In this document: positions 1 through 55,930 of the stretch, piece by piece
Position numbering within the stretch: the stretch's first letter is position 1
Layout of the letters: each line of letters starts with the position of its first letter
Assembly: GCA_944392755.1 (NCBI GenBank)
Contig: CALXXT010000080.1
Coordinates: 1-55,930, forward strand
Origin: an uncultured Sutterella sp.
GTDB lineage: Bacteria; Pseudomonadota; Gammaproteobacteria; Burkholderiales; Burkholderiaceae_F
DNA length: 55,930 nucleotides
Direction: 5' to 3'
Position numbers and translations under genes: made by a program
Notes under the pieces: model-generated
Database searches by the model: none
What the model saw: the letters and a program-made list of their open reading frames with translations, nothing else
What the model was told of the DNA's origin: nothing

Positions 1-16
1 CGTTGTTGACTCCCAT
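1..16 (-). CDS. start of the next ccm-operon gene (partial, probably ccmG)
   Basis: An ATG at 16-14 on the minus strand overlaps the ccmF stop by one base (TAATG) and opens a frame reading MGVNN to the window edge. Such overlap is the usual sign of translational coupling in this operon. In ccm operons the gene after ccmF is usually ccmG (dsbE), a thioredoxin-like thiol reductase that prepares apocytochrome cysteines. Only five codons are visible, so the identity rests on gene order alone. Confidence 0.4.
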
Positions 17-1977
17 TAGGCGGCCGACGCCGTCTTTGAGGACTTGCGGCGGTAGCGGCGGTCCGAAGCGGCGATGAGGCCGCCCAACGCCATGAAGATC
101 GTTCCGAACCAGATCCAGGTGACGAAAGGCTTCGAGTAGGCGCGCACGACCCAGCCGCCGTCCGAACTCGGCACGCCGAGGCTCACGTACACGTCGCCCG
201 AGACGGAGTGACGGATCGCCGCTTCGGTCATCGGCATCGAGTTCGAGCTGAAGTACTTGCGCTTCTCCGGATGCAGGCGGTCGATCTCGCGGCCGTCCTT
301 CGAAAGCGTGAAGTCGCCCTGGTCGGCCATGTAGTTCGGGCCGCGGACGCTCTTGACGCCGTTGAAGGTGAACGTGTAGCCCGCCACCGTCACCGTGTCG
401 CCTTCGAACATGCGCACGTCGCGCTCGGATTCGTAGCCCTTGACGAGCGCGACGCCGATGATGAAGACGGCCACGCCCGCATGCGCGAGGGACATGCCCC
501 AGAAGGCTCGGGGCTGACGCGCAAGACGACCCAGGAAGCCCATGCCTTCGGGGGCGTTGCGCAGATTGCCGCGCACGTCCTCAACGATCGAAAGCATCAC
601 GAAGACGGCAAGCGTGCAGCCCGCAAAGCACCAGTGGCCCCATTCGCCCATGAGGAGCGGAATCGCCGCGCCGAGGACGAGCGCGAGCGCGAAGCACCAG
701 GCCAGACGCTTGGCGAGCGCCTTCGGATCGGCTTCCTTCCAGCGCGCCAAGGGGCCAACCCCCATGAGGAACACCATCGGAAGCATGAGCGGGCCGAAGA
801 CCGCGTCGAAGTAAGGAGGACCGACCGAGATCTTGCCCGCGCCCAGAGCGTCGAGGAAGAGCGGATAAAGCGTGCCGAGCAGCACCGCGCCCATCGCGAC
901 GACGAGGAGCACGTTGTTGACGAGAAGCATCGACTCGCGGGAAATCATCGAGAAGTTGCCTCCGAGCCCCACGGTCGGCGCGCGCCACGCGAAGAGCAGG
1001 AACGAGAGCCCGATCACGAGGACGAGGAAGGCGAGAATGAAGATGCCGCGCTCCGGATCGGTCGCAAAGGCATGCACCGACGTGAGCACGCCCGAGCGCA
1101 CGAGGAAGGTCCCGAGGAGCGAGAGCGAGAACGTGATGATCGCCAGAAGCACCGTCCAGATGCGGAAGCACCCGCGCTTTTCCGTCACGGCGAGCGAGTG
1201 AATGAGGGCCGTTCCGGTGAGCCACGGCATGAAGGAGGAGTTCTCCACCGGGTCCCAGAACCACCAGCCGCCCCAGCCGAGCTCGTAGTAGCTCCAGTAG
1301 GAGCCGAGCGAAATGCCGAGGGTGAGGAGAATCCACGCGGCCGTCGTCCAGGGGCGCATCCAGCGGGCCCACGCCGCGTCAAGGCGGCCCGAGATGAGCG
1401 CCGCGATCGCGAAGGCGAAGGGAACCGCGAAGCCCACGTAGCCGAGATAGAGCAAGGGCGGATGGAAAACCATCCCCGGGTCCTGCAGCAGCGGATTGAG
1501 GTCCGCCCCCTCGGCGGGCGCCGGGAAGAGGCGCAGGAAGGGATTCGACGTGAAGAGCATGAACGCGACGAAGCCCATGTTGACGAGCCCGAGCACGCCC
1601 GTGACGCGCGCGACCATGTCCGTGGGCAGACGGCGCGCGGCGAAGGCGACCGCCGCACCCCACCAGCCGAGCGTCACCGACCAAAAGAGTATCGAGCCTT
1701 CGTGCGAGCCCCAGGTCGCCGCAACCTTGTAGTACCAAGGCAGCATCGAGTTGGAGTTGTTCGCCACGTTGAGGACGGTGAAGTCCGACTGATAGAAGCA
1801 GTAGGCGAGGCAGACGAAGGCGATCGTGCCGAAGAGCGCGTTTGCAGCGGCCGCAGGGCGCGCCGTCGCCATCATGGCGCCGTTTGAACGCGCCGCGCCG
1901 ACGAGCGGAATCACGCCCTGAATGATGCTGAGCGCGAGGCACAGAATCAATGCGAAGTGTCCGATCTCTGGAATCAC
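16..1977 (-). CDS. ccmF: cytochrome c haem lyase subunit CcmF
   Basis: A 653-residue polytopic inner-membrane protein that attaches haem from holo-CcmE to CXXCH motifs of apocytochromes c in the periplasm. The WWD haem-handling motif is visible as WGGWWFWDPVENSS at about residues 235-248, followed by conserved PW. It is flanked by many hydrophobic segments and a conserved upstream stretch, WGSHEGSILFW, at about 89-99. Length matches the family. It is the last complete gene of a minus-strand ccmABCDEF operon. The 148 bases between ccmE and ccmF hold no gene. Confidence 0.97.
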   Translation of the reverse strand: MIPEIGHFALILCLALSIIQGVIPLVGAARSNGAMMATARPAAAANALFGTIAFVCLAYCFYQSDFTVLNVANNSNSMLPWYYKVAATWGSHEGSILFWSVTLGWWGAAVAFAARRLPTDMVARVTGVLGLVNMGFVAFMLFTSNPFLRLFPAPAEGADLNPLLQDPGMVFHPPLLYLGYVGFAVPFAFAIAALISGRLDAAWARWMRPWTTAAWILLTLGISLGSYWSYYELGWGGWWFWDPVENSSFMPWLTGTALIHSLAVTEKRGCFRIWTVLLAIITFSLSLLGTFLVRSGVLTSVHAFATDPERGIFILAFLVLVIGLSFLLFAWRAPTVGLGGNFSMISRESMLLVNNVLLVVAMGAVLLGTLYPLFLDALGAGKISVGPPYFDAVFGPLMLPMVFLMGVGPLARWKEADPKALAKRLAWCFALALVLGAAIPLLMGEWGHWCFAGCTLAVFVMLSIVEDVRGNLRNAPEGMGFLGRLARQPRAFWGMSLAHAGVAVFIIGVALVKGYESERDVRMFEGDTVTVAGYTFTFNGVKSVRGPNYMADQGDFTLSKDGREIDRLHPEKRKYFSSNSMPMTEAAIRHSVSGDVYVSLGVPSSDGGWVVRAYSKPFVTWIWFGTIFMALGGLIAASDRRYRRKSSKTASAA

Positions 1978-2125
1978 AGAAGTTTCTCCGAGGTTGTGGT
2001 CGCCTTTGCGGATCTCATGGTTCCGCTTCGGCGCGAAAATCCGCCGCGGTCATCGCCGCGTGCGGATTTCGATGGTTGAGGCCCGGACGCTGCTCGGGCG
2101 CGGCGTCCGGACGGTCGAAATGGCT

Positions 2126-2602
2126 TCAGGCACCGTTCGGCTGGGCGGCGCCGCCGTGCTTGGCCTTCTCGACGCCGGCCTTGTGGGCGGCCTCGAGCGC
2201 TTCGGCCGCTTCGGGCGGCATGTAGTTCTCGTCGTGCTTGGCGAGCACTTCGCTCGCCACGAAGAGCCCCTTTTCGTCGAGCTTGCCCTGCGCGACGACG
2301 CCCTGCCCTTCGCTGAATAGGTCGGGGAGAATCCCCGTGTACTGCACGGGAACGGTCTCGGCGGTGTCGGTGATGCGGAAGGTCACGGTGACGCCGTCCG
2401 ATTCGCGCTCGACCGAGCCCTTCTCGACGACGCCGCCGAGGCGGAAGGTCTTCCCGACGGGCGCCTCCTTCGCCGCCACCTGCGTGGGCGAGAAGAAGAA
2501 GACGAGGTTTTCGCTGAAGGCTTGAAGCGCCATGGCGACGCCGGCGCCCACCACGACGACGGCCGCTCCGATCAGGGCGAATTTTTTCGTTCTCGAGTCC
2601 AT
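2126..2602 (-). CDS. ccmE: haem chaperone CcmE
   Basis: A 158-residue periplasmic haem chaperone. It has one N-terminal membrane anchor (residues 8-30), an OB-fold beta domain, and the covalent haem-binding histidine in [12 protein letters not shown], here His123 with Tyr127 nearby. It takes haem exported with CcmABCD and passes it to CcmF. A C-terminal tail rich in Ala, Glu and Lys follows the haem site, as in many family members. It starts 3 bases after the ccmD stop. Confidence 0.96.
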
Positions 2603-2605
2603 GGC

Positions 2606-2791
2606 TTATCTCTCCAGGGTTGATTGAGCCGCGCGCGCCTCGCGCAGAATCCGAGCGTAGATTCGGCGGCGGCGGCCGGCGATGGAAAAGAGTTCGTAGA
2701 CGACGCCGGCGGCAAACGCGAAGTAGGAGCACCAGACGTAGTAGCCGTGGCCGTTCATGTGAATGAAGTCAGAGAGCGAAGTCCAGTTCAC
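2606..2791 (-). CDS. ccmD: haem exporter small subunit CcmD
   Basis: A 61-residue single-span membrane protein with a short N-terminus, one hydrophobic segment (YYVWCSYFAFAAGVVYELF, about 17-35) and a basic cytoplasmic tail (GRRRRIYARILRE). CcmD releases holo-CcmE from the CcmABC complex. The ATG overlaps the ccmC stop by four bases (ATGA). Size, topology and position between ccmC and ccmE identify it. Confidence 0.92.
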   Translation of the reverse strand: MNWTSLSDFIHMNGHGYYVWCSYFAFAAGVVYELFSIAGRRRRIYARILREARAAQSTLER

Positions 2792-3507
2792 AGCTTTCCC
2801 TCCAGAGCGGCGCGGCGGGCCCAGAGCGAGCGGCGCTCGCGCTCAAGGATGATGGCGCGCACGCGCGCGAGCACGATGCCCGCGCCGTAAAGCGTCCCGG
2901 CGGCGAGCATGATGAAGATCGTGTAGAGCATGATGTCGGCGATCGAGGAGCCGCGCGACGTGATCGAGGCGCCCTGGTGGAGCGTGTTCCACCAGCGCAC
3001 CGAGAAGTAGATGATCGGCACGTTCACGGCGCCCACGATCGAGATCACGCTCGCGGCGCGGTCGGCGCGGCGCTTGTCGTCGATCGCCGCATGGAGCGCG
3101 ATGAAGCCGAGGTAGAGGAAGAAGAGAATGAGCATCGACGTGAGGCGGGCGTCCCACACCCAGTAGGTGCCCCAGGTGGGCCGACCCCAGAAGGCGCCGG
3201 AAAAGAGCGCGATGAAGCTCATGAGCGCGCCCGTCGGAGCCATCGCCTGCGCGAGGATGAAGGCGATCGTGCTCGAGCGCGCAAGACCCCAGGCGCTCGC
3301 CACCGCCATCAGCACGTAGAGCGCCATGCCGAGCCAGGCCGATGGAATGTGAATGAAGATGATGCGGTAGGAATTGCCCTGCCGAGCTTCGATCGGGCAC
3401 TCGAAGAAGCCGAGGTAGAAGCCCACGACGAAAAGCGCGAGCGCCGCGCCGAGCAGCCATGGGATCAGTCGTCCGGCCTTGCGGTAGAAGGCTTCGAGCG
3501 GTGTCAT
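2788..3507 (-). CDS. ccmC: haem exporter subunit CcmC
   Basis: A 239-residue, six-span inner-membrane protein that delivers haem to CcmE. The WWD-type motif is seen in FWGRPTWGTYWVWDARLTS. The start is placed at ATG 3507 (MTPLEAFYRKAG) because AAGGAG lies 11 bases upstream; a longer frame to 3600 would add 31 residues unlike the family and overlap ccmB. Coupled to ccmD by a four-base overlap. Confidence 0.95.
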   Translation of the reverse strand: MTPLEAFYRKAGRLIPWLLGAALALFVVGFYLGFFECPIEARQGNSYRIIFIHIPSAWLGMALYVLMAVASAWGLARSSTIAFILAQAMAPTGALMSFIALFSGAFWGRPTWGTYWVWDARLTSMLILFFLYLGFIALHAAIDDKRRADRAASVISIVGAVNVPIIYFSVRWWNTLHQGASITSRGSSIADIMLYTIFIMLAAGTLYGAGIVLARVRAIILERERRSLWARRAALEGKL

Positions 3508-3553
3508 GTTGATGGATTCTCCTTCTTGATGAATCGATCGTGCGGTCCGCAGC

Positions 3554-4222
3554 CTACTGCTCCGCAATGCGCAGCGCCGCGGAGACCGCCATGGGCGCAA
3601 GCGCGAGCGAAAGCAGCGAGAGCGAACTCACGATGAGAAAGTGGGACGAGGCCGAGAGGCCCATCGCGACCGCCTGAGAGGCGCCCGCGCCGAAAATGAG
3701 AACCGGGATGTAGAGCGGAAGCACGAGCAGCGACGTGAGCACGCCGCCCGCCCGCAGCCCGAGCGTCAGGGCGGCGCCGACGGCGCCGACGAGCGAAAGC
3801 ACCGGCGTGCCGATCAGAAGGCTCAGCACCATGACGAGGGTCACGTCGAGCTCAAGGTCGAACATCACGCCGAAAATCGTGGCGAAGACCGTCATCGGAA
3901 TCCCCGTGACGAGCCAGTGCGCCGCGACCTTCGCGATCACGATCACGGGAAGCGGCTCGGCCGCGACGAGCATCTGCTCGAGCGTGCCGTCGTCGTGATC
4001 CGCCGCGAACATGCGCGGCAGCGAAAGCAGCGCCGCCAGAAGCGCCGCCACCCAGACGACGCCCGGCGCGATGCTGCGCAGAATGTTCGTTTCGGCGCCG
4101 ACGCCGAGCGGAACGAGCGTCACGACGACGGCGAAGAAGAAGATCACCTGAGCGAGGTCGGACTTGCGGCGCATGGAAAGCGTCAGGTCCCGACGAAGCA
4201 CGGCCATGAAGAGATCGAACAT
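3554..4222 (-). CDS. ccmB: haem exporter permease CcmB
   Basis: A 222-residue integral membrane component of the CcmAB transporter. Visible family features are the N-terminal basic stretch (VLRRDLTLSMRRKSD), six hydrophobic segments, and the cytoplasmic acidic loop FAADHDDGTLEQML near residues 73-86. It starts 12 bases after the ccmA stop. With CcmA it forms the ATP-driven machine needed to release holo-CcmE. Confidence 0.95.
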   Translation of the reverse strand: MFDLFMAVLRRDLTLSMRRKSDLAQVIFFFAVVVTLVPLGVGAETNILRSIAPGVVWVAALLAALLSLPRMFAADHDDGTLEQMLVAAEPLPVIVIAKVAAHWLVTGIPMTVFATIFGVMFDLELDVTLVMVLSLLIGTPVLSLVGAVGAALTLGLRAGGVLTSLLVLPLYIPVLIFGAGASQAVAMGLSASSHFLIVSSLSLLSLALAPMAVSAALRIAEQ

Positions 4223-4234
4223 CGCGCCTTCCTC

Positions 4235-4951
4235 CTAGCTGCCGAGCTCGTTTTCGACGGCTTCGGCCGCCGCCTGATCGAGCGCCCGCTCGACCGCGGT
4301 GCGCTTCACGGGCGCCCAGCGCTCGGGCTCGATCACCATGAGCCGCGCCCGTTCGACGGGCACCTCCTGGTGCGTGACGAGCATCACGACGCCGCCCTCG
4401 GCGACATGCGCGCCGATGAGGTCGGCGAGCCGCGCCACGGCGCGCACGTCGAGCGCCGTGAAGGGCTCGTCGAGCACCCAGAGGGGAACCGAGCGCGAAA
4501 GCCACAGGCGCGCGAGCGCGACGCGCCGGCGCTGTCCCTGCGAGAGCTGTCCGGCAGGCGCCTCGACGTAGTCGGAAAGCCCCACGGCGGCGAGCGCGTC
4601 GAGCGCGGCCGCTTCCGTCGCTCCCTTGAGGGAGGCGATGCGCGCGTTGATGAGCACGTTTTCAATGACCGAAAGGTCGTCCTTCACGCCGTTGCGGTGG
4701 CCGATGTAGCAGAGCTCGCGCCAGAAATCCTGAGCGGCCTTCAGAATCGGCACGCCGCGCCAGAGGATTTCCCCTTCCGCAGGCCGCATGAGCCCCGTCA
4801 TGAGCCGCAGGAGCGTCGTCTTCCCGGCGCCGTTGCTGCCGGCGATGCGCACGAGCGTGCCCGGCTCGACCGCAAAGGACAGGCCCTCGAAGAGCGTGCG
4901 CTCGCCGCGCTCGCAGGTGAGGCCTCGGACTTCAAGAATGGGCTCGGACAT
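4235..4951 (-). CDS. ccmA: haem exporter ATP-binding protein CcmA
   Basis: A 238-residue ABC ATPase with Walker A GSNGAGKTT at 38-46, signature LSQGQ at 136-140 and Walker B ending WVLDEP at 158-163. It is the first gene of the operon and powers CcmAB during holo-CcmE release. The 265 bases upstream (4952-5216) separate it from the divergent lipoprotein gene and should hold both promoters; no strong -35/-10 pair could be fixed for ccmA. Confidence 0.95.
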   Translation of the reverse strand: MSEPILEVRGLTCERGERTLFEGLSFAVEPGTLVRIAGSNGAGKTTLLRLMTGLMRPAEGEILWRGVPILKAAQDFWRELCYIGHRNGVKDDLSVIENVLINARIASLKGATEAAALDALAAVGLSDYVEAPAGQLSQGQRRRVALARLWLSRSVPLWVLDEPFTALDVRAVARLADLIGAHVAEGGVVMLVTHQEVPVERARLMVIEPERWAPVKRTAVERALDQAAAEAVENELGS

Positions 4952-5216
4952 AGGGGAAGGTGAGAAATGCGCTGAGGGTTCGCCCGCCTCGGGCGTCGGG
5001 CCGAAAAGACCCGAAAACGTTCGGCTCGAAGTTTATGCAGGCTAAATTAACGTTTGCTTACCGAAGGAATTGAGGCGGAAGCTTAGAACTTGTTGTTTTC
5101 TATGGGTTTTCATCGATCGACGGCGGCTTTTTCCAAGCGTCTTCGCGCGCGCCTGTGTACACTTGGGCGTCGCGCGCACACGGCGCGCCGCCGCATGACC
5201 CAATTGACTCTTCAAC

Positions 5217-5624
5217 ATGAACTTCAAGCTCATCGCCATTCTTGCCTCGGCCTCGCTCGCCGCAGGCTGCCAGTCGCTTTCCGAATCCTACGCCGCGCAC
5301 CAGGCGCGCTCGCACAAGATCGAGCACGTCGTCGGCAACACCTGGAGAATTTCGGCCGACTGGCCCGTTCTCGGCACCGAAGGGCAGCTTGCCGAATGGC
5401 TCCACGATCAGGCGCTCGCGCACTGCAGCGCGCTCAACTTCGAAGGCATGAATCCGCTCACGCGCTCAACCTACGCCGGAAAGGACGGCAAGGGCGCTTC
5501 GGGCTGGCTCGAATTCCGCTGCGAGCGCGGCGAACGGGTCGAGCACGAATACCAGGGCATCAAGATCAATCTCGATCCCTTCCTTGAGGGCGGCGACGAG
5601 CCCTCCCCCATGACCGAGCATTGA
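5217..5624 (+). CDS. small lipoprotein of unknown function
   Basis: A 135-residue protein with a lipoprotein signal: charged start, hydrophobic core and lipobox LAAGC with the acylated Cys at residue 18. The mature part is hydrophilic, carries two further cysteines (around 64 and 103), and shows no family I recognise. No clear Shine-Dalgarno precedes the ATG; the lipobox supports the start. A possible -10 (TACACT) sits at 5158-5163. It ends 7 bases before uvrC and may be co-transcribed with it. Confidence 0.75.
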
Positions 5625-5631
5625 TTCCGCC

Positions 5632-7587
5632 ATGACGAAGACTCCCGACGACGGGGCGAGGCCGGAAGACGGGGCGCGGGAAGCCCCGCCCGCCTTCGAC
5701 GCCGCGGCCGAAGTGCGCACGCTCCCCAACCTCCCCGGGTGCTACCGCTACTTCGACGCCGAAGGCGCGTGCCTTTACGTCGGGAAGGCCCGGGACTTGA
5801 AGAAGCGCGTCTCCTCCTACTTCAGAGGACGCGGACTTTCTCCCCGCATCGCCCTCATGGTGAGCCGCATCGCGCGCCTGGAAACCACGGTGACGCGCTC
5901 GGAGGCCGAAGCGCTCCTTCTTGAAAACAACCTCATCAAGACCCTTCGGCCGCGCTACAACATTCTGCTTCGCGACGACGCGAGCTATCCCTATCTGAGG
6001 ATCGGCGCCGAGCGCTTCCCGCGGCTTTCCTACTATCGGGGCGGCGTCGACAAGCGCTCGCGCTTCTTCGGCCCCTATCCGAATTCGCGCGCCGCGCGCG
6101 GGTCGATCGAAATGCTGCAGAAGGCCTTCGGCCTGCGCACCTGCGAGGAGGCGAACTTCCGCAACCGCTCGCGCCCGTGCCTTCTCGGGCAGATCGGACG
6201 CTGCTCGGCGCCCTGCTGCGGACGGATTTCCGAAGCGGACTACCGGCGCGACTGCGACCGCGCCGCGGACTTCCTCTCGGGGCGCTCGCGCGACGTCGTC
6301 GAAGAACTCGAGCGGCGCATGTGGGCCGCGTCCGACGCCTGGGAATTCGAAGAGGCCGCGAAGCTGCGCGACCGCATCGCTTCGCTCACGACGCTGCAGC
6401 AGAGCCAGGCCGTCGAAACGACGGGCGGCGACGTCGACGCGGACATCCTCGCGGCCGCCGTATCGGGCGCCGCGGCCTGCGTCAACCTGGCGATGGTTCG
6501 GGGCGGCCGCCACCTCGGCGATCGGCCGATCTTCCCGAAAACCGCGTTTCGACGCGAAGACCTGATGCCGTCGAAGGGTGAAATCCTCGAAGCCTTCGCC
6601 GCGCAGCACTACGCCGAACTTCCGATTCCCTCCGTCGTCGTGCTCGAACCCGATCCCGAGATGCCCGACCTCGCCGAACGGCTTTCGCTCCTGCTCACCG
6701 AAATGGCGGGACGCCGCGTCTCGGTCGTCTCGGAGCCGCGCGAGACGCGCCGCCGCTGGCTCGAGATGTGCGCCCAGGGCGCCGAGATCGCGCTCGCGCG
6801 CCATCTCGCCGAAGAAGGCAGCCATCTTGCCCGCCTGCGCGAGCTGATCGAAATCCTCGGCTTCGAGCCCGAAGACGGCGATCCGCTCAACTTCCGCGTG
6901 GAATGCTTCGACATTTCGCATACGCAGGGCGAAGCGACCCAGGCCTCCTGCGTCGTTTTTCTCGGCGGCAGGATGCAGTCTTCGCTCTACCGGCGCTTCA
7001 ACATCTCGGGCATCGCCCCCGGCGACGACTACGCGGCGATGCGCCAGGTGCTCGAGCGCCGCTACGCGCCCGCCGCCCGCGGCGAAGCGAAGCTTCCCGA
7101 CGTCGTCCTCGTCGACGGCGGACGCGGTCAGGTGGAAATGGCCCGCCAGGTCTTCGACGAACTCGGGCTCGACCTCGACGTCATCGTCGGGGTCGCCAAG
7201 GGCGAAGGCCGCAAGACGGGACTCGAAACGCTCGTCTTTCCGGTGATTGACGGCGTGCGGCGCGAGCCGCTCGTTCTCGGCACGATGTCGAAGGCCCTCA
7301 TGCTCATCGCCGAAATCCGCGACGAAGCGCACCGCTTCGCGATCACGGGCATGCGCGCCAAGCGCGCCCGCGCTCGAAACGCCTCGAAACTCGAGGATTT
7401 CGAGGGCATCGGTCCCAAAAGGCGCGCTAAACTACTCGCGCATTTCGGAGGCCTGCGCCAGCTCTCGAACGCTTCCGCCGAAGACATCGCGCAGGTCCCG
7501 GGCATTTCCCGCGCGCTCGCCGAGCGCGTTTACGCGCAGCTCCACCATTTGCCTATTCCCGAGCGGTCGAAGGAACCGCCTCCCTGA
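5632..7587 (+). CDS. uvrC: excinuclease ABC subunit C
   Basis: A 651-residue dual-incision nuclease of nucleotide excision repair. In order: a GIY-YIG domain with GCYRYF and [13 protein letters not shown] (36-60), a cysteine cluster typical of UvrC ([12 protein letters not shown]), a UVR motif for UvrB contact ([12 protein letters not shown]), the RNase H-like endonuclease with [10 protein letters not shown] and VLVDGGRGQ, and a C-terminal helix-hairpin-helix pair. The N-terminus has about 30 extra polar residues before the GIY-YIG domain. pgsA follows after 20 bases, a common uvrC-pgsA pairing. Confidence 0.97.
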
Positions 7588-7607
7588 ACGAGAACCGCCT
7601 TTCCATC

Positions 7608-8207
7608 ATGAAGCTCAAGCCGCCCTTCAAGCTCAACGTGCCCATGGCGCTCACCTGGCTGCGCATCGCCATGATCCCCTTCGTCATCGGCGTCTTTTAT
7701 CTGCCCGAATCGATCATCGGCCACCATGCGGCGAACATGACGGCGAGCGTCATCTTCATGGTGGCGGCCCTGACCGACGCGCTCGACGGCTTTCTCGCCC
7801 GGCGCTACGAAGGATGGGCGACCCGCATGGGCGCCTTTCTCGACCCCGTTGCAGACAAGCTTCTCGTTTCGGCGGCGCTCGTCGCCCTGGTCGGCCTCGA
7901 CCGCTGCGACATGGCCGTCGCGATGATCATCATCGGACGTGAGATCACCGTCACCGGCCTGCGCGAATGGATGGCGAAGATCGGCGAATCCGGCCTCGTC
8001 AAGGTGAACTGGTTCGGCAAGACGAAGACGATCGCGCAGATGACGGCAATCCCGTGCCTCCTCTGGTTCGACCCGGTCTTCGGCGTCGACGTGGGCTTCG
8101 TGGGCGGCATCCTCATCATCATCGCGGCCCTCCTCACGATCTACTCGATGTACGTCTACCTGCGCGCGGCCGGCCCCTACTTCGAAGAACCGAAGGCGAC
8201 CGCCTGA
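7608..8207 (+). CDS. pgsA: CDP-diacylglycerol-glycerol-3-phosphate 3-phosphatidyltransferase
   Basis: A 199-residue inner-membrane enzyme making phosphatidylglycerolphosphate, the precursor of phosphatidylglycerol and cardiolipin. The CDP-alcohol phosphotransferase motif D-x2-DG-x2-AR-x9-G-x3-D-x3-D is intact, with Asp57, Asp60, Arg65, Gly75, Asp79 and Asp83. Several membrane spans follow. It ends 28 bases from the convergent earP stop. Confidence 0.95.
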   Translation: MKLKPPFKLNVPMALTWLRIAMIPFVIGVFYLPESIIGHHAANMTASVIFMVAALTDALDGFLARRYEGWATRMGAFLDPVADKLLVSAALVALVGLDRCDMAVAMIIIGREITVTGLREWMAKIGESGLVKVNWFGKTKTIAQMTAIPCLLWFDPVFGVDVGFVGGILIIIAALLTIYSMYVYLRAAGPYFEEPKATA

Positions 8208-8235
8208 AGCGAAGGCGACGGCCTGAAGAAGCGCC

Positions 8236-9357
8236 CTACTCGCCGAGCTCCGCGCGCTCGAGCATGCGCACGGCGAGGTCGCCGCGCCTCCTGATCGAGG
8301 CGCCCCAGGCTTCAAACGCAGCTCGATCCTCAATGCCCTCCAGAAAGTCCGTCAGCGCCCCGAGGTCGGGCTCGCCCTTCACCCAACCGCGCGCGAGCGC
8401 TTCGTAGCGCTCCGCCCGAGCCTTCTCGGCGAAGAAGGGCTCGAGACGCCCGAGCCAGGCGTCGAGCTTCACGAAGTGCGCGCCGTCCTCGGTCGGGTAA
8501 ATCGACCACAGGAAGGGGATGCCCGCGAGCTGCGCCCGAACGAAGCTGTCCTCCCCGCGCACCACCGCCGCATCGCTTGCCCAAAGCAGACGGTCGAATT
8601 CGCTCTGCGGCCGATAGCCCGTGCGGACCACGCGGTGGAGCGAGCCCGAAAGACTGCGCTCGAGCGCGTCGCCTCCCGCGCCCGGAGCCGCCAGGACGTT
8701 CATGGGCTGCTCGACGCGGCGCAGCGCTTCGGCGAGCGCTTCGGCCGGATTTTCGGGATACGCGAAGTAGTAGAGCGTGCGCCTCGCGGGGTCGGCGCCC
8801 AGCGCTTCAAGCGCCTCGGCCCGACGGGCCCGGAAGGACTTCGCCTCCTCTTCGTATTCCGACTCCACGACGACGCCCCCGGTGCGGTCCGTGAAGCCCG
8901 GGAAGAACCAGAGCTTTCGAATGGGCAGCGTCGGGTGAAGCCCCCAAATGCCGTGGCTCGACTCGACCCAATCCTCGGCCGAAAGATAGTCGAGATTGAA
9001 GTAGAAGGACGGACGCTCTCCCCGCGAGAGCGCCGCTTCGCGCTCGCGCGCAAGCGCCCGCTCGTATCGTTCGGGGATGCGGCACCCGAAGGTTTCCACC
9101 ACGAGGTCGGCGGGACGAATCCGCTCTTCGGGCGTGCGCTCGACCTCCGCCCACGGCACGATCTCCACACCGTCGGGCCGAAGCGCGGCGGGCGCCATCC
9201 AGTCGAGAAGCTCGGGCCGATCGATGATGAGCCGAACCCGAAGGCCGAGCGCGGCGAAGCGCCGGGAAAGCCGCCAGCAGACGCCCGCATCGCCGTAATT
9301 GTCGACGACCGTGCAGAAGACGTCGGCTTGCCTGCCGCGCCAGTAGGAAGCATTCAC
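8236..9357 (-). CDS. earP: EF-P arginine rhamnosyltransferase EarP
   Basis: A 373-residue inverting glycosyltransferase (GT-B fold, DUF2331) that moves rhamnose from dTDP-rhamnose to Arg32 of EF-P. Family signatures are VVDNYGDAGVCWRL at 17-30 (catalytic aspartates) and SEFDRLLWASD with VRGEDSFVRAQ near residue 280. I place the start at GTG 9357, which overlaps the upstream gene's TGA by four bases; the longer frame to 9423 adds 22 unconserved residues. The substrate gene efp lies 2.6 kb away, divergent. Confidence 0.93.
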   Translation of the reverse strand: MNASYWRGRQADVFCTVVDNYGDAGVCWRLSRRFAALGLRVRLIIDRPELLDWMAPAALRPDGVEIVPWAEVERTPEERIRPADLVVETFGCRIPERYERALAREREAALSRGERPSFYFNLDYLSAEDWVESSHGIWGLHPTLPIRKLWFFPGFTDRTGGVVVESEYEEEAKSFRARRAEALEALGADPARRTLYYFAYPENPAEALAEALRRVEQPMNVLAAPGAGGDALERSLSGSLHRVVRTGYRPQSEFDRLLWASDAAVVRGEDSFVRAQLAGIPFLWSIYPTEDGAHFVKLDAWLGRLEPFFAEKARAERYEALARGWVKGEPDLGALTDFLEGIEDRAAFEAWGASIRRRGDLAVRMLERAELGE

Positions 9358-11738
9358 GGCTTCGTCCTCCCTTCCGAATTCAACGGCCGGCGCTCTTCGT
9401 CGAGGAGCGCCTCCAGAAAGCACGCGCCGTTCGCGCAGCGGAGCGCCGCGAATCGGGCGCCGCTCCAGCGCTCAGCCTCGCCCGAGGGGAAGAACCACCG
9501 CGAGGGAAGCCGCACTTCGTTCGTTCCGCGCCGCAGCGGCAGGCAGAGCGCCGCGTCGGCGGGACACGCCTCGTCGGCCGAGAGCGCCGTTTCGGCTCGA
9601 AGGAGACCCTCCTTCACGCGGAGCGCCGCACGCACGGGCGCCTCGCCCGACTCCGACGAAACTCGGGCGTCCGCGTAGCGGAGCGCCATGTAGTCGCCCA
9701 GAAGAATGTCCCGAGGATCGGACGGCTCGAGCCTCATCACGAAGCGCTCGCCCGACGCGGCGCCATAGGCGCAGAGTCCGCCCATCCCCGCCAGAGCGAG
9801 CGCCGCAAGCGCTGCGGCAGCGGCCGGCGCATGGCGAAGCCGCGAGCGCGCCGCTTCACCGAGCGAACCGCCCCATCCCGCCGCAAGCGCAGCGGCCGCA
9901 AAGGCCAGCGCAAGCCGCCCGTATTCCGCCGCGCCCTCAAGAAGCGCGCTCCTTCCGTCCCCGCTCGGCGCGAGCCAAACGACGACGGACGTGGCGAGGA
10001 ACACCGCCGCGAGCATGAGCGTTCGGCCGACGCCCGCGCGGCCTTCGCGCCGAAGGGCGGCGCAGGCGCCCGTGAGGACGCCCGCCCAGGCGAGCGCGCT
10101 CCAGGCGCCGAAAACCGAAGCGGCAGCGAGCGCCGCCAGGAGAACGCCGTGGCGCAGCGCCGCCGAGCGGCCCCCTCGGAGCCCCAACGCAAACGCCGCC
10201 AGAAGCACGGGCGCCGCGCACCAAGGCCGCAGAGCTTCGAGCCGCGCCGCCGCCTCGCTGCCGCCCGGCCCCAGAAGCGCGTCCGAACCGTCCCAAACCG
10301 CCATGGCTCCGATGAAGAGAAGCGCGCCCGCCGCACCTGCCGTAAAGCGCCGGGCAGCTTCGCGCACTGCGCCTCCAAAAGCATTCTCCGAGGTGAAGAG
10401 TCCGGCCGCCGCGTCCGCCGCGGCAAGGATCGACGCGGCCGCGGCGGACGCGGTCAGAAGCTCGGGCGCGAACCACGTGGGCAGCACGAGTCCGAGGGCA
10501 AGGCTTAAGCCCGAATTCCAGAGAAGCGCCCCCGCGAGGCCGATGCCCCCCAGGAGCGCCGCGGAGGCCATTCCGTCGATGGAGCCCGAAAGGACAAGCG
10601 CGGCGAATCCGGCCGCGGCGAGCAGAAAGGCGAGCGTCGGCCAAAATTCGGACCCCGGACGCCCCCATCCGCGGATCCGGCAGAGCAGTCCGCCCGCAAA
10701 GCCGAAGCCGAGGCCGAGAGCCGCCGTTTCCAAGGCGCTGAGCTCGAGCGCCGTGTCGGCGAGCCCGAGAAGGAACAGAATGAGCACGGAGGCGATGAGG
10801 TTGACGCAAGCCCTCGGGATCATGTCGAGAACGTCTTCGTCGCCCGCTTCTCCCCGGCCCGCGCGCGAAAGCCCCCAGAGGAAGGCCGCGTTCAAAAGCG
10901 TGCCGAAGCCGAGCGTCATGAAGTCGAGCGAAAATCCCCAGCGCTGCGCCGCCGCGGCATAGATGCCGTTCAGCCAAAGCGCGGCTCCGAAAAGCGCCGC
11001 GCAGCGAAGCGCCCGATCGCGAAGGAGCAGAAGCGCCGCCGCGCCCGCCGCAAAGAGCGCGCCGTACCCCGCGCAGATTCCGAAGTCCTGCGCGTCGACA
11101 GCCAGAAAAAGCGAGGGAAGCGCCGCGCAGAGCGCCGTGAAGACGGCCGTCGGCAAAAAGAGCGTCCCCCGCCCGCACCGCGAGAAGCGGCGCAGGGGCG
11201 CAAGGAGAACGAGCGCCGCGCAGGATAGCGACGCCGCCGGGAAAAGCCCCTCGAGAACGGCGTCGAATCCGCCTCCTTCCGGAAGGCCGAGAAAGACGAA
11301 CGCCGCCAAAAGAACCGCATACCAAACCCCGGCGAAGACCGCGCGCCGAAGCGCAAGGAGCGCAGGGAGGAGAACCGCCGCAGCCGCGGCGAAGAGCGCG
11401 CCCGCTCCAGCGCCCGTCTGCCAGGTCTGCCCCATGACGGCGAGAAGCGCGAGCACGCTCGCGGCGTAAAGGACGCCGGCCGCATCCGCCGCACGCGACT
11501 TCGACGGCCGCGCGGCGAGAACGCAGAGGAGCGCCGCCGCCCCCGCGTGGAGAAGACCGAAGAAGCCGAGCCGCAGGGCTTCGCCCCAGAGCGACCACTG
11601 GGAGGCCGCCAAACTCAGAAGAGCGCCCAAAGCCGCGGCCGACGCCCAGAACGTCCAGAGCCCCGCGTCGGCGAAAGGCGTCGGACGCGCCTTCTCCGGC
11701 GCCTTCTCTTCCGTCGTGTTCGTCTCGGCCTCGCTCAT
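9354..11738 (-). CDS. large GDYXXLXY-type membrane protein
   Basis: A 794-residue protein with a polar N-terminus (about 30 residues), some 18-20 hydrophobic segments, and a soluble C-terminal domain beginning with GDYMALRY at 681-688, the signature of GDYXXLXY proteins. The N-terminal membrane part resembles DUF2157/DUF4401 proteins, often encoded separately from the GDYXXLXY domain; here they appear fused. Function is unknown for the family. Its TGA overlaps the earP GTG by four bases, so both are translated from one mRNA. Confidence 0.8.
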   Translation of the reverse strand: MSEAETNTTEEKAPEKARPTPFADAGLWTFWASAAALGALLSLAASQWSLWGEALRLGFFGLLHAGAAALLCVLAARPSKSRAADAAGVLYAASVLALLAVMGQTWQTGAGAGALFAAAAAVLLPALLALRRAVFAGVWYAVLLAAFVFLGLPEGGGFDAVLEGLFPAASLSCAALVLLAPLRRFSRCGRGTLFLPTAVFTALCAALPSLFLAVDAQDFGICAGYGALFAAGAAALLLLRDRALRCAALFGAALWLNGIYAAAAQRWGFSLDFMTLGFGTLLNAAFLWGLSRAGRGEAGDEDVLDMIPRACVNLIASVLILFLLGLADTALELSALETAALGLGFGFAGGLLCRIRGWGRPGSEFWPTLAFLLAAAGFAALVLSGSIDGMASAALLGGIGLAGALLWNSGLSLALGLVLPTWFAPELLTASAAAASILAAADAAAGLFTSENAFGGAVREAARRFTAGAAGALLFIGAMAVWDGSDALLGPGGSEAAARLEALRPWCAAPVLLAAFALGLRGGRSAALRHGVLLAALAAASVFGAWSALAWAGVLTGACAALRREGRAGVGRTLMLAAVFLATSVVVWLAPSGDGRSALLEGAAEYGRLALAFAAAALAAGWGGSLGEAARSRLRHAPAAAAALAALALAGMGGLCAYGAASGERFVMRLEPSDPRDILLGDYMALRYADARVSSESGEAPVRAALRVKEGLLRAETALSADEACPADAALCLPLRRGTNEVRLPSRWFFPSGEAERWSGARFAALRCANGACFLEALLDEERRPLNSEGRTKP

Positions 11739-11771
11739 GGGACTGCATCCTCGTTCTTCAAGTCAACCGCT

Positions 11772-11849
11772 ATCCTACAGAAATTTTTCAAGAATGCCGC
11801 ATGGCTCTGCGGCGTCCGCTCGGCGCGGATACGGCTGTTTTGGTAGAAT
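11772..11849. promoter_or_regulatory. divergent promoter region between the GDYXXLXY gene and efp
   Basis: On the plus strand an extended -10 (TGGTAGAAT, hexamer 11844-11849) lies about 95 bases before the efp ATG. On the minus strand TGTAGGAT (hexamer 11772-11777) lies about 35 bases before the GDYXXLXY ATG. Neither has a good -35, so both calls rest on the extended -10 alone. Confidence 0.4.
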
Positions 11850-11944
11850 AGCCCGTTATCGAATTTTTCGAGCCTCTCGGAAGTGCGACGGCACGACGAG
11901 AAGCCCGCCAAACCCCTATTTCTCATTTCGAGGGAATTAAAGTC

Positions 11945-12502
11945 ATGAAAACCGCACAGGAACTGCGCGTCGGCAACGTCTTCATGGTCGGCAAGGATCC
12001 GATGGTCGTCGTGAAGGCCGAATACTCGAAGGGCGGCCGTGGCGCCTCCACCGTCAAGATGAAGATGAAGAACCTTCTGACGAATGCGACGACGGAAACG
12101 GTGTTCCGCGCCGACGACAAGTTCGAAGACCTCATCCTCGAACGCAAGGAAGTCACGTACTCCTACTTCGCCGATCCGCACTACGTTTGGATGGACGAAG
12201 AGTACAACCAGTACGAAGTGGACGCGGACGTCATGGCCGAAGCCCTCAAGTACCTTGAAGACGGCATGCCCGCCGAATGCGTCTTCTACGAAGGCCGTGC
12301 GATCTCGATCGAACTGCCGACGATCCTCGTGCGTGAAATCGCCTACACGGAACCGGCCGTCAAGGGCGATACGTCGGGCAAGGTCATGAAGCCGGCCAAG
12401 CTCAACACGGGCTATGAACTCGCCGTTCCGGCCTTCGTGAACACGGGCGACAAGATCGAAATCGACACGCGCACGGGCGAATACCGCAACCGCGTGAAGT
12501 AA
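11945..12502 (+). CDS. efp: translation elongation factor P
   Basis: A 185-residue EF-P that relieves ribosome stalling at polyproline. The modification loop reads SKGGRGAS with Arg32 at the tip, the residue rhamnosylated by EarP, in place of the lysine used by the EpmA pathway. Domain II and III sequences are typical, ending [16 protein letters not shown] precedes the ATG. A strong hairpin terminator follows. Confidence 0.97.
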
Positions 12503-12543
12503 TTCGGCCAGGTTGACGGAAAGCTTCGCGCTTTCCAAGCCTC

Positions 12544-12577
12544 AAAAGGCAGCGCATTTCCCGTGCGCTGCCTTTTT
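12544..12577 (+). terminator. intrinsic terminator after efp (probably bidirectional)
   Basis: AAAAGGCAGCGCA and TGCGCTGCCTTTT form a perfect stem (GC core 12548-12556 with 12564-12572) with a 7-base loop and a run of five T. The A-run on the other side gives the minus strand a T-run, so it could also stop transcription from the convergent deaminase gene. Confidence 0.88.
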
Positions 12578-12619
12578 CTTCATCTCCACTCCTCGAAGCG
12601 GGGCCGAATCCAAGCCGCC

Positions 12620-13036
12620 TCAAAGCTGAGTCACTTCGATCCCGGCGCGCCTCAGAAACTGAAGTCCCTCTTCGCTTCGGTAGAGCTCGTGATAGAAGAC
12701 CTGCGAAATGCCGCACTTCTGAATGAGAAGCGCGCAGTGAATGCAGGGACTGTGCGTGATGAAGATGGCCGCTCCCTTCGAGGAGTAGCCGTTCTCGCAG
12801 AGCTTCGCAATGGCGTTCAATTCCGCATGCTGAACCTCGGGTCGGGTAACGAGCTTTCCGTCAACCTCCATCTCGCAGCAGTTGTCGTATCCGGTCGGCA
12901 TGCCGTTCCACCCGAACGAGATGATCGAATGGTTCTTCACGATGACGCAGCCCACTTTCAGCCGCTTGGCGTAGCTGCGCTCGGCCGTAATCTGCGCGAT
13001 GCGCATGTACATCGCATTGTCTTTCTGGATGTCCAT
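12620..13036 (-). CDS. dCMP deaminase-like zinc deaminase
   Basis: A 138-residue cytidine/deoxycytidylate deaminase-family protein with the zinc and catalytic motif HAE at 70-72 and PCIHC with Cys98 and Cys101. The N-terminal part (VGCVIVKNHSIISFGWNG) matches dCMP deaminases, which make dUMP for thymidylate synthesis; ComEB proteins share this fold. The start is ATG 13036, preceded by GAAGAGA; a TTG six codons earlier is less likely. An extended -10, TGCTATCGT, lies at 13128-13136. Confidence 0.85.
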   Translation of the reverse strand: MDIQKDNAMYMRIAQITAERSYAKRLKVGCVIVKNHSIISFGWNGMPTGYDNCCEMEVDGKLVTRPEVQHAELNAIAKLCENGYSSKGAAIFITHSPCIHCALLIQKCGISQVFYHELYRSEEGLQFLRRAGIEVTQL

Positions 13037-13127
13037 CTGGCGTCTCTTCAGCAATGGTCAGTCGATCTTGCCTGCTTCATTCCAACGTTCTTCCGCGGTT
13101 TCAGGCGTCAACGACCCCCGGTCGAAA

Positions 13128-13136
13128 ACGATAGCA
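13128..13136 (-). promoter_or_regulatory. extended -10 of the deaminase gene
   Basis: Minus-strand TGCTATCGT, identical to the nonamer 34 bases before tadA (23236-23244). The shared nonamer suggests a common extended -10 form in this genome. No convincing -35 was seen. Confidence 0.4.
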
Positions 13137-14007
13137 TAGGCGCGATGGACGGCGAATCGGATTTCAGGCTTCCGAAGCGCAGGCGGACCCGCTCTCGAAG
13201 GAATGCCGTGGAACACTCGACGTTTTGCCCGACGAGCTCCGCCAAGTCCCAACATGCTGAATGTCGGCATGCTCAAATCGACGCCAAGGCGGTCTGTCCA
13301 ATTCGAACGGCGTTCCTTGCCGCCGCATTCCGGCGAAGAGAGCTCCGGAAAAAGCCCGACCGAACCCTAGGGATGCAGAGCGCCCAAATGCAGAATGGAA
13401 ATTGGGGAGGAGCTCTGAATTTTGGCTGACGGGACGAATCCCGGAAATTCGCTTTGGGTCGCCGTGGGGGAGGAGCCCATCAACCCGCCTGTTGCCGGAT
13501 GATCCGGTGCACCCTGACTTCACTGGGCCACGGCAACGCCTGCGGGAGATTATCCGAAAGCGCTGCGGCCGACGTCAATAAGGCCCATCCGCATTTTCAT
13601 GCACATGGGCATTCATCGCCGAATCGAACGAGGAACGCTCATGGAAGAACCGCCGCTTGGGAACCAACTGACGGGCGGTTCTTCAGCTTTGGGTGTTCCG
13701 TTGCCTGGCGGTCAGACGCCCCGGCCCTCCGGCGTGGTCCAAAGCCTTCTCCCGATTCTATGAGATTCGGCAGCCAGCCGTCATGCCCCTTGAGCTTGAC
13801 GCCGGATGCCCGCCCATGATCAAGCCTGCAGAACAGAAGTTCCACATTTCGATCCGAAAAATCCGGCGCCAGACAACAGTCCGGATGCACGACGCTTGCC
13901 CTCGCATCGGCTCATGCAATGCGCGCTGCAGGCATAACCGCCGGCAAGCGCTTGCGTCGAAGTCCCAAAAGCCTTTCCGGGGCGTCCGCAGAAGGTTCGC
14001 CCCGTCG
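13137..14007. other. about 870 bases without a recognisable gene
   Basis: Short frames exist on both strands but none has a recognisable motif, a good ribosome site or family-like composition. An 11-bp perfect inverted repeat (GAAGAACCGCC at 13644-13654 and GGCGGTTCTTC at 13674-13684, 19-base loop) could be a weak terminator or an element end. No transposase fragment could be identified. Confidence 0.5.
13644..13684. repeat. 11-bp inverted repeat in the gene-free stretch
   Basis: Perfect 11-bp arms separated by 19 bases, lacking a T-run on either strand. It lies about 320 bases beyond the MFS stop. Confidence 0.55.
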
Positions 14008-15585
14008 TCAGCGCTTCGGATAGAAGCGCGACGCGGCCGCCACGAGCACAAGCAGGCCTGCAACGAAGAAGAACGACATCTCGAGGCTCGTCGCCTGAGC
14101 GATCGCGCCGATCATCGCCGGACCCACGAGAATGCCGCTGTAGCCCACCGTCGTCACGGCGGCAAGCGCCGTGCTCACCGGCATGTCGCGCTGACGGCCC
14201 GCCTCCGAGAAGGTGATCGGCGTGATGTTCGAAGCGGCTAGGCCAAGCACGAAGAAGGCCGCGAAGGTGACGATCGGGTGACCGACGACGACGGCGGTCG
14301 CAAAAGCCGCCGCGCCGATAATGCCGCCCAAAAGCACCATGTTGCGCGAACCGACGCGCTCGGAGATCCGACCGCCGAAAAGACGCATGATCGTGAGGGC
14401 GAGAGAGAAGATGGCGTAGCCCATGCCGGCGTTTTCCATCGCCGCGCCCTGCACGTGTGTCAGGAGAAGTCCGCCCCAGTCGAGAATCGCGCCGTCGGCA
14501 AGGTACATCACGAAGACCACCGCTCCGTAGACGAGCACGATGCCGCGCGGAAGCGCGAAGCCCGAGCGCTTTTCCTTCTGCTTCGTCCGCCCGGCGGTGC
14601 CGAGAATCCACTCGCCCGCCTGGAGCCACATGAGCGAGAGGATCGACGTGAAGGCAATCACGCACGGGATGATCGGCAGCCCCATGTGGAGCATGGCCGA
14701 CATCGTCGTCGAGCCGAGAACGCCGCCGATCGGATAGAAGGCGTAGATGTTGGAGAGGACGGGACGGCCCGCCTTCTTGTCGACCTCGACGGCGTGCACG
14801 CTCATCGCGACGTCCATGATCCCGAAGGCCCCGCCGAATCCGAGGAGGAGAACCGCCGTGAATCCCGCATCATGCGAAGCGGGCAGCATCGCGCAGAAGC
14901 TCGTCGTGATCGGCACGGACCACTTCAGAACGCGCCGGCAGCCGTACTTCGAGACGATTCCGCCCGAGAGCGGCATGGTGAGCAGAGCGCCGAGGCCGAG
15001 GCAGAGGAGGAGCGCGCCCATTTCGCCTTCGTTGAGGCCAAGGTCGGTCTTCACGTAGGGAACGAGCGTCGCCCAGACGGCAAGCACGAAGCCGGCGAGC
15101 GCAAAGCAAAGGCAGGTCGCCATGTGGGGCTTCGAAACCCGACGCTGCTTCAAGGGCTTCGCCGGCTCCTTGTTCGTGCTCGTTTCGCCGCCGAGTCCGA
15201 AGGGTGCGGCTTCGGCCGAGGGCGAGCGCCGGCGCGCCTTCTCGCCCGCCGCAGGACCGGCGGCCGGCTTTGAAGCGGGGCGTTCGGCCCGAGCGGCGCC
15301 CTTCTTCTCAAAAAAGATCCGCATGCGCGCGAGGAACCCGCCCCCCTTGCGCTTCGGGGACGGCGCTTCGTCCTCATGGCCCGGAGCGGCTTCCCCCTGC
15401 GTCCGAACGCCCGCCTCGAAGGCGGGCTCCGCTTCATCCCGATGCGCCGATCCGCCGGCATCGGCGGCCTTGTCTTCGCCGCGCACCACGGCGTCGGACT
15501 TCTCGGCGGACGCCTCGGCAGACGGAAGAGGCGCCTCAGCCGATTCCCCGGAGGTCTCGTCGTACTTCTTCACTTCTTCCTGCAT
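14008..15585 (-). CDS. MFS transporter with a long hydrophilic N-terminal extension
   Basis: A 525-residue protein. Residues 154-525 form a 12-span major facilitator transporter resembling the YbjJ/fucose-permease-like group (LVPYVKTDLGLNEGEMGALL, then GGIVSKYGCRRVL in the 2-3 loop). The first 153 residues are charged and low complexity, rich in Ala, Glu, Lys and Pro, which is unusual. The inner ATG (MATCLC) lacks a ribosome site, and the upstream ATG has only a weak one (GGCGG). Substrate unknown. Confidence 0.8.
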   Translation of the reverse strand: MQEEVKKYDETSGESAEAPLPSAEASAEKSDAVVRGEDKAADAGGSAHRDEAEPAFEAGVRTQGEAAPGHEDEAPSPKRKGGGFLARMRIFFEKKGAARAERPASKPAAGPAAGEKARRRSPSAEAAPFGLGGETSTNKEPAKPLKQRRVSKPHMATCLCFALAGFVLAVWATLVPYVKTDLGLNEGEMGALLLCLGLGALLTMPLSGGIVSKYGCRRVLKWSVPITTSFCAMLPASHDAGFTAVLLLGFGGAFGIMDVAMSVHAVEVDKKAGRPVLSNIYAFYPIGGVLGSTTMSAMLHMGLPIIPCVIAFTSILSLMWLQAGEWILGTAGRTKQKEKRSGFALPRGIVLVYGAVVFVMYLADGAILDWGGLLLTHVQGAAMENAGMGYAIFSLALTIMRLFGGRISERVGSRNMVLLGGIIGAAAFATAVVVGHPIVTFAAFFVLGLAASNITPITFSEAGRQRDMPVSTALAAVTTVGYSGILVGPAMIGAIAQATSLEMSFFFVAGLLVLVAAASRFYPKR

Positions 15586-15658
15586 GCTTCACCGCCTGCG
15601 GACGCTCCCGTCCGCGTAAAATTCCATCTTCGGCGCCCGGCTCTTCGCTGCGCGTCGG

Positions 15659-15686
15659 TCGACAATCGTACAAAAATCCTTATTTT
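15659..15686 (+). promoter_or_regulatory. promoter of the small cysteine-rich gene
   Basis: TCGACA at 15659-15664 and TATTTT at 15681-15686 with a 16-base spacer, 28 bases before the ATG. A GGAG ribosome site lies between. Confidence 0.45.
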
Positions 15687-15714
15687 AGCGTTTCCGCAAA
15701 GGAGCCTCATCGAC

Positions 15715-16110
15715 ATGGCCGACGCAACGGCGCGACGCCCCGACCGCATGCGGCGTCTTGAAACGATTCCGCAGCTGAAGAGCGAAGCCGAAACGCTCTC
15801 GCTCATGACTCGGCGCTACTGCCGCGCCTTCCACGGCACGCCCGACGGCCTGCTCTGCCCGGCCTGCGCGGAATTTCTCGCCTACGCCCTCAGGCGCCTC
15901 GCCTCCTGCCCCTACGGTGCGGACAAGCCCGTCTGCGCCAAGTGCCGCATCCACTGCTACCGCGCCGCCGAAAAGGAGACCGCCCGGCGCATCATGCGCT
16001 GGTCGGGCCCGCGCCTTCTCTTCTGGCGCCCCAAGCTCGTCTGGCTCCATCTGCTGCAGTCGCGCCGCCCGGCCCCCGAAAAGCCGCGCAACCGGAACCG
16101 CAATCCGTGA
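15715..16110 (+). CDS. nitrous-oxide-stimulated-promoter family protein
   Basis: A 131-residue cysteine-rich cytoplasmic protein. The conserved core reads MTRRYCRAFHG, then LCPACAEFLAYALRRLASCPYG, then KPVCAKCRIHCY, giving Cys48, 51, 65, 74, 77 and 81, a likely metal-binding set. This matches the small family annotated as nitrous oxide-stimulated promoter proteins; its biochemical role is not known. AAAGGAG precedes the ATG at 15715, which rules out a longer frame starting at 15376. Confidence 0.8.
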   Translation: MADATARRPDRMRRLETIPQLKSEAETLSLMTRRYCRAFHGTPDGLLCPACAEFLAYALRRLASCPYGADKPVCAKCRIHCYRAAEKETARRIMRWSGPRLLFWRPKLVWLHLLQSRRPAPEKPRNRNRNP

Positions 16111-16185
16111 CGGCCGCCATTTGAAACAGAATGTAACCTGATCGGGCGAAATTCGAAATTCTTCTATAAAATGCTGAAAGTTTAA

Positions 16186-16220
16186 GCCGCGAAAACGCAA
16201 AACTGCGTTCGCGGCCTTTT
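16186..16220 (+). terminator. hairpin terminator after the cysteine-rich gene
   Basis: GCCGCG/CGCGGC and AACGCA/TGCGTT pair with a two-base bulge (16186-16215), followed by CTTTT. An AT-rich TATAAAATG lies at 16165-16173 just upstream, so the hairpin could instead be a short leader attenuator of the downstream amidohydrolase. Confidence 0.6.
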
Positions 16221-16295
16221 CATAACTGTAACCGCATTCCGTTGTTCGCTCGACTCCCGCCCTCGAGGCTTCGGAGCGAGTAAGGAGATTTCGTC

Positions 16296-17294
16296 GTGCC
16301 CGTGAACGAAAACACCAACGCCCTGACGATCCGCGACATGATCGAACCCGCCATCATGGCCGCGGGCGGATGGGTCAACACGCATGCCCACGCCGACCGA
16401 GCCTACACGCTGAGCCCGGACGTCCTCGAGATGCGCCGCACCTGCACGCTGCAGCAGAAGTGGGACGCGCTCGACCGGCTCAAGCGCGAATCGACCGAAG
16501 AGGACTTCTACCGCCGCTTTTCCCTCTTCTTCGAAAACCAGATCGCCCAGGGCGTGACCGCGCTCGCCACCTTCGTCGACATCGACCCCCAGTCTGAAGA
16601 CCGCGCGATCAAGGCGGGCATCCGCGCCCGCGAGCACTACAAGGATCAGCTCACGGTGAAGTTCGCCAACCAGACGCTCAAGGGCGTGATCGACCCCGAA
16701 GCGCGGCGCTGGTTCGACATCGGCGCCGAGATGGTCGACATCATCGGCGCGCTTCCGAAGCGCGACGAGCGCGACTACGGCAAGGGCGACGAAGCCTTCG
16801 ACATCATCCTCGGCACGGCCAAGGCGATGGGCAAGATGGTGCACGTGCACGTCGACCAGTTCAACGAATCGCTCGAGTACGAAACCGAGCAGCTCTGCGA
16901 GAAGACGATCGAGCACGGCATGCAGGGCCGCGTCGTCGCCATTCACGGGATCTCGATTGCCGCGCACTCGCTCGCCTACCGCAACCGCCTCTACGCGCTC
17001 ATGAAGAAGGCCGAAGTCATGATGATCGCCTGCCCGACCGCGTGGATCGACACGCCGCGCTCCGAAGTGATCGGCCCGATGCACAACTCCATGACGCCGG
17101 TCGACGAGCTCGTCCCGGCGGGCATCACGGTCGCGCTCGGCACGGACAACGTCTGCGACGCGATGGTGCCCTGGAACACGGGCGACATGTGGCACGAAAT
17201 GACGACGCTCGCCACGGGCTGCCGCTTCGACTACTTCGACGAACTCGTCAAGATCGCCACGGTGAACGGCCGCAAGGCGATCGGCATCGACTGA
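16296..17294 (+). CDS. cytosine-deaminase-like amidohydrolase
   Basis: A 332-residue metal-dependent amidohydrolase with the CodA layout: HAHAD (His30, His32), HVDQF (His185, Asp187), AIHGIS (His217) and GTDNVCDA (Asp284). By motif comparison with E. coli CodA, the Glu after HCD that acts in catalysis is Gln188 here, so cytosine may not be the substrate. It is shorter than CodA at the N-terminus. GTG start with AAGGAG 8 bases before. Followed after 23 bases by an orotate phosphoribosyltransferase gene, suggesting a role in pyrimidine or related ring metabolism. Confidence 0.82.
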   Translation: MPVNENTNALTIRDMIEPAIMAAGGWVNTHAHADRAYTLSPDVLEMRRTCTLQQKWDALDRLKRESTEEDFYRRFSLFFENQIAQGVTALATFVDIDPQSEDRAIKAGIRAREHYKDQLTVKFANQTLKGVIDPEARRWFDIGAEMVDIIGALPKRDERDYGKGDEAFDIILGTAKAMGKMVHVHVDQFNESLEYETEQLCEKTIEHGMQGRVVAIHGISIAAHSLAYRNRLYALMKKAEVMMIACPTAWIDTPRSEVIGPMHNSMTPVDELVPAGITVALGTDNVCDAMVPWNTGDMWHEMTTLATGCRFDYFDELVKIATVNGRKAIGID

Positions 17295-17317
17295 ACCCCT
17301 GCGCAGAAGGAATCATC

Positions 17318-17992
17318 ATGTTCGAATCCCGCATTGCTGAAGACATTCTGGCCGAACACCTCGTGCGCCGCGGCGCGGTGTCCTTTCTCCTCGAGTCGCC
17401 CATGCGCCTCAAGTCGGGCCTCGTGACGCCCATCTACGTCGACAACCGCAAGCTCACGGCCTATCCCGACGCGTGGCGCGACATCGTCGAAACGGCCGCC
17501 TCGCGCATCCACCAGCTCGAACTCGAATTCGACGTCGTCGCCGGCGTCGAAGGCGCGGGCGTCTCCCACGCGGCCGCCCTCGCCTACCGCCTCGGCAAGC
17601 CCTCGATCTTCGTCCGCCAGCAGCCGAAGACCTACGGCAACCGCAGCCGCGTCGAAGGCGCCGACGTGAAGGGCAAGCGCGTCCTCATCATCGAAGACCA
17701 CATCTCGACGGGCCTCTCGCTCCTCTCGGCCATCGAGGGCCTCAAGTCGGAGGGCGCCATCGTCACGGACTGCCTGGCGATCACCTCCTTCGGCATGGAC
17801 GAGACGCGCAACCTCTTCCGTCAGGAGAACGTCGTCTGCCACGAGCTGCTCTCCTTCAAGAAGGTGCTCGACAAGGCGGTCGAGCTTGGCGACCTCTCGG
17901 CCGAGAATCAGCCGATTCTCGTCGACTGGCTCGAAAATCCGTGGACCTGGGCCGCGCGCCACCACATCCTGCCGAACGACAACGAAAACTAA
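17318..17992 (+). CDS. pyrE: orotate phosphoribosyltransferase-like protein
   Basis: A 224-residue type I phosphoribosyltransferase. The PRPP motif VLIIEDHISTG lies at 122-132, and the flexible catalytic loop has RQQPKTYGNRSRVEG (100-114, Lys104). KSGLVTPIYVDNRKL near the N-terminus resembles the orotate-site region. It would convert orotate and PRPP to OMP. Its place behind a deaminase-like amidohydrolase, and divergence from the E. coli PyrE sequence, leave open a salvage substrate. A longer frame begins at 17042 but overlaps the upstream gene. Confidence 0.82.
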   Translation: MFESRIAEDILAEHLVRRGAVSFLLESPMRLKSGLVTPIYVDNRKLTAYPDAWRDIVETAASRIHQLELEFDVVAGVEGAGVSHAAALAYRLGKPSIFVRQQPKTYGNRSRVEGADVKGKRVLIIEDHISTGLSLLSAIEGLKSEGAIVTDCLAITSFGMDETRNLFRQENVVCHELLSFKKVLDKAVELGDLSAENQPILVDWLENPWTWAARHHILPNDNEN

Positions 17993-18115
17993 GCCGAGCC
18001 GCCAAATCCGCTCCGGTTCGGAACGCTCGACCTGCAGGCGCCGCACGATTCCTTCGCGCGGCGCCTTCTTTCGATTTTGCGGCTGCCGCCTCCAGACGCC
18101 GCTACAATGCGCGTT

Positions 18116-18781
18116 ATGAAATATCTCCTTGTTGACGACCACGCGCTCATCACGAGCGCCATATCCATGATGCTCGCCGACCGCGAGCCCGATGCGGACG
18201 TCCGCACGGCCTCGAGCGCCGAGGAGGCGCTGCGCCTTGTTGAAGCCGAAGGCGACACGGCCGACCTTCTCATTCTCGACCTGTCGCTCCCGGGCGTGAG
18301 CGGCACGGAGCTCATGGAAGAGATCGTCCGCATTCAGCCGATGCTCAAAATCCTCGTGCTTTCGGGGCTGACGGATCAGGAGAGCGTCATGCGGGTGCTG
18401 CAGCTCGGAGCCGCGGGCTTCGTTCCGAAGTCGCTCGACGCCGACATGCTCGCCGACGCGATCGACTTCGTGCTGAAGGGAGGCGTCTTCATCCCGTCGA
18501 AGCTTCTGGCGGAATCGCAGCGCGCGGGATTCCTCACGCGCACGGCCGAGCACCTCAAGCGCGGCGACAACGAAGAGCCCGTGCATCTCACCGAACGGCA
18601 GAAGGACGTGCTCGCCCGCCTCGCGCAGGGCGCGCCCATCAAGCGGATCTGCCGCGAGCTCAATCTCTCGGAAGGCACCGTGAAGACGCACGTCGCGGCG
18701 ATCTACCGCGCCTTCGGCGCCTCGAACCGCACGGAAGCGCTTCTCGCCGCCCGACGCGCCGGGTTCGACATCGACCTCTGA
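18116..18781 (+). CDS. NarL/LuxR-type response regulator
   Basis: A 221-residue regulator with an N-terminal receiver (acidic VDDH at 6-9, phosphoacceptor Asp55 in LILDLSLPG) and a C-terminal LuxR helix-turn-helix (LTERQKDVLARL to SEGTVKTHVAAIYRAFGASN). A TACAAT -10-like hexamer at 18103-18108 sits only 8 bases before the ATG with no Shine-Dalgarno, so the mRNA could be leaderless. It converges on the lysE/hybrid-kinase operon; that kinase is the nearest candidate partner. Confidence 0.9.
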   Translation: MKYLLVDDHALITSAISMMLADREPDADVRTASSAEEALRLVEAEGDTADLLILDLSLPGVSGTELMEEIVRIQPMLKILVLSGLTDQESVMRVLQLGAAGFVPKSLDADMLADAIDFVLKGGVFIPSKLLAESQRAGFLTRTAEHLKRGDNEEPVHLTERQKDVLARLAQGAPIKRICRELNLSEGTVKTHVAAIYRAFGASNRTEALLAARRAGFDIDL

Positions 18782-18794
18782 GCGCGCAGGGCCG

Positions 18795-19433
18795 TCAGGC
18801 CTGCATGAACCGCAGCGCCGAGAGCGCCAGCATGCCGCTGCCCAAAAGGAAGAAGGCCCCCGCGGAAATGCGCTTCACCCACAAGGGGCCGCGCTCGCCG
18901 CGAATGAAGGCGCGCGCCCGCGCGCTCAGCGCCGCGTAGATCATCATGCCGACGAAGACGAGCGCCGAGTACGCGGCGGTCAGGACTGAGGCCTGCCACG
19001 CGTAGCTTCCAGCCGGATCCATGAACTGAGGCAGCACCGAAAGCGCGAAGACGAGCGGCTGCGGGTTCGTGACGGAAACGATCACGCACTTGCGGAAGAT
19101 CGACCAGGCGGACTCCGGCGCGCCGCCCGAGCCGACGTCCTCGGTCATGACGGGCGGCGGCTTCGTCCACGTCCGCCAGCCGAGCCAGAGGATGTAGAGG
19201 CTGCCCAAAACCTTCACGGCGAAGAAGAGCTCCGGCCTGTCCGCAACCGCGACGCCGAGCCCGGAGAGCGCAAGCGCGAAAAGGAGCGCGATGCCGAGTG
19301 CGATCCCGAGGCACCCAGGCACCGCAAGCCGCCAGCCGTGCTCGACCGAGAGCACGACGATCATGACGACGCCCATGCCGGGCGTCATGATGTTCGCGGC
19401 GGCCACGGCGAGAAAAACTCCGAAGAACGGCAT
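18795..19433 (-). CDS. LysE/RhtB-family amino acid exporter
   Basis: A 212-residue inner-membrane exporter with about six spans. Family features are an N-terminal TPGMGVVMI stretch, GWRLAVPGCLGIALG, and VSVTNPQPLVF in the middle. Substrate cannot be told from sequence; the family exports basic amino acids, homoserine, threonine or related metabolites. It starts 10 bases after the hybrid kinase stop and ends 13 bases from the convergent regulator. Confidence 0.88.
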   Translation of the reverse strand: MPFFGVFLAVAAANIMTPGMGVVMIVVLSVEHGWRLAVPGCLGIALGIALLFALALSGLGVAVADRPELFFAVKVLGSLYILWLGWRTWTKPPPVMTEDVGSGGAPESAWSIFRKCVIVSVTNPQPLVFALSVLPQFMDPAGSYAWQASVLTAAYSALVFVGMMIYAALSARARAFIRGERGPLWVKRISAGAFFLLGSGMLALSALRFMQA

Positions 19434-19443
19434 CGTCGGTCCC

Positions 19444-21300
19444 CTATCGAAGCGCGTCGAGAAGCGCCTCGCGCAGCGCTTCGGCCGTCACGGGCTTCTG
19501 CAGAATGCGCTTGAGACCCGAAGGCCGCGGAGCGCCCGTCTTCACGCGCTTCGCGTATTCGGCGGCGATGAGGTCGCGCGCCACGGCCGTGACGAGGATC
19601 ATCGGCACCGGAGCGCCGCGCAGCCGCTCGATCTCCGCTCCCGCGTCGAGCCCCGTGGGCTCGCCCTCTCCGAAGTTGTAGTCGGACACGAAGACGAGCG
19701 GAACGGCGGCTTCGACGGCCGAATTGAAGAAGCGCGCATCGGGACGCGCCGCGGCAAGGACGTCCGCGCCCCATCCCTCGATTCGGCCCCGAAGGGCCTC
19801 GCGCACCACGTCGTCGTCCTCGAGCAGAAGCACCGTCGCGTCGATCGGCGCGTCGAGCTCAGCCGAAGCCGGCGCCGAAGGAGCGGGAACCGAGCCGCAG
19901 GCGTCCGCCTCGGGAAGCACGAGCCGGAAGAGGCTCCCGCGCCCGAGCCGTGCGCCCACCATGAGCTCGATGCCGAGCTGCCGGCAGATGCCGCGAACGA
20001 TCGAGAGGCCCAGCCCGAAGCCCGAGCCGGGCTGCGACTTTCCGGCGGATCCGCGGTAGAAGGTTTCAAAGATCCGGCGGCAGTCCTCGCGGCTCATCCC
20101 GGGACCCGCGTCGCACACGCAGAGGGCGACGCGCCCGCCTCCCATGCGGTGCGCGGCGACGAGCACCTCGGCGCCCGGCTTCGTCGTGTAGCGGATCGCA
20201 TTCGAGATGAGGTTGCGCAGCGCCCGCGAAAGCAGCTGCGGGTCCGTGCGCACGCACGCGTCGACGGCGCGGGTCCTGAGGATCAGGCCCTTCTCGCGCG
20301 CAATCGGCGCGAACTCCTTGGCGAGCGACTCGACGAGCGGGCGCACGCGGACCTCTTCGGGCCGCGTTTCAATCCGCCCGAACTCCATGCGGGTCACCTC
20401 GAGAATCTGCTCGACCAGCGTCGAAATCGTGCGGCTCGTCTCGGAAAGCTGCCGAATCACGGGCTCTGTCCGCGGATCGGCGCGCCGCTTGAGGATGTCG
20501 AGAAAAATCCCCATCGCCTGAAGAGGCTGACGGATGTCATGGTTCGCGGCGGCGAAGAACCGCGCGCGCCGTTCGCTCTCGGCCTGGGTCGTGCGGCGCG
20601 CCGCCTCGGCGCGGTTGATTTCCGTCTTGAGGCGCTGCACCAGGCGGTGGTTGCGGCTCTCGGTGAGAATCGAGGAGAGCACCATCTCGTTCAGGCGCCG
20701 TCCCGAATAGAGGACGAAGCACGTGACGACGAGCACGATGAGCGCCACGATCGTTTGGCTCACGCCGAACTGCGACCCCACGGCAAGCGAGAGCGGCGCG
20801 AGCGAGAGGAGCGTGAAGACCGTGAGCGAAGGCATCCAGCAGGAATAGACGGGCCAGCTCGCGAAGGTCACGCCGGCGATCACGGCGACGGGCACGATCT
20901 GCTGAATTCCCGAATGCGGGACCATGAAGGCGACGCCCGCGACGCCCCAGATGACGCCGGCGGCGGCGGCGAGCGCCGTCCAGCGCCGAATCCACAGGCG
21001 GATGCGCTCGACGCGGTCGCGGTCGCGCCAAAAGCGCCGCACGAAGAGAAGCGAGAGCCAGATCTGCACGGCTCCGGCGGCGCTCCAGAGCGCGAGAAAC
21101 GCGTCGGAAACCGCGCTCTGCCAAAAGGTTGCGTCCATCGCCGCTATCCCGATCGTCTGCGCGGCAAGCGCGATCGGATGAAGCTTGAGCGACGCGAGAA
21201 TGAGCTTGGCGAGCTGCCGCGACGTGATGCGTCGGGAAGCGGGCAGGAGGAAGAAGTCGCGCAGCGCTCCCGAACGACCGCGCCGTCCGCCTCCGATCAT
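19444..21300 (-). CDS. hybrid sensor histidine kinase with C-terminal receiver
   Basis: A 618-residue membrane kinase. Residues about 40-200 hold five or six spans with little periplasmic sequence; then a coiled linker, an H box NHDIRQPLQ (His254), N box NLISNAIRYT (about 363-372), G boxes DAGPGM and GSGFGLGLS, and a C-terminal receiver (LEDDD 493-497, phosphoacceptor Asp540, conserved Lys in LQKP). The start overlaps the ldcA stop by four bases. It may signal to the NarL-type regulator across lysE. Confidence 0.9.
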   Translation of the reverse strand: MIGGGRRGRSGALRDFFLLPASRRITSRQLAKLILASLKLHPIALAAQTIGIAAMDATFWQSAVSDAFLALWSAAGAVQIWLSLLFVRRFWRDRDRVERIRLWIRRWTALAAAAGVIWGVAGVAFMVPHSGIQQIVPVAVIAGVTFASWPVYSCWMPSLTVFTLLSLAPLSLAVGSQFGVSQTIVALIVLVVTCFVLYSGRRLNEMVLSSILTESRNHRLVQRLKTEINRAEAARRTTQAESERRARFFAAANHDIRQPLQAMGIFLDILKRRADPRTEPVIRQLSETSRTISTLVEQILEVTRMEFGRIETRPEEVRVRPLVESLAKEFAPIAREKGLILRTRAVDACVRTDPQLLSRALRNLISNAIRYTTKPGAEVLVAAHRMGGGRVALCVCDAGPGMSREDCRRIFETFYRGSAGKSQPGSGFGLGLSIVRGICRQLGIELMVGARLGRGSLFRLVLPEADACGSVPAPSAPASAELDAPIDATVLLLEDDDVVREALRGRIEGWGADVLAAARPDARFFNSAVEAAVPLVFVSDYNFGEGEPTGLDAGAEIERLRGAPVPMILVTAVARDLIAAEYAKRVKTGAPRPSGLKRILQKPVTAEALREALLDALR

Positions 21301-22268
21301 CGGGCGCTCCAGGAAAGACGCGCGCCCTCGGCTCCGAGTATGAGCCGGCCCTCGCGGCCGAAGGGGAGCGCCGCCTTTCGGGCGACGTGCCCGAAGGGAA
21401 GCCCGAGCGCCATGAGCGTGCCGGCCGGAAGGCGCCGCCTCAAATACCCGAAGACGCGGGGAAGCGTCTCCTCTCCGGGCGAGCGCTCAACGGCCGCCGC
21501 CCCGGAGAAGTCCCCGAGAACTACCGCGCGCTGCCGGCCGAGAATCCCCGCGTCGAGAAGCGTGAGGAGCATGCGCTCAACCCTGTAGGCGGCTTCGCCG
21601 ACGTCTTCTAGGTAGAGAATCCCGCCGCGCACGTCGGGCATCCAGGGCGTTCCCGCGAGGCTCGCGAGAAGCGCCAGGTTTCCGCCCCAGAGGACGCCCT
21701 CGGCCTCTCCGGCCTCCCGCTTCCAGTCCGAAGCCCATTCGGGTTCGGCGAAGGCGAGCGGCTCGAGCGCGCGCCCGAAGACGGCCGTGAAGCGCTCGAG
21801 CATGAAGGGATCGGGCTCCTCGAAGCTGCCGAGCATCGGGCCCTGCCACGAGGCGCGGCCCGTGCGGGCGTAGAGCGCCGCGTTGAAGGCCGTGAAGTCG
21901 GAGTAGCCGACGAAGGGCGTGCGGGCTTCGGCGAGGCGCTCCCAGTCAAGGAGCGGCAGAAGCCTCGTCATGCCGTAGCCGCCTCGGATCGGCATCACGA
22001 GGTCGACGCCGGGCAGCTCCGCCGCCGTCATGAGGTCTTCGGCGCGCCGCTCGTCCGGCCCGGCGAAGCGCCCTTCACGATGAAGCGCGCCGTCCATGAG
22101 GACGGGCACGGCGCCGAGCGCCTCCAGGACGTCGAGCGCGCGTTCGCGTCTGCCGTGATCGATCTCGCCCGAAGGGGCGAGATATTGGTAGGAAGGGGCC
22201 GGGATCGCGATGCGCCGGCCGGCAAAAGCCGCGCGCACGCCGTCCGAAAACTGGCGGTCAGTCGTCAT
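21297..22268 (-). CDS. ldcA: muramoyltetrapeptide LD-carboxypeptidase
   Basis: A 323-residue S66-family peptidase that trims the terminal D-alanine of recycled murein tetrapeptides in the cytoplasm. The nucleophile is Ser123 in VGYSDFTA; RGGYGMTRLLP lies before it and the Glu region EGVLWGGNLALL and His region LPFGHVARK follow. The start is ATG 22268 (MTTDRQF); the longer frame to 22433 would overlap tadA by 176 bases. The chosen start overlaps tadA by 11 bases. Confidence 0.88.
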   Translation of the reverse strand: MTTDRQFSDGVRAAFAGRRIAIPAPSYQYLAPSGEIDHGRRERALDVLEALGAVPVLMDGALHREGRFAGPDERRAEDLMTAAELPGVDLVMPIRGGYGMTRLLPLLDWERLAEARTPFVGYSDFTAFNAALYARTGRASWQGPMLGSFEEPDPFMLERFTAVFGRALEPLAFAEPEWASDWKREAGEAEGVLWGGNLALLASLAGTPWMPDVRGGILYLEDVGEAAYRVERMLLTLLDAGILGRQRAVVLGDFSGAAAVERSPGEETLPRVFGYLRRRLPAGTLMALGLPFGHVARKAALPFGREGRLILGAEGARLSWSAR

Positions 22269-23202
22269 GAGGATCCTCGTCGGATGCGCCCGTCCGTCGG
22301 CGGGCTTCAAAAAATCGGATGAGCTCGGCGCGGCACTCCGCTTCAAGAAGTCCGCCCTCGATTCGGGGGCGGTGGTTGACGCCCGGAAGATCGAAGAGCC
22401 TGAGCGCGCCTTCGAGCGCCCCTCGGCGCGCATCGGCCGCGCCGTACACGATGCGGCGGCACCGCGCCTCGGCGATGGCTCCCGCGCACATCGGGCAGGG
22501 CTCGAGCGTCACGTAGAGCGTCGTTCCGGTCAGGCGGTGGTTTCCCCTTCGGCGGGCGCCCCCGCGCAGCGCGAGGATCTCGGCATGCGCGGTCGGATCG
22601 CCGTCCCTGAGCGTGCGGTTCGAGGCGCAGGCGAGCACTTCGCCGTCTTCCGAAACGAGAAGGGCGCCCACCGGCACCTCGCCCGCCTTCGCGGCCTCTC
22701 GAGCCGCCTCGAGCGCCTGCTCCATGAACCTTCGGTCGAGCGCCGGATCGGCCGGAGGAAGGCCGCTGTTGGCGCTGCGGTTTCTCGTCTGCAGCTCCAT
22801 GCGCATGCGGGCCCTGCGCTCGCTCAGGATGACCTCGGCCGCCTCGACTTCGGCCGCCAGCCGTTCGGCCGTGACGCCGGGCCGCGGCTCGACGAGCACT
22901 TCAATCGAGCCGTCTTCGCGGGCTGCCGCCAGCCCGATCGATTCGGCCGCATCGAGGAGCGCTTCGGGCTCGGCCGCGATCCAGCTCCCTGCGCCCTGCA
23001 GAAACTTTCCGAGAAGGCGGATCGCCTCGCCGCGCGGCAGGGTTTTTCCGGCCGCTCCGAGAAGCGCGCCGCCAAGGGCGACGCGCAGGTCCTCGGAGGA
23101 TTTGCCGATCGACTGAAGCGGCGAGCCTCTGCGGATGCTGAGCTCGACGAATCGTTCAATATCGTGAGGCGCGTAGTCGAGCGCCGCGGGGAGTGCGTAC
23201 AT
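22258..23202 (-). CDS. tadA: tRNA adenosine deaminase TadA with an N-terminal extension
   Basis: A 314-residue protein. Residues about 155-310 are a TadA deaminase with HAE at 206-208 and PCPMC (Cys236, Cys239), which makes inosine 34 in tRNA-Arg. The first 150 residues are a separate domain I do not recognise, with a hydrophobic glycine-rich stretch around 42-52 and an acidic end. The usual TadA length is about 150-170, so this is either a fusion or a lineage-specific extension. The ATG lacks a clear ribosome site. Confidence 0.85.
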   Translation of the reverse strand: MYALPAALDYAPHDIERFVELSIRRGSPLQSIGKSSEDLRVALGGALLGAAGKTLPRGEAIRLLGKFLQGAGSWIAAEPEALLDAAESIGLAAAREDGSIEVLVEPRPGVTAERLAAEVEAAEVILSERRARMRMELQTRNRSANSGLPPADPALDRRFMEQALEAAREAAKAGEVPVGALLVSEDGEVLACASNRTLRDGDPTAHAEILALRGGARRRGNHRLTGTTLYVTLEPCPMCAGAIAEARCRRIVYGAADARRGALEGALRLFDLPGVNHRPRIEGGLLEAECRAELIRFFEARRRTGASDEDPHDD

Positions 23203-23235
23203 GGGGGAACACGGTCGAAGTCAATCTGTGGGAGA

Positions 23236-23244
23236 ACGATAGCA
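23236..23244 (-). promoter_or_regulatory. extended -10 of the tadA operon
   Basis: Minus-strand TGCTATCGT lies 34 bases before the tadA ATG and matches the nonamer before the dCMP deaminase gene exactly. It would drive tadA-ldcA-kinase-lysE, which are linked by overlaps or a 10-base gap. Confidence 0.45.
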
Positions 23245-23274
23245 CGCGCAGGCGCCGCCGCTTCGGGCGCATCG

Positions 23275-24807
23275 TCACCGCTCAGTCTTCACGCGGACCG
23301 TGACGCTCAGTCCGGGACGGTCCTTGTCGTCCGGGCGGGCGTCCGCGAGCGACACTTCCGCCCCGATCATGTCGGCGTAGGTCTTCACGATCGCGAGTCC
23401 AAGCCCCGTGCCCACCGCCTTCGTGCCGGGGATTCGGTAGAAGGGGTCGAAGACCCGCTCCCGCTCTTCGGCCGGGATCCCCGCCCCCGTGTCGGAAACG
23501 ACGAAGACGAGCGCGTCCTTCCCGCGGCGGAATTCGAGCTTCACGCTTCCGCCTTCGGGCGAATAGCGCACGGCATTCTCGAGGAGATTGCGCAAAATGG
23601 CGGTGAGCGCCGTGCGGGAGACCCCCGAGATCGGCGCTTCGCGCTCTTCGATGCCTTCGACCGAAAAGCCGATCGACTTCTCCTCCATCGCGGAGAGGAG
23701 CGGCTCGAGAAGTTCGCCCGCCGCCTCCGAGAAGTACCAGGGCTCGGCGTCCTTTTCGAGCGCCTTCGAGGTTTCGCCCGCCTGCGCGCGGGCGAAAAGC
23801 AGAAGCTGCGAAACCTGATGAACCGAGCGGTTCAAGCCGCCCGCCAGATTGTCGACGATGGCGCGCGCTTCAGGAGGAAGCTCAAGCCGGCTGAGGTGCT
23901 CGGCTTCGATCATGAGCGACGTGAGGGGGCTGCGCAGCTCGTGAGCCGCATCCGCCGTGAAGCGGATTTCGCGCGTGCGCGCGGCCTGAACGCGCGCGAG
24001 AAGATCGTTGACGGCGTCGCCGAAGGGCGCCGCCTCCTTCGGCAGCGAATCGAGGTTGAGGGGTTCAAGATGCGACGCGTCCCGCGAGCGCACTTCCTCC
24101 GCGGCTCGGCGCAGCTTCACGAAGGACTGCCGCAGCACCAGGGCGACGACGATGAGCAGGAGCGGCATCAGGATGAGCAGCGGCGCGGCCGCGCGGAGCG
24201 CCTCTGCCGCCGCGCGCGCCTCGATGAGAGACATTGGGGCGGCGACCGCCGTGTAGCGCCCGTCGGGAAGGAAGATGACGCAGAGCCGATGCGGACTTCC
24301 CTCGATCGTACGGTTGGAAAAGCCCCCTCGGAGGGGTTCCTCGAAGACGGCGTCGGCGGGCCGCTCGAAGTTGGGCGCGTTGGAGCGCACGTGCACCCGG
24401 CAGTGCTCGCCCGTGGGGATCGCGCGCTCCGCGGCGGGGCTGCCTTCGGGCATCCAGGCTTCGAGGAGCGCTTCGGCGTCGCGGGCGCGCTCGGCGGCAA
24501 TGATGCTGCGGTTCTCCCTCATCATGTGCCGCCGCATGTGCCCGGGGCCGCGTCCGTGGCGGCGGCCTTGGCGGAACGCATCCCAGTCCTCGGGGGTTTC
24601 GGAATACGGATCGGCCACGCCCGCGCGCGCGAGCGCGCTCGCCACTTCCGCGAGGGCCGAGTCCTGCGCCTCGAGAGCGGACTTCGTCGTCTGCCGATAG
24701 GTGATGAAGGCGGTCACGGCCGTGAAGAGGACGAAGGCGGCCGTCATCGCGGCGACCGTCCGCAGCAGGAGCGAAGAGCGCGCGTCGGCGCCGAAGATCC
24801 GCTTCAC
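23275..24807 (-). CDS. sensor histidine kinase of an OmpR-type two-component system
   Basis: A 510-residue QseC/PmrB-like kinase: one span near residues 15-36, a periplasmic domain of about 170 residues with a basic His/Met-rich patch (RRHGRGPGHMRRHMMR, about 82-97), a second span near 205-226, a HAMP-like linker, H box DAAHELRSPL (His289), N box NLLENAVRYS, and G boxes DTGAGIP and GTGLGLAIV. I chose GTG 24807 because it overlaps the regulator's TGA by four bases and has GGGAGA upstream; another GTG lies eight codons earlier. The His/Met patch hints at metal or cationic ligands. Confidence 0.9.
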   Translation of the reverse strand: MKRIFGADARSSLLLRTVAAMTAAFVLFTAVTAFITYRQTTKSALEAQDSALAEVASALARAGVADPYSETPEDWDAFRQGRRHGRGPGHMRRHMMRENRSIIAAERARDAEALLEAWMPEGSPAAERAIPTGEHCRVHVRSNAPNFERPADAVFEEPLRGGFSNRTIEGSPHRLCVIFLPDGRYTAVAAPMSLIEARAAAEALRAAAPLLILMPLLLIVVALVLRQSFVKLRRAAEEVRSRDASHLEPLNLDSLPKEAAPFGDAVNDLLARVQAARTREIRFTADAAHELRSPLTSLMIEAEHLSRLELPPEARAIVDNLAGGLNRSVHQVSQLLLFARAQAGETSKALEKDAEPWYFSEAAGELLEPLLSAMEEKSIGFSVEGIEEREAPISGVSRTALTAILRNLLENAVRYSPEGGSVKLEFRRGKDALVFVVSDTGAGIPAEERERVFDPFYRIPGTKAVGTGLGLAIVKTYADMIGAEVSLADARPDDKDRPGLSVTVRVKTER

Positions 24808-25478
24808 TTCGCGGTCTCCCGAATCCGCCACCCGAGGCCGCGGATGTTTTCAATGCGCGTCGAGCCGATCTTCTTGCGCAGCGCGTGAATGAGGTATTCG
24901 ACCGCGTTCCCTTCGGGCTCGTCGCCCGGCGCATAGAGCTTTTCCTCCAGGGCGCGCTTCGAGAGAATCGCCCCGGGCCGCACGAGGAGCGCGGCGAGAA
25001 GCGCGTATTCGCGCTTCGAGAGCGTGACGCGCTCCGCTCCGACCGAGCACGTATGGGTGACGGTGTTGAGCGCAAGGTCGCCCGCGCGGAGCACCTCGTC
25101 GGCGAGCGGCCCCTTGCGGCGCACGACCGCCCGCAGGCGGGCGAGGAGCTCCGACATGTGGAAGGGCTTCAGGATGTAGTCGTCGGCCCCGGCGTCGAGT
25201 CCCTCGAGCCGGCTCTCGAGCGCTTCGCGCGCGGTCACGATGATGACGGGAAGATCGCTCGCGGGCGCAGGCATGGCGCGGATGCGCCTCAGCACGTCGA
25301 TCCCGTCCATGCCCGGAAGCCCCAGATCGAGGAGGACCGCATCGGGCAGCGCCGCCGCGAGCGACGCAAGTCCCGAGCGGCCGTCGGCCGCGTGGGTCAC
25401 GACATGCGCTTCGCTCTCGAGCGCGGCGGCCACCGCGCGCGCAATGAAGGCGTCGTCCTCGATCAAAAGAATGCGCAT
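24804..25478 (-). CDS. OmpR-family response regulator
   Basis: A 224-residue regulator with receiver residues EDD at 7-9, Asp51 in LLDLGLPG and KPF near 101, then a winged-helix domain ending NIRGLGWRIRE. It resembles QseB/PmrA regulators. The ATG at 25478 starts right at the receiver fold; a frame running to 25826 is spurious. Its likely targets are the two PepSY genes next door, whose promoters carry 11-bp-spaced direct repeats. Confidence 0.92.
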   Translation of the reverse strand: MRILLIEDDAFIARAVAAALESEAHVVTHAADGRSGLASLAAALPDAVLLDLGLPGMDGIDVLRRIRAMPAPASDLPVIIVTAREALESRLEGLDAGADDYILKPFHMSELLARLRAVVRRKGPLADEVLRAGDLALNTVTHTCSVGAERVTLSKREYALLAALLVRPGAILSKRALEEKLYAPGDEPEGNAVEYLIHALRKKIGSTRIENIRGLGWRIRETAK

Positions 25479-25521
25479 GAAGCCCCTCCCTGCCGGCATG
25501 AAAAAAAAAGCGGACGGAAAA

Positions 25522-25527
25522 AGTATA
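25522..25527 (-). promoter_or_regulatory. -10 element of the two-component operon
   Basis: Minus-strand TATACT lies 44 bases before the regulator ATG. It directly follows the terminator hairpin of the PepSY gene, and no good -35 can be placed within that hairpin. Confidence 0.5.
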
Positions 25528-25555
25528 CGAAAGGAGGCGCCTTCTAAGCGCCTCC
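25522..25555 (-). terminator. terminator between PepSY gene 1 and the two-component operon
   Basis: GGAGGCGC and GCGCCTCC (25533-25540 and 25548-25555) form a perfect 8-bp stem with a 7-base loop. On the minus strand it is followed by TTTCGTATACTTTTT. It separates the PepSY transcript from the regulator genes, although the T-run is interrupted. Confidence 0.6.
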
Positions 25556-25611
25556 CCTCTCCTTCCCCAAGCGGAGCGCCCTTCCCGAATCGGCCGGGCG
25601 CCCGCCGCCGG

Positions 25612-26067
25612 CTACCACCAGCAGCCGCCGTCGCGGTGATGACGTCCGCGGCGGTGATGCGGACCGTAGTCGTAGCCGTCGACCATCGGGCAGTCCGCAT
25701 ACGGGCAGTCGGCGCGCGGTCCGGGCGGCGGCATCGGGCGGCCGTCGCGGATGCCCATCGAGTTCGCGGCGAGGATCTTGCCCGTCGAGGCGTCGACGAA
25801 GACGCGCAGGCGCTCGCCCTTTTCACCCGCGAGCCGAACGTCCCAAACGGTGCCGTAGGCGCGCGTGCCGTGCACCGAAGCCGTGACCGCCTTGGCGGAG
25901 TAGGCCTTTTCGGCGGCGGCGACCGCTTCGCTCATCGAAATGAGCTTCGCGGCTTCGGCGGAAGCCTGAACGGGGGGCACGGGTTCGGGCGTGGGAGCGG
26001 CGGCGTAGGCGGCCGACGCGAAGAGCGCGGCGGCAAGGATGGCAGCGGCTTGAATCTTCTTCGTCAT
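25612..26067 (-). CDS. periplasmic PepSY-domain protein with His/Cys-rich tail (copy 1)
   Basis: A 151-residue exported protein with a signal peptide cleaved near AYAAAP, a PepSY-type domain (LISMSEAVAAAEKAY to VFVDASTGKILA), and a C-terminal tail with CPYADCP, PHHRRGRHHRDGG and CWW. PepSY domains are thought to inhibit peptidases or sense envelope state. The tail suggests metal binding. AAGGAG precedes the ATG. Paralogous to the next gene and expressed from a promoter with the same operator. Confidence 0.88.
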   Translation of the reverse strand: MTKKIQAAAILAAALFASAAYAAAPTPEPVPPVQASAEAAKLISMSEAVAAAEKAYSAKAVTASVHGTRAYGTVWDVRLAGEKGERLRVFVDASTGKILAANSMGIRDGRPMPPPGPRADCPYADCPMVDGYDYGPHHRRGRHHRDGGCWW

Positions 26068-26139
26068 GATCTTCTCCTTCTTCAGAAGCTTTCCGGGAAG
26101 GGCGCCCTCGAGCGGACGGCCCTCCCCTTCCTTGTCTTC

Positions 26140-26182
26140 ACTTTAGCGCACTCAAATTAGCGTTCATTGAGGCGAAACTTAG
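26140..26182 (-). promoter_or_regulatory. operator-promoter of PepSY gene 1 (three 11-bp-spaced repeats plus -10)
   Basis: Reading the minus strand: CTAAG (26182-26178), CTCAA (26171-26167) and CTAAT (26160-26156), each 11 bp apart, then exactly 10 bases to TAAAGT (26145-26140) as -10. The 11-bp period is typical of OmpR-family dimers binding direct repeats. There is no good -35, which fits an activated promoter. The same layout stands before PepSY gene 2. Confidence 0.75.
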
Positions 26183-26199
26183 TTTTCCCTACATCTCGC

Positions 26200-26637
26200 T
26201 CAGAGTCCGCGCACGGGGCAGTCGGGACGGGGGCCGAAGCCGTGCGGATGCTGCGGATGCCCCGCGCGGTCGTTCATGCGCCATCCCGCAGCATGATGCG
26301 GACGGTGGTGCCCCATGCCGGCGCCGCGGATTTCCCGTCGGTCGGTCGCCAGCACTTCGCCCGTTTCGGCGTCGACGAGCGTGCGGATGCGCGCGCCGCC
26401 TTCGTCCCGCATGCGCACGTCCCAGACGGCGCCGTAGCCGCGCATCGCTCGGATGCCCGCGCGGACCGCCTCGGCGTCGGCGCTCTTTTCGGCGGCGGCG
26501 ACGGCCGCTTCAAGCGAAATCAGCTTCGGCGCGGTCGTCGGTGCGGGGGCGGCTTCGGGAGCCGGGGCGGCGACAGCCGCCACGCCCGCCGTCGCGGCGG
26601 CAGCGGCAAGGAGGGCGGCAAGGATCTTCTTCGTCAT
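26200..26637 (-). CDS. periplasmic PepSY-domain protein with His-rich tail (copy 2)
   Basis: A 145-residue exported protein with a signal peptide (MTKKILAALLAAAAATAG), a PepSY-type domain (LISLEAAVAAAEKSA to TLVDAETGEVLA) and a His-rich end (GHHRPHHAAG, HPQHPHGFGP, one Cys pair region CPVRGL). It is a clear paralogue of copy 1, with the same start MTKKI. It has its own promoter and ends before the copy 1 operator, so the two genes are separate but co-regulated units. Confidence 0.86.
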   Translation of the reverse strand: MTKKILAALLAAAAATAGVAAVAAPAPEAAPAPTTAPKLISLEAAVAAAEKSADAEAVRAGIRAMRGYGAVWDVRMRDEGGARIRTLVDAETGEVLATDRREIRGAGMGHHRPHHAAGWRMNDRAGHPQHPHGFGPRPDCPVRGL

Positions 26638-26726
26638 GGTTTTTCTCCGAACGGTGGCTTCAACGAAACCCGGCGCTCTTCCCGGGCCCTGAGGCGGAAC
26701 CGTCCGCCTCGTCTTTCCATGCCCTC

Positions 26727-26769
26727 AATTTACGGAACGCGAATTAGCCCTCCTTGAGCCGAAACTTAG
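26727..26769 (-). promoter_or_regulatory. operator-promoter of PepSY gene 2 (three 11-bp-spaced repeats plus -10)
   Basis: Minus strand: CTAAG (26769-26765), CTCAA (26758-26754), CTAAT (26747-26743), then 10 bases to TAAATT (26732-26727). Spacing is identical to the copy 1 operator at every position, and the TTTCG following CTAAG is also conserved. Confidence 0.75.
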
Positions 26770-26883
26770 GTTTCGCTCAGCCGCGGTTAAAAAATGTTGA
26801 ACTTATTTCAGCCGAGGGCGAATCCGCCTCTCGCGCTTAGAATGCAGAATCAGGCCGAAGATCTTTATTTCGAGGGAAACATC

Positions 26884-27315
26884 GTGCAGAAACCATTCAT
26901 CGCTCCGGCCGCGCTCGCCGCGCTTGTCCTCTCGCTCGCGGGCGCGCCCGCGCTGGCTTCGAGCGAAAGCGACGCGCTTGCCGACTGCCTTTACGAAAAC
27001 ACGTCGAGCGCGGACCGCACCGTCATGGTCCAATGGGCGTACGTGACGCTCGGCAAAACCCGCGCCGCGAAGGCCGTGCAGGCGATTTCGGACGAGAAGA
27101 CGAAGGCCGTGGAGGCCGAGGCGCAGAAGACGCTCACGAAGCTCGTCATGAAGCGCTGCGCCAAGCCCGCCATGAAGCTTCTCGTCGCCGATCCGAAGAA
27201 CGGCCTTCAGGACACGCTTCAAACGCTCGCCGTGAAGCTCGCGAAGCGCGAAGTCGAAAAGCGCACTTCGCCCATTCTGTCGCTCACCATCACGGACCTG
27301 CTGCGGGTCCGCTAA
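26884..27315 (+). CDS. small exported protein of unknown function
   Basis: A 143-residue protein beginning at GTG 26884 after GAGGGA, with a signal peptide (hydrophobic to about residue 22, cleaved near ALASS). The mature part is mostly alpha-helical with two cysteines (CLYENTS and KRCAKP). A TAGAAT hexamer at 26838-26843 is a possible -10. The lipoprotein gene follows after 10 bases, so they likely form an operon. I do not recognise the family. Confidence 0.7.
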   Translation: MQKPFIAPAALAALVLSLAGAPALASSESDALADCLYENTSSADRTVMVQWAYVTLGKTRAAKAVQAISDEKTKAVEAEAQKTLTKLVMKRCAKPAMKLLVADPKNGLQDTLQTLAVKLAKREVEKRTSPILSLTITDLLRVR

Positions 27316-27325
27316 GGAGGCTTCC

Positions 27326-27784
27326 ATGCAGCGCATTCGTTCGCTTCTTCTCATCGGCGCCGCGGTGCTTCTCACCGGGTGCTCGACCTACGTCAAGGTC
27401 GTCTCCGACCCGGAGGGCGCGACGATCACGACGCCCGACGGAAGCGTCGTCTACGGCATTGCGCCGCTCGACGTCGAATACAAAACCTCGGACCTCGAGC
27501 GCGACCTCGGCCGGATTCCCGGCTTCCGCGCGCATTGGCCCTCGGGCGCCGAGGCCTCGACCGAGTCCCCCTTCGTCGTTCAGGATCTGCGCTACGGCGC
27601 GCAGGTGACGCTCAAGCGCCCGAAGGATCACCCGGGGCTGGAGGAGGATTTGAAGTTCGCGCTTGAGCGCGCGCAGCTCCGCGCCAAGGAGGCCGAGGCC
27701 GAAGCCGAGCGCATGCGGCTCTACCTCGACGACGGCTGGTTCTGGGGACCCCCGCGGTTCTGGCTCTACGGCCCCTATTTCTAA
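27326..27784 (+). CDS. PEGA-like lipoprotein
   Basis: A 152-residue lipoprotein with lipobox LLTGC (Cys19). The mature start STYVKVVSDPEGATITTPDGS resembles a PEGA-type beta module, which is often surface-exposed or wall-associated. A charged helix (RAQLRAKEAEAEAERMRL) follows and the protein ends in aromatic residues (WFWGPPRFWLYGPYF). AGGAGG precedes the ATG. Function unknown. Confidence 0.75.
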   Translation: MQRIRSLLLIGAAVLLTGCSTYVKVVSDPEGATITTPDGSVVYGIAPLDVEYKTSDLERDLGRIPGFRAHWPSGAEASTESPFVVQDLRYGAQVTLKRPKDHPGLEEDLKFALERAQLRAKEAEAEAERMRLYLDDGWFWGPPRFWLYGPYF

Positions 27785-27830
27785 GCCGCAGGCGCCGGGC
27801 GGCGGAGATGCCGGGCGCCTGCGCCGGCGC

Positions 27831-28118
27831 TCAGTCCTTCGAAGCGTCCGCCCGCTCGGCTTTCGCGCGGGCGGCGTCCCAGGCCGCCTGCATCTCGAGC
27901 CACGGAGCCGAGCCGGTGCCGAAGACGGCGCCCGCCGTCCGGGCCACGTCGGGCGTCATCGGAGCACGCCCCTCGAGAAGCGCCTCAAGCTCGGCCGGCG
28001 CGAGGCCGAACCACTTCGCCGCGAGCGCCCGAGGCGTATCCTCCAGAATTTCCGCAAGCACCGCGCCGGGATGGCGCGGCGCTGCCGGCGCTCGACCCGA
28101 TCGGGCGCGCTTCATCAT
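27831..28118 (-). CDS. HigA-like helix-turn-helix protein without a toxin partner
   Basis: A 95-residue protein with the HigA/VapI antitoxin pattern: HPGAVLAEILED, then a helix-turn-helix ending ELEALLEGRAPMT, then VARTAGAVFGTGSAPWLEMQAAWD. HigA antitoxins bind DNA and neutralise HigB RNases, but no higB-like frame is adjacent. Its ATG overlaps the alcohol dehydrogenase stop by four bases, so it is translated with that gene and could regulate it. Confidence 0.75.
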   Translation of the reverse strand: MMKRARSGRAPAAPRHPGAVLAEILEDTPRALAAKWFGLAPAELEALLEGRAPMTPDVARTAGAVFGTGSAPWLEMQAAWDAARAKAERADASKD

Positions 28119-29287
28119 GCGCCCCGGCACGCGGAGAGAATTTCAAGAACGGCGTCCTGATCGAGCGGCACGTACTTGCCGACCGTGCCGGCGCGGCAGC
28201 AGTGGCGCGCGAGCGATTCGATCGGGCAGTCCTCGGCTCCCAATTCGCGCAGATTGGTCGGAAGCGCCATGCGGCGGGTCCACTCGACGAGCGCGTTGAT
28301 GCCGCGGCGGATCGTCTCGGCTTCGGTGTCGCCCGGAGCGACCCCCATGACGCGGACCGAAAAGTCGGCGACGCGCCGCGGCTCGATCGCCGCCACGTAG
28401 CGCATCCAGGCCGGAATCACGACGGCAAGGCCCCAGCCGTGCGTGATCTCCTCGCGCCAGCCGGAAATTTCATGCTCGATCGCATGGCAGGCCCAGTCCT
28501 CCTCTCGGCCGAGGCCGAAGTAGCCGTTGTGCGCGAAGCTCGCGGCCATCGCGAGCTGGCACCAGTCGTCGTAGGACTTGGGATTCGCGAGCACCTTCGG
28601 ACCGTATTCGAAGATCGTGCGCAGCGCCGCCTCGGCCTGGCCGTCGACGTAGGCCGTGGCCGTCGTGCGCGAGAAGTAGCGCTCGAAAATATGGCTCGCC
28701 ATGTCGATCGCGCCCGCCGCGATCTGCATCTTCGGCAGCGTCGAGAAGCGCTCGGGATTGATGATCGCCGCCTTCGGCCGGATCAGTTCGCAGCCGATCC
28801 CGGCCTTCGTGCCGTGATGCGTCATGACGCAGCGGATCGACTGCTCGGAACCGGCCGCCGGAATCGTGAGCACGGCAAAGACCGGAAGCGCGCGCTCGGG
28901 CTTCGCGCGGCCTTCGAAGAAGTCCCAAACGTCGCCCTCGTACTCGAGGCCGAGCGCCACGGCCTTGGCCGTGTCGATCACCGAGCCGCCGCCCACGGCG
29001 ACGATCGCGTGAACGCCCTGATCGCGGCACCAGTCGATCGTGTCGCGCACGAAGTTCATCCGGGGATTGGGCTGCACGCCGCCCTTTTCCAAAACGACGC
29101 AGCCCGCATTGCGCAGGCTCTCGGTCACGACGTCGAGAATGCCCGTGCGGCGGGCGGAGCCGCCGCCGAAGAGAACGAGAACCTTCGTCGGAGCGCCCAG
29201 AACGTCGACCACCGTTTCGCCGGTGCGGGCTTCCACGCCGCGTCCAAAAACAATGCGCGTCGGATTCGAATAGGAGAAGTCGATCAT
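28115..29287 (-). CDS. iron-type alcohol dehydrogenase (copy 1)
   Basis: A 390-residue group III NAD(P)-dependent dehydrogenase of the BdhA/YqhD kind. NAD(P)-site GGGSVIDTAKA and metal ligands in AIDMASHIFERYF, CHAIEHEIS and EEITHGWGLA are visible. It would reduce aldehydes or oxidise alcohols. AAGGA precedes the ATG. It is about 390 residues like the second copy at 43860-45023 but diverged, so the two likely differ in substrate. Confidence 0.9.
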   Translation of the reverse strand: MIDFSYSNPTRIVFGRGVEARTGETVVDVLGAPTKVLVLFGGGSARRTGILDVVTESLRNAGCVVLEKGGVQPNPRMNFVRDTIDWCRDQGVHAIVAVGGGSVIDTAKAVALGLEYEGDVWDFFEGRAKPERALPVFAVLTIPAAGSEQSIRCVMTHHGTKAGIGCELIRPKAAIINPERFSTLPKMQIAAGAIDMASHIFERYFSRTTATAYVDGQAEAALRTIFEYGPKVLANPKSYDDWCQLAMAASFAHNGYFGLGREEDWACHAIEHEISGWREEITHGWGLAVVIPAWMRYVAAIEPRRVADFSVRVMGVAPGDTEAETIRRGINALVEWTRRMALPTNLRELGAEDCPIESLARHCCRAGTVGKYVPLDQDAVLEILSACRGA

Positions 29288-29318
29288 AAAAAATCCTTGC
29301 CGGAAAAGAGCGGCGTGC

Positions 29319-30164
29319 TCAGGAGAGAGGAATGGAGCTCGAGGCGTCCGATACCGCTATTCTACGGCGGCGCCTCATTTCGAAAAGACAGACGGCGGCG
29401 GCGGCCGAAACGTTGAGGGACTCGACCCGGCCGTCGATCGGAATGTAGAGACGAACGTCCGAAACGGCGAGCGCCCGTTCGGAGACGCCCGGACCTTCGG
29501 CGCCGAAAATCCAGCATACGGGCCCCGAAAAGCCGAAGGCCGACTCGTCGTAGAGGTCCCGCCCGCCGCGCGCGTCGGCCGCGGCGATGCGGCCCTCGTA
29601 GGCCTCACGGAGCGCCTCGGGCGCCACGCCTTCGAGGATGCGGAGCGCAAAGTGTCCGCCCATGCCCGCGCGCAGCACCTTGGGCGACCAAACGGCCGCC
29701 GTGCCCGGCCCCGTCACGACGGCGTCGACGCCGCTCGCCGCGGCCGAGCGGATGATCGTGCCGACGTTGCCCGCATCCTGCACGCCGTCGAGGTAGACGA
29801 GCGTCGCGCGTGAAAGCGCCTGAAGTTCGGGCGGCTTCGGCACGGCCGCCTCGCACATGAGCCCGACGCCGTTCTCAACGGGCGAGATCTCGTCGTAGAG
29901 CGGCCCCGAAAGAAGAAAGACCCGGGCGGCGGGATAGCGCTGCGAAAGCCGCTCGGCCGCCTCGAGCGCCTCGCGCGAAGCGCGGCGCTCATCGAGCATC
30001 AGCGCGTCGACCCCGAGGTCGAGCGCCTCGGGCGCCTCCATGAGGTGCAGCCCTTCGAGGAGCATCCGGCCCGTCTTTCTCACGGCGCGGGGCTCCTGCG
30101 CGAGACGCTTCCACAACTTGAAGCGGGCATTGGCCGAGCTCTCGAGACGAATCGGACGAATCAT
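29319..30164 (-). CDS. TrmH/SpoU-family RNA 2'-O-methyltransferase
   Basis: A 281-residue SPOUT methyltransferase with an N-terminal RNA-binding substrate domain (about 1-110) and a knotted SAM domain with [30 protein letters not shown] and [18 protein letters not shown]. It methylates a ribose of rRNA or tRNA; the exact site cannot be told. The start overlaps the rnhB stop by four bases. Confidence 0.9.
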
Positions 30165-30796
30165 CGGTTCTCTCCCTCATTGAGAACGCGCCGCACGGGC
30201 GCGAAGCTGCGTCGGTGAATGGGCGTCGCGCCGAGGCGCTCCAATGCGGCGAGGTGCGCCTTCGTTCCGTAGCCCGCATGCACGGCGAAGCCGTACCCCG
30301 GATACGTCCGGTCGTACTCGGCCATCAAGCGGTCTCTGGCCGTCTTGGCCAGAATGGACGCGGCCGAAATCGCCGGCACCTTGTCGTCGCCCTTCACGAC
30401 GGCCTCGGCCGGAATCGGAAGCGGCGGCAGACGGTTCCCGTCGACGAGCGCCCGATCGGCCGGCGGCCGGAGTCCCGCAACTGCGCGCCGCATCGCCAGA
30501 AACGTCGCCTGCAGGATGTTGAGGCGGTCGATCTCCTCGACCGAGGCCCATCCGATCGACCAAGCCGAGGCCTGAGCCTTGATGACGGGCTCGAGCGCCT
30601 CGCGGCGCTTCTTCGAGAGCTTCTTCGAGTCGGCGAGTCCCTCGATTGGGCGCGCGGGGTCGAGCACCACGGCCGCCGCGCAGACGGGACCCGCAAGCGG
30701 GCCGCGTCCGACTTCGTCGACGCCTGCAATCCGAAGACCGGGAGCGAAAAGCCCGGCTTCGTCGAAGAGCGTGGGTTCGATCGGCTTCGTCGTCAT
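30161..30796 (-). CDS. rnhB: ribonuclease HII
   Basis: A 211-residue RNase H fold enzyme that nicks at ribonucleotides embedded in DNA. The active-site start [14 protein letters not shown] is at about 26-39, with [11 protein letters not shown] and later [12 protein letters not shown] motifs. ATG 30796 (MTTKPIEP) is preceded by AAGGGA; the longer frame to 30865 adds 23 residues without support. Coupled to lpxB (85 bases upstream) and the methyltransferase gene downstream. Confidence 0.93.
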
Positions 30797-30881
30797 GAGC
30801 GGTGAGTGTCCCTTCTGCGAAAAGGCCCCGCAGCCCGATGGAGGCTCCGGGGCGCTGTTCTTCACGTGAAGAGGCGTGCCG

Positions 30882-32066
30882 TCAGCGCGCGGCGCGGCGG
30901 GACGCCATCTCGAGGATGACGTCGGCCGCGAGATTCGGCGTGTCGGCGATGAGGCTCTCGTGCAGCTTCGAGAAGCGCTCCTCGAGCTCGCTTCGACGGG
31001 CGTCGTTCGAGAGCGCGTCCTCGAGCGCCCAGGAAATCTGGTCGGCTTCGCAGAAGTACTGCAGGAATTCCGGCACCACGTTCTCGCCGAGCAGGATGTT
31101 CGGCAGCGACACGTGGCGGATGAGCGCCTTCTTCTGCATGATGAGGCCCGTCAGGGCGGGCATCTTGTAGCCCACCACCATGGGCTTCTTGTAGAGCGCG
31201 GCCTCAAGCGCGGCGGTCCCCGAGGCGACGAGGACGGCGTCGGCGGCCTCCATCATGCGGTGGCTCGCGCCGATGCGGATGATCATGCGCTGCGCGAGGC
31301 GGGCGAACTGACCGGCGAGGAAGATGATCTTTTCCCGGGCCTGCTCGTTCGCGGCCGGAATGAGGACGTGCATGTCGCCGTAGCGGTGCAGAAGCTTCTC
31401 GACGGCGCCGAAGAAGGCCGGCGCGCAGCCTTCGATTTCGTCGGGGCGCGACCCGGGGAGCACCGTCACGACCGGAAGGTCGTCGACGTCGAGGCCGAAT
31501 TCGGCGCGCGCGCCCGCCGTGTCGGGCTTCATCGGAATGACGCCCGCAAGCGGATGGCCCACGTACGTGGCCGGAATGCAGGCGCGCTTGTAGATCTCCT
31601 GCTCGAAGGGGAAGACGAGGAGCATGTGGTCGACCGCGCGGCGGATCTGATGAATCCGCTCGGGACGCCAGGCCCAGATCGACGGGCTCACGAAGTGCAC
31701 GATCGGCACGCCCCGACGGCGCAGCTGCGTCTCGAGCCCGAGATTGAAGTCGGGCGCGTCGACGCCGACGAAGACCTGAGGCATCGAGTCGGCAAAGCGG
31801 CGCGCGAGGCTCGAGCGCAGGCGCACGAGGCGCGGCAGATGGGTGAGCACCTCGACGTAGCCGCGCACGGAAAGCTCGCTCACGTCGTGCCAGGCGCGGA
31901 ACCCCGCTTCACGCATCTTCGCGCCGCCGACGCCGTACTGCGGGGCGCCCTTCATGCGGCGGGCGACCTCGGGAATCACGAGGCTCGCGATGAAGTCGCC
32001 GCTCGCCTCGCCGGCAAGCCACACGGCGCCGTTCTTTTCAGGGGTCGGAATGTTGTGGATGGCCAT
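30882..32066 (-). CDS. lpxB: lipid A disaccharide synthase
   Basis: A 394-residue GT19 glycosyltransferase joining UDP-2,3-diacylglucosamine and lipid X. LAGEASGD near the N-terminus, [22 protein letters not shown] and [11 protein letters not shown] are visible family motifs. It lies 41 bases after lpxA and is part of the lpxA-lpxB-rnhB run. The conserved neighbours lpxD and fabZ are not upstream here. Confidence 0.95.
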
Positions 32067-32107
32067 GGGTGGTTTCTCCCGTCAAATTCGATCGCAGCGC
32101 GGGCGCC

Positions 32108-32896
32108 TCAGCGCATGATCCCGCGGGCGCTGGTTTCAACAAAGGTTCGGAAGTGCGCAAGCACTTCAACGGCGCCCGGGAATTCCTCTTCGAGCGCGCG
32201 CATCTTCTCGCAGGCCACCTTCGCCGTGAGGTTCTCGCGGTAAAGGGCGCCGTACGCGCGTCGAAGCGCGCGCATCATTTCGTCGGTGAACCCGGCGCGG
32301 CGCAGGCCGACCGTGTTGAGGCCCGCCGGACGGCCGGGGTTGAGGTGGCAGATGAGGTAGGGCGGCACGTCCTGAATGACGGCCGAAAGCCCGCCCACCA
32401 TCGCGTAGGCGCCGACGCGGGCGAACTGGTGCACGGCCGCCTGGCCGCCCAGAATGGCATGGTCTTCGACCGTGACGTGGCCCGCGAGCGCCACGTTGTT
32501 GGCGAGGATGACGTCGCTCCCCACGCGGCAGTCGTGCGCCACGTGCGCGTTCGCCATGAAGAGGTTGCGGCTCCCGACGACGGTGAGGCCCTCGTCCTGA
32601 ACGGTTCCCACGGCCATCGTGCAGTTTTCGCGCACGACGTTGTCGTCGCCCACGACGAGGCGCGTCGGTTCCCCGCGGTACTTCTTGTCCTGCGGCGTGC
32701 AGCCGATGACGGCGCCGGGATGAAAGACGTTCCTCTCGCCGATCGTCGTGCGGCCTTCCACCACAACGTGGCTCTTCAGAACCGTGCCCGCCCCGATCGA
32801 GACGTCGGGTCCGACGATGGAAAAGGGACCGACGACGACGTCGTCGGCAAGCTGAGCGCGCGGGTCGACCAAAGCGCTCGGATGAATCTCAGCCAT
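32108..32896 (-). CDS. lpxA: UDP-N-acetylglucosamine acyltransferase
   Basis: A 262-residue left-handed beta-helix enzyme for the first step of lipid A synthesis. Hexapeptide repeats fill the first 180 residues. The catalytic histidine is His121 in NAHVAHDC, matching His125 of E. coli LpxA, with CTPQDKKYRGEPTRL in the substrate region. It heads its transcription unit, with a -10 and a leader of about 125 bases containing TTAAT repeats. Confidence 0.96.
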   Translation of the reverse strand: MAEIHPSALVDPRAQLADDVVVGPFSIVGPDVSIGAGTVLKSHVVVEGRTTIGERNVFHPGAVIGCTPQDKKYRGEPTRLVVGDDNVVRENCTMAVGTVQDEGLTVVGSRNLFMANAHVAHDCRVGSDVILANNVALAGHVTVEDHAILGGQAAVHQFARVGAYAMVGGLSAVIQDVPPYLICHLNPGRPAGLNTVGLRRAGFTDEMMRALRRAYGALYRENLTAKVACEKMRALEEEFPGAVEVLAHFRTFVETSARGIMR

Positions 32897-32973
32897 GAAA
32901 GATCCTTTGCGGAGGGTTCGATGGGCGGCCGCCGCGCGAATCGCGCCCGCGCCGCCCGGTTGTCGAGCGAAAG

Positions 32974-33035
32974 ATTAAGGCCGAAGCATTAAAGAGGCAT
33001 TAACCGCACCCCTTCCTCGGCATCTTGAAATTATA
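32974..33035 (-). promoter_or_regulatory. lpxA promoter and leader repeats
   Basis: A perfect minus-strand TATAAT is at 33035-33030. Downstream, two TTAATGC repeats start 11 bp apart (33003-32997 and 32992-32986), with a further TTAAT at 32978-32974. They lie inside the leader and could be an operator. The plus-strand bcp promoter overlaps this region. Confidence 0.5.
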
Positions 33036-33059
33036 TCGGCTCGGACCGCGCGGCTCTGC

Positions 33060-33065
33060 TACGCT
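33060..33065 (+). promoter_or_regulatory. extended -10 of the peroxiredoxin gene
   Basis: TGCTACGCT with hexamer TACGCT at 33060-33065, about 33 bases before the ATG, with GAAGGAGA in between. Confidence 0.4.
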
Positions 33066-33098
33066 CATCTACTCGAAACCCAACGAAGGAGAAACTTC

Positions 33099-33569
33099 AT
33101 GAACGACGAGACGCTTGCCGCGGGCAGCCTTGCCCCCGACTTCACGCTTCCCAACGACTCCGGCGAGGAGACGACGCTCTCCGGCCTGCGCGGCCAGCGC
33201 GTGATTCTCTACTTTTATCCGAAGGATTCGACCTCGGGCTGCACGGCCGAGGCCGTCGCCTTCCGCGACCGCCTCGAAGACTTCAAGCGCTTGGGATACG
33301 TCGTGCTCGGCGTGTCCCGCGACAGCGTGAAGAGCCACTGCACCTTCCGCGACCGCCAGTCCCTCAACTTCCCGCTCCTCTCCGACAAGGAGGAAACGGT
33401 CTGCGGGCTCTACGGCGTCATCAAGGAAAAGATGATGTGCGGGCGCAAATGCCGCGGCATCGAGCGGTCGACCTTCGTGATCGACGAGGAAGGCCGCATC
33501 ACGCACGCGCTTCGAGGCGTGAAGGCGAAGACCCACGTCGAGGAGCTCTACGCGCTTCTCAGCGCCTGA
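33099..33569 (+). CDS. bcp: thiol peroxidase of the BCP/PrxQ family
   Basis: A 156-residue cytoplasmic peroxiredoxin reducing hydrogen and organic peroxides. The peroxidatic cysteine is Cys48 in YPKDSTSGCTAEA; other cysteines are in KSHCTF and VCGLYG, so the resolving partner is not certain. Its 3' end overlaps the convergent CcmI-like gene by 11 bases. AAGGAG precedes the ATG. Confidence 0.93.
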   Translation: MNDETLAAGSLAPDFTLPNDSGEETTLSGLRGQRVILYFYPKDSTSGCTAEAVAFRDRLEDFKRLGYVVLGVSRDSVKSHCTFRDRQSLNFPLLSDKEETVCGLYGVIKEKMMCGRKCRGIERSTFVIDEEGRITHALRGVKAKTHVEELYALLSA

Positions 33570-34437
33570 GCGGCGGGCGCTCCGCGGCGATTCGCGCGTC
33601 GAGCTCGCGCAGCGCCGCCTCAAAGCGCCGCCGCTGCGGCGTGTCGGGCGGCGTGAGCCGCACGATCGCCGCCAGCTGCCGGCGCGCAAGCTTCCAATCG
33701 CGGGTCGCCAGGGCGAGCATCGCCGAGATCTCGAGCCCCTTTCCGCTCTCGGGACGCAGCGCGAGCCCGCGGAGAACGCGCTTCTTGGCATCTTCGAAGG
33801 CGCCCTCCTCGTTCGCGGTGAGCGCCGCCGCGCCGTATTCGAAAAGCACGTCGGGGTCCTCGGCCACCTTCGGCGAGGCGGCGATCGCGCGCCGGTACGC
33901 CTCGACCGCTCCGGAAAAGTCGTCGGCTTCGACGCGCCGGTGCGCGAGGAGCACCCATGCGCGCGCATCCTTCGGGTGACGCTCAAGGTAGCGCGCGACG
34001 GCTTCGGCGGGCGCCCGGCCCTCCAGCACTTTCTGCGCTTCGCTCAATTCGATGAGCTCGGGCGAACCCACGAGCGCATAGACCGCCGCGGAGCCGCCGA
34101 GCACGACGGCGAGCACGACGGGAATCCAGGCGCGCGCGGAGCCGCCGCCCTCGGGTTCGGGCCCCGCCGCACGCGTCTCTTCGAGCGCGCGCCGCCGAAG
34201 ATCGGCGAGAAGCGCCTGCGCCTCGGCCGAGCCGATTCCCCCCGAGCGCAGGGCCTCTTCGATCTCGCGGCGCTCGGCGCGAAGCGCCTCGAGAAGCGCC
34301 TCGCGGGCGGCGTCCCGCTCGAGCCGGCGCGCCCCCCTTCGGGCGCGCCAGAGCGGCGGGATCACGATGAGGGCGGCCGCCGCGGCCATCGCCGCTTCAA
34401 CCGCGTAGAGCGCGAGTGCGTGCATCGCCGTCGTCAT
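33559..34437 (-). CDS. CcmI/NrfG-like cytochrome c maturation protein
   Basis: A 292-residue membrane protein with two N-terminal spans separated by a basic, helical loop (WRARRGARRLERDAAREALL; then an A/V-rich span near 106-124) and a periplasmic TPR domain (AWVLLAHRRVEADDFSGAVEAYRRA, DVLFEYGAAAL). This is the CcmI layout (the C-terminal half of E. coli CcmH), which presents apocytochromes to the haem lyase. It sits behind the octahaem reductase rather than in the ccm operon, so it may serve the CXXCK haem as NrfG does. The ATG is hard against a strong hairpin with no ribosome site; Met5 is an alternative start. Confidence 0.78.
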   Translation of the reverse strand: MTTAMHALALYAVEAAMAAAAALIVIPPLWRARRGARRLERDAAREALLEALRAERREIEEALRSGGIGSAEAQALLADLRRRALEETRAAGPEPEGGGSARAWIPVVLAVVLGGSAAVYALVGSPELIELSEAQKVLEGRAPAEAVARYLERHPKDARAWVLLAHRRVEADDFSGAVEAYRRAIAASPKVAEDPDVLFEYGAAALTANEEGAFEDAKKRVLRGLALRPESGKGLEISAMLALATRDWKLARRQLAAIVRLTPPDTPQRRRFEAALRELDARIAAERPPLRR

Positions 34438-34439
34438 TC

Positions 34440-34466
34440 GGGCGGCCGGGGGAATCCCGGCCGCCC
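34440..34466 (-). repeat. intercistronic hairpin between the octahaem reductase and the CcmI-like gene
   Basis: GGGCGGCCGGG and CCCGGCCGCCC, perfect 11-bp arms with a 5-base loop, ending two bases before the downstream ATG. No T-run follows. It may stabilise the upstream mRNA or lower translation of the downstream gene. Confidence 0.75.
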
Positions 34467-34498
34467 GAAGTCAGGTGAGGGTTGAAGGATCAGGGCGA

Positions 34499-36109
34499 TC
34501 AGCGGGCCGCGTTCTTTTCAGCGCAGGCCTTCTGCAGGAGCGCCGCCGCATCCTGGGCGGCCTTCGCGGCCTTGGCGAGGCTGCGCACCGCCATGTCGGG
34601 ATTGTGGAACCAGGCGCCGTTCACCGCGGTCCAATACTCCCAATTGACGTGCGCGGAAGCGTGCAGCCTGCGGGCCTCGTCGAGCGTCTTCGAGTCGACG
34701 CCGGCGGCAATCGCGTTCTCAAACGCGTTGAACATGTCGTTCATGCGCGATTCCGTCTCGCGGACCTTGCCGTCGTAGTAGCCGTGCATCGCGTCGATCG
34801 CCGCGTTCATCTGCTCGGCCGTCTTGTCCTTGTGGCAGGTGAGGCACGTTTCCTGCATGTAGTGGCGCGGAGACGTCGACCAGTGAAGCGTGTAGGTCTT
34901 GCCGGTCTTTTCGTCCTTCACCTTCGGCATGTGGCACGTCTGGCAGGTCGCCCCCGCCTTGTCGTGCTTCGAGCCGAAGAAGGTCTCGGCGTCCGGGTGC
35001 TGCATCTTGATGAGGAGCGCGCCCGTCATGCTGTGCTTGAAGTCGCGGTAGCCGATCTTCTCGTAGTACGCCTCGATCTGGTCGGCGTTGACGAAGGGGA
35101 AATGGTTCGTCAGGCGGCTGTCCATGCCGATCGGCTTGCCCGTCTTCGCGTCGACGCCCGGATTGCAGATGTACTCGACGTGGCACTGCGCGCACATGAG
35201 GTTCGCGTCGGGCTTCTCGAGATAGGCGATCTTGCGGTCGAACCCGCGCACGCCGACGTCCCTGACGTCGAGCTTCGTCTTGCGGGCGGCCAGATCGTAG
35301 GCCGAAACGTCGTTCTTGCGCGTGAGCGCGTCGATCAGGCCGTCGCGGATGACGCGCGGCTTGGCGTTGTGCGGATCATGGCAGAAGTTGCAGTTGAGCG
35401 CGTGATTGACGGCGCGCACGGAGTCGACCGCGTTCGACGCGCGGCTGAACTTCGCCCCTTCGGCCTTGTCGCCCATGTAGGCCCAGTCGAGCATCAGATC
35501 GGCCGACTTGCACGACCAGCAGACGCCGTTGCCGGCCGCCGCGGTGCCCGGCTTGAAGGGCTTGTGCTCGTTCGATTCGGGGTGCGTGTCCTTCAGGACG
35601 TCCCAAACCTTGTAGTGCTTTCCGCCGGGGAGCGTCGTGTAGAGCCACCCGTCCTTCGGCTCGAATCGGCCGCCGAACGCACGATCGACGAGGAACTGAT
35701 CGATCGCCATCCAGGTGTGGGCGCGCGGCAGGTCGTGCTCCTTCGTGAAGCCGTGGCCGCCCAGCGCGCGGTCGAAGAACGGATCGGGCGCCGGTCCCGA
35801 CGCCGCCTTCTTCGACTGGCGGGCGGGCCGATCGCTCGTCTTGTAGAGCGAGGCGTACTGGTTCGCGTGGCACATGCCGCACTTGGCGGGATCCATGTTG
35901 ACGGTCGGACGCGTCTTCGCGCTCTTCAGATGTTCGTCGAGGCCGGTGTGGCAGGTCGTGCAGGCCACGCCCTTATGGGCCGAGCCGGCATGTTCGGACG
36001 CAATGGGATTGTGGCAGGAGGCGCAGCGGGAAAGATCGGCCGCTTCGGCGCCGAAGGAAGCGAAAAGGCCGGCGACGGCGGCCGCGGTGATCCAGGCACG
36101 GGAACGCAT
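34499..36109 (-). CDS. octahaem cytochrome c nitrite reductase (ammonia-forming)
   Basis: A 536-residue exported multihaem protein with a signal peptide (cleaved near AEAAD, residue 23). Eight haem sites are visible: CASCH 29, CTTCH 50, CGMCH 77, CWSCK 197, CNFCH 240, CAQCH 306, CQTCH 389, CLTCH 422. The fourth, with lysine, is the catalytic haem as in octahaem nitrite reductases; pentahaem NrfA has it first. Active-site candidates are Arg129 (PRAHTWM), Tyr313 and His371 (KMQHPD). Tyr313-x-Cys315 matches the Tyr-Cys pair of the Thioalkalivibrio enzyme. It reduces nitrite to ammonia in the periplasm. ATG 36109 has GGAGA upstream. Confidence 0.92.
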   Translation of the reverse strand: MRSRAWITAAAVAGLFASFGAEAADLSRCASCHNPIASEHAGSAHKGVACTTCHTGLDEHLKSAKTRPTVNMDPAKCGMCHANQYASLYKTSDRPARQSKKAASGPAPDPFFDRALGGHGFTKEHDLPRAHTWMAIDQFLVDRAFGGRFEPKDGWLYTTLPGGKHYKVWDVLKDTHPESNEHKPFKPGTAAAGNGVCWSCKSADLMLDWAYMGDKAEGAKFSRASNAVDSVRAVNHALNCNFCHDPHNAKPRVIRDGLIDALTRKNDVSAYDLAARKTKLDVRDVGVRGFDRKIAYLEKPDANLMCAQCHVEYICNPGVDAKTGKPIGMDSRLTNHFPFVNADQIEAYYEKIGYRDFKHSMTGALLIKMQHPDAETFFGSKHDKAGATCQTCHMPKVKDEKTGKTYTLHWSTSPRHYMQETCLTCHKDKTAEQMNAAIDAMHGYYDGKVRETESRMNDMFNAFENAIAAGVDSKTLDEARRLHASAHVNWEYWTAVNGAWFHNPDMAVRSLAKAAKAAQDAAALLQKACAEKNAAR

Positions 36110-36213
36110 GATGGGTCTCCAAAGCTTACGGGGTACTGAAATCTGGGCGGGTGCGCCGAAAGCCGCCCTTGGGGAAACGGCGGAACTTCCTGCAGGCAAC
36201 TCGCCTACGGGAA

Positions 36214-36241
36214 TTCTTAAGGATTTCTGAATGATTGTCCA
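36214..36241 (-). promoter_or_regulatory. promoter of the octahaem reductase gene
   Basis: Minus-strand TGGACA (36241-36236), a 16-base spacer, then TAAGAA (36219-36214), about 105 bases before the ATG. No clear FNR (TTGAT-N4-ATCAA) site was found. Confidence 0.45.
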
Positions 36242-36293
36242 GAGGAAAGTTTCCTCCCGGCGGAGGACCCGCGGCGCGCCGGAAGGATTTCCG

Positions 36294-37124
36294 TCAGCCG
36301 AGCGCCACGTCGAGCGCCATCATGAGCGCAAAGCCGAAAATGAAGGCGAGCGTGCCGGCATCGGAGTGTTCCGAAAGATGCGCCGACGGAATGAGCTCCT
36401 CGACGACGACGTAGAGCATCGCGCCCGCCGCGAAGGCGAGCATGAAGGGCATGAGGGGCGCGAAGAAGGGCAGCCCCAAAACGACGACGACGCCGCAGAC
36501 GGGCTCCACGACGCCTGAAAAGGCGCCGAAGAGAAAGGCCTTCATGCGGGAATATCCCTGCTCGGCCATGGGAATGGAGACGGCCGCGCCCTCGGGAATG
36601 TTCTGGATGCCGATCCCGATGGCAAGCGCAAGCGCCGCCGAGAGCGAAGGCGCGCTGTCGGCAAGCGCCGCCATCCCCGAAGTGAGGCCGACCGAACCGC
36701 CTTCGGGAAGGTTGTGAAGCGTGATGGCGAGAAAGAGAAGCTGCGCGCGCCGCAGCTTCGTCTTCGGCCCTTCCGGAGCGGAGGCGCCCGGGTGAAGGTG
36801 GGGCATCGCCATGTCGAGGAACTTGAGGAAGAAGGCTCCCGCGAGAAAGCCGCCCACGGCGGCCGCCACGGGAGAGATGCCCGCCGACTCGGCGGCCTCC
36901 ATCCCCGGAATGAGGAGGCTCCAGACCGCGGCCGCAACCATGATCCCGGCCGCGAATCCGAGGGAGAGCGTTTCGGCGAGCCGAGGGCCGGCATCGTCCG
37001 GAGCGCGCCGCGGCTTCATGAAGAAGACGGCCGCCGAGCCGATCGTGGTGCAGAGAAAAGTGAGGCCCGTGGCGAGAAGCGTGTTGAGGAGGGCCGCCCC
37101 CATGTCCATGGCTTGCAGGTCCAA
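36294..37124 (-). CDS. ZIP-family metal transporter
   Basis: A 276-residue, eight-span transporter of the ZIP family, GufA-like. Metal-site motifs HNLPEG (137-142) and QNIPEG (174-179) lie in adjacent spans, with VEPVCG in the next. A short His stretch (MPHLHPG, 107-113) is in the loop before span four. Probably imports zinc or another divalent cation. A TACGAT hexamer on the minus strand near 37170 is a possible -10. Confidence 0.9.
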   Translation of the reverse strand: MDLQAMDMGAALLNTLLATGLTFLCTTIGSAAVFFMKPRRAPDDAGPRLAETLSLGFAAGIMVAAAVWSLLIPGMEAAESAGISPVAAAVGGFLAGAFFLKFLDMAMPHLHPGASAPEGPKTKLRRAQLLFLAITLHNLPEGGSVGLTSGMAALADSAPSLSAALALAIGIGIQNIPEGAAVSIPMAEQGYSRMKAFLFGAFSGVVEPVCGVVVVLGLPFFAPLMPFMLAFAAGAMLYVVVEELIPSAHLSEHSDAGTLAFIFGFALMMALDVALG

Positions 37125-37195
37125 TTTCGAAATTCCGAAAAGCGTTCAGTCGTCGATCCGCCGATCGTAGCGCAGGTTCGAGGTTCGGCGTTCCG

Positions 37196-37235
37196 CGGGG
37201 AAAAAATAAAGCCGGCCTTCGGGGGAAAGCCGGCT
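37196..37235 (-). terminator. terminator after the rhodanese gene
   Basis: AGCCGGC (37210-37216) pairs with GCCGGCT (37229-37235) around a 12-base loop. On the minus strand the stem is followed by TTTATTTTTTCCC. It lies 55 bases after the rhodanese stop. Confidence 0.85.
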
Positions 37236-37290
37236 CCCGCCCGCCGCGGCCGGCTCATCGGGCTCGGCCGCGAGGAGAATCAAGGCGCGC

Positions 37291-37716
37291 TCAGTCCTTC
37301 ACGAGACCGAAGGGCCACTGCGACGTGCCGTACATGTTGTAGACGTGCTTGTAGCCGGATTCGACGAGAATCCGAGAGGCCTTTTCGGCGCGCACGCCCG
37401 ACTTGCACTGCACGAGCACCTTCTGGTTCTTGTCGGGAACCGCTTCGAGCGTCACGCCGGGCTTCAGGGTCGAGAGCGGCACGTTCACCGCGCCCTTCAC
37501 ATGGCCTTCGGCGTATTCATCCGCTTCGCGCACGTCGATGAGAACGACCTTTTCCTCCTCCATCATCTTCTTGCCGACTTCAGGCGTCACCTTGGCGTAG
37601 GCCGGATTGACGTAGGTGAGGGGCTGAGCAGGCTGAGGATTGACGGGTTCCTGAGCCTGAGCCGCGCCGAAGGCAAGCATGCCGGCGCACAGCGCGGCAA
37701 GAACGTTCATCTTCAT
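37291..37716 (-). CDS. periplasmic single-domain rhodanese
   Basis: A 141-residue exported protein with a signal peptide (MKMNVLAALCAGMLAFGAAQAQ) and one rhodanese domain (VVLIDVREADEYAEGHVKGAVNVP). The active loop is QCKSGVRA with Cys104. Such proteins move sulfane sulfur or act in periplasmic redox. ATG 37716 has GGAGG upstream; the longer frame to 37848 would hide the signal peptide. Confidence 0.9.
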   Translation of the reverse strand: MKMNVLAALCAGMLAFGAAQAQEPVNPQPAQPLTYVNPAYAKVTPEVGKKMMEEEKVVLIDVREADEYAEGHVKGAVNVPLSTLKPGVTLEAVPDKNQKVLVQCKSGVRAEKASRILVESGYKHVYNMYGTSQWPFGLVKD

Positions 37717-37933
37717 GAGAAATTCCTCCAATGATTCGGAAGGCGGCGACGAAGGTCGGACGGCCTCCCCGCGGATTCGGGCGAAAGAAAGCGCCGGGCG
37801 CCCTCTTCGCCGACCCGCAGAGTGTAGCGCACCTTTCGAATCCCTCAAACAAACGGCTCGAAAACGTGCGGCTCAGCCGTTCGAGCGCCGTCGTAAACTT
37901 TGACGCGTCCTTCATGGATTTTTCCCTTCCGTC

Positions 37934-38902
37934 ATGCTCGAAGCCTTTCTCCGCTCAATCGACTGCGTTCTCATCCTCATCATGCTTGCGGGAGCGGGAT
38001 ACGCGACGGCCGCCCGCGGCTGGTACGACGGGCCGCAGGCTTCCGCCCTCATCGCGAAGCTCGTCACGTTTCTGTCGCTGCCCGCGTACCTTTTCTCGAG
38101 CGTCCTCGAGCGGCTCGACCACGATGAGCTCCTCTCGCTCGCGGGCTCGATGATTGCGCCCTTCGCCTCGATCTGGCTCTGCTTCCTTCTGAGCCGCCTC
38201 GTCGTGCGCGCGTTCAAGGTTGAGGCGCAGCACCAAGGCGTCTTCTCATCGGCCTTCTCCGCAACCAACAACATGTTCATCGGCGTGCCCGTTTCGCTCG
38301 CGCTTTTCGGCGAGGAGGCGCTCGTGCCGACGCTCCTCTACTTCTTCGCGAACACCACCTTCTTCTGGACGATGGGCAACTTCCTCGAGGCGATGGACGG
38401 AATCGCGGCCGAGCACCGCAAGCCGCCCAAGGTGCTTTCGATCGAAACCGTCCGGCGCGTCTTTTCGCCGCCGCTCTGCGGCTTTCTCGCGGCAATCGCC
38501 TTCATCCTCGTCGACGTCCGTCCGCCCGAACCGATTCTGACCGCCGCGACGTACATGGGCGGCATCACCTCGCCGCTCGCCCTCATCTTCATCGGGCTCA
38601 TGATTCACCGAATCGGCATCCGCAACATCCGCATCACGAAGGACATTCTTCTCGTCGTGTTCGGGCGCTTCGTCCTTTGCCCGGCCGTTTGCCTCGCCTT
38701 CACGGCCCTGCTCCCGCTGCCGCCTCTTTTCGCCAAGGTCTACGTCATTCAGGCGTCTTTGCCCTGCATCACGCAGATCGCGGTGCTCGCTCGCTTTCAC
38801 CACGCGGACGTTCGGTTTGCAACGACGGCCGTCGCCTTGACGACGCTCCTCTGCGTTGCGGCGCTGCCCGCCTGGATGCTGATCCTCACGGCGATCGAAT
38901 AG
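37934..38902 (+). CDS. AEC-family transporter
   Basis: A 322-residue integral membrane protein of the auxin-efflux-carrier family with about ten spans in two five-span halves. Conserved features include FATNNMFIGVPVSLALFG-like SATNNMFIGVPVSLAL near the middle and VIQASLPCITQIAVLA in the second half. Substrates in bacteria are mostly dicarboxylates such as malate, but this one is unknown. No good ribosome site precedes the ATG. It lies 113 bases before the aryl-polyene-like operon. Confidence 0.85.
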   Translation: MLEAFLRSIDCVLILIMLAGAGYATAARGWYDGPQASALIAKLVTFLSLPAYLFSSVLERLDHDELLSLAGSMIAPFASIWLCFLLSRLVVRAFKVEAQHQGVFSSAFSATNNMFIGVPVSLALFGEEALVPTLLYFFANTTFFWTMGNFLEAMDGIAAEHRKPPKVLSIETVRRVFSPPLCGFLAAIAFILVDVRPPEPILTAATYMGGITSPLALIFIGLMIHRIGIRNIRITKDILLVVFGRFVLCPAVCLAFTALLPLPPLFAKVYVIQASLPCITQIAVLARFHHADVRFATTAVALTTLLCVAALPAWMLILTAIE

Positions 38903-39015
38903 GCGGCCGATTCCGCCGCACGCGGCTCCGAGCTTTCTGCAAAAATGTGAACGCTCCCGAAGCCGCCGCCTGCGGTTCGGGAGCTGCCCGATTTCGACCT
39001 TTCCAGACGCCTTCC

Positions 39016-39849
39016 ATGCGACTCTGCGCTCAAATCCTCGATCTTCAAGTCCGCTTTGCCGGCACGGATGAAAATCCCCTCGAAGCGCTTGCCCGCATCC
39101 GCGCGGGCGGGCGTCCGCGTCCTTGCGCCGAAGCCTCTTCCTCGAAGGGCTCCTCTGCACTGTCGCCCAAGCAGCGGCGGCGGCTCTCGCCCCTCGGGCG
39201 TCTGGCGGCCGACGCCCTTTGGGCGCTCCCCGAAGAGGCGCGAAGCGGCGCGGCCTGGGTCTTCGCCTCGCGCTGGGGCGACATCGAGTCGGCGATGACC
39301 GAAATCGAGCGCGCCGCCCGAGGCGAAGACGTTTCGCCGACGAAGTTCGCCGTGAGCGTGCACAACGGCATCGCCGCGCAGCTTTCGATCGCCTCGAGCC
39401 ACCGCGCGCCGTCGACGGCGATCGCCGGCGGGCCCTTTTCGCTGGAGGCGGGGTTCGAGGCCGCCGTGGGGCTGCTCACCGAACACGAACGCGCGGCGCT
39501 CATCGTCTACGACGCGAAGCCCCCCGCCGAGTTCGGGGCCGAGGGCCTCGCCTGGGCCGCTGCGCTTCTTCTCGGGCCGCAGCTCGAGTCCTCCGACCCT
39601 GCGGAATTCGAGCGGCTTCAGGCGCTCGGCCCCGTGGCCGCCCTGCGCACCCGGCCCCTGCGTCCGGGCGAGGCGGTCGATGCCGCGGTCGATGCGCCCG
39701 GAGGGTTTCCGCCTGCGCTCGAAACGCTCGCCTGGCTTCTCTTCGACGACGCGCTCACGCTCGAGCACGTCGGCCGTCACGCCGCGCACGTTTGGGCGAA
39801 AACCGCCCGATTCGCGCCCCGCGGCGCTCCGAGCGGAACCGCACGATGA
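39016..39849 (+). CDS. ketosynthase-like chain-length factor of an aryl-polyene-type cluster
   Basis: A 277-residue beta-ketoacyl synthase-like protein of the short chain-length-factor type. Recognisable parts are SPLGRLAADAL, VFASRWGDIE, FAVSVHNGIAAQLSIA and STAIAGGPFSLEAGFEAA. The position of the usual active-site cysteine is within AIAGGPFS and has none, so it should act as a chain-length partner, not as a condensing enzyme. Its true ketosynthase partner is not in this window. The stop overlaps the acyltransferase ATG (ATGA). Confidence 0.82.
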   Translation: MRLCAQILDLQVRFAGTDENPLEALARIRAGGRPRPCAEASSSKGSSALSPKQRRRLSPLGRLAADALWALPEEARSGAAWVFASRWGDIESAMTEIERAARGEDVSPTKFAVSVHNGIAAQLSIASSHRAPSTAIAGGPFSLEAGFEAAVGLLTEHERAALIVYDAKPPAEFGAEGLAWAAALLLGPQLESSDPAEFERLQALGPVAALRTRPLRPGEAVDAAVDAPGGFPPALETLAWLLFDDALTLEHVGRHAAHVWAKTARFAPRGAPSGTAR

Positions 39850-40652
39850 CCCGGCTTCTCAAGAAAGTCCTCCAAGGAACGGGAACGGCGCTCGCCTTCG
39901 GCCTCTTCGGGATCGCCGGCATCGTCTTCGGGCTGCTCGTCTCGCCCTTCCTCGGCCTCTTCGCCTCGAACGCGGCCGAGCGCGAGCGTGCCGCGCGGCG
40001 CGTCGTGCGTCTGTGGTTCGCCTGCTTCATTCGGATCATCGAGGGACTCGGCCTCGTGCGGGTCGTGCTGCTCAACCCGGAGCGGCTCGAGCGGCCGGGC
40101 ATCATCGTCGCGGCCAATCACCCGTCCCTCATCGACGTCGTCGCCCTCATCAGCCGCATGGACAACGCCGCCGTCATCGTGAAGGACAAGCTCACGCGCA
40201 GCCCGTTCACGCGCGCTCCGATCCGTGCCGCAGGCTACGTCTCGAATGCGCTCGGCGCGGCCGGACTCGAGCGGGCTGCGGCCGCGCTCGAATCGGGCGC
40301 GGCCTTCGTCCTCTTTCCCGAGGGGACCCGCACGCCCGCCTCCCTTCCCGCAGGCAAGTCGCCCAGGATGCACCGGGGAGCCGCCGCGCTCGCGCTCGCC
40401 TCGCGGCGGCCGATCACGCCCGTCAGAATTCACGCCGAGCCGCGGTGGCTCACGAAGGACCGAGGTTGGTGGCACCTCCCCGAAAAGCCCATGACGCTCA
40501 CGCTCGAGGTCCTGCCCGACATCGATTCGGCCGACCTTCTCGATCGATATAATGAGAGGCCTTCCGCGGCCGTACGGGCGCTTTCGAAGAGACTTGCCCG
40601 CGCGCTTTTCCCTCATCTCGAAGAAATCGACCATGAACCTCCAGCTCATTGA
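39846..40652 (+). CDS. 1-acyl-glycerol-3-phosphate acyltransferase-like protein
   Basis: A 268-residue PlsC-family membrane acyltransferase with an N-terminal hydrophobic region (12-40), the NHPSLID motif at 91-97 and FPEGTR at 157-162. In aryl-polyene clusters this enzyme probably helps attach the polyene to its lipid carrier. It overlaps the chain-length-factor gene by four bases and the first ACP gene by 20. Confidence 0.88.
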   Translation: MTRLLKKVLQGTGTALAFGLFGIAGIVFGLLVSPFLGLFASNAAERERAARRVVRLWFACFIRIIEGLGLVRVVLLNPERLERPGIIVAANHPSLIDVVALISRMDNAAVIVKDKLTRSPFTRAPIRAAGYVSNALGAAGLERAAAALESGAAFVLFPEGTRTPASLPAGKSPRMHRGAAALALASRRPITPVRIHAEPRWLTKDRGWWHLPEKPMTLTLEVLPDIDSADLLDRYNERPSAAVRALSKRLARALFPHLEEIDHEPPAH

Positions 40653-40896
40653 AGAGCTCAAGAGACTCATCATCACGAGCCTCAACCTAGAGGACGTCTC
40701 CGAAGCCGACATCGATCCCGAGGCGCCGCTTTTCGGCGAGGGACTCGGGCTCGACAGCATCGACGCGCTCGAGCTCGGCCTTGCGCTCAAGAAAAAGTAC
40801 GGCATCACGCTCACGGCCGAAAGCGCCGAAGCCCGTGAAGTCTTCCGCAGCGTCGCTTCGCTTGCGCGCTACATCGAATCCTCTCGGAGCGCCTAA
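40633..40896 (+). CDS. acyl carrier protein 1
   Basis: An 87-residue acyl carrier protein with the phosphopantetheine serine Ser42 in GLGLDSIDALEL. It would carry growing polyketide or fatty chains. It overlaps both neighbours (20 bases with the acyltransferase; TAATG with ACP 2). Confidence 0.92.
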   Translation: MNLQLIEELKRLIITSLNLEDVSEADIDPEAPLFGEGLGLDSIDALELGLALKKKYGITLTAESAEAREVFRSVASLARYIESSRSA

Positions 40897-41186
40897 TGCA
40901 GCTCACCCCCCAAGAAGAACAAATCTACGCCGTCCTCAGCCGCATCCTCGTCGAAGACTTCGAAGTGCCTGCGGAAAAGATTTCCCTCGACGGACGGCTC
41001 TATGAAGACTACGACATCGACTCGATCGACGCGGTCGACATGATCGTGCAGCTCAAGCCCCATCTCGGGCGCCGCCGCGTGAAGTCCGAGGACTTCCGGC
41101 AGGTCCGCACGCTCGGCGACGTCGTGCGCGTCGTGGGCGAAGTGCTGTCGCGTCCCGAAAGCGCAAGCGAAGCGGACGCCGGCTGA
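40896..41186 (+). CDS. acyl carrier protein 2
   Basis: A 96-residue acyl carrier protein with Ser43 in DYDIDSIDAVDM. The sequence differs strongly from ACP 1, as in aryl-polyene clusters with two distinct carriers, one for the starter and one for extension. Starts by TAATG and ends by TGATG coupling. Confidence 0.92.
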   Translation: MQLTPQEEQIYAVLSRILVEDFEVPAEKISLDGRLYEDYDIDSIDAVDMIVQLKPHLGRRRVKSEDFRQVRTLGDVVRVVGEVLSRPESASEADAG

Positions 41187-41734
41187 TGCGCGCCTTCGCG
41201 CGCGGAGCGCTTGCCCTCGCCGCTGCGCTCTACCCGCTCTGGGCCTGGTGGGGGCTCTCCCGATGGGGACTCTCCTCGGTGGCGCTTCTCCTCGCGCTGC
41301 TCGCCGCGCTGCGCTTCGCGCTTCTGCCCTCGCGCCGCACGGTCGCGGCCGCGCTTCTCGCGGCGGCGCTCGCCCTTCTTTCGCTTTTCTGCGGCACCTC
41401 GGCGCCCCTGCTCTGGTATCCCGTCGCCGTCAACGCGGGACTCCTCTTCATCTTCGCCTCGAGCCTCTCCTCGACGCCCGTGGTCGAACGCATCGCCCGG
41501 CTGCGCGATCGGAACCTTCCCGAGGCCGCCGTGCGCTGGTGCCGCCGCACGACCGCCGCATGGTGCGTCTTCTTCACGGCGAACGGCGCGATTGCGCTCG
41601 CGACGGTGCTCTCGGGCGACATGGAGCTCTGGGCGCTCTGGAACGGGTGCTTGAGCTACGCCGCCGTCGGACTCATGCTTGCCGGCGAATGGATCCTGCG
41701 CCGGCGCGCCATGAAGCGCCGAAGACTGCCGTGA
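41186..41734 (+). CDS. small integral membrane protein of the cluster (COG4648-like)
   Basis: A 182-residue protein with five or six hydrophobic spans and the middle motif RDRNLPEAAVRWCRRTTAAWCVFF, found in the COG4648 membrane protein of aryl-polyene clusters. Its role there is not known. Starts by one-base overlap with the ACP 2 stop and lies 46 bases before the ligase gene. Confidence 0.78.
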   Translation: MRAFARGALALAAALYPLWAWWGLSRWGLSSVALLLALLAALRFALLPSRRTVAAALLAAALALLSLFCGTSAPLLWYPVAVNAGLLFIFASSLSSTPVVERIARLRDRNLPEAAVRWCRRTTAAWCVFFTANGAIALATVLSGDMELWALWNGCLSYAAVGLMLAGEWILRRRAMKRRRLP

Positions 41735-41780
41735 ATCTATACTGATCGGCGTCCGCCAACGTTTTTTCCTCATCCGCGCC

Positions 41781-43679
41781 ATGCCCGTGAACGACCGAGC
41801 CGTGCTTCCGCTTGCCCATGCGCTCATGCGTCCCCTGACCGAGCGCGTCCTCGCGCTTGCGGCCGACGGCCGCCCCGTGACGGACCGCGGCTTCGTCGAA
41901 GAGGCGCTGCGCTGGTGCGCGGCCGGGAAGGCGCACGTCCGCAGAATCCCGCCCCGCTCGCGGCCGACCCGCGCGCTTCTTCACGCCGAGGACGCCGCCC
42001 AATTCCTTCCCGCCCTCTTCGGGCTCTGGTCGGCCGGCATTGAGGTCTGCCTCACCGGCGACACGCTTGCGGGCACGCTCGAGCGGCTTCGCGCGGGAGG
42101 CATGGTGGAGACGGGCGACCTGCTCGCGCTCGATTGGGCGCAGGCCCCGGCCGCTGCGCGGCGGATGACTGCGCTTGACGGCGGCCCCGTCGAATTCCCC
42201 GAACCGGACGACGCGCTTCGGACTCGAATCCGCCGCACGCCCCTTCCCGAATCCCAACCGCTCCTCACGCTCTTCACGAGCGGCACGACGGGCGACCCCG
42301 AGCGCGTGCCGAAGCGCCTCGGGGAGGTCTTCGCCGAAGCCGAAAGCCTCTCCGAGGCGCTCCATGAAGTCGGCGTCGCGGACGACGCTCCCTTCTGGGT
42401 CTCGGGCACGGTGACGCCGCAGCACATCTACGGGCTCCTCTTCCGCGCGCTCTGGCCGCTCACGACCCGCCGGGCGGTGGTCGACGGCAGGCGCCTGCAC
42501 TTCGAGGAGGAGGCCGCGCAGCGGCTCGCCGAAGCCAAGCGCTCGGGCGTCCGCATGCTTTTCGTGAGCTCGCCCTCGCAGCTCTCGCGCCTCTCCGACC
42601 CTGGCGCCTTCGCGCCGAACCTCGACGCGCTTCTCGGCGCGACAAGCTCGGCGGGGCCGCTTTCCGACGAAGGCGCGCTTGCCGCGCGCCGAGCGCTCGG
42701 CAGCTTCCCGCTCGAGATTCTCGGCTCAACCGAGACGGGCGGCATGGCCCGACGTCGGCGTCGGCTCACGCCCGAAGGCGTGCTCGAGACGCCCGACTGG
42801 CGGCCGATGCCCGACACCGAAATACGCGTGCGGCTCGAATCGGGCGAACTGGCGCGGACCGGCGCGGGACGCATCGCGATCCGCTCGAATCACATCGCCC
42901 GCGAGGACTGGCTCATCGGCAGCGACCGCATTGAGCTCTCCGAGGAGGGCTTCCGGCTCCTTGGCCGCGCGGACCGCGTCGTCAAGATCGAAGGCAAGCG
43001 CGCGTCCCTCACCGAAATCGAATCGCTCCTCAAGGCGCTTCCCGAAGTGCGGGAGGCCCGCGTCTTCAAGACGACGGGCGGAGCGAACGCGCGCGAAGCG
43101 CTTGCCGCCGCGGTCGAATGGAGCGAAGCCGGCCGCGCACTCTGCCTCGCTTCGGGCAAGCTCGCGCTCGTGCGTCAAATCCGCGCGTCGCTCCTGCGCT
43201 CGGTTCCGGCGCTTCTCGCGCCGAAGCGCTGGCGCTTCACGGACGCCTTTGTCCGCAACGCCGAAGGCAAAATCCGCCAGGCCTCCGTCGAGGCGCTCTT
43301 CGACCCCCGCCGCCCCGAATGGATTCGGCTCGAGCCCGCCGCGGACGAATCGCTGCGGCTGCTCGTTCCGCTCTCGGCGCGCCTTGCCTGGTTTCAGGGC
43401 CACTTTCCGGAAAGCGCGATTCTTCCGGGCGTGGCCCAGACGCTTCTCGTCGACCGGGCCATGCGCGAGTTCGGGCTCCTCGACGCGCAGAGCCCCGCGC
43501 CCTCGAGCGTGAAGAATCTGAAGTTCAAAATGATGACCTTCCCCGAGGAAACGCTCGAACTTCGCATTTCTCTCGGCGACGCGCCCGAGGGCCGGCGCGC
43601 CAAGTTCATCTGGACGGAATTCGGCCGTCCCGAAGCGGTCCGCAGCACGGGCACGCTCGTCTACGCCTCGGGCCGCTGA
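41781..43679 (+). CDS. AMP-ligase fused to a hot-dog dehydratase
   Basis: A 632-residue two-domain protein. Residues 1-510 are an adenylate-forming ligase with P-loop LFTSGTTGDPERVPK (164-178), STETG (316-320), hinge GRADRVVKIEGKR (395-407) and the C-terminal lysine Lys497 in GKIRQ. Residues about 515-632 are a hot-dog fold with FQGHFPESAILPGVAQ (538-553, His541), as in ApeI-type dehydratases; the FabZ glutamate position holds a leucine. In aryl-polyene clusters these are usually two genes. It would activate the aryl starter acid and dehydrate intermediates. Confidence 0.85.
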   Translation: MPVNDRAVLPLAHALMRPLTERVLALAADGRPVTDRGFVEEALRWCAAGKAHVRRIPPRSRPTRALLHAEDAAQFLPALFGLWSAGIEVCLTGDTLAGTLERLRAGGMVETGDLLALDWAQAPAAARRMTALDGGPVEFPEPDDALRTRIRRTPLPESQPLLTLFTSGTTGDPERVPKRLGEVFAEAESLSEALHEVGVADDAPFWVSGTVTPQHIYGLLFRALWPLTTRRAVVDGRRLHFEEEAAQRLAEAKRSGVRMLFVSSPSQLSRLSDPGAFAPNLDALLGATSSAGPLSDEGALAARRALGSFPLEILGSTETGGMARRRRRLTPEGVLETPDWRPMPDTEIRVRLESGELARTGAGRIAIRSNHIAREDWLIGSDRIELSEEGFRLLGRADRVVKIEGKRASLTEIESLLKALPEVREARVFKTTGGANAREALAAAVEWSEAGRALCLASGKLALVRQIRASLLRSVPALLAPKRWRFTDAFVRNAEGKIRQASVEALFDPRRPEWIRLEPAADESLRLLVPLSARLAWFQGHFPESAILPGVAQTLLVDRAMREFGLLDAQSPAPSSVKNLKFKMMTFPEETLELRISLGDAPEGRRAKFIWTEFGRPEAVRSTGTLVYASGR

Positions 43680-43696
43680 AGGCCTCTCCGACGAAA

Positions 43697-43730
43697 GCGC
43701 CGCACGCCTCTGGCGTGAGGCGTGCGGCGC
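43697..43730 (+). repeat. strong hairpin after the aryl-polyene-like operon
   Basis: GCGCCGCACGCCTC and GAGGCGTGCGGCGC form a perfect 14-bp stem with a 6-base loop, 17 bases after the ligase stop. No T-run follows, so it may protect the 3' end or work with Rho. The convergent dehydrogenase gene ends at 43860. Confidence 0.7.
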
Positions 43731-43859
43731 ACGGCGCGAAGAGCCGGCCCGATCATGGAAAATTCGGCGCAGCTTCGCCGCTCAATCGGACAGTCGGGAA
43801 ATGCGCGGCGCTCCCTGAACGACGCGTCGTCCGAGAGCGCCGTTCAAGGGCGCTGCGCT

Positions 43860-45023
43860 TCAGAGGCTTGCGCGCAGGATTTCAAGCACGCCCGCCCGGT
43901 CGATCGGGCGGAAGGCGTTCGCAAGCGGATACCAGAACTTTTCCACGTGCTCGGCCATCTCCTCGAAGTGCTCGTCCGTCACCTTGAGTTCGGCAAGCGT
44001 CCTCGGCAGGCCGATCGACGCGAAGAACTCGGCCGTGCATTCGATCGCCTTGCGGGCGTTCGCCTCGACGCCTGCCTTCGGATCCAGGCCGAAGACGTTG
44101 ACGCCGAGCTGCGCGAACTTCGGAGCCGTTTCGGCATTGAGCGTGTAGCGCATCCAGTGCGGGGTGATGACGGCAAGGCCGGCGCCGTGCGTCACGTCGT
44201 GGAAGGCGGAAATTTCGTGCTCGATCCCGTGGCAGGGCCAGGGACTCGGGCTGTTGCCCACCGCGAGCAGTCCGCAGCAGCCGAAGGAGCTCGCGAGCAT
44301 GAGCGCGGAGCGCGCATCGAGGTCGTTCGGATCGGCGACGGCTTTGGGCGCATTGTGGACGACCGCGCGCAGCACCGCCTCGCAGAAGCCGTCGCTCACC
44401 TCGTTCGTCTCGCTCACGAAGTACTGCTCGAAAACGTGGGAGACGATGTCGGCCGCACCGGCCGCCGTATGCCAGGCGGGCACCGTCGTGCTCACCGACG
44501 GATCGCAGAAGGAGGCCACCGGAAAGAGGTTCGGCGCGCCGAGATGAAGCTTTTCCTGCGTCGCTTCGTTCGTGATGACGCCCGCGCCGTCGTACTCGCT
44601 CCCGGTCGCGGCCAAAGTGAGCACGGCGAAGATCGGCAGCGCGCGGCCGATCTTCGAATGGTCAAGAACAAGATCCCAGGCGTCTCCGTCGTAGTAGAAG
44701 CCCGCCGCGATCGCCTTCGACGCGTCGAGCACGCTGCCGCCGCCCACGGCGACGATGAAATCGACCGACTCGTCGCGGCAGACCTTGACCGCGCGGCGCA
44801 CGGATTCGATCCGGGGATTCGGCTCAATGCCCGCGAAGTCCACGCATTCGACGCCGGGAAGCGCCGCCTTCACGCGATCCAGAAGGCCGCTGCGCACGAC
44901 GCTGCCGCCGCCGTAAAGAACGAGCGCCTTCCGGCCGTAGGCCGCCGTGGCGGAGGAAAGCTTCTCGAGACAGTCCGCTCCGTAGATCAGTCGGGTCGGA
45001 AGAAAAAGTTCAAACGAACGCAT
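43860..45023 (-). CDS. iron-type alcohol dehydrogenase (copy 2)
   Basis: A 387-residue group III dehydrogenase with GGGSVLDASKA and metal-site regions AADIVSHVFEQYF, CHGIEHEIS and DVTHGAGLAV. Related to, but clearly diverged from, copy 1 at 28115-29287. ATG 45023 has GGAAAGGAG upstream, so the longer frame to 45098 is rejected. It probably shares control by the neighbouring AraC regulator with the aldo/keto reductases. Confidence 0.9.
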   Translation of the reverse strand: MRSFELFLPTRLIYGADCLEKLSSATAAYGRKALVLYGGGSVVRSGLLDRVKAALPGVECVDFAGIEPNPRIESVRRAVKVCRDESVDFIVAVGGGSVLDASKAIAAGFYYDGDAWDLVLDHSKIGRALPIFAVLTLAATGSEYDGAGVITNEATQEKLHLGAPNLFPVASFCDPSVSTTVPAWHTAAGAADIVSHVFEQYFVSETNEVSDGFCEAVLRAVVHNAPKAVADPNDLDARSALMLASSFGCCGLLAVGNSPSPWPCHGIEHEISAFHDVTHGAGLAVITPHWMRYTLNAETAPKFAQLGVNVFGLDPKAGVEANARKAIECTAEFFASIGLPRTLAELKVTDEHFEEMAEHVEKFWYPLANAFRPIDRAGVLEILRASL

Positions 45024-45110
45024 GCGAGACTCCTTTCCAAAGAGAATCCAATCGACGTGCGAAGTGTAAGAAAAGCCGCCTTTCATATCAAATAACATTC
45101 ACGAACTGAA

Positions 45111-45160
45111 ACTCATGCCCGAAAAGCATGAGTGGAAGCGTTTGGAGAACGAAAGTTCTC
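45111..45160. repeat. two small hairpins between the AraC gene and dehydrogenase 2
   Basis: ACTCATGC with GCATGAGT (45111-45118 and 45126-45133) and GAGAAC with GTTCTC (45145-45150 and 45155-45160). The second overlaps the AraC stop codon. Neither has a T-run. Confidence 0.5.
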
Positions 45161-46013
45161 ACTCGGCCTTCGATTGCCGGAAAGCCTTGGGGGACATGCC
45201 GAGGCAGCGGGTCGTGAAGCGGGAGAAGTAGGAAACCGAGGAAAAGCCGAGGGCTTCGGCCGCTTCGGTGATGGTGAGCGCGGGGTTGCAGAGCGTCCGG
45301 GCGATCTCCTGCGCGGCGTAGAGCTCAATGAAGCAGGATGCGCCCTGCCCGCTCGCGCGGCGGCAGATTTCCGAGAGGTACGAAGGCGTCACGAAGAGCC
45401 GCTCGGCGTACCAGCCGAGATCTCGGTGCCGCCTGGCTGCGCCCTGACTGAGGAGCTCGAGAAAGGCGGCAAGCTTCTGGAGCGTGCGCGGAGAAACGGC
45501 CTCGGCCGAGCACTCCCGCGAATGAATATGGTAGAGGTCGAGGATGTGCGCGGCGAGCAGGTGGCCGATCATCTCCTGATGGAAACGGTGTTCCGCTTCG
45601 GCCAACCGCTCTCGAATGCGCGCGAGGTCCTCCATCGAGCGGTCGAACTCAGCCTTGCGCATCCGCATGACGGGATTCTGCAGGAGCGCAAGGTGGCCGA
45701 CGACGCCGTAGCGGCTGCGGATGACGATGGAACTCAGAAATTCGGGACGGATCGCCATGACGAGCGCCCGAAAATCATCCGATGCGGCAAAGTCGCCCGC
45801 GAGCGCCGGGTGCGGAAGAATCGCGTAGTCGCCCGGCGCCACGTGGTAGCGCGTCTGGCGATGAAGGAAACTCATCGCGCCGTCGGTGCAGAGGAAATGC
45901 GTGACGAAGCCGTGCGGAACGAGCGCTCGGATTCCTGAAAAATCTTCCGAAAAAAGAAGGAATTCCCGGAATTCCCCGCCGTCAGGCGGCGAAATTTCGG
46001 ATGATGCGTCCAA
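45159..46013 (-). CDS. AraC-family transcriptional regulator
   Basis: A 284-residue regulator with an N-terminal cupin-like sensor domain (TDGAMSFLHRQTRYHVAPGDYAILP) and a C-terminal double helix-turn-helix ending ALGFSSVSYFSRFTTRCLGMSPKAFRQS. No ATG fits; I chose TTG 46013, which has CGGAGG 6 bases upstream. It is divergent from the first aldo/keto reductase gene and upstream of dehydrogenase 2, so it probably controls both. Confidence 0.88.
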   Translation of the reverse strand: MDASSEISPPDGGEFREFLLFSEDFSGIRALVPHGFVTHFLCTDGAMSFLHRQTRYHVAPGDYAILPHPALAGDFAASDDFRALVMAIRPEFLSSIVIRSRYGVVGHLALLQNPVMRMRKAEFDRSMEDLARIRERLAEAEHRFHQEMIGHLLAAHILDLYHIHSRECSAEAVSPRTLQKLAAFLELLSQGAARRHRDLGWYAERLFVTPSYLSEICRRASGQGASCFIELYAAQEIARTLCNPALTITEAAEALGFSSVSYFSRFTTRCLGMSPKAFRQSKAE

Positions 46014-46043
46014 ATGGAGCCTCCGCCTCAAAAACCGCGAAAA

Positions 46044-46056
46044 GTGAAAATTTCAC
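46044..46056. promoter_or_regulatory. palindromic operator between the AraC and aldo/keto reductase genes
   Basis: A perfect 13-base palindrome, GTGAAAATTTCAC, centred 37 bases before the AraC TTG start and 98 before the aldo/keto reductase ATG. A likely regulator site for one or both genes. Confidence 0.55.
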
Positions 46057-46113
46057 CCAGTTTAAGGCATGTCCACGAAAGCCGCTCCGCTCTAGGCTTG
46101 AGCGCATCGAAAG

Positions 46114-46127
46114 CGCCCGATCGGGCG
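46114..46127 (+). promoter_or_regulatory. 14-base palindrome in the aldo/keto reductase leader
   Basis: CGCCCGATCGGGCG is a perfect palindrome lying just before the ribosome site of the gene at 46148. It could be an operator or, with little loop, a weak RNA structure. Confidence 0.5.
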
Positions 46128-46147
46128 GAATGCTTTGGGAGAAGAAC

Positions 46148-46996
46148 ATGCAGGAAGTGCGTCTCAACAACGGCGTCCGAATGCCGGCGGTCGGATTCGG
46201 CGTCTATCAAATTCCGAAGGAATCGACCGAAGGCCTCGTCCTCGAGGCGATCGAAACGGGATACCGCATGATCGACACGGCGGCCTCCTACTTCAATGAG
46301 GCCGAAGTGGGCCGCGCCGTGCGCGCCTGCGGGCTGCCCCGCGAATCGATCTTCGTGACGAGCAAGCTCTGGGTGCAGGACTATGAGTACGAGGACGCGC
46401 TCAAGGCCTTCGACCGCTCGCTCAAGAACCTGGGGCTCGACTACATCGACCTCTACCTCCTGCACAAGCCCTACGGCAACTACTACGCCGCCTGGCGCGC
46501 GATCGAAAAGCTCTATCGGGAAGGCCTCATCCGCGCCATCGGCGTGACGAGCTTCTCCTCGGAACGTCTCCAAGACCTTTTCCTTCACAACGAGGTGAAG
46601 CCCGCGGTCAACCAGCTTGAAACCCATCCCTTCTTCCAGCAGAAGGCGGCCAATGCGTGGCTGAAGGAGGAAGGCATCGTTCACGAAGCCTGGGCGCCCT
46701 TTGCCGAAGGACTCAACGGGATTTTCGAACACCCGACCCTCGTCAAAATTGCACGCGCCCACGGCAAGGGCGTCGGCGCGGTCGTTCTGCGCTGGCTCAA
46801 TCAGCGCGGCGTCGTCGTGATTCCGAAGACGGTGCGCCGCCTCCGCATGGAGGAAAACCTGCGCATTTTCGACTTCACGCTCACCGATGATGAAATGAAG
46901 GCGATCGCGCTTCTCGACACGGGACGCAGTCCCATTTACGACGACATGGACCTCCCGACGGTGAAGGCCATCGGGCTTCACCGCATTCACGACTGA
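46148..46996 (+). CDS. aldo/keto reductase (copy 1)
   Basis: A 282-residue NADPH-dependent AKR of the 2,5-diketo-gluconate reductase-like group. The catalytic tetrad is Asp43, Tyr48, Lys73 and His106 (MIDTAASYFNE, TSKLW, LLHKPYG). The C-terminal cofactor motif is VVIPKTVRRLRMEEN. ATG 46148 follows GGGAGAAG. It precedes a paralogue by 15 bases. Natural substrate unknown. Confidence 0.9.
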   Translation: MQEVRLNNGVRMPAVGFGVYQIPKESTEGLVLEAIETGYRMIDTAASYFNEAEVGRAVRACGLPRESIFVTSKLWVQDYEYEDALKAFDRSLKNLGLDYIDLYLLHKPYGNYYAAWRAIEKLYREGLIRAIGVTSFSSERLQDLFLHNEVKPAVNQLETHPFFQQKAANAWLKEEGIVHEAWAPFAEGLNGIFEHPTLVKIARAHGKGVGAVVLRWLNQRGVVVIPKTVRRLRMEENLRIFDFTLTDDEMKAIALLDTGRSPIYDDMDLPTVKAIGLHRIHD

Positions 46997-47011
46997 CGAA
47001 AGGAGACCGCT

Positions 47012-47887
47012 GTGGAATCAATTCGCCTCAACAACGGCGTCGAAATGCCCGTCGAAGGCTTCGGCGTCTTTCAGATCGCTCCTCAATCCTGCGAGCGCGT
47101 GGTGCGCGAAGCGCTCGACGCGGGCTACCGCATGATCGACACCGCGCAGGCCTACTACAACGAAGCGGGCGTCGGCCGAGCCGTAAAGGCTTCGGGCATT
47201 CCGCGCGAGGATCTGTTTCTCGTCACGAAGGTCTGGATTTCGAATGCGGGCGACGAGCGCGCCGCGGCCAGCATCGACGCCTCGCTCAGGAAGCTCTCGA
47301 CCGACTACATCGATCTGCTCCTCATCCATCAGCCTTTCGGCGACTACTACGGCACATGGCGCGCCATGCAGCGCGCGCTCGCCTCGGGGAAGGTCCGCGC
47401 GGTCGGCTTGAGCAACTTCTACGACGCGCGGTTCGTCGACCTTTGCGAAATGTTCGACGTGAAGCCCGCCGTCGTGCAGCTCGAGACGCACGTCTTCTCG
47501 CAGCAAAAGCGCATGCGCCGCCTCATGGAGGCCTACGGGACCCGCCTCATGGCCTGGAGCCCGCTCGCCCAAGGCCGAAAGGAAATCTTCACGAACCCAA
47601 CCCTCGTCGAAATCGCCGCGCGGCATGGAAAGACGGCCGCCCAGACGGCGCTCCGCTTCCTCACTCAGGAGGGCATCGTCGTGATTCCCAAGTCCTCAAG
47701 CCGCGCACGCATGGAGGAAAATCTCGCCATCGGGGACTTCCGCCTCAGCGGCGAAGAGATGGACGCCGTCCGAGCGCTTGACGAAGGCAAACCGAGCTTG
47801 GCGGACTTTGAGGACCCCGAACTCGCCCGCTTTCTCATCAGCTACGACGAGAAATTCAATCCCGAGCGCCGGGCGGCCACGGCCTGA
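47012..47887 (+). CDS. aldo/keto reductase (copy 2)
   Basis: A 291-residue AKR, paralogue of the upstream gene, with the same tetrad positions (Asp43, Tyr48, Lys73, His106; MIDTAQAYYNE, VTKVW, LIHQPFG) and VVIPKSSSRARMEEN. It starts at GTG 47012 with AAGGAG upstream. The tandem pair probably arose by duplication and makes one operon. Confidence 0.9.
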   Translation: MESIRLNNGVEMPVEGFGVFQIAPQSCERVVREALDAGYRMIDTAQAYYNEAGVGRAVKASGIPREDLFLVTKVWISNAGDERAAASIDASLRKLSTDYIDLLLIHQPFGDYYGTWRAMQRALASGKVRAVGLSNFYDARFVDLCEMFDVKPAVVQLETHVFSQQKRMRRLMEAYGTRLMAWSPLAQGRKEIFTNPTLVEIAARHGKTAAQTALRFLTQEGIVVIPKSSSRARMEENLAIGDFRLSGEEMDAVRALDEGKPSLADFEDPELARFLISYDEKFNPERRAATA

Positions 47888-48054
47888 AGCTCGATGGAAG
47901 GGCGGCCGCCGCCGCGCCCTGCCTCGGCGGCCTTGACGGGAAAAGACCCGCGCGAAGGAGCCCCTTCCAGGGCGCCCTCCCGCGGGTCCTCGAGCGGATC
48001 GGCCGCGCCGCTCGATCCTTCGCGCGGCCGCTCGCTTTTCGACTCAGGCGTCGA

Positions 48055-48540
48055 TCACTTCTTCTGGCAGCAGCAGCCTTCGCCGCCGCAGCCGCATTCC
48101 ACCGTCTTCGACTGCATCGCGCGGAGGAACCAGAGCTCCTTCGTGAAGCCCGCGATGTAGCCTTCGAACATGCCCTGAACGGCGTAGTCGTCGGCTTCGG
48201 CCGCTTCGTTGCGGATTTCAACGGCAAGGTCGAGCATCTTCTGCATGTCGGCTTCGACCATGGCCACCGCCTCGCAGCAGTCGAAGGCGCGCGGTTCGAC
48301 TTCTTCGAGCGTGGCGCGCTCGAGATAGGCCTTCATCGTCGAAAGCGGCGTCTTGCCGCGCATCTTGAGGAGCTCGGCCACGGCGTCGTAGGCTTCGAAC
48401 ACTTCGTCGTAGAGCTTTTCGGTGTATTCGTGGACGCTCACGAAGTACGGGCCCACCACGTTCCAGTGAATGTTGTGGAGCTTCACGTTCCAGACCGCGA
48501 GGTTCGCGAGGTAGGTCTTGATCTTGCAGGACTTCATCAT
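48055..48540 (-). CDS. dps: Dps-family ferritin with a cysteine-rich tail
   Basis: A 161-residue Dps protein storing iron and guarding DNA against peroxide. Ferroxidase-centre positions follow the family spacing: His25 (NIHWNV), His37, Glu41 in place of the usual Asp, Asp52 and Glu56. The C-terminus is odd: Cys149, 151, 156, 157 and 158 in the last 13 residues, possibly a metal site or crosslink. GGAG precedes the ATG. The promoter TTGACG-N17-TAATCT is strong. Confidence 0.88.
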   Translation of the reverse strand: MMKSCKIKTYLANLAVWNVKLHNIHWNVVGPYFVSVHEYTEKLYDEVFEAYDAVAELLKMRGKTPLSTMKAYLERATLEEVEPRAFDCCEAVAMVEADMQKMLDLAVEIRNEAAEADDYAVQGMFEGYIAGFTKELWFLRAMQSKTVECGCGGEGCCCQKK

Positions 48541-48606
48541 GATGGCGTCTCCTATGACGTTGAAGGCGTAGATGTCTTCTATCGCCTTCCTTTATTAGAT
48601 AGCTTT

Positions 48607-48635
48607 AGATTAACACAACGCGGCGGCAACGTCAA
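48607..48635 (-). promoter_or_regulatory. sigma-70 promoter of dps
   Basis: Minus-strand TTGACG (48635-48630), 17-base spacer, TAATCT (48612-48607), about 65 bases before the ATG. No certain OxyR or Fur site was seen. Confidence 0.75.
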
Positions 48636-48669
48636 AGCGCAAATGTATCCAAATGCGAAATCCGCCCGC

Positions 48670-48705
48670 AAAAAGAAATGGAGCGCGTCCCTGCGGGCGC
48701 GCTCC
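48670..48705 (-). terminator. terminator of the 2-aminoethylphosphonate operon
   Basis: GGAGCGCG and CGCGCTCC (48680-48687 and 48698-48705) form an 8-bp stem. On the minus strand it is followed by ATTTCTTTTTGC. It lies 26 bases after the HAD phosphatase stop and closes the operon. Confidence 0.82.
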
Positions 48706-48730
48706 CTCTTCGCAAGACGCAGGCGGGTAC

Positions 48731-49474
48731 TCAGGACGCCGCCGATTCCGACGCGCGCCGACGACGCTCCCAATGAAGCACGGGCCAGCCCCGACCGCGC
48801 GCCTCTCCTTCGAGGAGCGGGTCGGGATTGACGACCGTCACGCCGCCCGCTCGAAGCGCAAGCGGCAGATCGTTGCGGCTGTCGGTGAAGAAATAGACCT
48901 TTTCCGGCGGAATGCCGAGCGACTCAAGGCGAGCCACCTTTCCTTCCCGGAAGGTCATGATGCCTTCAATGCGGTCGGTCGGGATGCCGTTCTTCTCGAC
49001 GAGATCAATCCCCACGGCATCCTCCACGTCGAAGACTCGGGCGGCCGCCTTCACGAGAAAGGTGGCCGAAGCCGAGAGAATCATGACGGGAATGCCGGCG
49101 GCCTTGGCGCGCCAGACGGCGCGCTTGCCCTCGGGAAAAGCCGAAGGGGCGATCACGGACGCGATGAAGCGCTCGACGAGCCGCTCGAGCTCATCGGCGG
49201 AAAGACCGGCAATCGACGGCATCATTTCGGTGAGAAACCGCTGCATGTCGAGCCGACCCCGACGATAGTCGTCGACCATGCGTTCGGTCGAGCGCCGATA
49301 GCACGGATCCGTCACGACGCCCTCGCTGTAGAGCCAGTCGGTCCAGTCGACCGTGACGTCGGCGTCGATCAAGGTGCCGTCGAGATCGAAGACGACGGCT
49401 CGGGGAGGCTCGCCCGAAGCAAGCGCGAAGGGAGCGGGAGAGGCCGCTCCGGCCTGATAGTAGAAGGAACTCAT
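48731..49474 (-). CDS. HAD-family phosphatase of the phosphonate operon
   Basis: A 247-residue haloacid-dehalogenase hydrolase of subfamily IB, resembling phosphoserine phosphatases. The nucleophile pair is Asp30 and Asp32 in VVFDLDGTLID; the Ser motif is MILSASATF, and the acidic motif is FFTDSRNDLPLA. Its ATG overlaps the phnX stop by one base (TGATG), so it is translated with the operon. Substrate is unknown; a phosphorylated side product of phosphonate metabolism is possible. Confidence 0.85.
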   Translation of the reverse strand: MSSFYYQAGAASPAPFALASGEPPRAVVFDLDGTLIDADVTVDWTDWLYSEGVVTDPCYRRSTERMVDDYRRGRLDMQRFLTEMMPSIAGLSADELERLVERFIASVIAPSAFPEGKRAVWRAKAAGIPVMILSASATFLVKAAARVFDVEDAVGIDLVEKNGIPTDRIEGIMTFREGKVARLESLGIPPEKVYFFTDSRNDLPLALRAGGVTVVNPDPLLEGEARGRGWPVLHWERRRRASESAAS

Positions 49475-50247
49475 CAAGCAATCATACCTGCAAGAATCGG
49501 CACTTCGTCGAGGTTGCGCAGAATGAACTGCGCTCCCGCGGCCTCAAAGACGGCGCGCGCCTTCGCGCGGGCGGCTTCGCGGCCCGCTTCGCTGAGCGCA
49601 TCCCACTCGGCGCGGGTGAGGCCCATCACGGAAGAGCCCTCAAGAACCGCGGCAGCCCAGACGCCGGAGGCGCGGGCTTCCTCGATGTCGGACACCGTGT
49701 CGCCCACTTTGAGGACGCGGCGCACGTCGACTTCGCCCAGGCGGCGCATGTTCTCGAAGATCATGTAGGGATAGGGACGGCCGCGGCCGTCCGCATCTTC
49801 GGCGGTGACGACGAGATCGGGCTTGTAGCCGAAGCGTTCGGCTTCGGGCGCCACGACGGCCATCATCTCGCGGGTGAAGCCCGTCGTCGTGCCGATGCGG
49901 ATGCCCTTCGCGCGCAGCGCCTTCACGCAGTCGATGAGGCCGGGCTTCAGGTCGCAGTGCTGCGTGAGCACGGCCATCTGCGCGGGTTCGAACGAAGCGT
50001 AGATCGCCTGAGCGTCGGACTCGTCGGGGCGGCGCCCCTTCGCCGCCTCAAAGCGTGCGGCAAGTTCGGGCGCGGCGAGCATCGTTCGGATGTGGTCGAT
50101 CTTGAGCATCCCCATCGGGGCGCGGGTCTCCTCCTCGGAAACCTCGATCCCGTACTGGCGGAAGGCCTCACGGAAGGCGGAGACCGGAGCGACGCTGCCG
50201 AAGTCGATCGTCGTGCCGGCCCAGTCGAAGATAACGGTGGTGATCAT
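49474..50247 (-). CDS. phnX: phosphonoacetaldehyde hydrolase
   Basis: A 257-residue HAD enzyme splitting phosphonoacetaldehyde into acetaldehyde and phosphate. The nucleophile is Asp8 in FDWAGTT, with Ala10 in place of the general acid as is typical of PhnX, and the Schiff-base lysine is Lys49 in MGMLKIDHI. It starts 14 bases after phnW and acts right after it in the pathway. Confidence 0.95.
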   Translation of the reverse strand: MITTVIFDWAGTTIDFGSVAPVSAFREAFRQYGIEVSEEETRAPMGMLKIDHIRTMLAAPELAARFEAAKGRRPDESDAQAIYASFEPAQMAVLTQHCDLKPGLIDCVKALRAKGIRIGTTTGFTREMMAVVAPEAERFGYKPDLVVTAEDADGRGRPYPYMIFENMRRLGEVDVRRVLKVGDTVSDIEEARASGVWAAAVLEGSSVMGLTRAEWDALSEAGREAARAKARAVFEAAGAQFILRNLDEVPILAGMIA

Positions 50248-50261
50248 GCGGAGCTTCTCCT

Positions 50262-51377
50262 TCAGGCCGCGCGGCGACAGCGGACAATGCGTTCAAAAAG
50301 TTCAAGAATGCGCTCTACGTCGCTCATCGAAAGATCCCCGATGTTGCCGAGGCGGAACGTTTCCTGATCGGTGAGCTTCCCGGGATAGATGACGTAGCCC
50401 TCGCGCTTGAGCTCGTCGTACATGTCGCGGAAGGAAAACCCTTCCGAAGGATAGAAGAAGGTCGTGATGATGGGACCCTGATGATCGGGCGCAATGTAGG
50501 CCCGGAACCCGAGGCGCTCCATGCCTTCGCGAAGCCGAGCGTTGAGCGCGCGGTACCGGGCGCTGCGCGCGGCAATGCCGCCCTCCTCCTCGAGCTCCTT
50601 CATCGCCTGGGCAAAGGCGGCCACGGTGTGCGTGGGCGACGTGAAGCGCCACTTGCCGCGGTCGGCCTCGAACGTCTTCCACTGATCGTAGAGGTCGAGC
50701 GAAAGCGTGCGGGCGTTGCCGCGGCTCGCCTCGAGAACCGAGCGCTTCGCGATCACGAAGCAGAAGCCGGGAACCCCCTGAATGCACTTGTTGGCCGACG
50801 AAATGATCACGTCGATTCCCCAGGCCTTCACCGGGATCTCCACCCCGGCGAACGAGCTCATCGCGTCGACGATCATGATGCGGCCGGCCGCCTTCACCAC
50901 CCGGGAGACGGCTTCAACGTCGTTCAAAAGACCCGTCGTCGTTTCGCTGTGGACCATCGAGACGTGCGTCGTTTCGGGATGCTCCTTCAGGAAGGCGGCC
51001 ACGGCGGCGGCATCCGGAATCTCGTTCCAAGGGAAGTCGAGACGCGCATAGTTGACGCGGTGACGGTCCAAAATCTTGCACATGCGCTCGGAATAGGCGC
51101 CGTTCACGAGAACAAGAACGCTGTCGGTCGCGGAAGGCAGGCTTGAGAGCACGGACTCGACGCCGAACGTGCCCGATCCCTGCATGAGGACGGTCGTGTA
51201 TTCATCGGCGGAAACCTGCGCGAGCTTCAGAAGCCCCGCTCGGACGGCCTCGGTCATGCTCTTGTAGTCGTCGTCCCAGGTGCAGCGGTCGACGAGCATC
51301 TGCTCGCGCACCGTCAAGGTCGTCGTCAGCGGACCCGGCGTCAGAAGCTTGTAGGTGTTCGGATCTTGGGTAAGCAT
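50262..51377 (-). CDS. phnW: 2-aminoethylphosphonate-pyruvate transaminase
   Basis: A 371-residue class V aminotransferase moving the amino group of 2-aminoethylphosphonate to pyruvate, giving alanine and phosphonoacetaldehyde. PLP sites are Asp171 in VDAMSSFAG and Lys197 in SSANKCIQGVPG. The N-terminus LLTPGPLTTT is characteristic. The ribosome site is weak. A hairpin stands in the 111-base gap to the upstream receptor gene. Confidence 0.95.
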   Translation of the reverse strand: MLTQDPNTYKLLTPGPLTTTLTVREQMLVDRCTWDDDYKSMTEAVRAGLLKLAQVSADEYTTVLMQGSGTFGVESVLSSLPSATDSVLVLVNGAYSERMCKILDRHRVNYARLDFPWNEIPDAAAVAAFLKEHPETTHVSMVHSETTTGLLNDVEAVSRVVKAAGRIMIVDAMSSFAGVEIPVKAWGIDVIISSANKCIQGVPGFCFVIAKRSVLEASRGNARTLSLDLYDQWKTFEADRGKWRFTSPTHTVAAFAQAMKELEEEGGIAARSARYRALNARLREGMERLGFRAYIAPDHQGPIITTFFYPSEGFSFRDMYDELKREGYVIYPGKLTDQETFRLGNIGDLSMSDVERILELFERIVRCRRAA

Positions 51378-51410
51378 TAGGATAAGTTCAATGGATGAAA
51401 GGCTGCGGAA

Positions 51411-51437
51411 GGGGCGCCCATGGTTTCTCTCCGCCCC
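51411..51437 (-). repeat. intercistronic hairpin between the phosphonate receptor and phnW
   Basis: GGGGCG (51411-51416) pairs with CGCCCC (51432-51437) around a 15-base loop. It may set the 3' end of the receptor mRNA and so raise receptor levels relative to the enzymes. Confidence 0.45.
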
Positions 51438-51488
51438 TCCCGCGCCTTTCGTTCCGATTCGGTTGTCAGTGGATCAGGTTTTGGCTCA

Positions 51489-52508
51489 TCACTCGCCCTT
51501 CACGAGCTTCTGATGCTTCGTGAGGAGCTCAACCGTGAGGGGTTCCTTGAACTGCATCGGGTGAGCGGGCTTGTTTTCGGCCGCCACGGTTTCGCCCTTG
51601 TAGAGCGCAACCGGGTAGTACTTGAGGAGGTCCTGACGGCCGAACTTGATGATCGTCTCGACCACCTTCTGCGCATTCGGATTCGTCTTTTCGCCCTTGT
51701 CGATCACGGCGGCGGCTTCATAAAGCGTGAAGTTGCCTTCGGTCGGATCGACGTAGTCGACGGGAAGGCCCTTCGCCTTGTCGGCGACCGCCTGGTGGCG
51801 GAGTCCGAAGCCCACCGCGGCCTCACCCGCGCGGATCTTCTTCAGAGGACCCGAGCCCGATTTTTCGAGGTGGGCGCCCGCATTCTTTTCGATCGCGCGC
51901 ACGGTCGCCGCGCCCTTCTCTTCGCCTTCAGCGGAAATGAGCGCCTGCGTCATCAGCCAGGAGGTGGAGCTTCCCATGATGTCGGGCACCGAAATGTGGT
52001 TCGCATAGACGGGATTCGCGAGGTCGGCAAGCGCCTTCGGCATCGGCAGGCCGTCGGCCTTCAGCACCTGGGTGTTGACGAAGATGGCGCCGCAGTTGCC
52101 GAGAATGGGAGCGTAGTAGTCCGGCACGGGCGTGAGCGTGTCGGCCTTGAAGGCGAGCGGCGCGAAGAGCTTCGACTTCTGCTGCAGGCTTTCCAGGTAG
52201 TAAGTGCTGATCGTCACGATGTCGGCTTCGATCGTCTTGCCTTCGGCGACGAGCTTGCCGCCAAGTTCGGACGTGCCGAAGCCCTGCATGAGGTACTTGC
52301 CCTTGAAGCCGTTTTCGTCAAGGGCCTTCTTCATCGCCTGCTGCGCCTCTTCATCGGCGTTCGAGTAGATGACGACGGGCGCGGCCTCGGCCTTATCGGC
52401 CGTCTTTTCCGCTTCGGCCGGAGCCGAGGCCTTTTCGCCGCAGCCGGCGAGCATCACGGCGGCGCCCGCAGCGGCGAGCATGGTCAAGCGAAAGCGATTC
52501 TTCAGCAT
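51489..52508 (-). CDS. phnS: 2-aminoethylphosphonate ABC transporter substrate-binding lipoprotein
   Basis: A 339-residue extracytoplasmic solute-binding protein of the iron/phosphonate type. The lipobox VMLAGC puts the acylated Cys at 23, and an A/E/K-rich linker follows to about residue 45, so it is tethered, not free in the periplasm. Inside, VVIYSNADEEAQQAM and VPDIMGSSTSWLMTQAL match the family. ATG 52508 is chosen for the lipoprotein signal; the longer frame to 52538 spoils it. Confidence 0.88.
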   Translation of the reverse strand: MLKNRFRLTMLAAAGAAVMLAGCGEKASAPAEAEKTADKAEAAPVVIYSNADEEAQQAMKKALDENGFKGKYLMQGFGTSELGGKLVAEGKTIEADIVTISTYYLESLQQKSKLFAPLAFKADTLTPVPDYYAPILGNCGAIFVNTQVLKADGLPMPKALADLANPVYANHISVPDIMGSSTSWLMTQALISAEGEEKGAATVRAIEKNAGAHLEKSGSGPLKKIRAGEAAVGFGLRHQAVADKAKGLPVDYVDPTEGNFTLYEAAAVIDKGEKTNPNAQKVVETIIKFGRQDLLKYYPVALYKGETVAAENKPAHPMQFKEPLTVELLTKHQKLVKGE

Positions 52509-52570
52509 GATGTGTGTTTCCTTAGAGAGTGTTGACATGAGTGGGAATGTCGATGCGCGGATTCAGACGC

Positions 52571-54250
52571 TCAATCGCCCTTCTTCGACTTCGTCTTCGC
52601 CAGTCGGTCGAGAACGACCTTGGCGACGACGTTCGTGAGGAAGATGAGCACCGAGAGGACGAAGATCGCGTCGAACCTTTCGTAGTACTGCAGCTCCTTG
52701 ATGCGCGTCGTGAGCACCATCGTGCGGGAGCCGGCAAGGAAGACGATCGCGGAGATCGTCACCATGGAATTGACGAAATAGGTCTGGAACATCTCGACGA
52801 GCGTCGCGCGGGCGTTCGGCACGACGATGCGGCGCACGCTCTTGAACCAGCTGTCGCCCATCAGAATTCCGGTCGTCTCCCAGGACGCGTTCATCTTCGA
52901 GAGCGCCGTCGTGGCCATGATGTACGGGGTCGAGAGGAAGTGGACGAGGTTCGCGAGAATGAGGATCCAGATCGTGTTCTGCAGGAAGGTCCCGGAGAAG
53001 GCGAAGAGGAACCCAACGCCGAGCACCATGCCGGGCAAGGTCGACGTGAGCATGGCGAATCCGTCCATCGCGGTCCGGCACCAACCCGGCATGTTCGAGC
53101 GGGCGCGGATCATGGCGGCGGCAAAGGCGACCGCCGTTCCGATGGCGGCCGAAGCGAGCGCAACGCCGACGCTGCGCAGATAAAGGGGCAGGATGGAGCC
53201 GTCGGTGAAGATTTCCTTCACGTGCCGCATGGTCGGCCAGGGCTGATACGGCCAGGATTCGACGAAGGGAACGATGAAGATGACGAGGAAGACCGAGAGC
53301 ATCAGGAGCGCGATCGCCGCGAAGAAGACGAGGAAGCCGGCGTCCCGGACGCGGTTCTTCATCGGCGGCTCGGTCGAAATGCGGTTGTAGCGGAAGTTGA
53401 GCCGGTCGGCGCGCTTCAGAAGAATCACGGCGGCCGCCGACGGCACGAGCATGCTGATCGCAATGACGGCGCCTTCGCCGAAGTTCGGGATCGCCCCCAT
53501 CATGGTCGAGTAAAGCTCGGTGGCGATCACCGTGTACTGTCCTGCGATCGAAACCGGAATGCCGAAGTCCGTGAAGGCGAGGAAGAAGGCGAGGACGAAG
53601 GCCGACAGACTCGCGCCGAGCGTGGGCCGCACCGCCGTCATGTAGAACGTCCGAAGCGGCTTGTCGCCCATCACGCGGCTCACGATCACGAAGCGCCGAT
53701 CCACGTACATGAACGCGCTCATCATGACGAGGAAGGCGGGCGGAAGCGTGTAGAGGATGTTCGTGATGAGGAGCCCCCAGAAGCCGTAGATCGAGAAGGG
53801 CAGCGCCCCGATCAGCTGGCTGACGAGTCCCATGCGGCCGAAGGAATAGATGACCGCAAAGCCGTACGTGATCGACGGCAGAAAAAGCGGCAGCAGCAGC
53901 ACGATCTGCACGACGCGCTTCAATCGGCCCGGAATGTTCGTGAAGACGAGTCCGTAGGCCGAGAGGAAGGCGAGCACGGTCGATCCGAGCGCGGCGAGCC
54001 CCGAAACCCAGAAGCTGCGCGCGACCATCTCGCGGAAGGCCGGCCGCGCCAGCATGTCGGTCCAATGCGTGAGGGTGAAGGCGCCGGAATCCGTCAGAAA
54101 GGACTGTCCGAGCACCGCCGCGACCGGGTAGACGAGCGCCGCGGCGAGAAGGATCACGATCGCCGCAAAGGCAATCTTGTATTCCCGCCGGGAGCGACGA
54201 AACGCGTTCCAAATGGACCCGGGCGAAAAGGACAGCGTTGCCGTCGGCAT
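52571..54250 (-). CDS. 2-aminoethylphosphonate ABC transporter permease (fused double domain)
   Basis: A 559-residue permease with two binding-protein-dependent transport domains, each about six spans; EAA-type loops are VMGDKPLRTFYMTAVRP in the first half and LMGDSWFKSVRRIVVPN in the second. The two PhnU/PhnV-like halves are in one chain, as in FbpB and ThiP-like permeases. It starts 14 bases after the ATPase gene. Confidence 0.88.
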   Translation of the reverse strand: MPTATLSFSPGSIWNAFRRSRREYKIAFAAIVILLAAALVYPVAAVLGQSFLTDSGAFTLTHWTDMLARPAFREMVARSFWVSGLAALGSTVLAFLSAYGLVFTNIPGRLKRVVQIVLLLPLFLPSITYGFAVIYSFGRMGLVSQLIGALPFSIYGFWGLLITNILYTLPPAFLVMMSAFMYVDRRFVIVSRVMGDKPLRTFYMTAVRPTLGASLSAFVLAFFLAFTDFGIPVSIAGQYTVIATELYSTMMGAIPNFGEGAVIAISMLVPSAAAVILLKRADRLNFRYNRISTEPPMKNRVRDAGFLVFFAAIALLMLSVFLVIFIVPFVESWPYQPWPTMRHVKEIFTDGSILPLYLRSVGVALASAAIGTAVAFAAAMIRARSNMPGWCRTAMDGFAMLTSTLPGMVLGVGFLFAFSGTFLQNTIWILILANLVHFLSTPYIMATTALSKMNASWETTGILMGDSWFKSVRRIVVPNARATLVEMFQTYFVNSMVTISAIVFLAGSRTMVLTTRIKELQYYERFDAIFVLSVLIFLTNVVAKVVLDRLAKTKSKKGD

Positions 54251-54264
54251 CGTTCAACCTCCCG

Positions 54265-55053
54265 TCAGCAGGCGGCCGCGCAGTTCGGACGCGCGTTCGC
54301 CGCGTGAGGATCGACTCGGAAGAGTCGGAAGATGTTGTCGCGCTTCACGGCGAGCTGCGAGAGAATGAACCGCCCGATGAAGTCGTTCGCGGGGCGTTCG
54401 ATGATCGCCTGCGGCGCGGCGTACTGCGCGATCCGTCCCTCATTGATGATGAGCACCTTGTCCGAGAGCGTGAGCGCCTCTTCAGGGTCGTGCGTCACGA
54501 TGAGGGTCGTCAGCTTCAGTTCGCGCGCGATCGTGCGGATGCGCTCCTTGATCGATTCCTTGATGAGCCCGTCCAAGGCCGAAAGCGGTTCGTCGAGAAG
54601 AAGAACCCGCGGCTTCATGACGAGCGTGCGGGCGAGTGCAACACGCTGCTTCTGTCCGCCCGAGAGCTCGCCGATCGACTGCTTCAAATGCTTCTCGAGT
54701 CCGAGCAGGTGGACGAGATCGGCAACCTCCTCCTTCGTTGCGCGGTCGGGGAAGTTGCGCAGCCCGTAAACGATGTTTTCGTAGGCGTTGAGGTTCGGGA
54801 AGAGCGCATAGTCCTGAAAGACGATGTTGAAGCCGCGCTTTTCCATCGGAACGCGCGTCAGATCCTCGCCGTCGCAGAGAATTCGGCCCGAGCTCGGCTC
54901 AACGAGGCCGAGAATGATGTTGAGCAACGTCGTCTTGCCGCAGCCCGAAGGTCCCAAAATCGAGACGATCTCGCCCGTCTCCACGGAAAGGGAAATGTCT
55001 TCAAGAACCGTGCGCTCGTCGTAGCGCTTCTGGATGTGACGAAGTTCAAGCAT
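54265..55053 (-). CDS. phnT: 2-aminoethylphosphonate ABC transporter ATP-binding protein
   Basis: A 262-residue ABC ATPase with Walker A GPSGCGKTT (34-42), signature LSGGQ (130-134) and Walker B LLLDEP (151-156), followed by a short regulatory C-terminus. First gene of the six-gene minus-strand operon phnT, fused permease, receptor, phnW, phnX and HAD phosphatase. Confidence 0.92.
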   Translation of the reverse strand: MLELRHIQKRYDERTVLEDISLSVETGEIVSILGPSGCGKTTLLNIILGLVEPSSGRILCDGEDLTRVPMEKRGFNIVFQDYALFPNLNAYENIVYGLRNFPDRATKEEVADLVHLLGLEKHLKQSIGELSGGQKQRVALARTLVMKPRVLLLDEPLSALDGLIKESIKERIRTIARELKLTTLIVTHDPEEALTLSDKVLIINEGRIAQYAAPQAIIERPANDFIGRFILSQLAVKRDNIFRLFRVDPHAANARPNCAAAC

Positions 55054-55122
55054 GGCGCTTCACAAAGATGGGAAATCACTTTGAAAACCCTGTCATTTTC
55101 GTGAGCTTGCGTGAACTCTCTG

Positions 55123-55189
55123 CTTCACATTGGTGAAGATTTGGTGAAACTTGCTCGAATCCCTTCCGAATTCATGACGTTTCTGTCAT
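55123..55189 (-). promoter_or_regulatory. operator-like repeats upstream of the phosphonate operon
   Basis: An inverted repeat CTTCAC-ATTG-GTGAAG lies at 55123-55138. On the minus strand TTCACCAA occurs twice at an 11-bp step. A second palindrome, ATGAC-N6-GTCAT, is at 55174-55189. These are 70-136 bases before the first gene. No -10/-35 pair could be fixed. Confidence 0.5.
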
Positions 55190-55547
55190 AAAGAATCCGT
55201 GCGCCGATCTTGGCGCCAAGCGCAAGCGCCCTGCGCTTCCAATGAGCCTCCCTTCGTCCTTCGGGGAAGGTCGCGCAGGAAGCCGAAAAGAAAGACCGCG
55301 CAGCCTGATGCGGCGCTTCACGCCCAAGCGCAGCACAGGTCAATTCGATGCTTCGGCAGCGCTCGAAAGCCGTCCGCTCGTCCGCTGCCGCGGAATTTTC
55401 ATCAAGTTCGGCTCTCGTCGGCTTGCAGGCGAGAGCCGATTCCTGAGAACAGCCCGCCTCATCAGTTGAACGACCTCATGCTCCGTCAGCCTTGCTTTAG
55501 GCGGAAGCAGGTTGGAAACACCCTTGCTTCATTCCCAACCGAAGAAG
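55190..55547. other. gene-free stretch with hairpins
   Basis: No frame here has a plausible product. Visible structures are a 12-base palindrome CTTGGCGCCAAG (55206-55217) and a 10-bp inverted repeat TCGGCTCTCG/CGAGAGCCGA (55408-55417 and 55430-55439). Neither has a T-run. Confidence 0.45.
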
Positions 55548-55710
55548 AAAAAAAGCCGCCCCGGCTTTGCGGGCCAAGGCGGCGGGAGCGACGGACCTTG
55601 TCGGGCGCTCAGCTGCGCCCGGACTTCAGAACGGCACGGCTCCCTCGCTGCCTGACGTTGTTCACGCGGGGTCATTTTTCTTGCTCTTAGATCTGATGCG
55701 GTGATGGGAT
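55548..55710 (-). ncRNA. candidate small RNA of about 160 nt
   Basis: A minus-strand promoter (TTGATT-N18-TAGGAT) is followed by about 160 bases that end in a terminator: GCCGCC pairing GGCGGC (55555-55560 and 55578-55583) and seven T. In between, a nested structure has an outer stem GGGAGC/GCTCCC (55584-55589 and 55639-55644) and an inner stem GGGCGC/GCGCCC (55603-55608 and 55615-55620). A 65-codon frame on this strand has no recognisable product and runs through the terminator. I could not match it to a known RNA family such as 6S, SRP or tmRNA. Confidence 0.55.
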
Positions 55711-55716
55711 CCACCG

Positions 55717-55746
55717 ATCCTATCAAGCCCCACGTCGCGAAATCAA
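55717..55746 (-). promoter_or_regulatory. sigma-70 promoter of the candidate small RNA
   Basis: Minus-strand TTGATT (55746-55741), an 18-base spacer and TAGGAT (55722-55717). The start would fall near 55710. Confidence 0.55.
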
Positions 55747-55800
55747 ATTAAGATGAGAGGCAGTTTCCCCCGTAAATACGGACTTCAGGACACCTCAACC

Positions 55801-55930
55801 ATGAAGAAAGCTCTCTCTGCTGCTCTTGCACTCTCGCTGGCTTTTTGTGCACCAGCTATGGCGGACCAAACCACCGACTTCCTGAATTTCCTTAACGATC
55901 AGCTCAACACCCGCGTTGCTAGTAACGAGG
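55801..55930 (+). CDS. exported protein, 5' end only
   Basis: ATG 55801 opens a frame running off the window: a signal peptide (MKKALSAALALSLAFCAPAMA, cleaved before DQ) then a polar start TTDFLNFLNDQLNTRV. The DNA is less GC-rich with more A/T third bases than nearby genes. A weak AGGA ribosome site is about 12 bases upstream. Family cannot be told from 43 codons. Confidence 0.7.
   Translation, partial: MKKALSAALALSLAFCAPAMADQTTDFLNFLNDQLNTRVASNE

Follow-up and report, generated by a model that had tools for sequence, protein, structure and literature searches.

Does a gut betaproteobacterium carry an octahaem nitrite reductase (ONR), an enzyme best studied in soda-lake Thioalkalivibrio, and what would it do there? 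The question is raised by one gene in a 55,930-nucleotide stretch of DNA from an uncultured Sutterella (the window). An earlier note, made from the sequence alone, had read the gene as an ONR from a probable gut betaproteobacterium, and this identity is borne out by sequence search and by a predicted-fold match, as is the host, which is a Sutterella. In our judgement, the product is very likely a soluble periplasmic ONR that reduces nitrite to ammonium, is served by a CcmI-like chaperone, and completes nitrate/nitrite reduction.

The onr open reading frame lies on the minus strand, with its first ATG at 36109 and a stop codon that ends at 34499 (Table 1). By eye, the product has a signal peptide and a mature start near residue 24. 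Motif reading of the translated frame confirmed the eight haem motifs that had been claimed, with the lysine-type CXXCK in fourth place: CASCH, CTTCH, CGMCH, CWSCK, CNFCH, CAQCH, CQTCH and CLTCH. This is the order of three CXXCH, one CXXCK and four CXXCH described for ONRs (PMC10716430, PMC5433712), and we expect eight haems to be attached to the mature protein. A scan of positions 33500-37500 for sigma-70-like promoters gave one match, against a mean of 0.2 in shuffled sequences, and none of the five FNR-box matches in the window (up to two mismatches; 7.0 expected in the window) falls in the onr upstream region. The gap between onr and ccmI holds, as seen by eye, a perfect, G+C-rich 12-bp inverted repeat with a 5-nt loop (34439-34467); no T run follows it.

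Table 1. Features of the onr locus and of the distant paralogues; positions refer to the window unless a locus is named.
Feature	Position	Strand	Basis or remark
onr, octahaem nitrite reductase	34499..36109	-	536 aa; open reading frame, sequence, fold
GGAG, likely ribosome-binding site, 7 nt before onr ATG	36117..36120	-	read by eye
Sigma-70-like promoter match TGGACA-17-AAGAAT, upstream of onr	36213..36241	-	weak evidence
First haem motif CASCH, residues 29-33	36011..36025	-	motif reading
Arg143 (TvNiR Arg131), active site	35681..35683	-	alignment; invariant in 80 rows (best 80 of 368)
Fourth haem motif CWSCK, residues 197-201, lysine-ligated catalytic haem; Lys201 (TvNiR Lys188)	35507..35521	-	motif and alignment
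Sixth haem motif CAQCH, residues 306-310	35180..35194	-	motif reading
Tyr313-Ile-Cys315 (TvNiR Tyr303/Cys305), presumed covalent Tyr-Cys link	35165..35173	-	alignment
His371 (TvNiR His361), between haem motifs 6 and 7, active site	34997..34999	-	alignment
CcmI/NrfG-like gene, 292 aa, TPR domain, 61 nt downstream of onr	33559..34437	-	TIGR03142, 56.4 bits (cut-off 29.3)
ZIP gene beside onr	36294-37124
CcmF haem lyase gene, probably general ccm operon, window contig	16..1977	-	TIGR00353, 740.4 bits
CcmC gene, cluster shared with CcmF	2788..3600	-	TIGR01191, 219.5 bits
Distant ONR-like paralogue places	L157:6180-7943; L158:6297-8036; L159:6700-8391; L160:6931-8727; L166:6668-8464; L167		Sutterellaceae genomes

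The structure prediction and ONR alignment that the earlier note had proposed as checks both agree with the ONR class. With phmmer against the PDB sequences, the product matched 8rv0, the ONR of Trichlorobacter ammonificans, at E 2.6e-136 and 2ot4, the ONR of Thioalkalivibrio nitratireducens (TvNiR), at E 2.9e-129, values that exclude a chance match. The former is the closest solved sequence (45.4% identity) and has an identical Tyr-x-Cys; its host belongs to a phylum other than that of the window's host. Global alignment with TvNiR gave 43.1% identity over 503 aligned residues, which lies above the 40% to TvNiR used to delimit ONRs in the family definition of PMC5433712. Pentahaem NrfA appeared in the PDB search at 2.3e-29 or weaker, with only the second half aligned. 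The Pfam scan returned Cytochrom_C552 (PF02335) at 199.7 bits for residues 163-533, and the NCBIfam NrfA models stayed far below their cut-offs (145.6 bits vs 595; 121.4 vs 692.5). The NrfA enzymes of E. coli, Wolinella and others share with the window protein a lysine haem motif and homology to ONR residues ~195-532, but NrfA is described as a five-haem protein with CXXCK first (PMC12285233); with eight haems and CXXCK fourth, a pentahaem NrfA identity was rejected.

The fold points the same way. An AlphaFold2 model, computed from an alignment of 80 rows (the window protein and 79 loci), reached a mean pLDDT of 90.9 and a pTM of 0.89, and the first eight Foldseek matches in the PDB were all ONR chains (TMq 0.86-0.90, rmsd 1.8-2.5). 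Further down the 50 matches listed came NrfA (TMq 0.44-0.60), OcwA (0.35-0.37) and MccA (0.20-0.22). With TMq up to 0.90 and an rmsd of 1.8, the predicted model belongs to the ONR fold. TvNiR (2OT4 and others; TMq 0.88-0.90) resembles the window enzyme in its eight haems, the fourth position of CXXCK and the retained active-site Arg, Lys, Tyr, Gln, His and Cys; apart from sequence identity, the two differ in that the window enzyme belongs to a gut Sutterella and has a ccmI neighbour.

Residues R131, K188, E302, Y303, C305, Q360 and H361 of TvNiR (2ot4) correspond in the global alignment to R143, K201, E312, Y313, C315, Q370 and H371 of the window protein, which upholds the earlier placement of Tyr313-Ile-Cys315, right after CAQCH, opposite the Tyr-Cys pair of TvNiR. 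We take R143, K201, E312, Y313, C315, Q370 and H371 to be the catalytic positions. The active-site Tyr, Arg and Cys described for ONRs (PMC5433712) are thus present as Y313, R143 and C315, and the His between motifs 6 and 7 (PMC10716430) as H371. Other marks of an ONR are a hexameric state, calcium and nitrite-to-ammonium activity; Glu312, beside Tyr313, is likewise conserved with respect to TvNiR. The Tyr-Cys link is stated in PMC12285233, and, by alignment, Tyr313 and Cys315 probably form a thioether bond in the window protein too. In the catalytic route that we envisage, electrons would enter via the bis-histidine haems and pass to the lysine-ligated fourth haem, where nitrite would be reduced by six electrons to ammonium in a pocket that includes Arg143, Tyr313 and His371.

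To see how general these features are, we turn to 79 named loci, taken from the best 80 of 368 confirmed matches. In the 80-row alignment, Tyr313 is invariant and Cys315 nearly so, with Tyr-x-Cys kept in 78 of the 79 loci. In 76 of the 79, the CXXC[HK] motifs number exactly eight and the fourth carries the K; the remaining three have seven strict motifs because one motif departs in each, through an undetermined residue in L039 (observed in its twin L151), a CX3CH in L078 and a CX4CH in L088. A separate set of 33 loci gave Tyr-x-Cys in 33/33 and eight motifs with K fourth in 32/33, L011 showing seven. The Tyr-x-Cys pair is therefore a family trait and not a peculiarity of the window gene.

The enzyme class had been introduced in the earlier note as best known from sulfur-oxidising gammaproteobacteria; the find in a gut bacterium stands, but a restriction to sulfur oxidisers does not, given that onr is reported from 14 bacterial phyla and one archaeal phylum (PMC10716430). 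A full-length ONR (at least 51% identity) was found in 37 of the 67 family genomes and in 12 of the 12 genus genomes, and is therefore an ordinary family trait. A short ONR fragment at 57% in genome G035 stands outside the 37, and any match at E 0.001 is found in 42/67, NrfA and a distant paralogue counted in. A sample of 300 genomes from the order gave matches in 12; 7 of these belong to the family of the window's genome, and three others (G317, G152, G349) match across most of the protein, with 41-50% identity. Within the best 80 of 368 matches, Sutterella massiliensis (85%) ranks as the nearest named relative, Sutterella accounts for each of the first eight named loci, and onr is also present in Parasutterella, Duodenibacillus, Mesosutterella and Turicimonas (named loci). 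A plasmid origin was considered and rejected: 18 plasmid records matched, all below 60% identity; the annotation of the 10 listed names the NrfA kind in 9 and is missing in 1.

A quick tree of 91 rows places the window ONR as sister to that of S. massiliensis (SH-aLRT 98), inside a 12-row group of Sutterella, Mesosutterella and an uncultured Sutterellaceae (99). Its root is unsure, since the long-branched outgroup is made up of two NrfA-like proteins of Sutterella (L163 and L164, the only rows obtained from seven NrfA loci tried), and the two solved ONRs are flagged as long branches that meet. A branch with support of 100 divides 65 rows, including both solved ONRs and the paralogues, from 23 Sutterellaceae rows, L046 and the NrfA outgroup; L046, a Burkholderiaceae MAG from roe deer colon, groups with the Sutterellaceae side. 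The Sutterellaceae label changes 3 times on this tree, which is compatible with one origin. We read onr as a product of descent within the family rather than of recent transfer, the tree not being a strict test of this. The distant paralogues fall inside the non-Sutterellaceae ONR rows on a branch 4.5 long, a placement that we do not trust.

The genomic company of ONR suggests a pathway. NapA scored over its cut-off in 35 of the 67 family genomes, namely in 31/37 of those with a full-length ONR vs 4/30 of the others, although these counts are not independent, since ONR and NapA presence is clumped by descent. Three of the four NapA genomes without a full-length ONR have NrfA (G042, G045, G046) and the fourth has the ONR fragment. 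NapA did not reach the cut-off in the ONR genomes G010, G031, G032, G040 and G043 and in the window's own; the last negative is weak, since the genome is incomplete and smaller than those of its congeners (1.74 Mb in 96 contigs, 89.8% complete, against 2.2-3.2 Mb). NapA lies within the fetched flank of 16/79 loci (best 80 of 368), the gene order being onr, ccmI, napD-like, napA in L152, L155 and L156 (names partly by eye), and in L151 the nap genes are divergent and beside onr. ONR would then complete the reduction to ammonium, either of nitrate via NapA, which is present in the relatives, or of nitrite from host and diet. NrfA-type pentahaem proteins, assigned by score (>300 bits), occur in G036, G042, G045 and G046. 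Two Sutterella also carry a pentahaem NrfA-like protein with CFSCK first (L163:4471-5784 in G061; L164:156-1418 in G057), and in the other ten genus genomes ONR is the only PF02335 protein found.

Other readings of this function have to be weighed. TvNiR also reduces sulfite and hydroxylamine (PMC5433712, PMC8840924), and the physiological substrate of the window enzyme could therefore differ. That the protein itself is an octahaem sulfite reductase or hydroxylamine oxidoreductase of the MccA, HAO or OTR kind is extremely improbable: it does have eight haems, and ONRs are able to reduce sulfite (PMC5433712), but the CXXCK motif and the NrfA-like second half are against it, MccA matches in Foldseek at E 7.5e-3 or weaker, HAO is not among the 50 Foldseek matches listed, neither is among the 22 PDB sequences at E ≤ 0.001, and the Pfam scan gave no Multi-haem_cyto and no PF13447 match. 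On these PDB sequence, Pfam and fold searches, an HAO or MccA identity was rejected. An ONR by descent could, however, serve mainly to detoxify nitrite, hydroxylamine, NO or peroxide, instead of energy-conserving nitrite respiration, with electrons coming non-specifically from small periplasmic cytochromes. We lean against this account while taking it seriously; it overlaps with the respiratory one, so that their likelihoods do not add up to one. No dedicated quinol-oxidising partner lies beside onr, seven Cytochrom_c3_2 family matches in the window's own genome could include donors, and nitrite detoxification has been proposed for a termite-gut ONR (PMC12887300, on a termite-gut Deferribacterota). 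On the other hand, NapA co-occurrence and the shared clusters in relatives suggest a full nitrate respiration pathway, and one enzyme could do both. A search beside onr found no NrfH-type donor; the sole PF03264 match of the window's genome, at 82.5 bits to the NapC/NirT model (cut-off 310.6), is divergent and lies on another contig.

The preferred reading, a nitrite-to-ammonium reductase with its own chaperone, also has to account for the neighbours. Both genes that had been seen beside onr are there, but only the CcmI-like gene is a conserved partner in Sutterellaceae. The ZIP gene was rejected as a functional partner: it clusters with no other gene called in the window or the 79 loci. In those loci, the window's rhodanese and transporter genes likewise lack counterparts among the calls. 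Besides exceeding the cut-off of TIGR03142, the CcmI-like protein matches TPR_CcmH_CycH (44.1 bits, cut-off 42). In this and in its TPR domain it resembles the NrfG/CcmI apocytochrome chaperones, but it has no match to the NrfG equivalog model NF007692 at E 0.001 and is tied to an octahaem, not a pentahaem, enzyme. In loci from the best 80 of 368 matches, a CcmI-like frame follows onr on the same strand within 1.3 kb in 47/76, and within 2.5 kb in 19/19 Sutterellaceae loci with at least 1.5 kb of sequence (in L036, L047 and L052 only beyond 1.3 kb). The stricter count gives 14/29 in Betaproteobacteria; outside Sutterellaceae, the 2.5-kb count is stricter than the 1.3-kb one because of open-frame placement. 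The link is absent in 15/15 scored loci outside Pseudomonadota (Nitrospirota, Myxococcota, Thermodesulfobacteriota and unplaced or deltaproteobacterial kin), so not every ONR depends on this link. In 12/71 loci, a CcmI is also found immediately upstream of onr. Flanking genes were called with a GC-bias script, not a gene finder, and the CcmI profile was built from these calls; L046, L059, L072 and L080 (4/79) received no onr call and are absent from the flank listing but present in the motif and CcmI counts. The names NapD, NapG, CcmG, CcsA and ResB were given by eye or from a PF01578 match.

We expect that the CcmI-like protein acts as a probable apo-ONR chaperone, which would hand its substrate on to the CcmFH haem lyase, much as NrfA is served by NrfG/CcmI; the long helices at the end of the predicted ONR model make such a role reasonable. 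Shewanella seems to get by with CcmF and CcmI (PMC12285233). It is unlikely that the neighbour is a mere leftover of a ccm operon, unconnected with ONR in particular. In several betaproteobacteria, Turicimonas and Parasutterella, onr does follow a run of ccm genes (by eye), so that the linkage could be passive, and the absence outside Pseudomonadota also fits a leftover; yet contig C43 of the window's genome (L144) encodes another CcmI, 27.6% identical to the onr-linked one, and the second copy stays by onr throughout the scored Sutterellaceae loci. Contig C67 (L143) of the window's genome carries a second CcmF (3151-5178) and a CcmH-like gene (about 2573-2944) beside a PPIase-like gene (by eye). 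With its CcmH, this second CcmF (61.9% identity to that encoded at the window start) is a candidate for a specific CXXCK lyase; in G016 and G062, however, the second CcmF belongs to a nos-like cluster (by eye), and a second copy does not track ONR strictly. The nos-like cluster resembles one predicted as a thiosulfate reductase in PMC4257093.

The window protein, then, is a typical ONR; its interest lies in a common gut family, a conserved tie to a second ccmI, and natural variants. The enzyme type is known, but its spread in Sutterellaceae seems to have been previously unrecognised, and we found no description of an octahaem enzyme in Sutterella, Sutterellaceae or Parasutterella in the open-licence literature. 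In soil metagenomes, onr counts are given as nearly negligible (PMC10716430). For Sutterella wadsworthensis 3_1_45B and Burkholderiales bacterium 1_1_47, a 2014 survey (PMC4257093) predicted an extracellular NrfA that lacks a membrane partner. The ONR of genome G062 is identical to that of S. wadsworthensis 2_1_59BFAA, and no other PF02335 protein was found in G062; judging from this other strain, the surveyed 'NrfA' of 3_1_45B is therefore probably an ONR. In PMC7765368, a nitrite reductase, its type apparently not named, is listed for Mesosutterella multiformis and S. wadsworthensis, whereas Parasutterella excrementihominis, S. megalosphaeroides and S. parvirubra are given none; S. wadsworthensis is listed without a nitrate reductase. 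Our results disagree with these entries, since an ONR is present in P. excrementihominis YIT 11859 (L053) and a NapA in G062 (1162.7 bits). The same source reports that P. excrementihominis and S. megalosphaeroides cells swell in 1 mM nitrite, and this, like the missing nitrite reductase, fits poorly with an active ONR in these species.

There is about an even chance that the following wider picture holds: gut Sutterellaceae respire nitrate, with ammonium as the product, by Nap and ONR, the latter being as a rule their sole cytochrome c nitrite reductase and matured by a dedicated CcmI chaperone; the orphan 'extracellular NrfA' of S. wadsworthensis is an ONR; and the family has spun off a Cys-less tandem ONR and a paralogue that has the lysine haem without the Tyr and Cys. 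Sutterellaceae onr would be a candidate route for nitrite removal and ammonium formation in the gut, and surveys that use E. coli NrfA as their multihaem reference (such as PMC12998184) could miss or mislabel gut ONR.

These variants make the ONR family a source of natural sequences for testing the role of the Tyr-Cys pair. One Sutterella has a tandem onr duplication (L036, 9922-11508, plus strand; apparently G060:C19). Its second copy shares 86% identity with the first but has Tyr-Ala-Gly where the neighbour copy has Tyr-Val-Cys, and is by its sequence a natural Cys-less ONR. Non-standard haem motifs also occur in true ONRs, at the first site in L078 and at the third in L088. The distant ONR-like paralogue (31-35% identity) is found at 9 places in 8/67 family genomes. 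All six of those read have CXXCK fourth and a CX4CH in place of the eighth CXXCH; the four aligned keep the equivalents of Arg143, Lys201 and His371 and have lost Tyr313 and Cys315. No CX4CH paralogue was found at E ≤ 1e-60 in 369 class genomes, in a search run without a positive control. ResB/CcsA-like genes (by eye) adjoin the paralogue in L157, L158, L160 and L166, a naming backed by PF01578 matches in G061 and G051. The best PDB match of the L160 paralogue is an ONR (E 4.7e-45), and the substrate of these proteins is perhaps sulfite or hydroxylamine.
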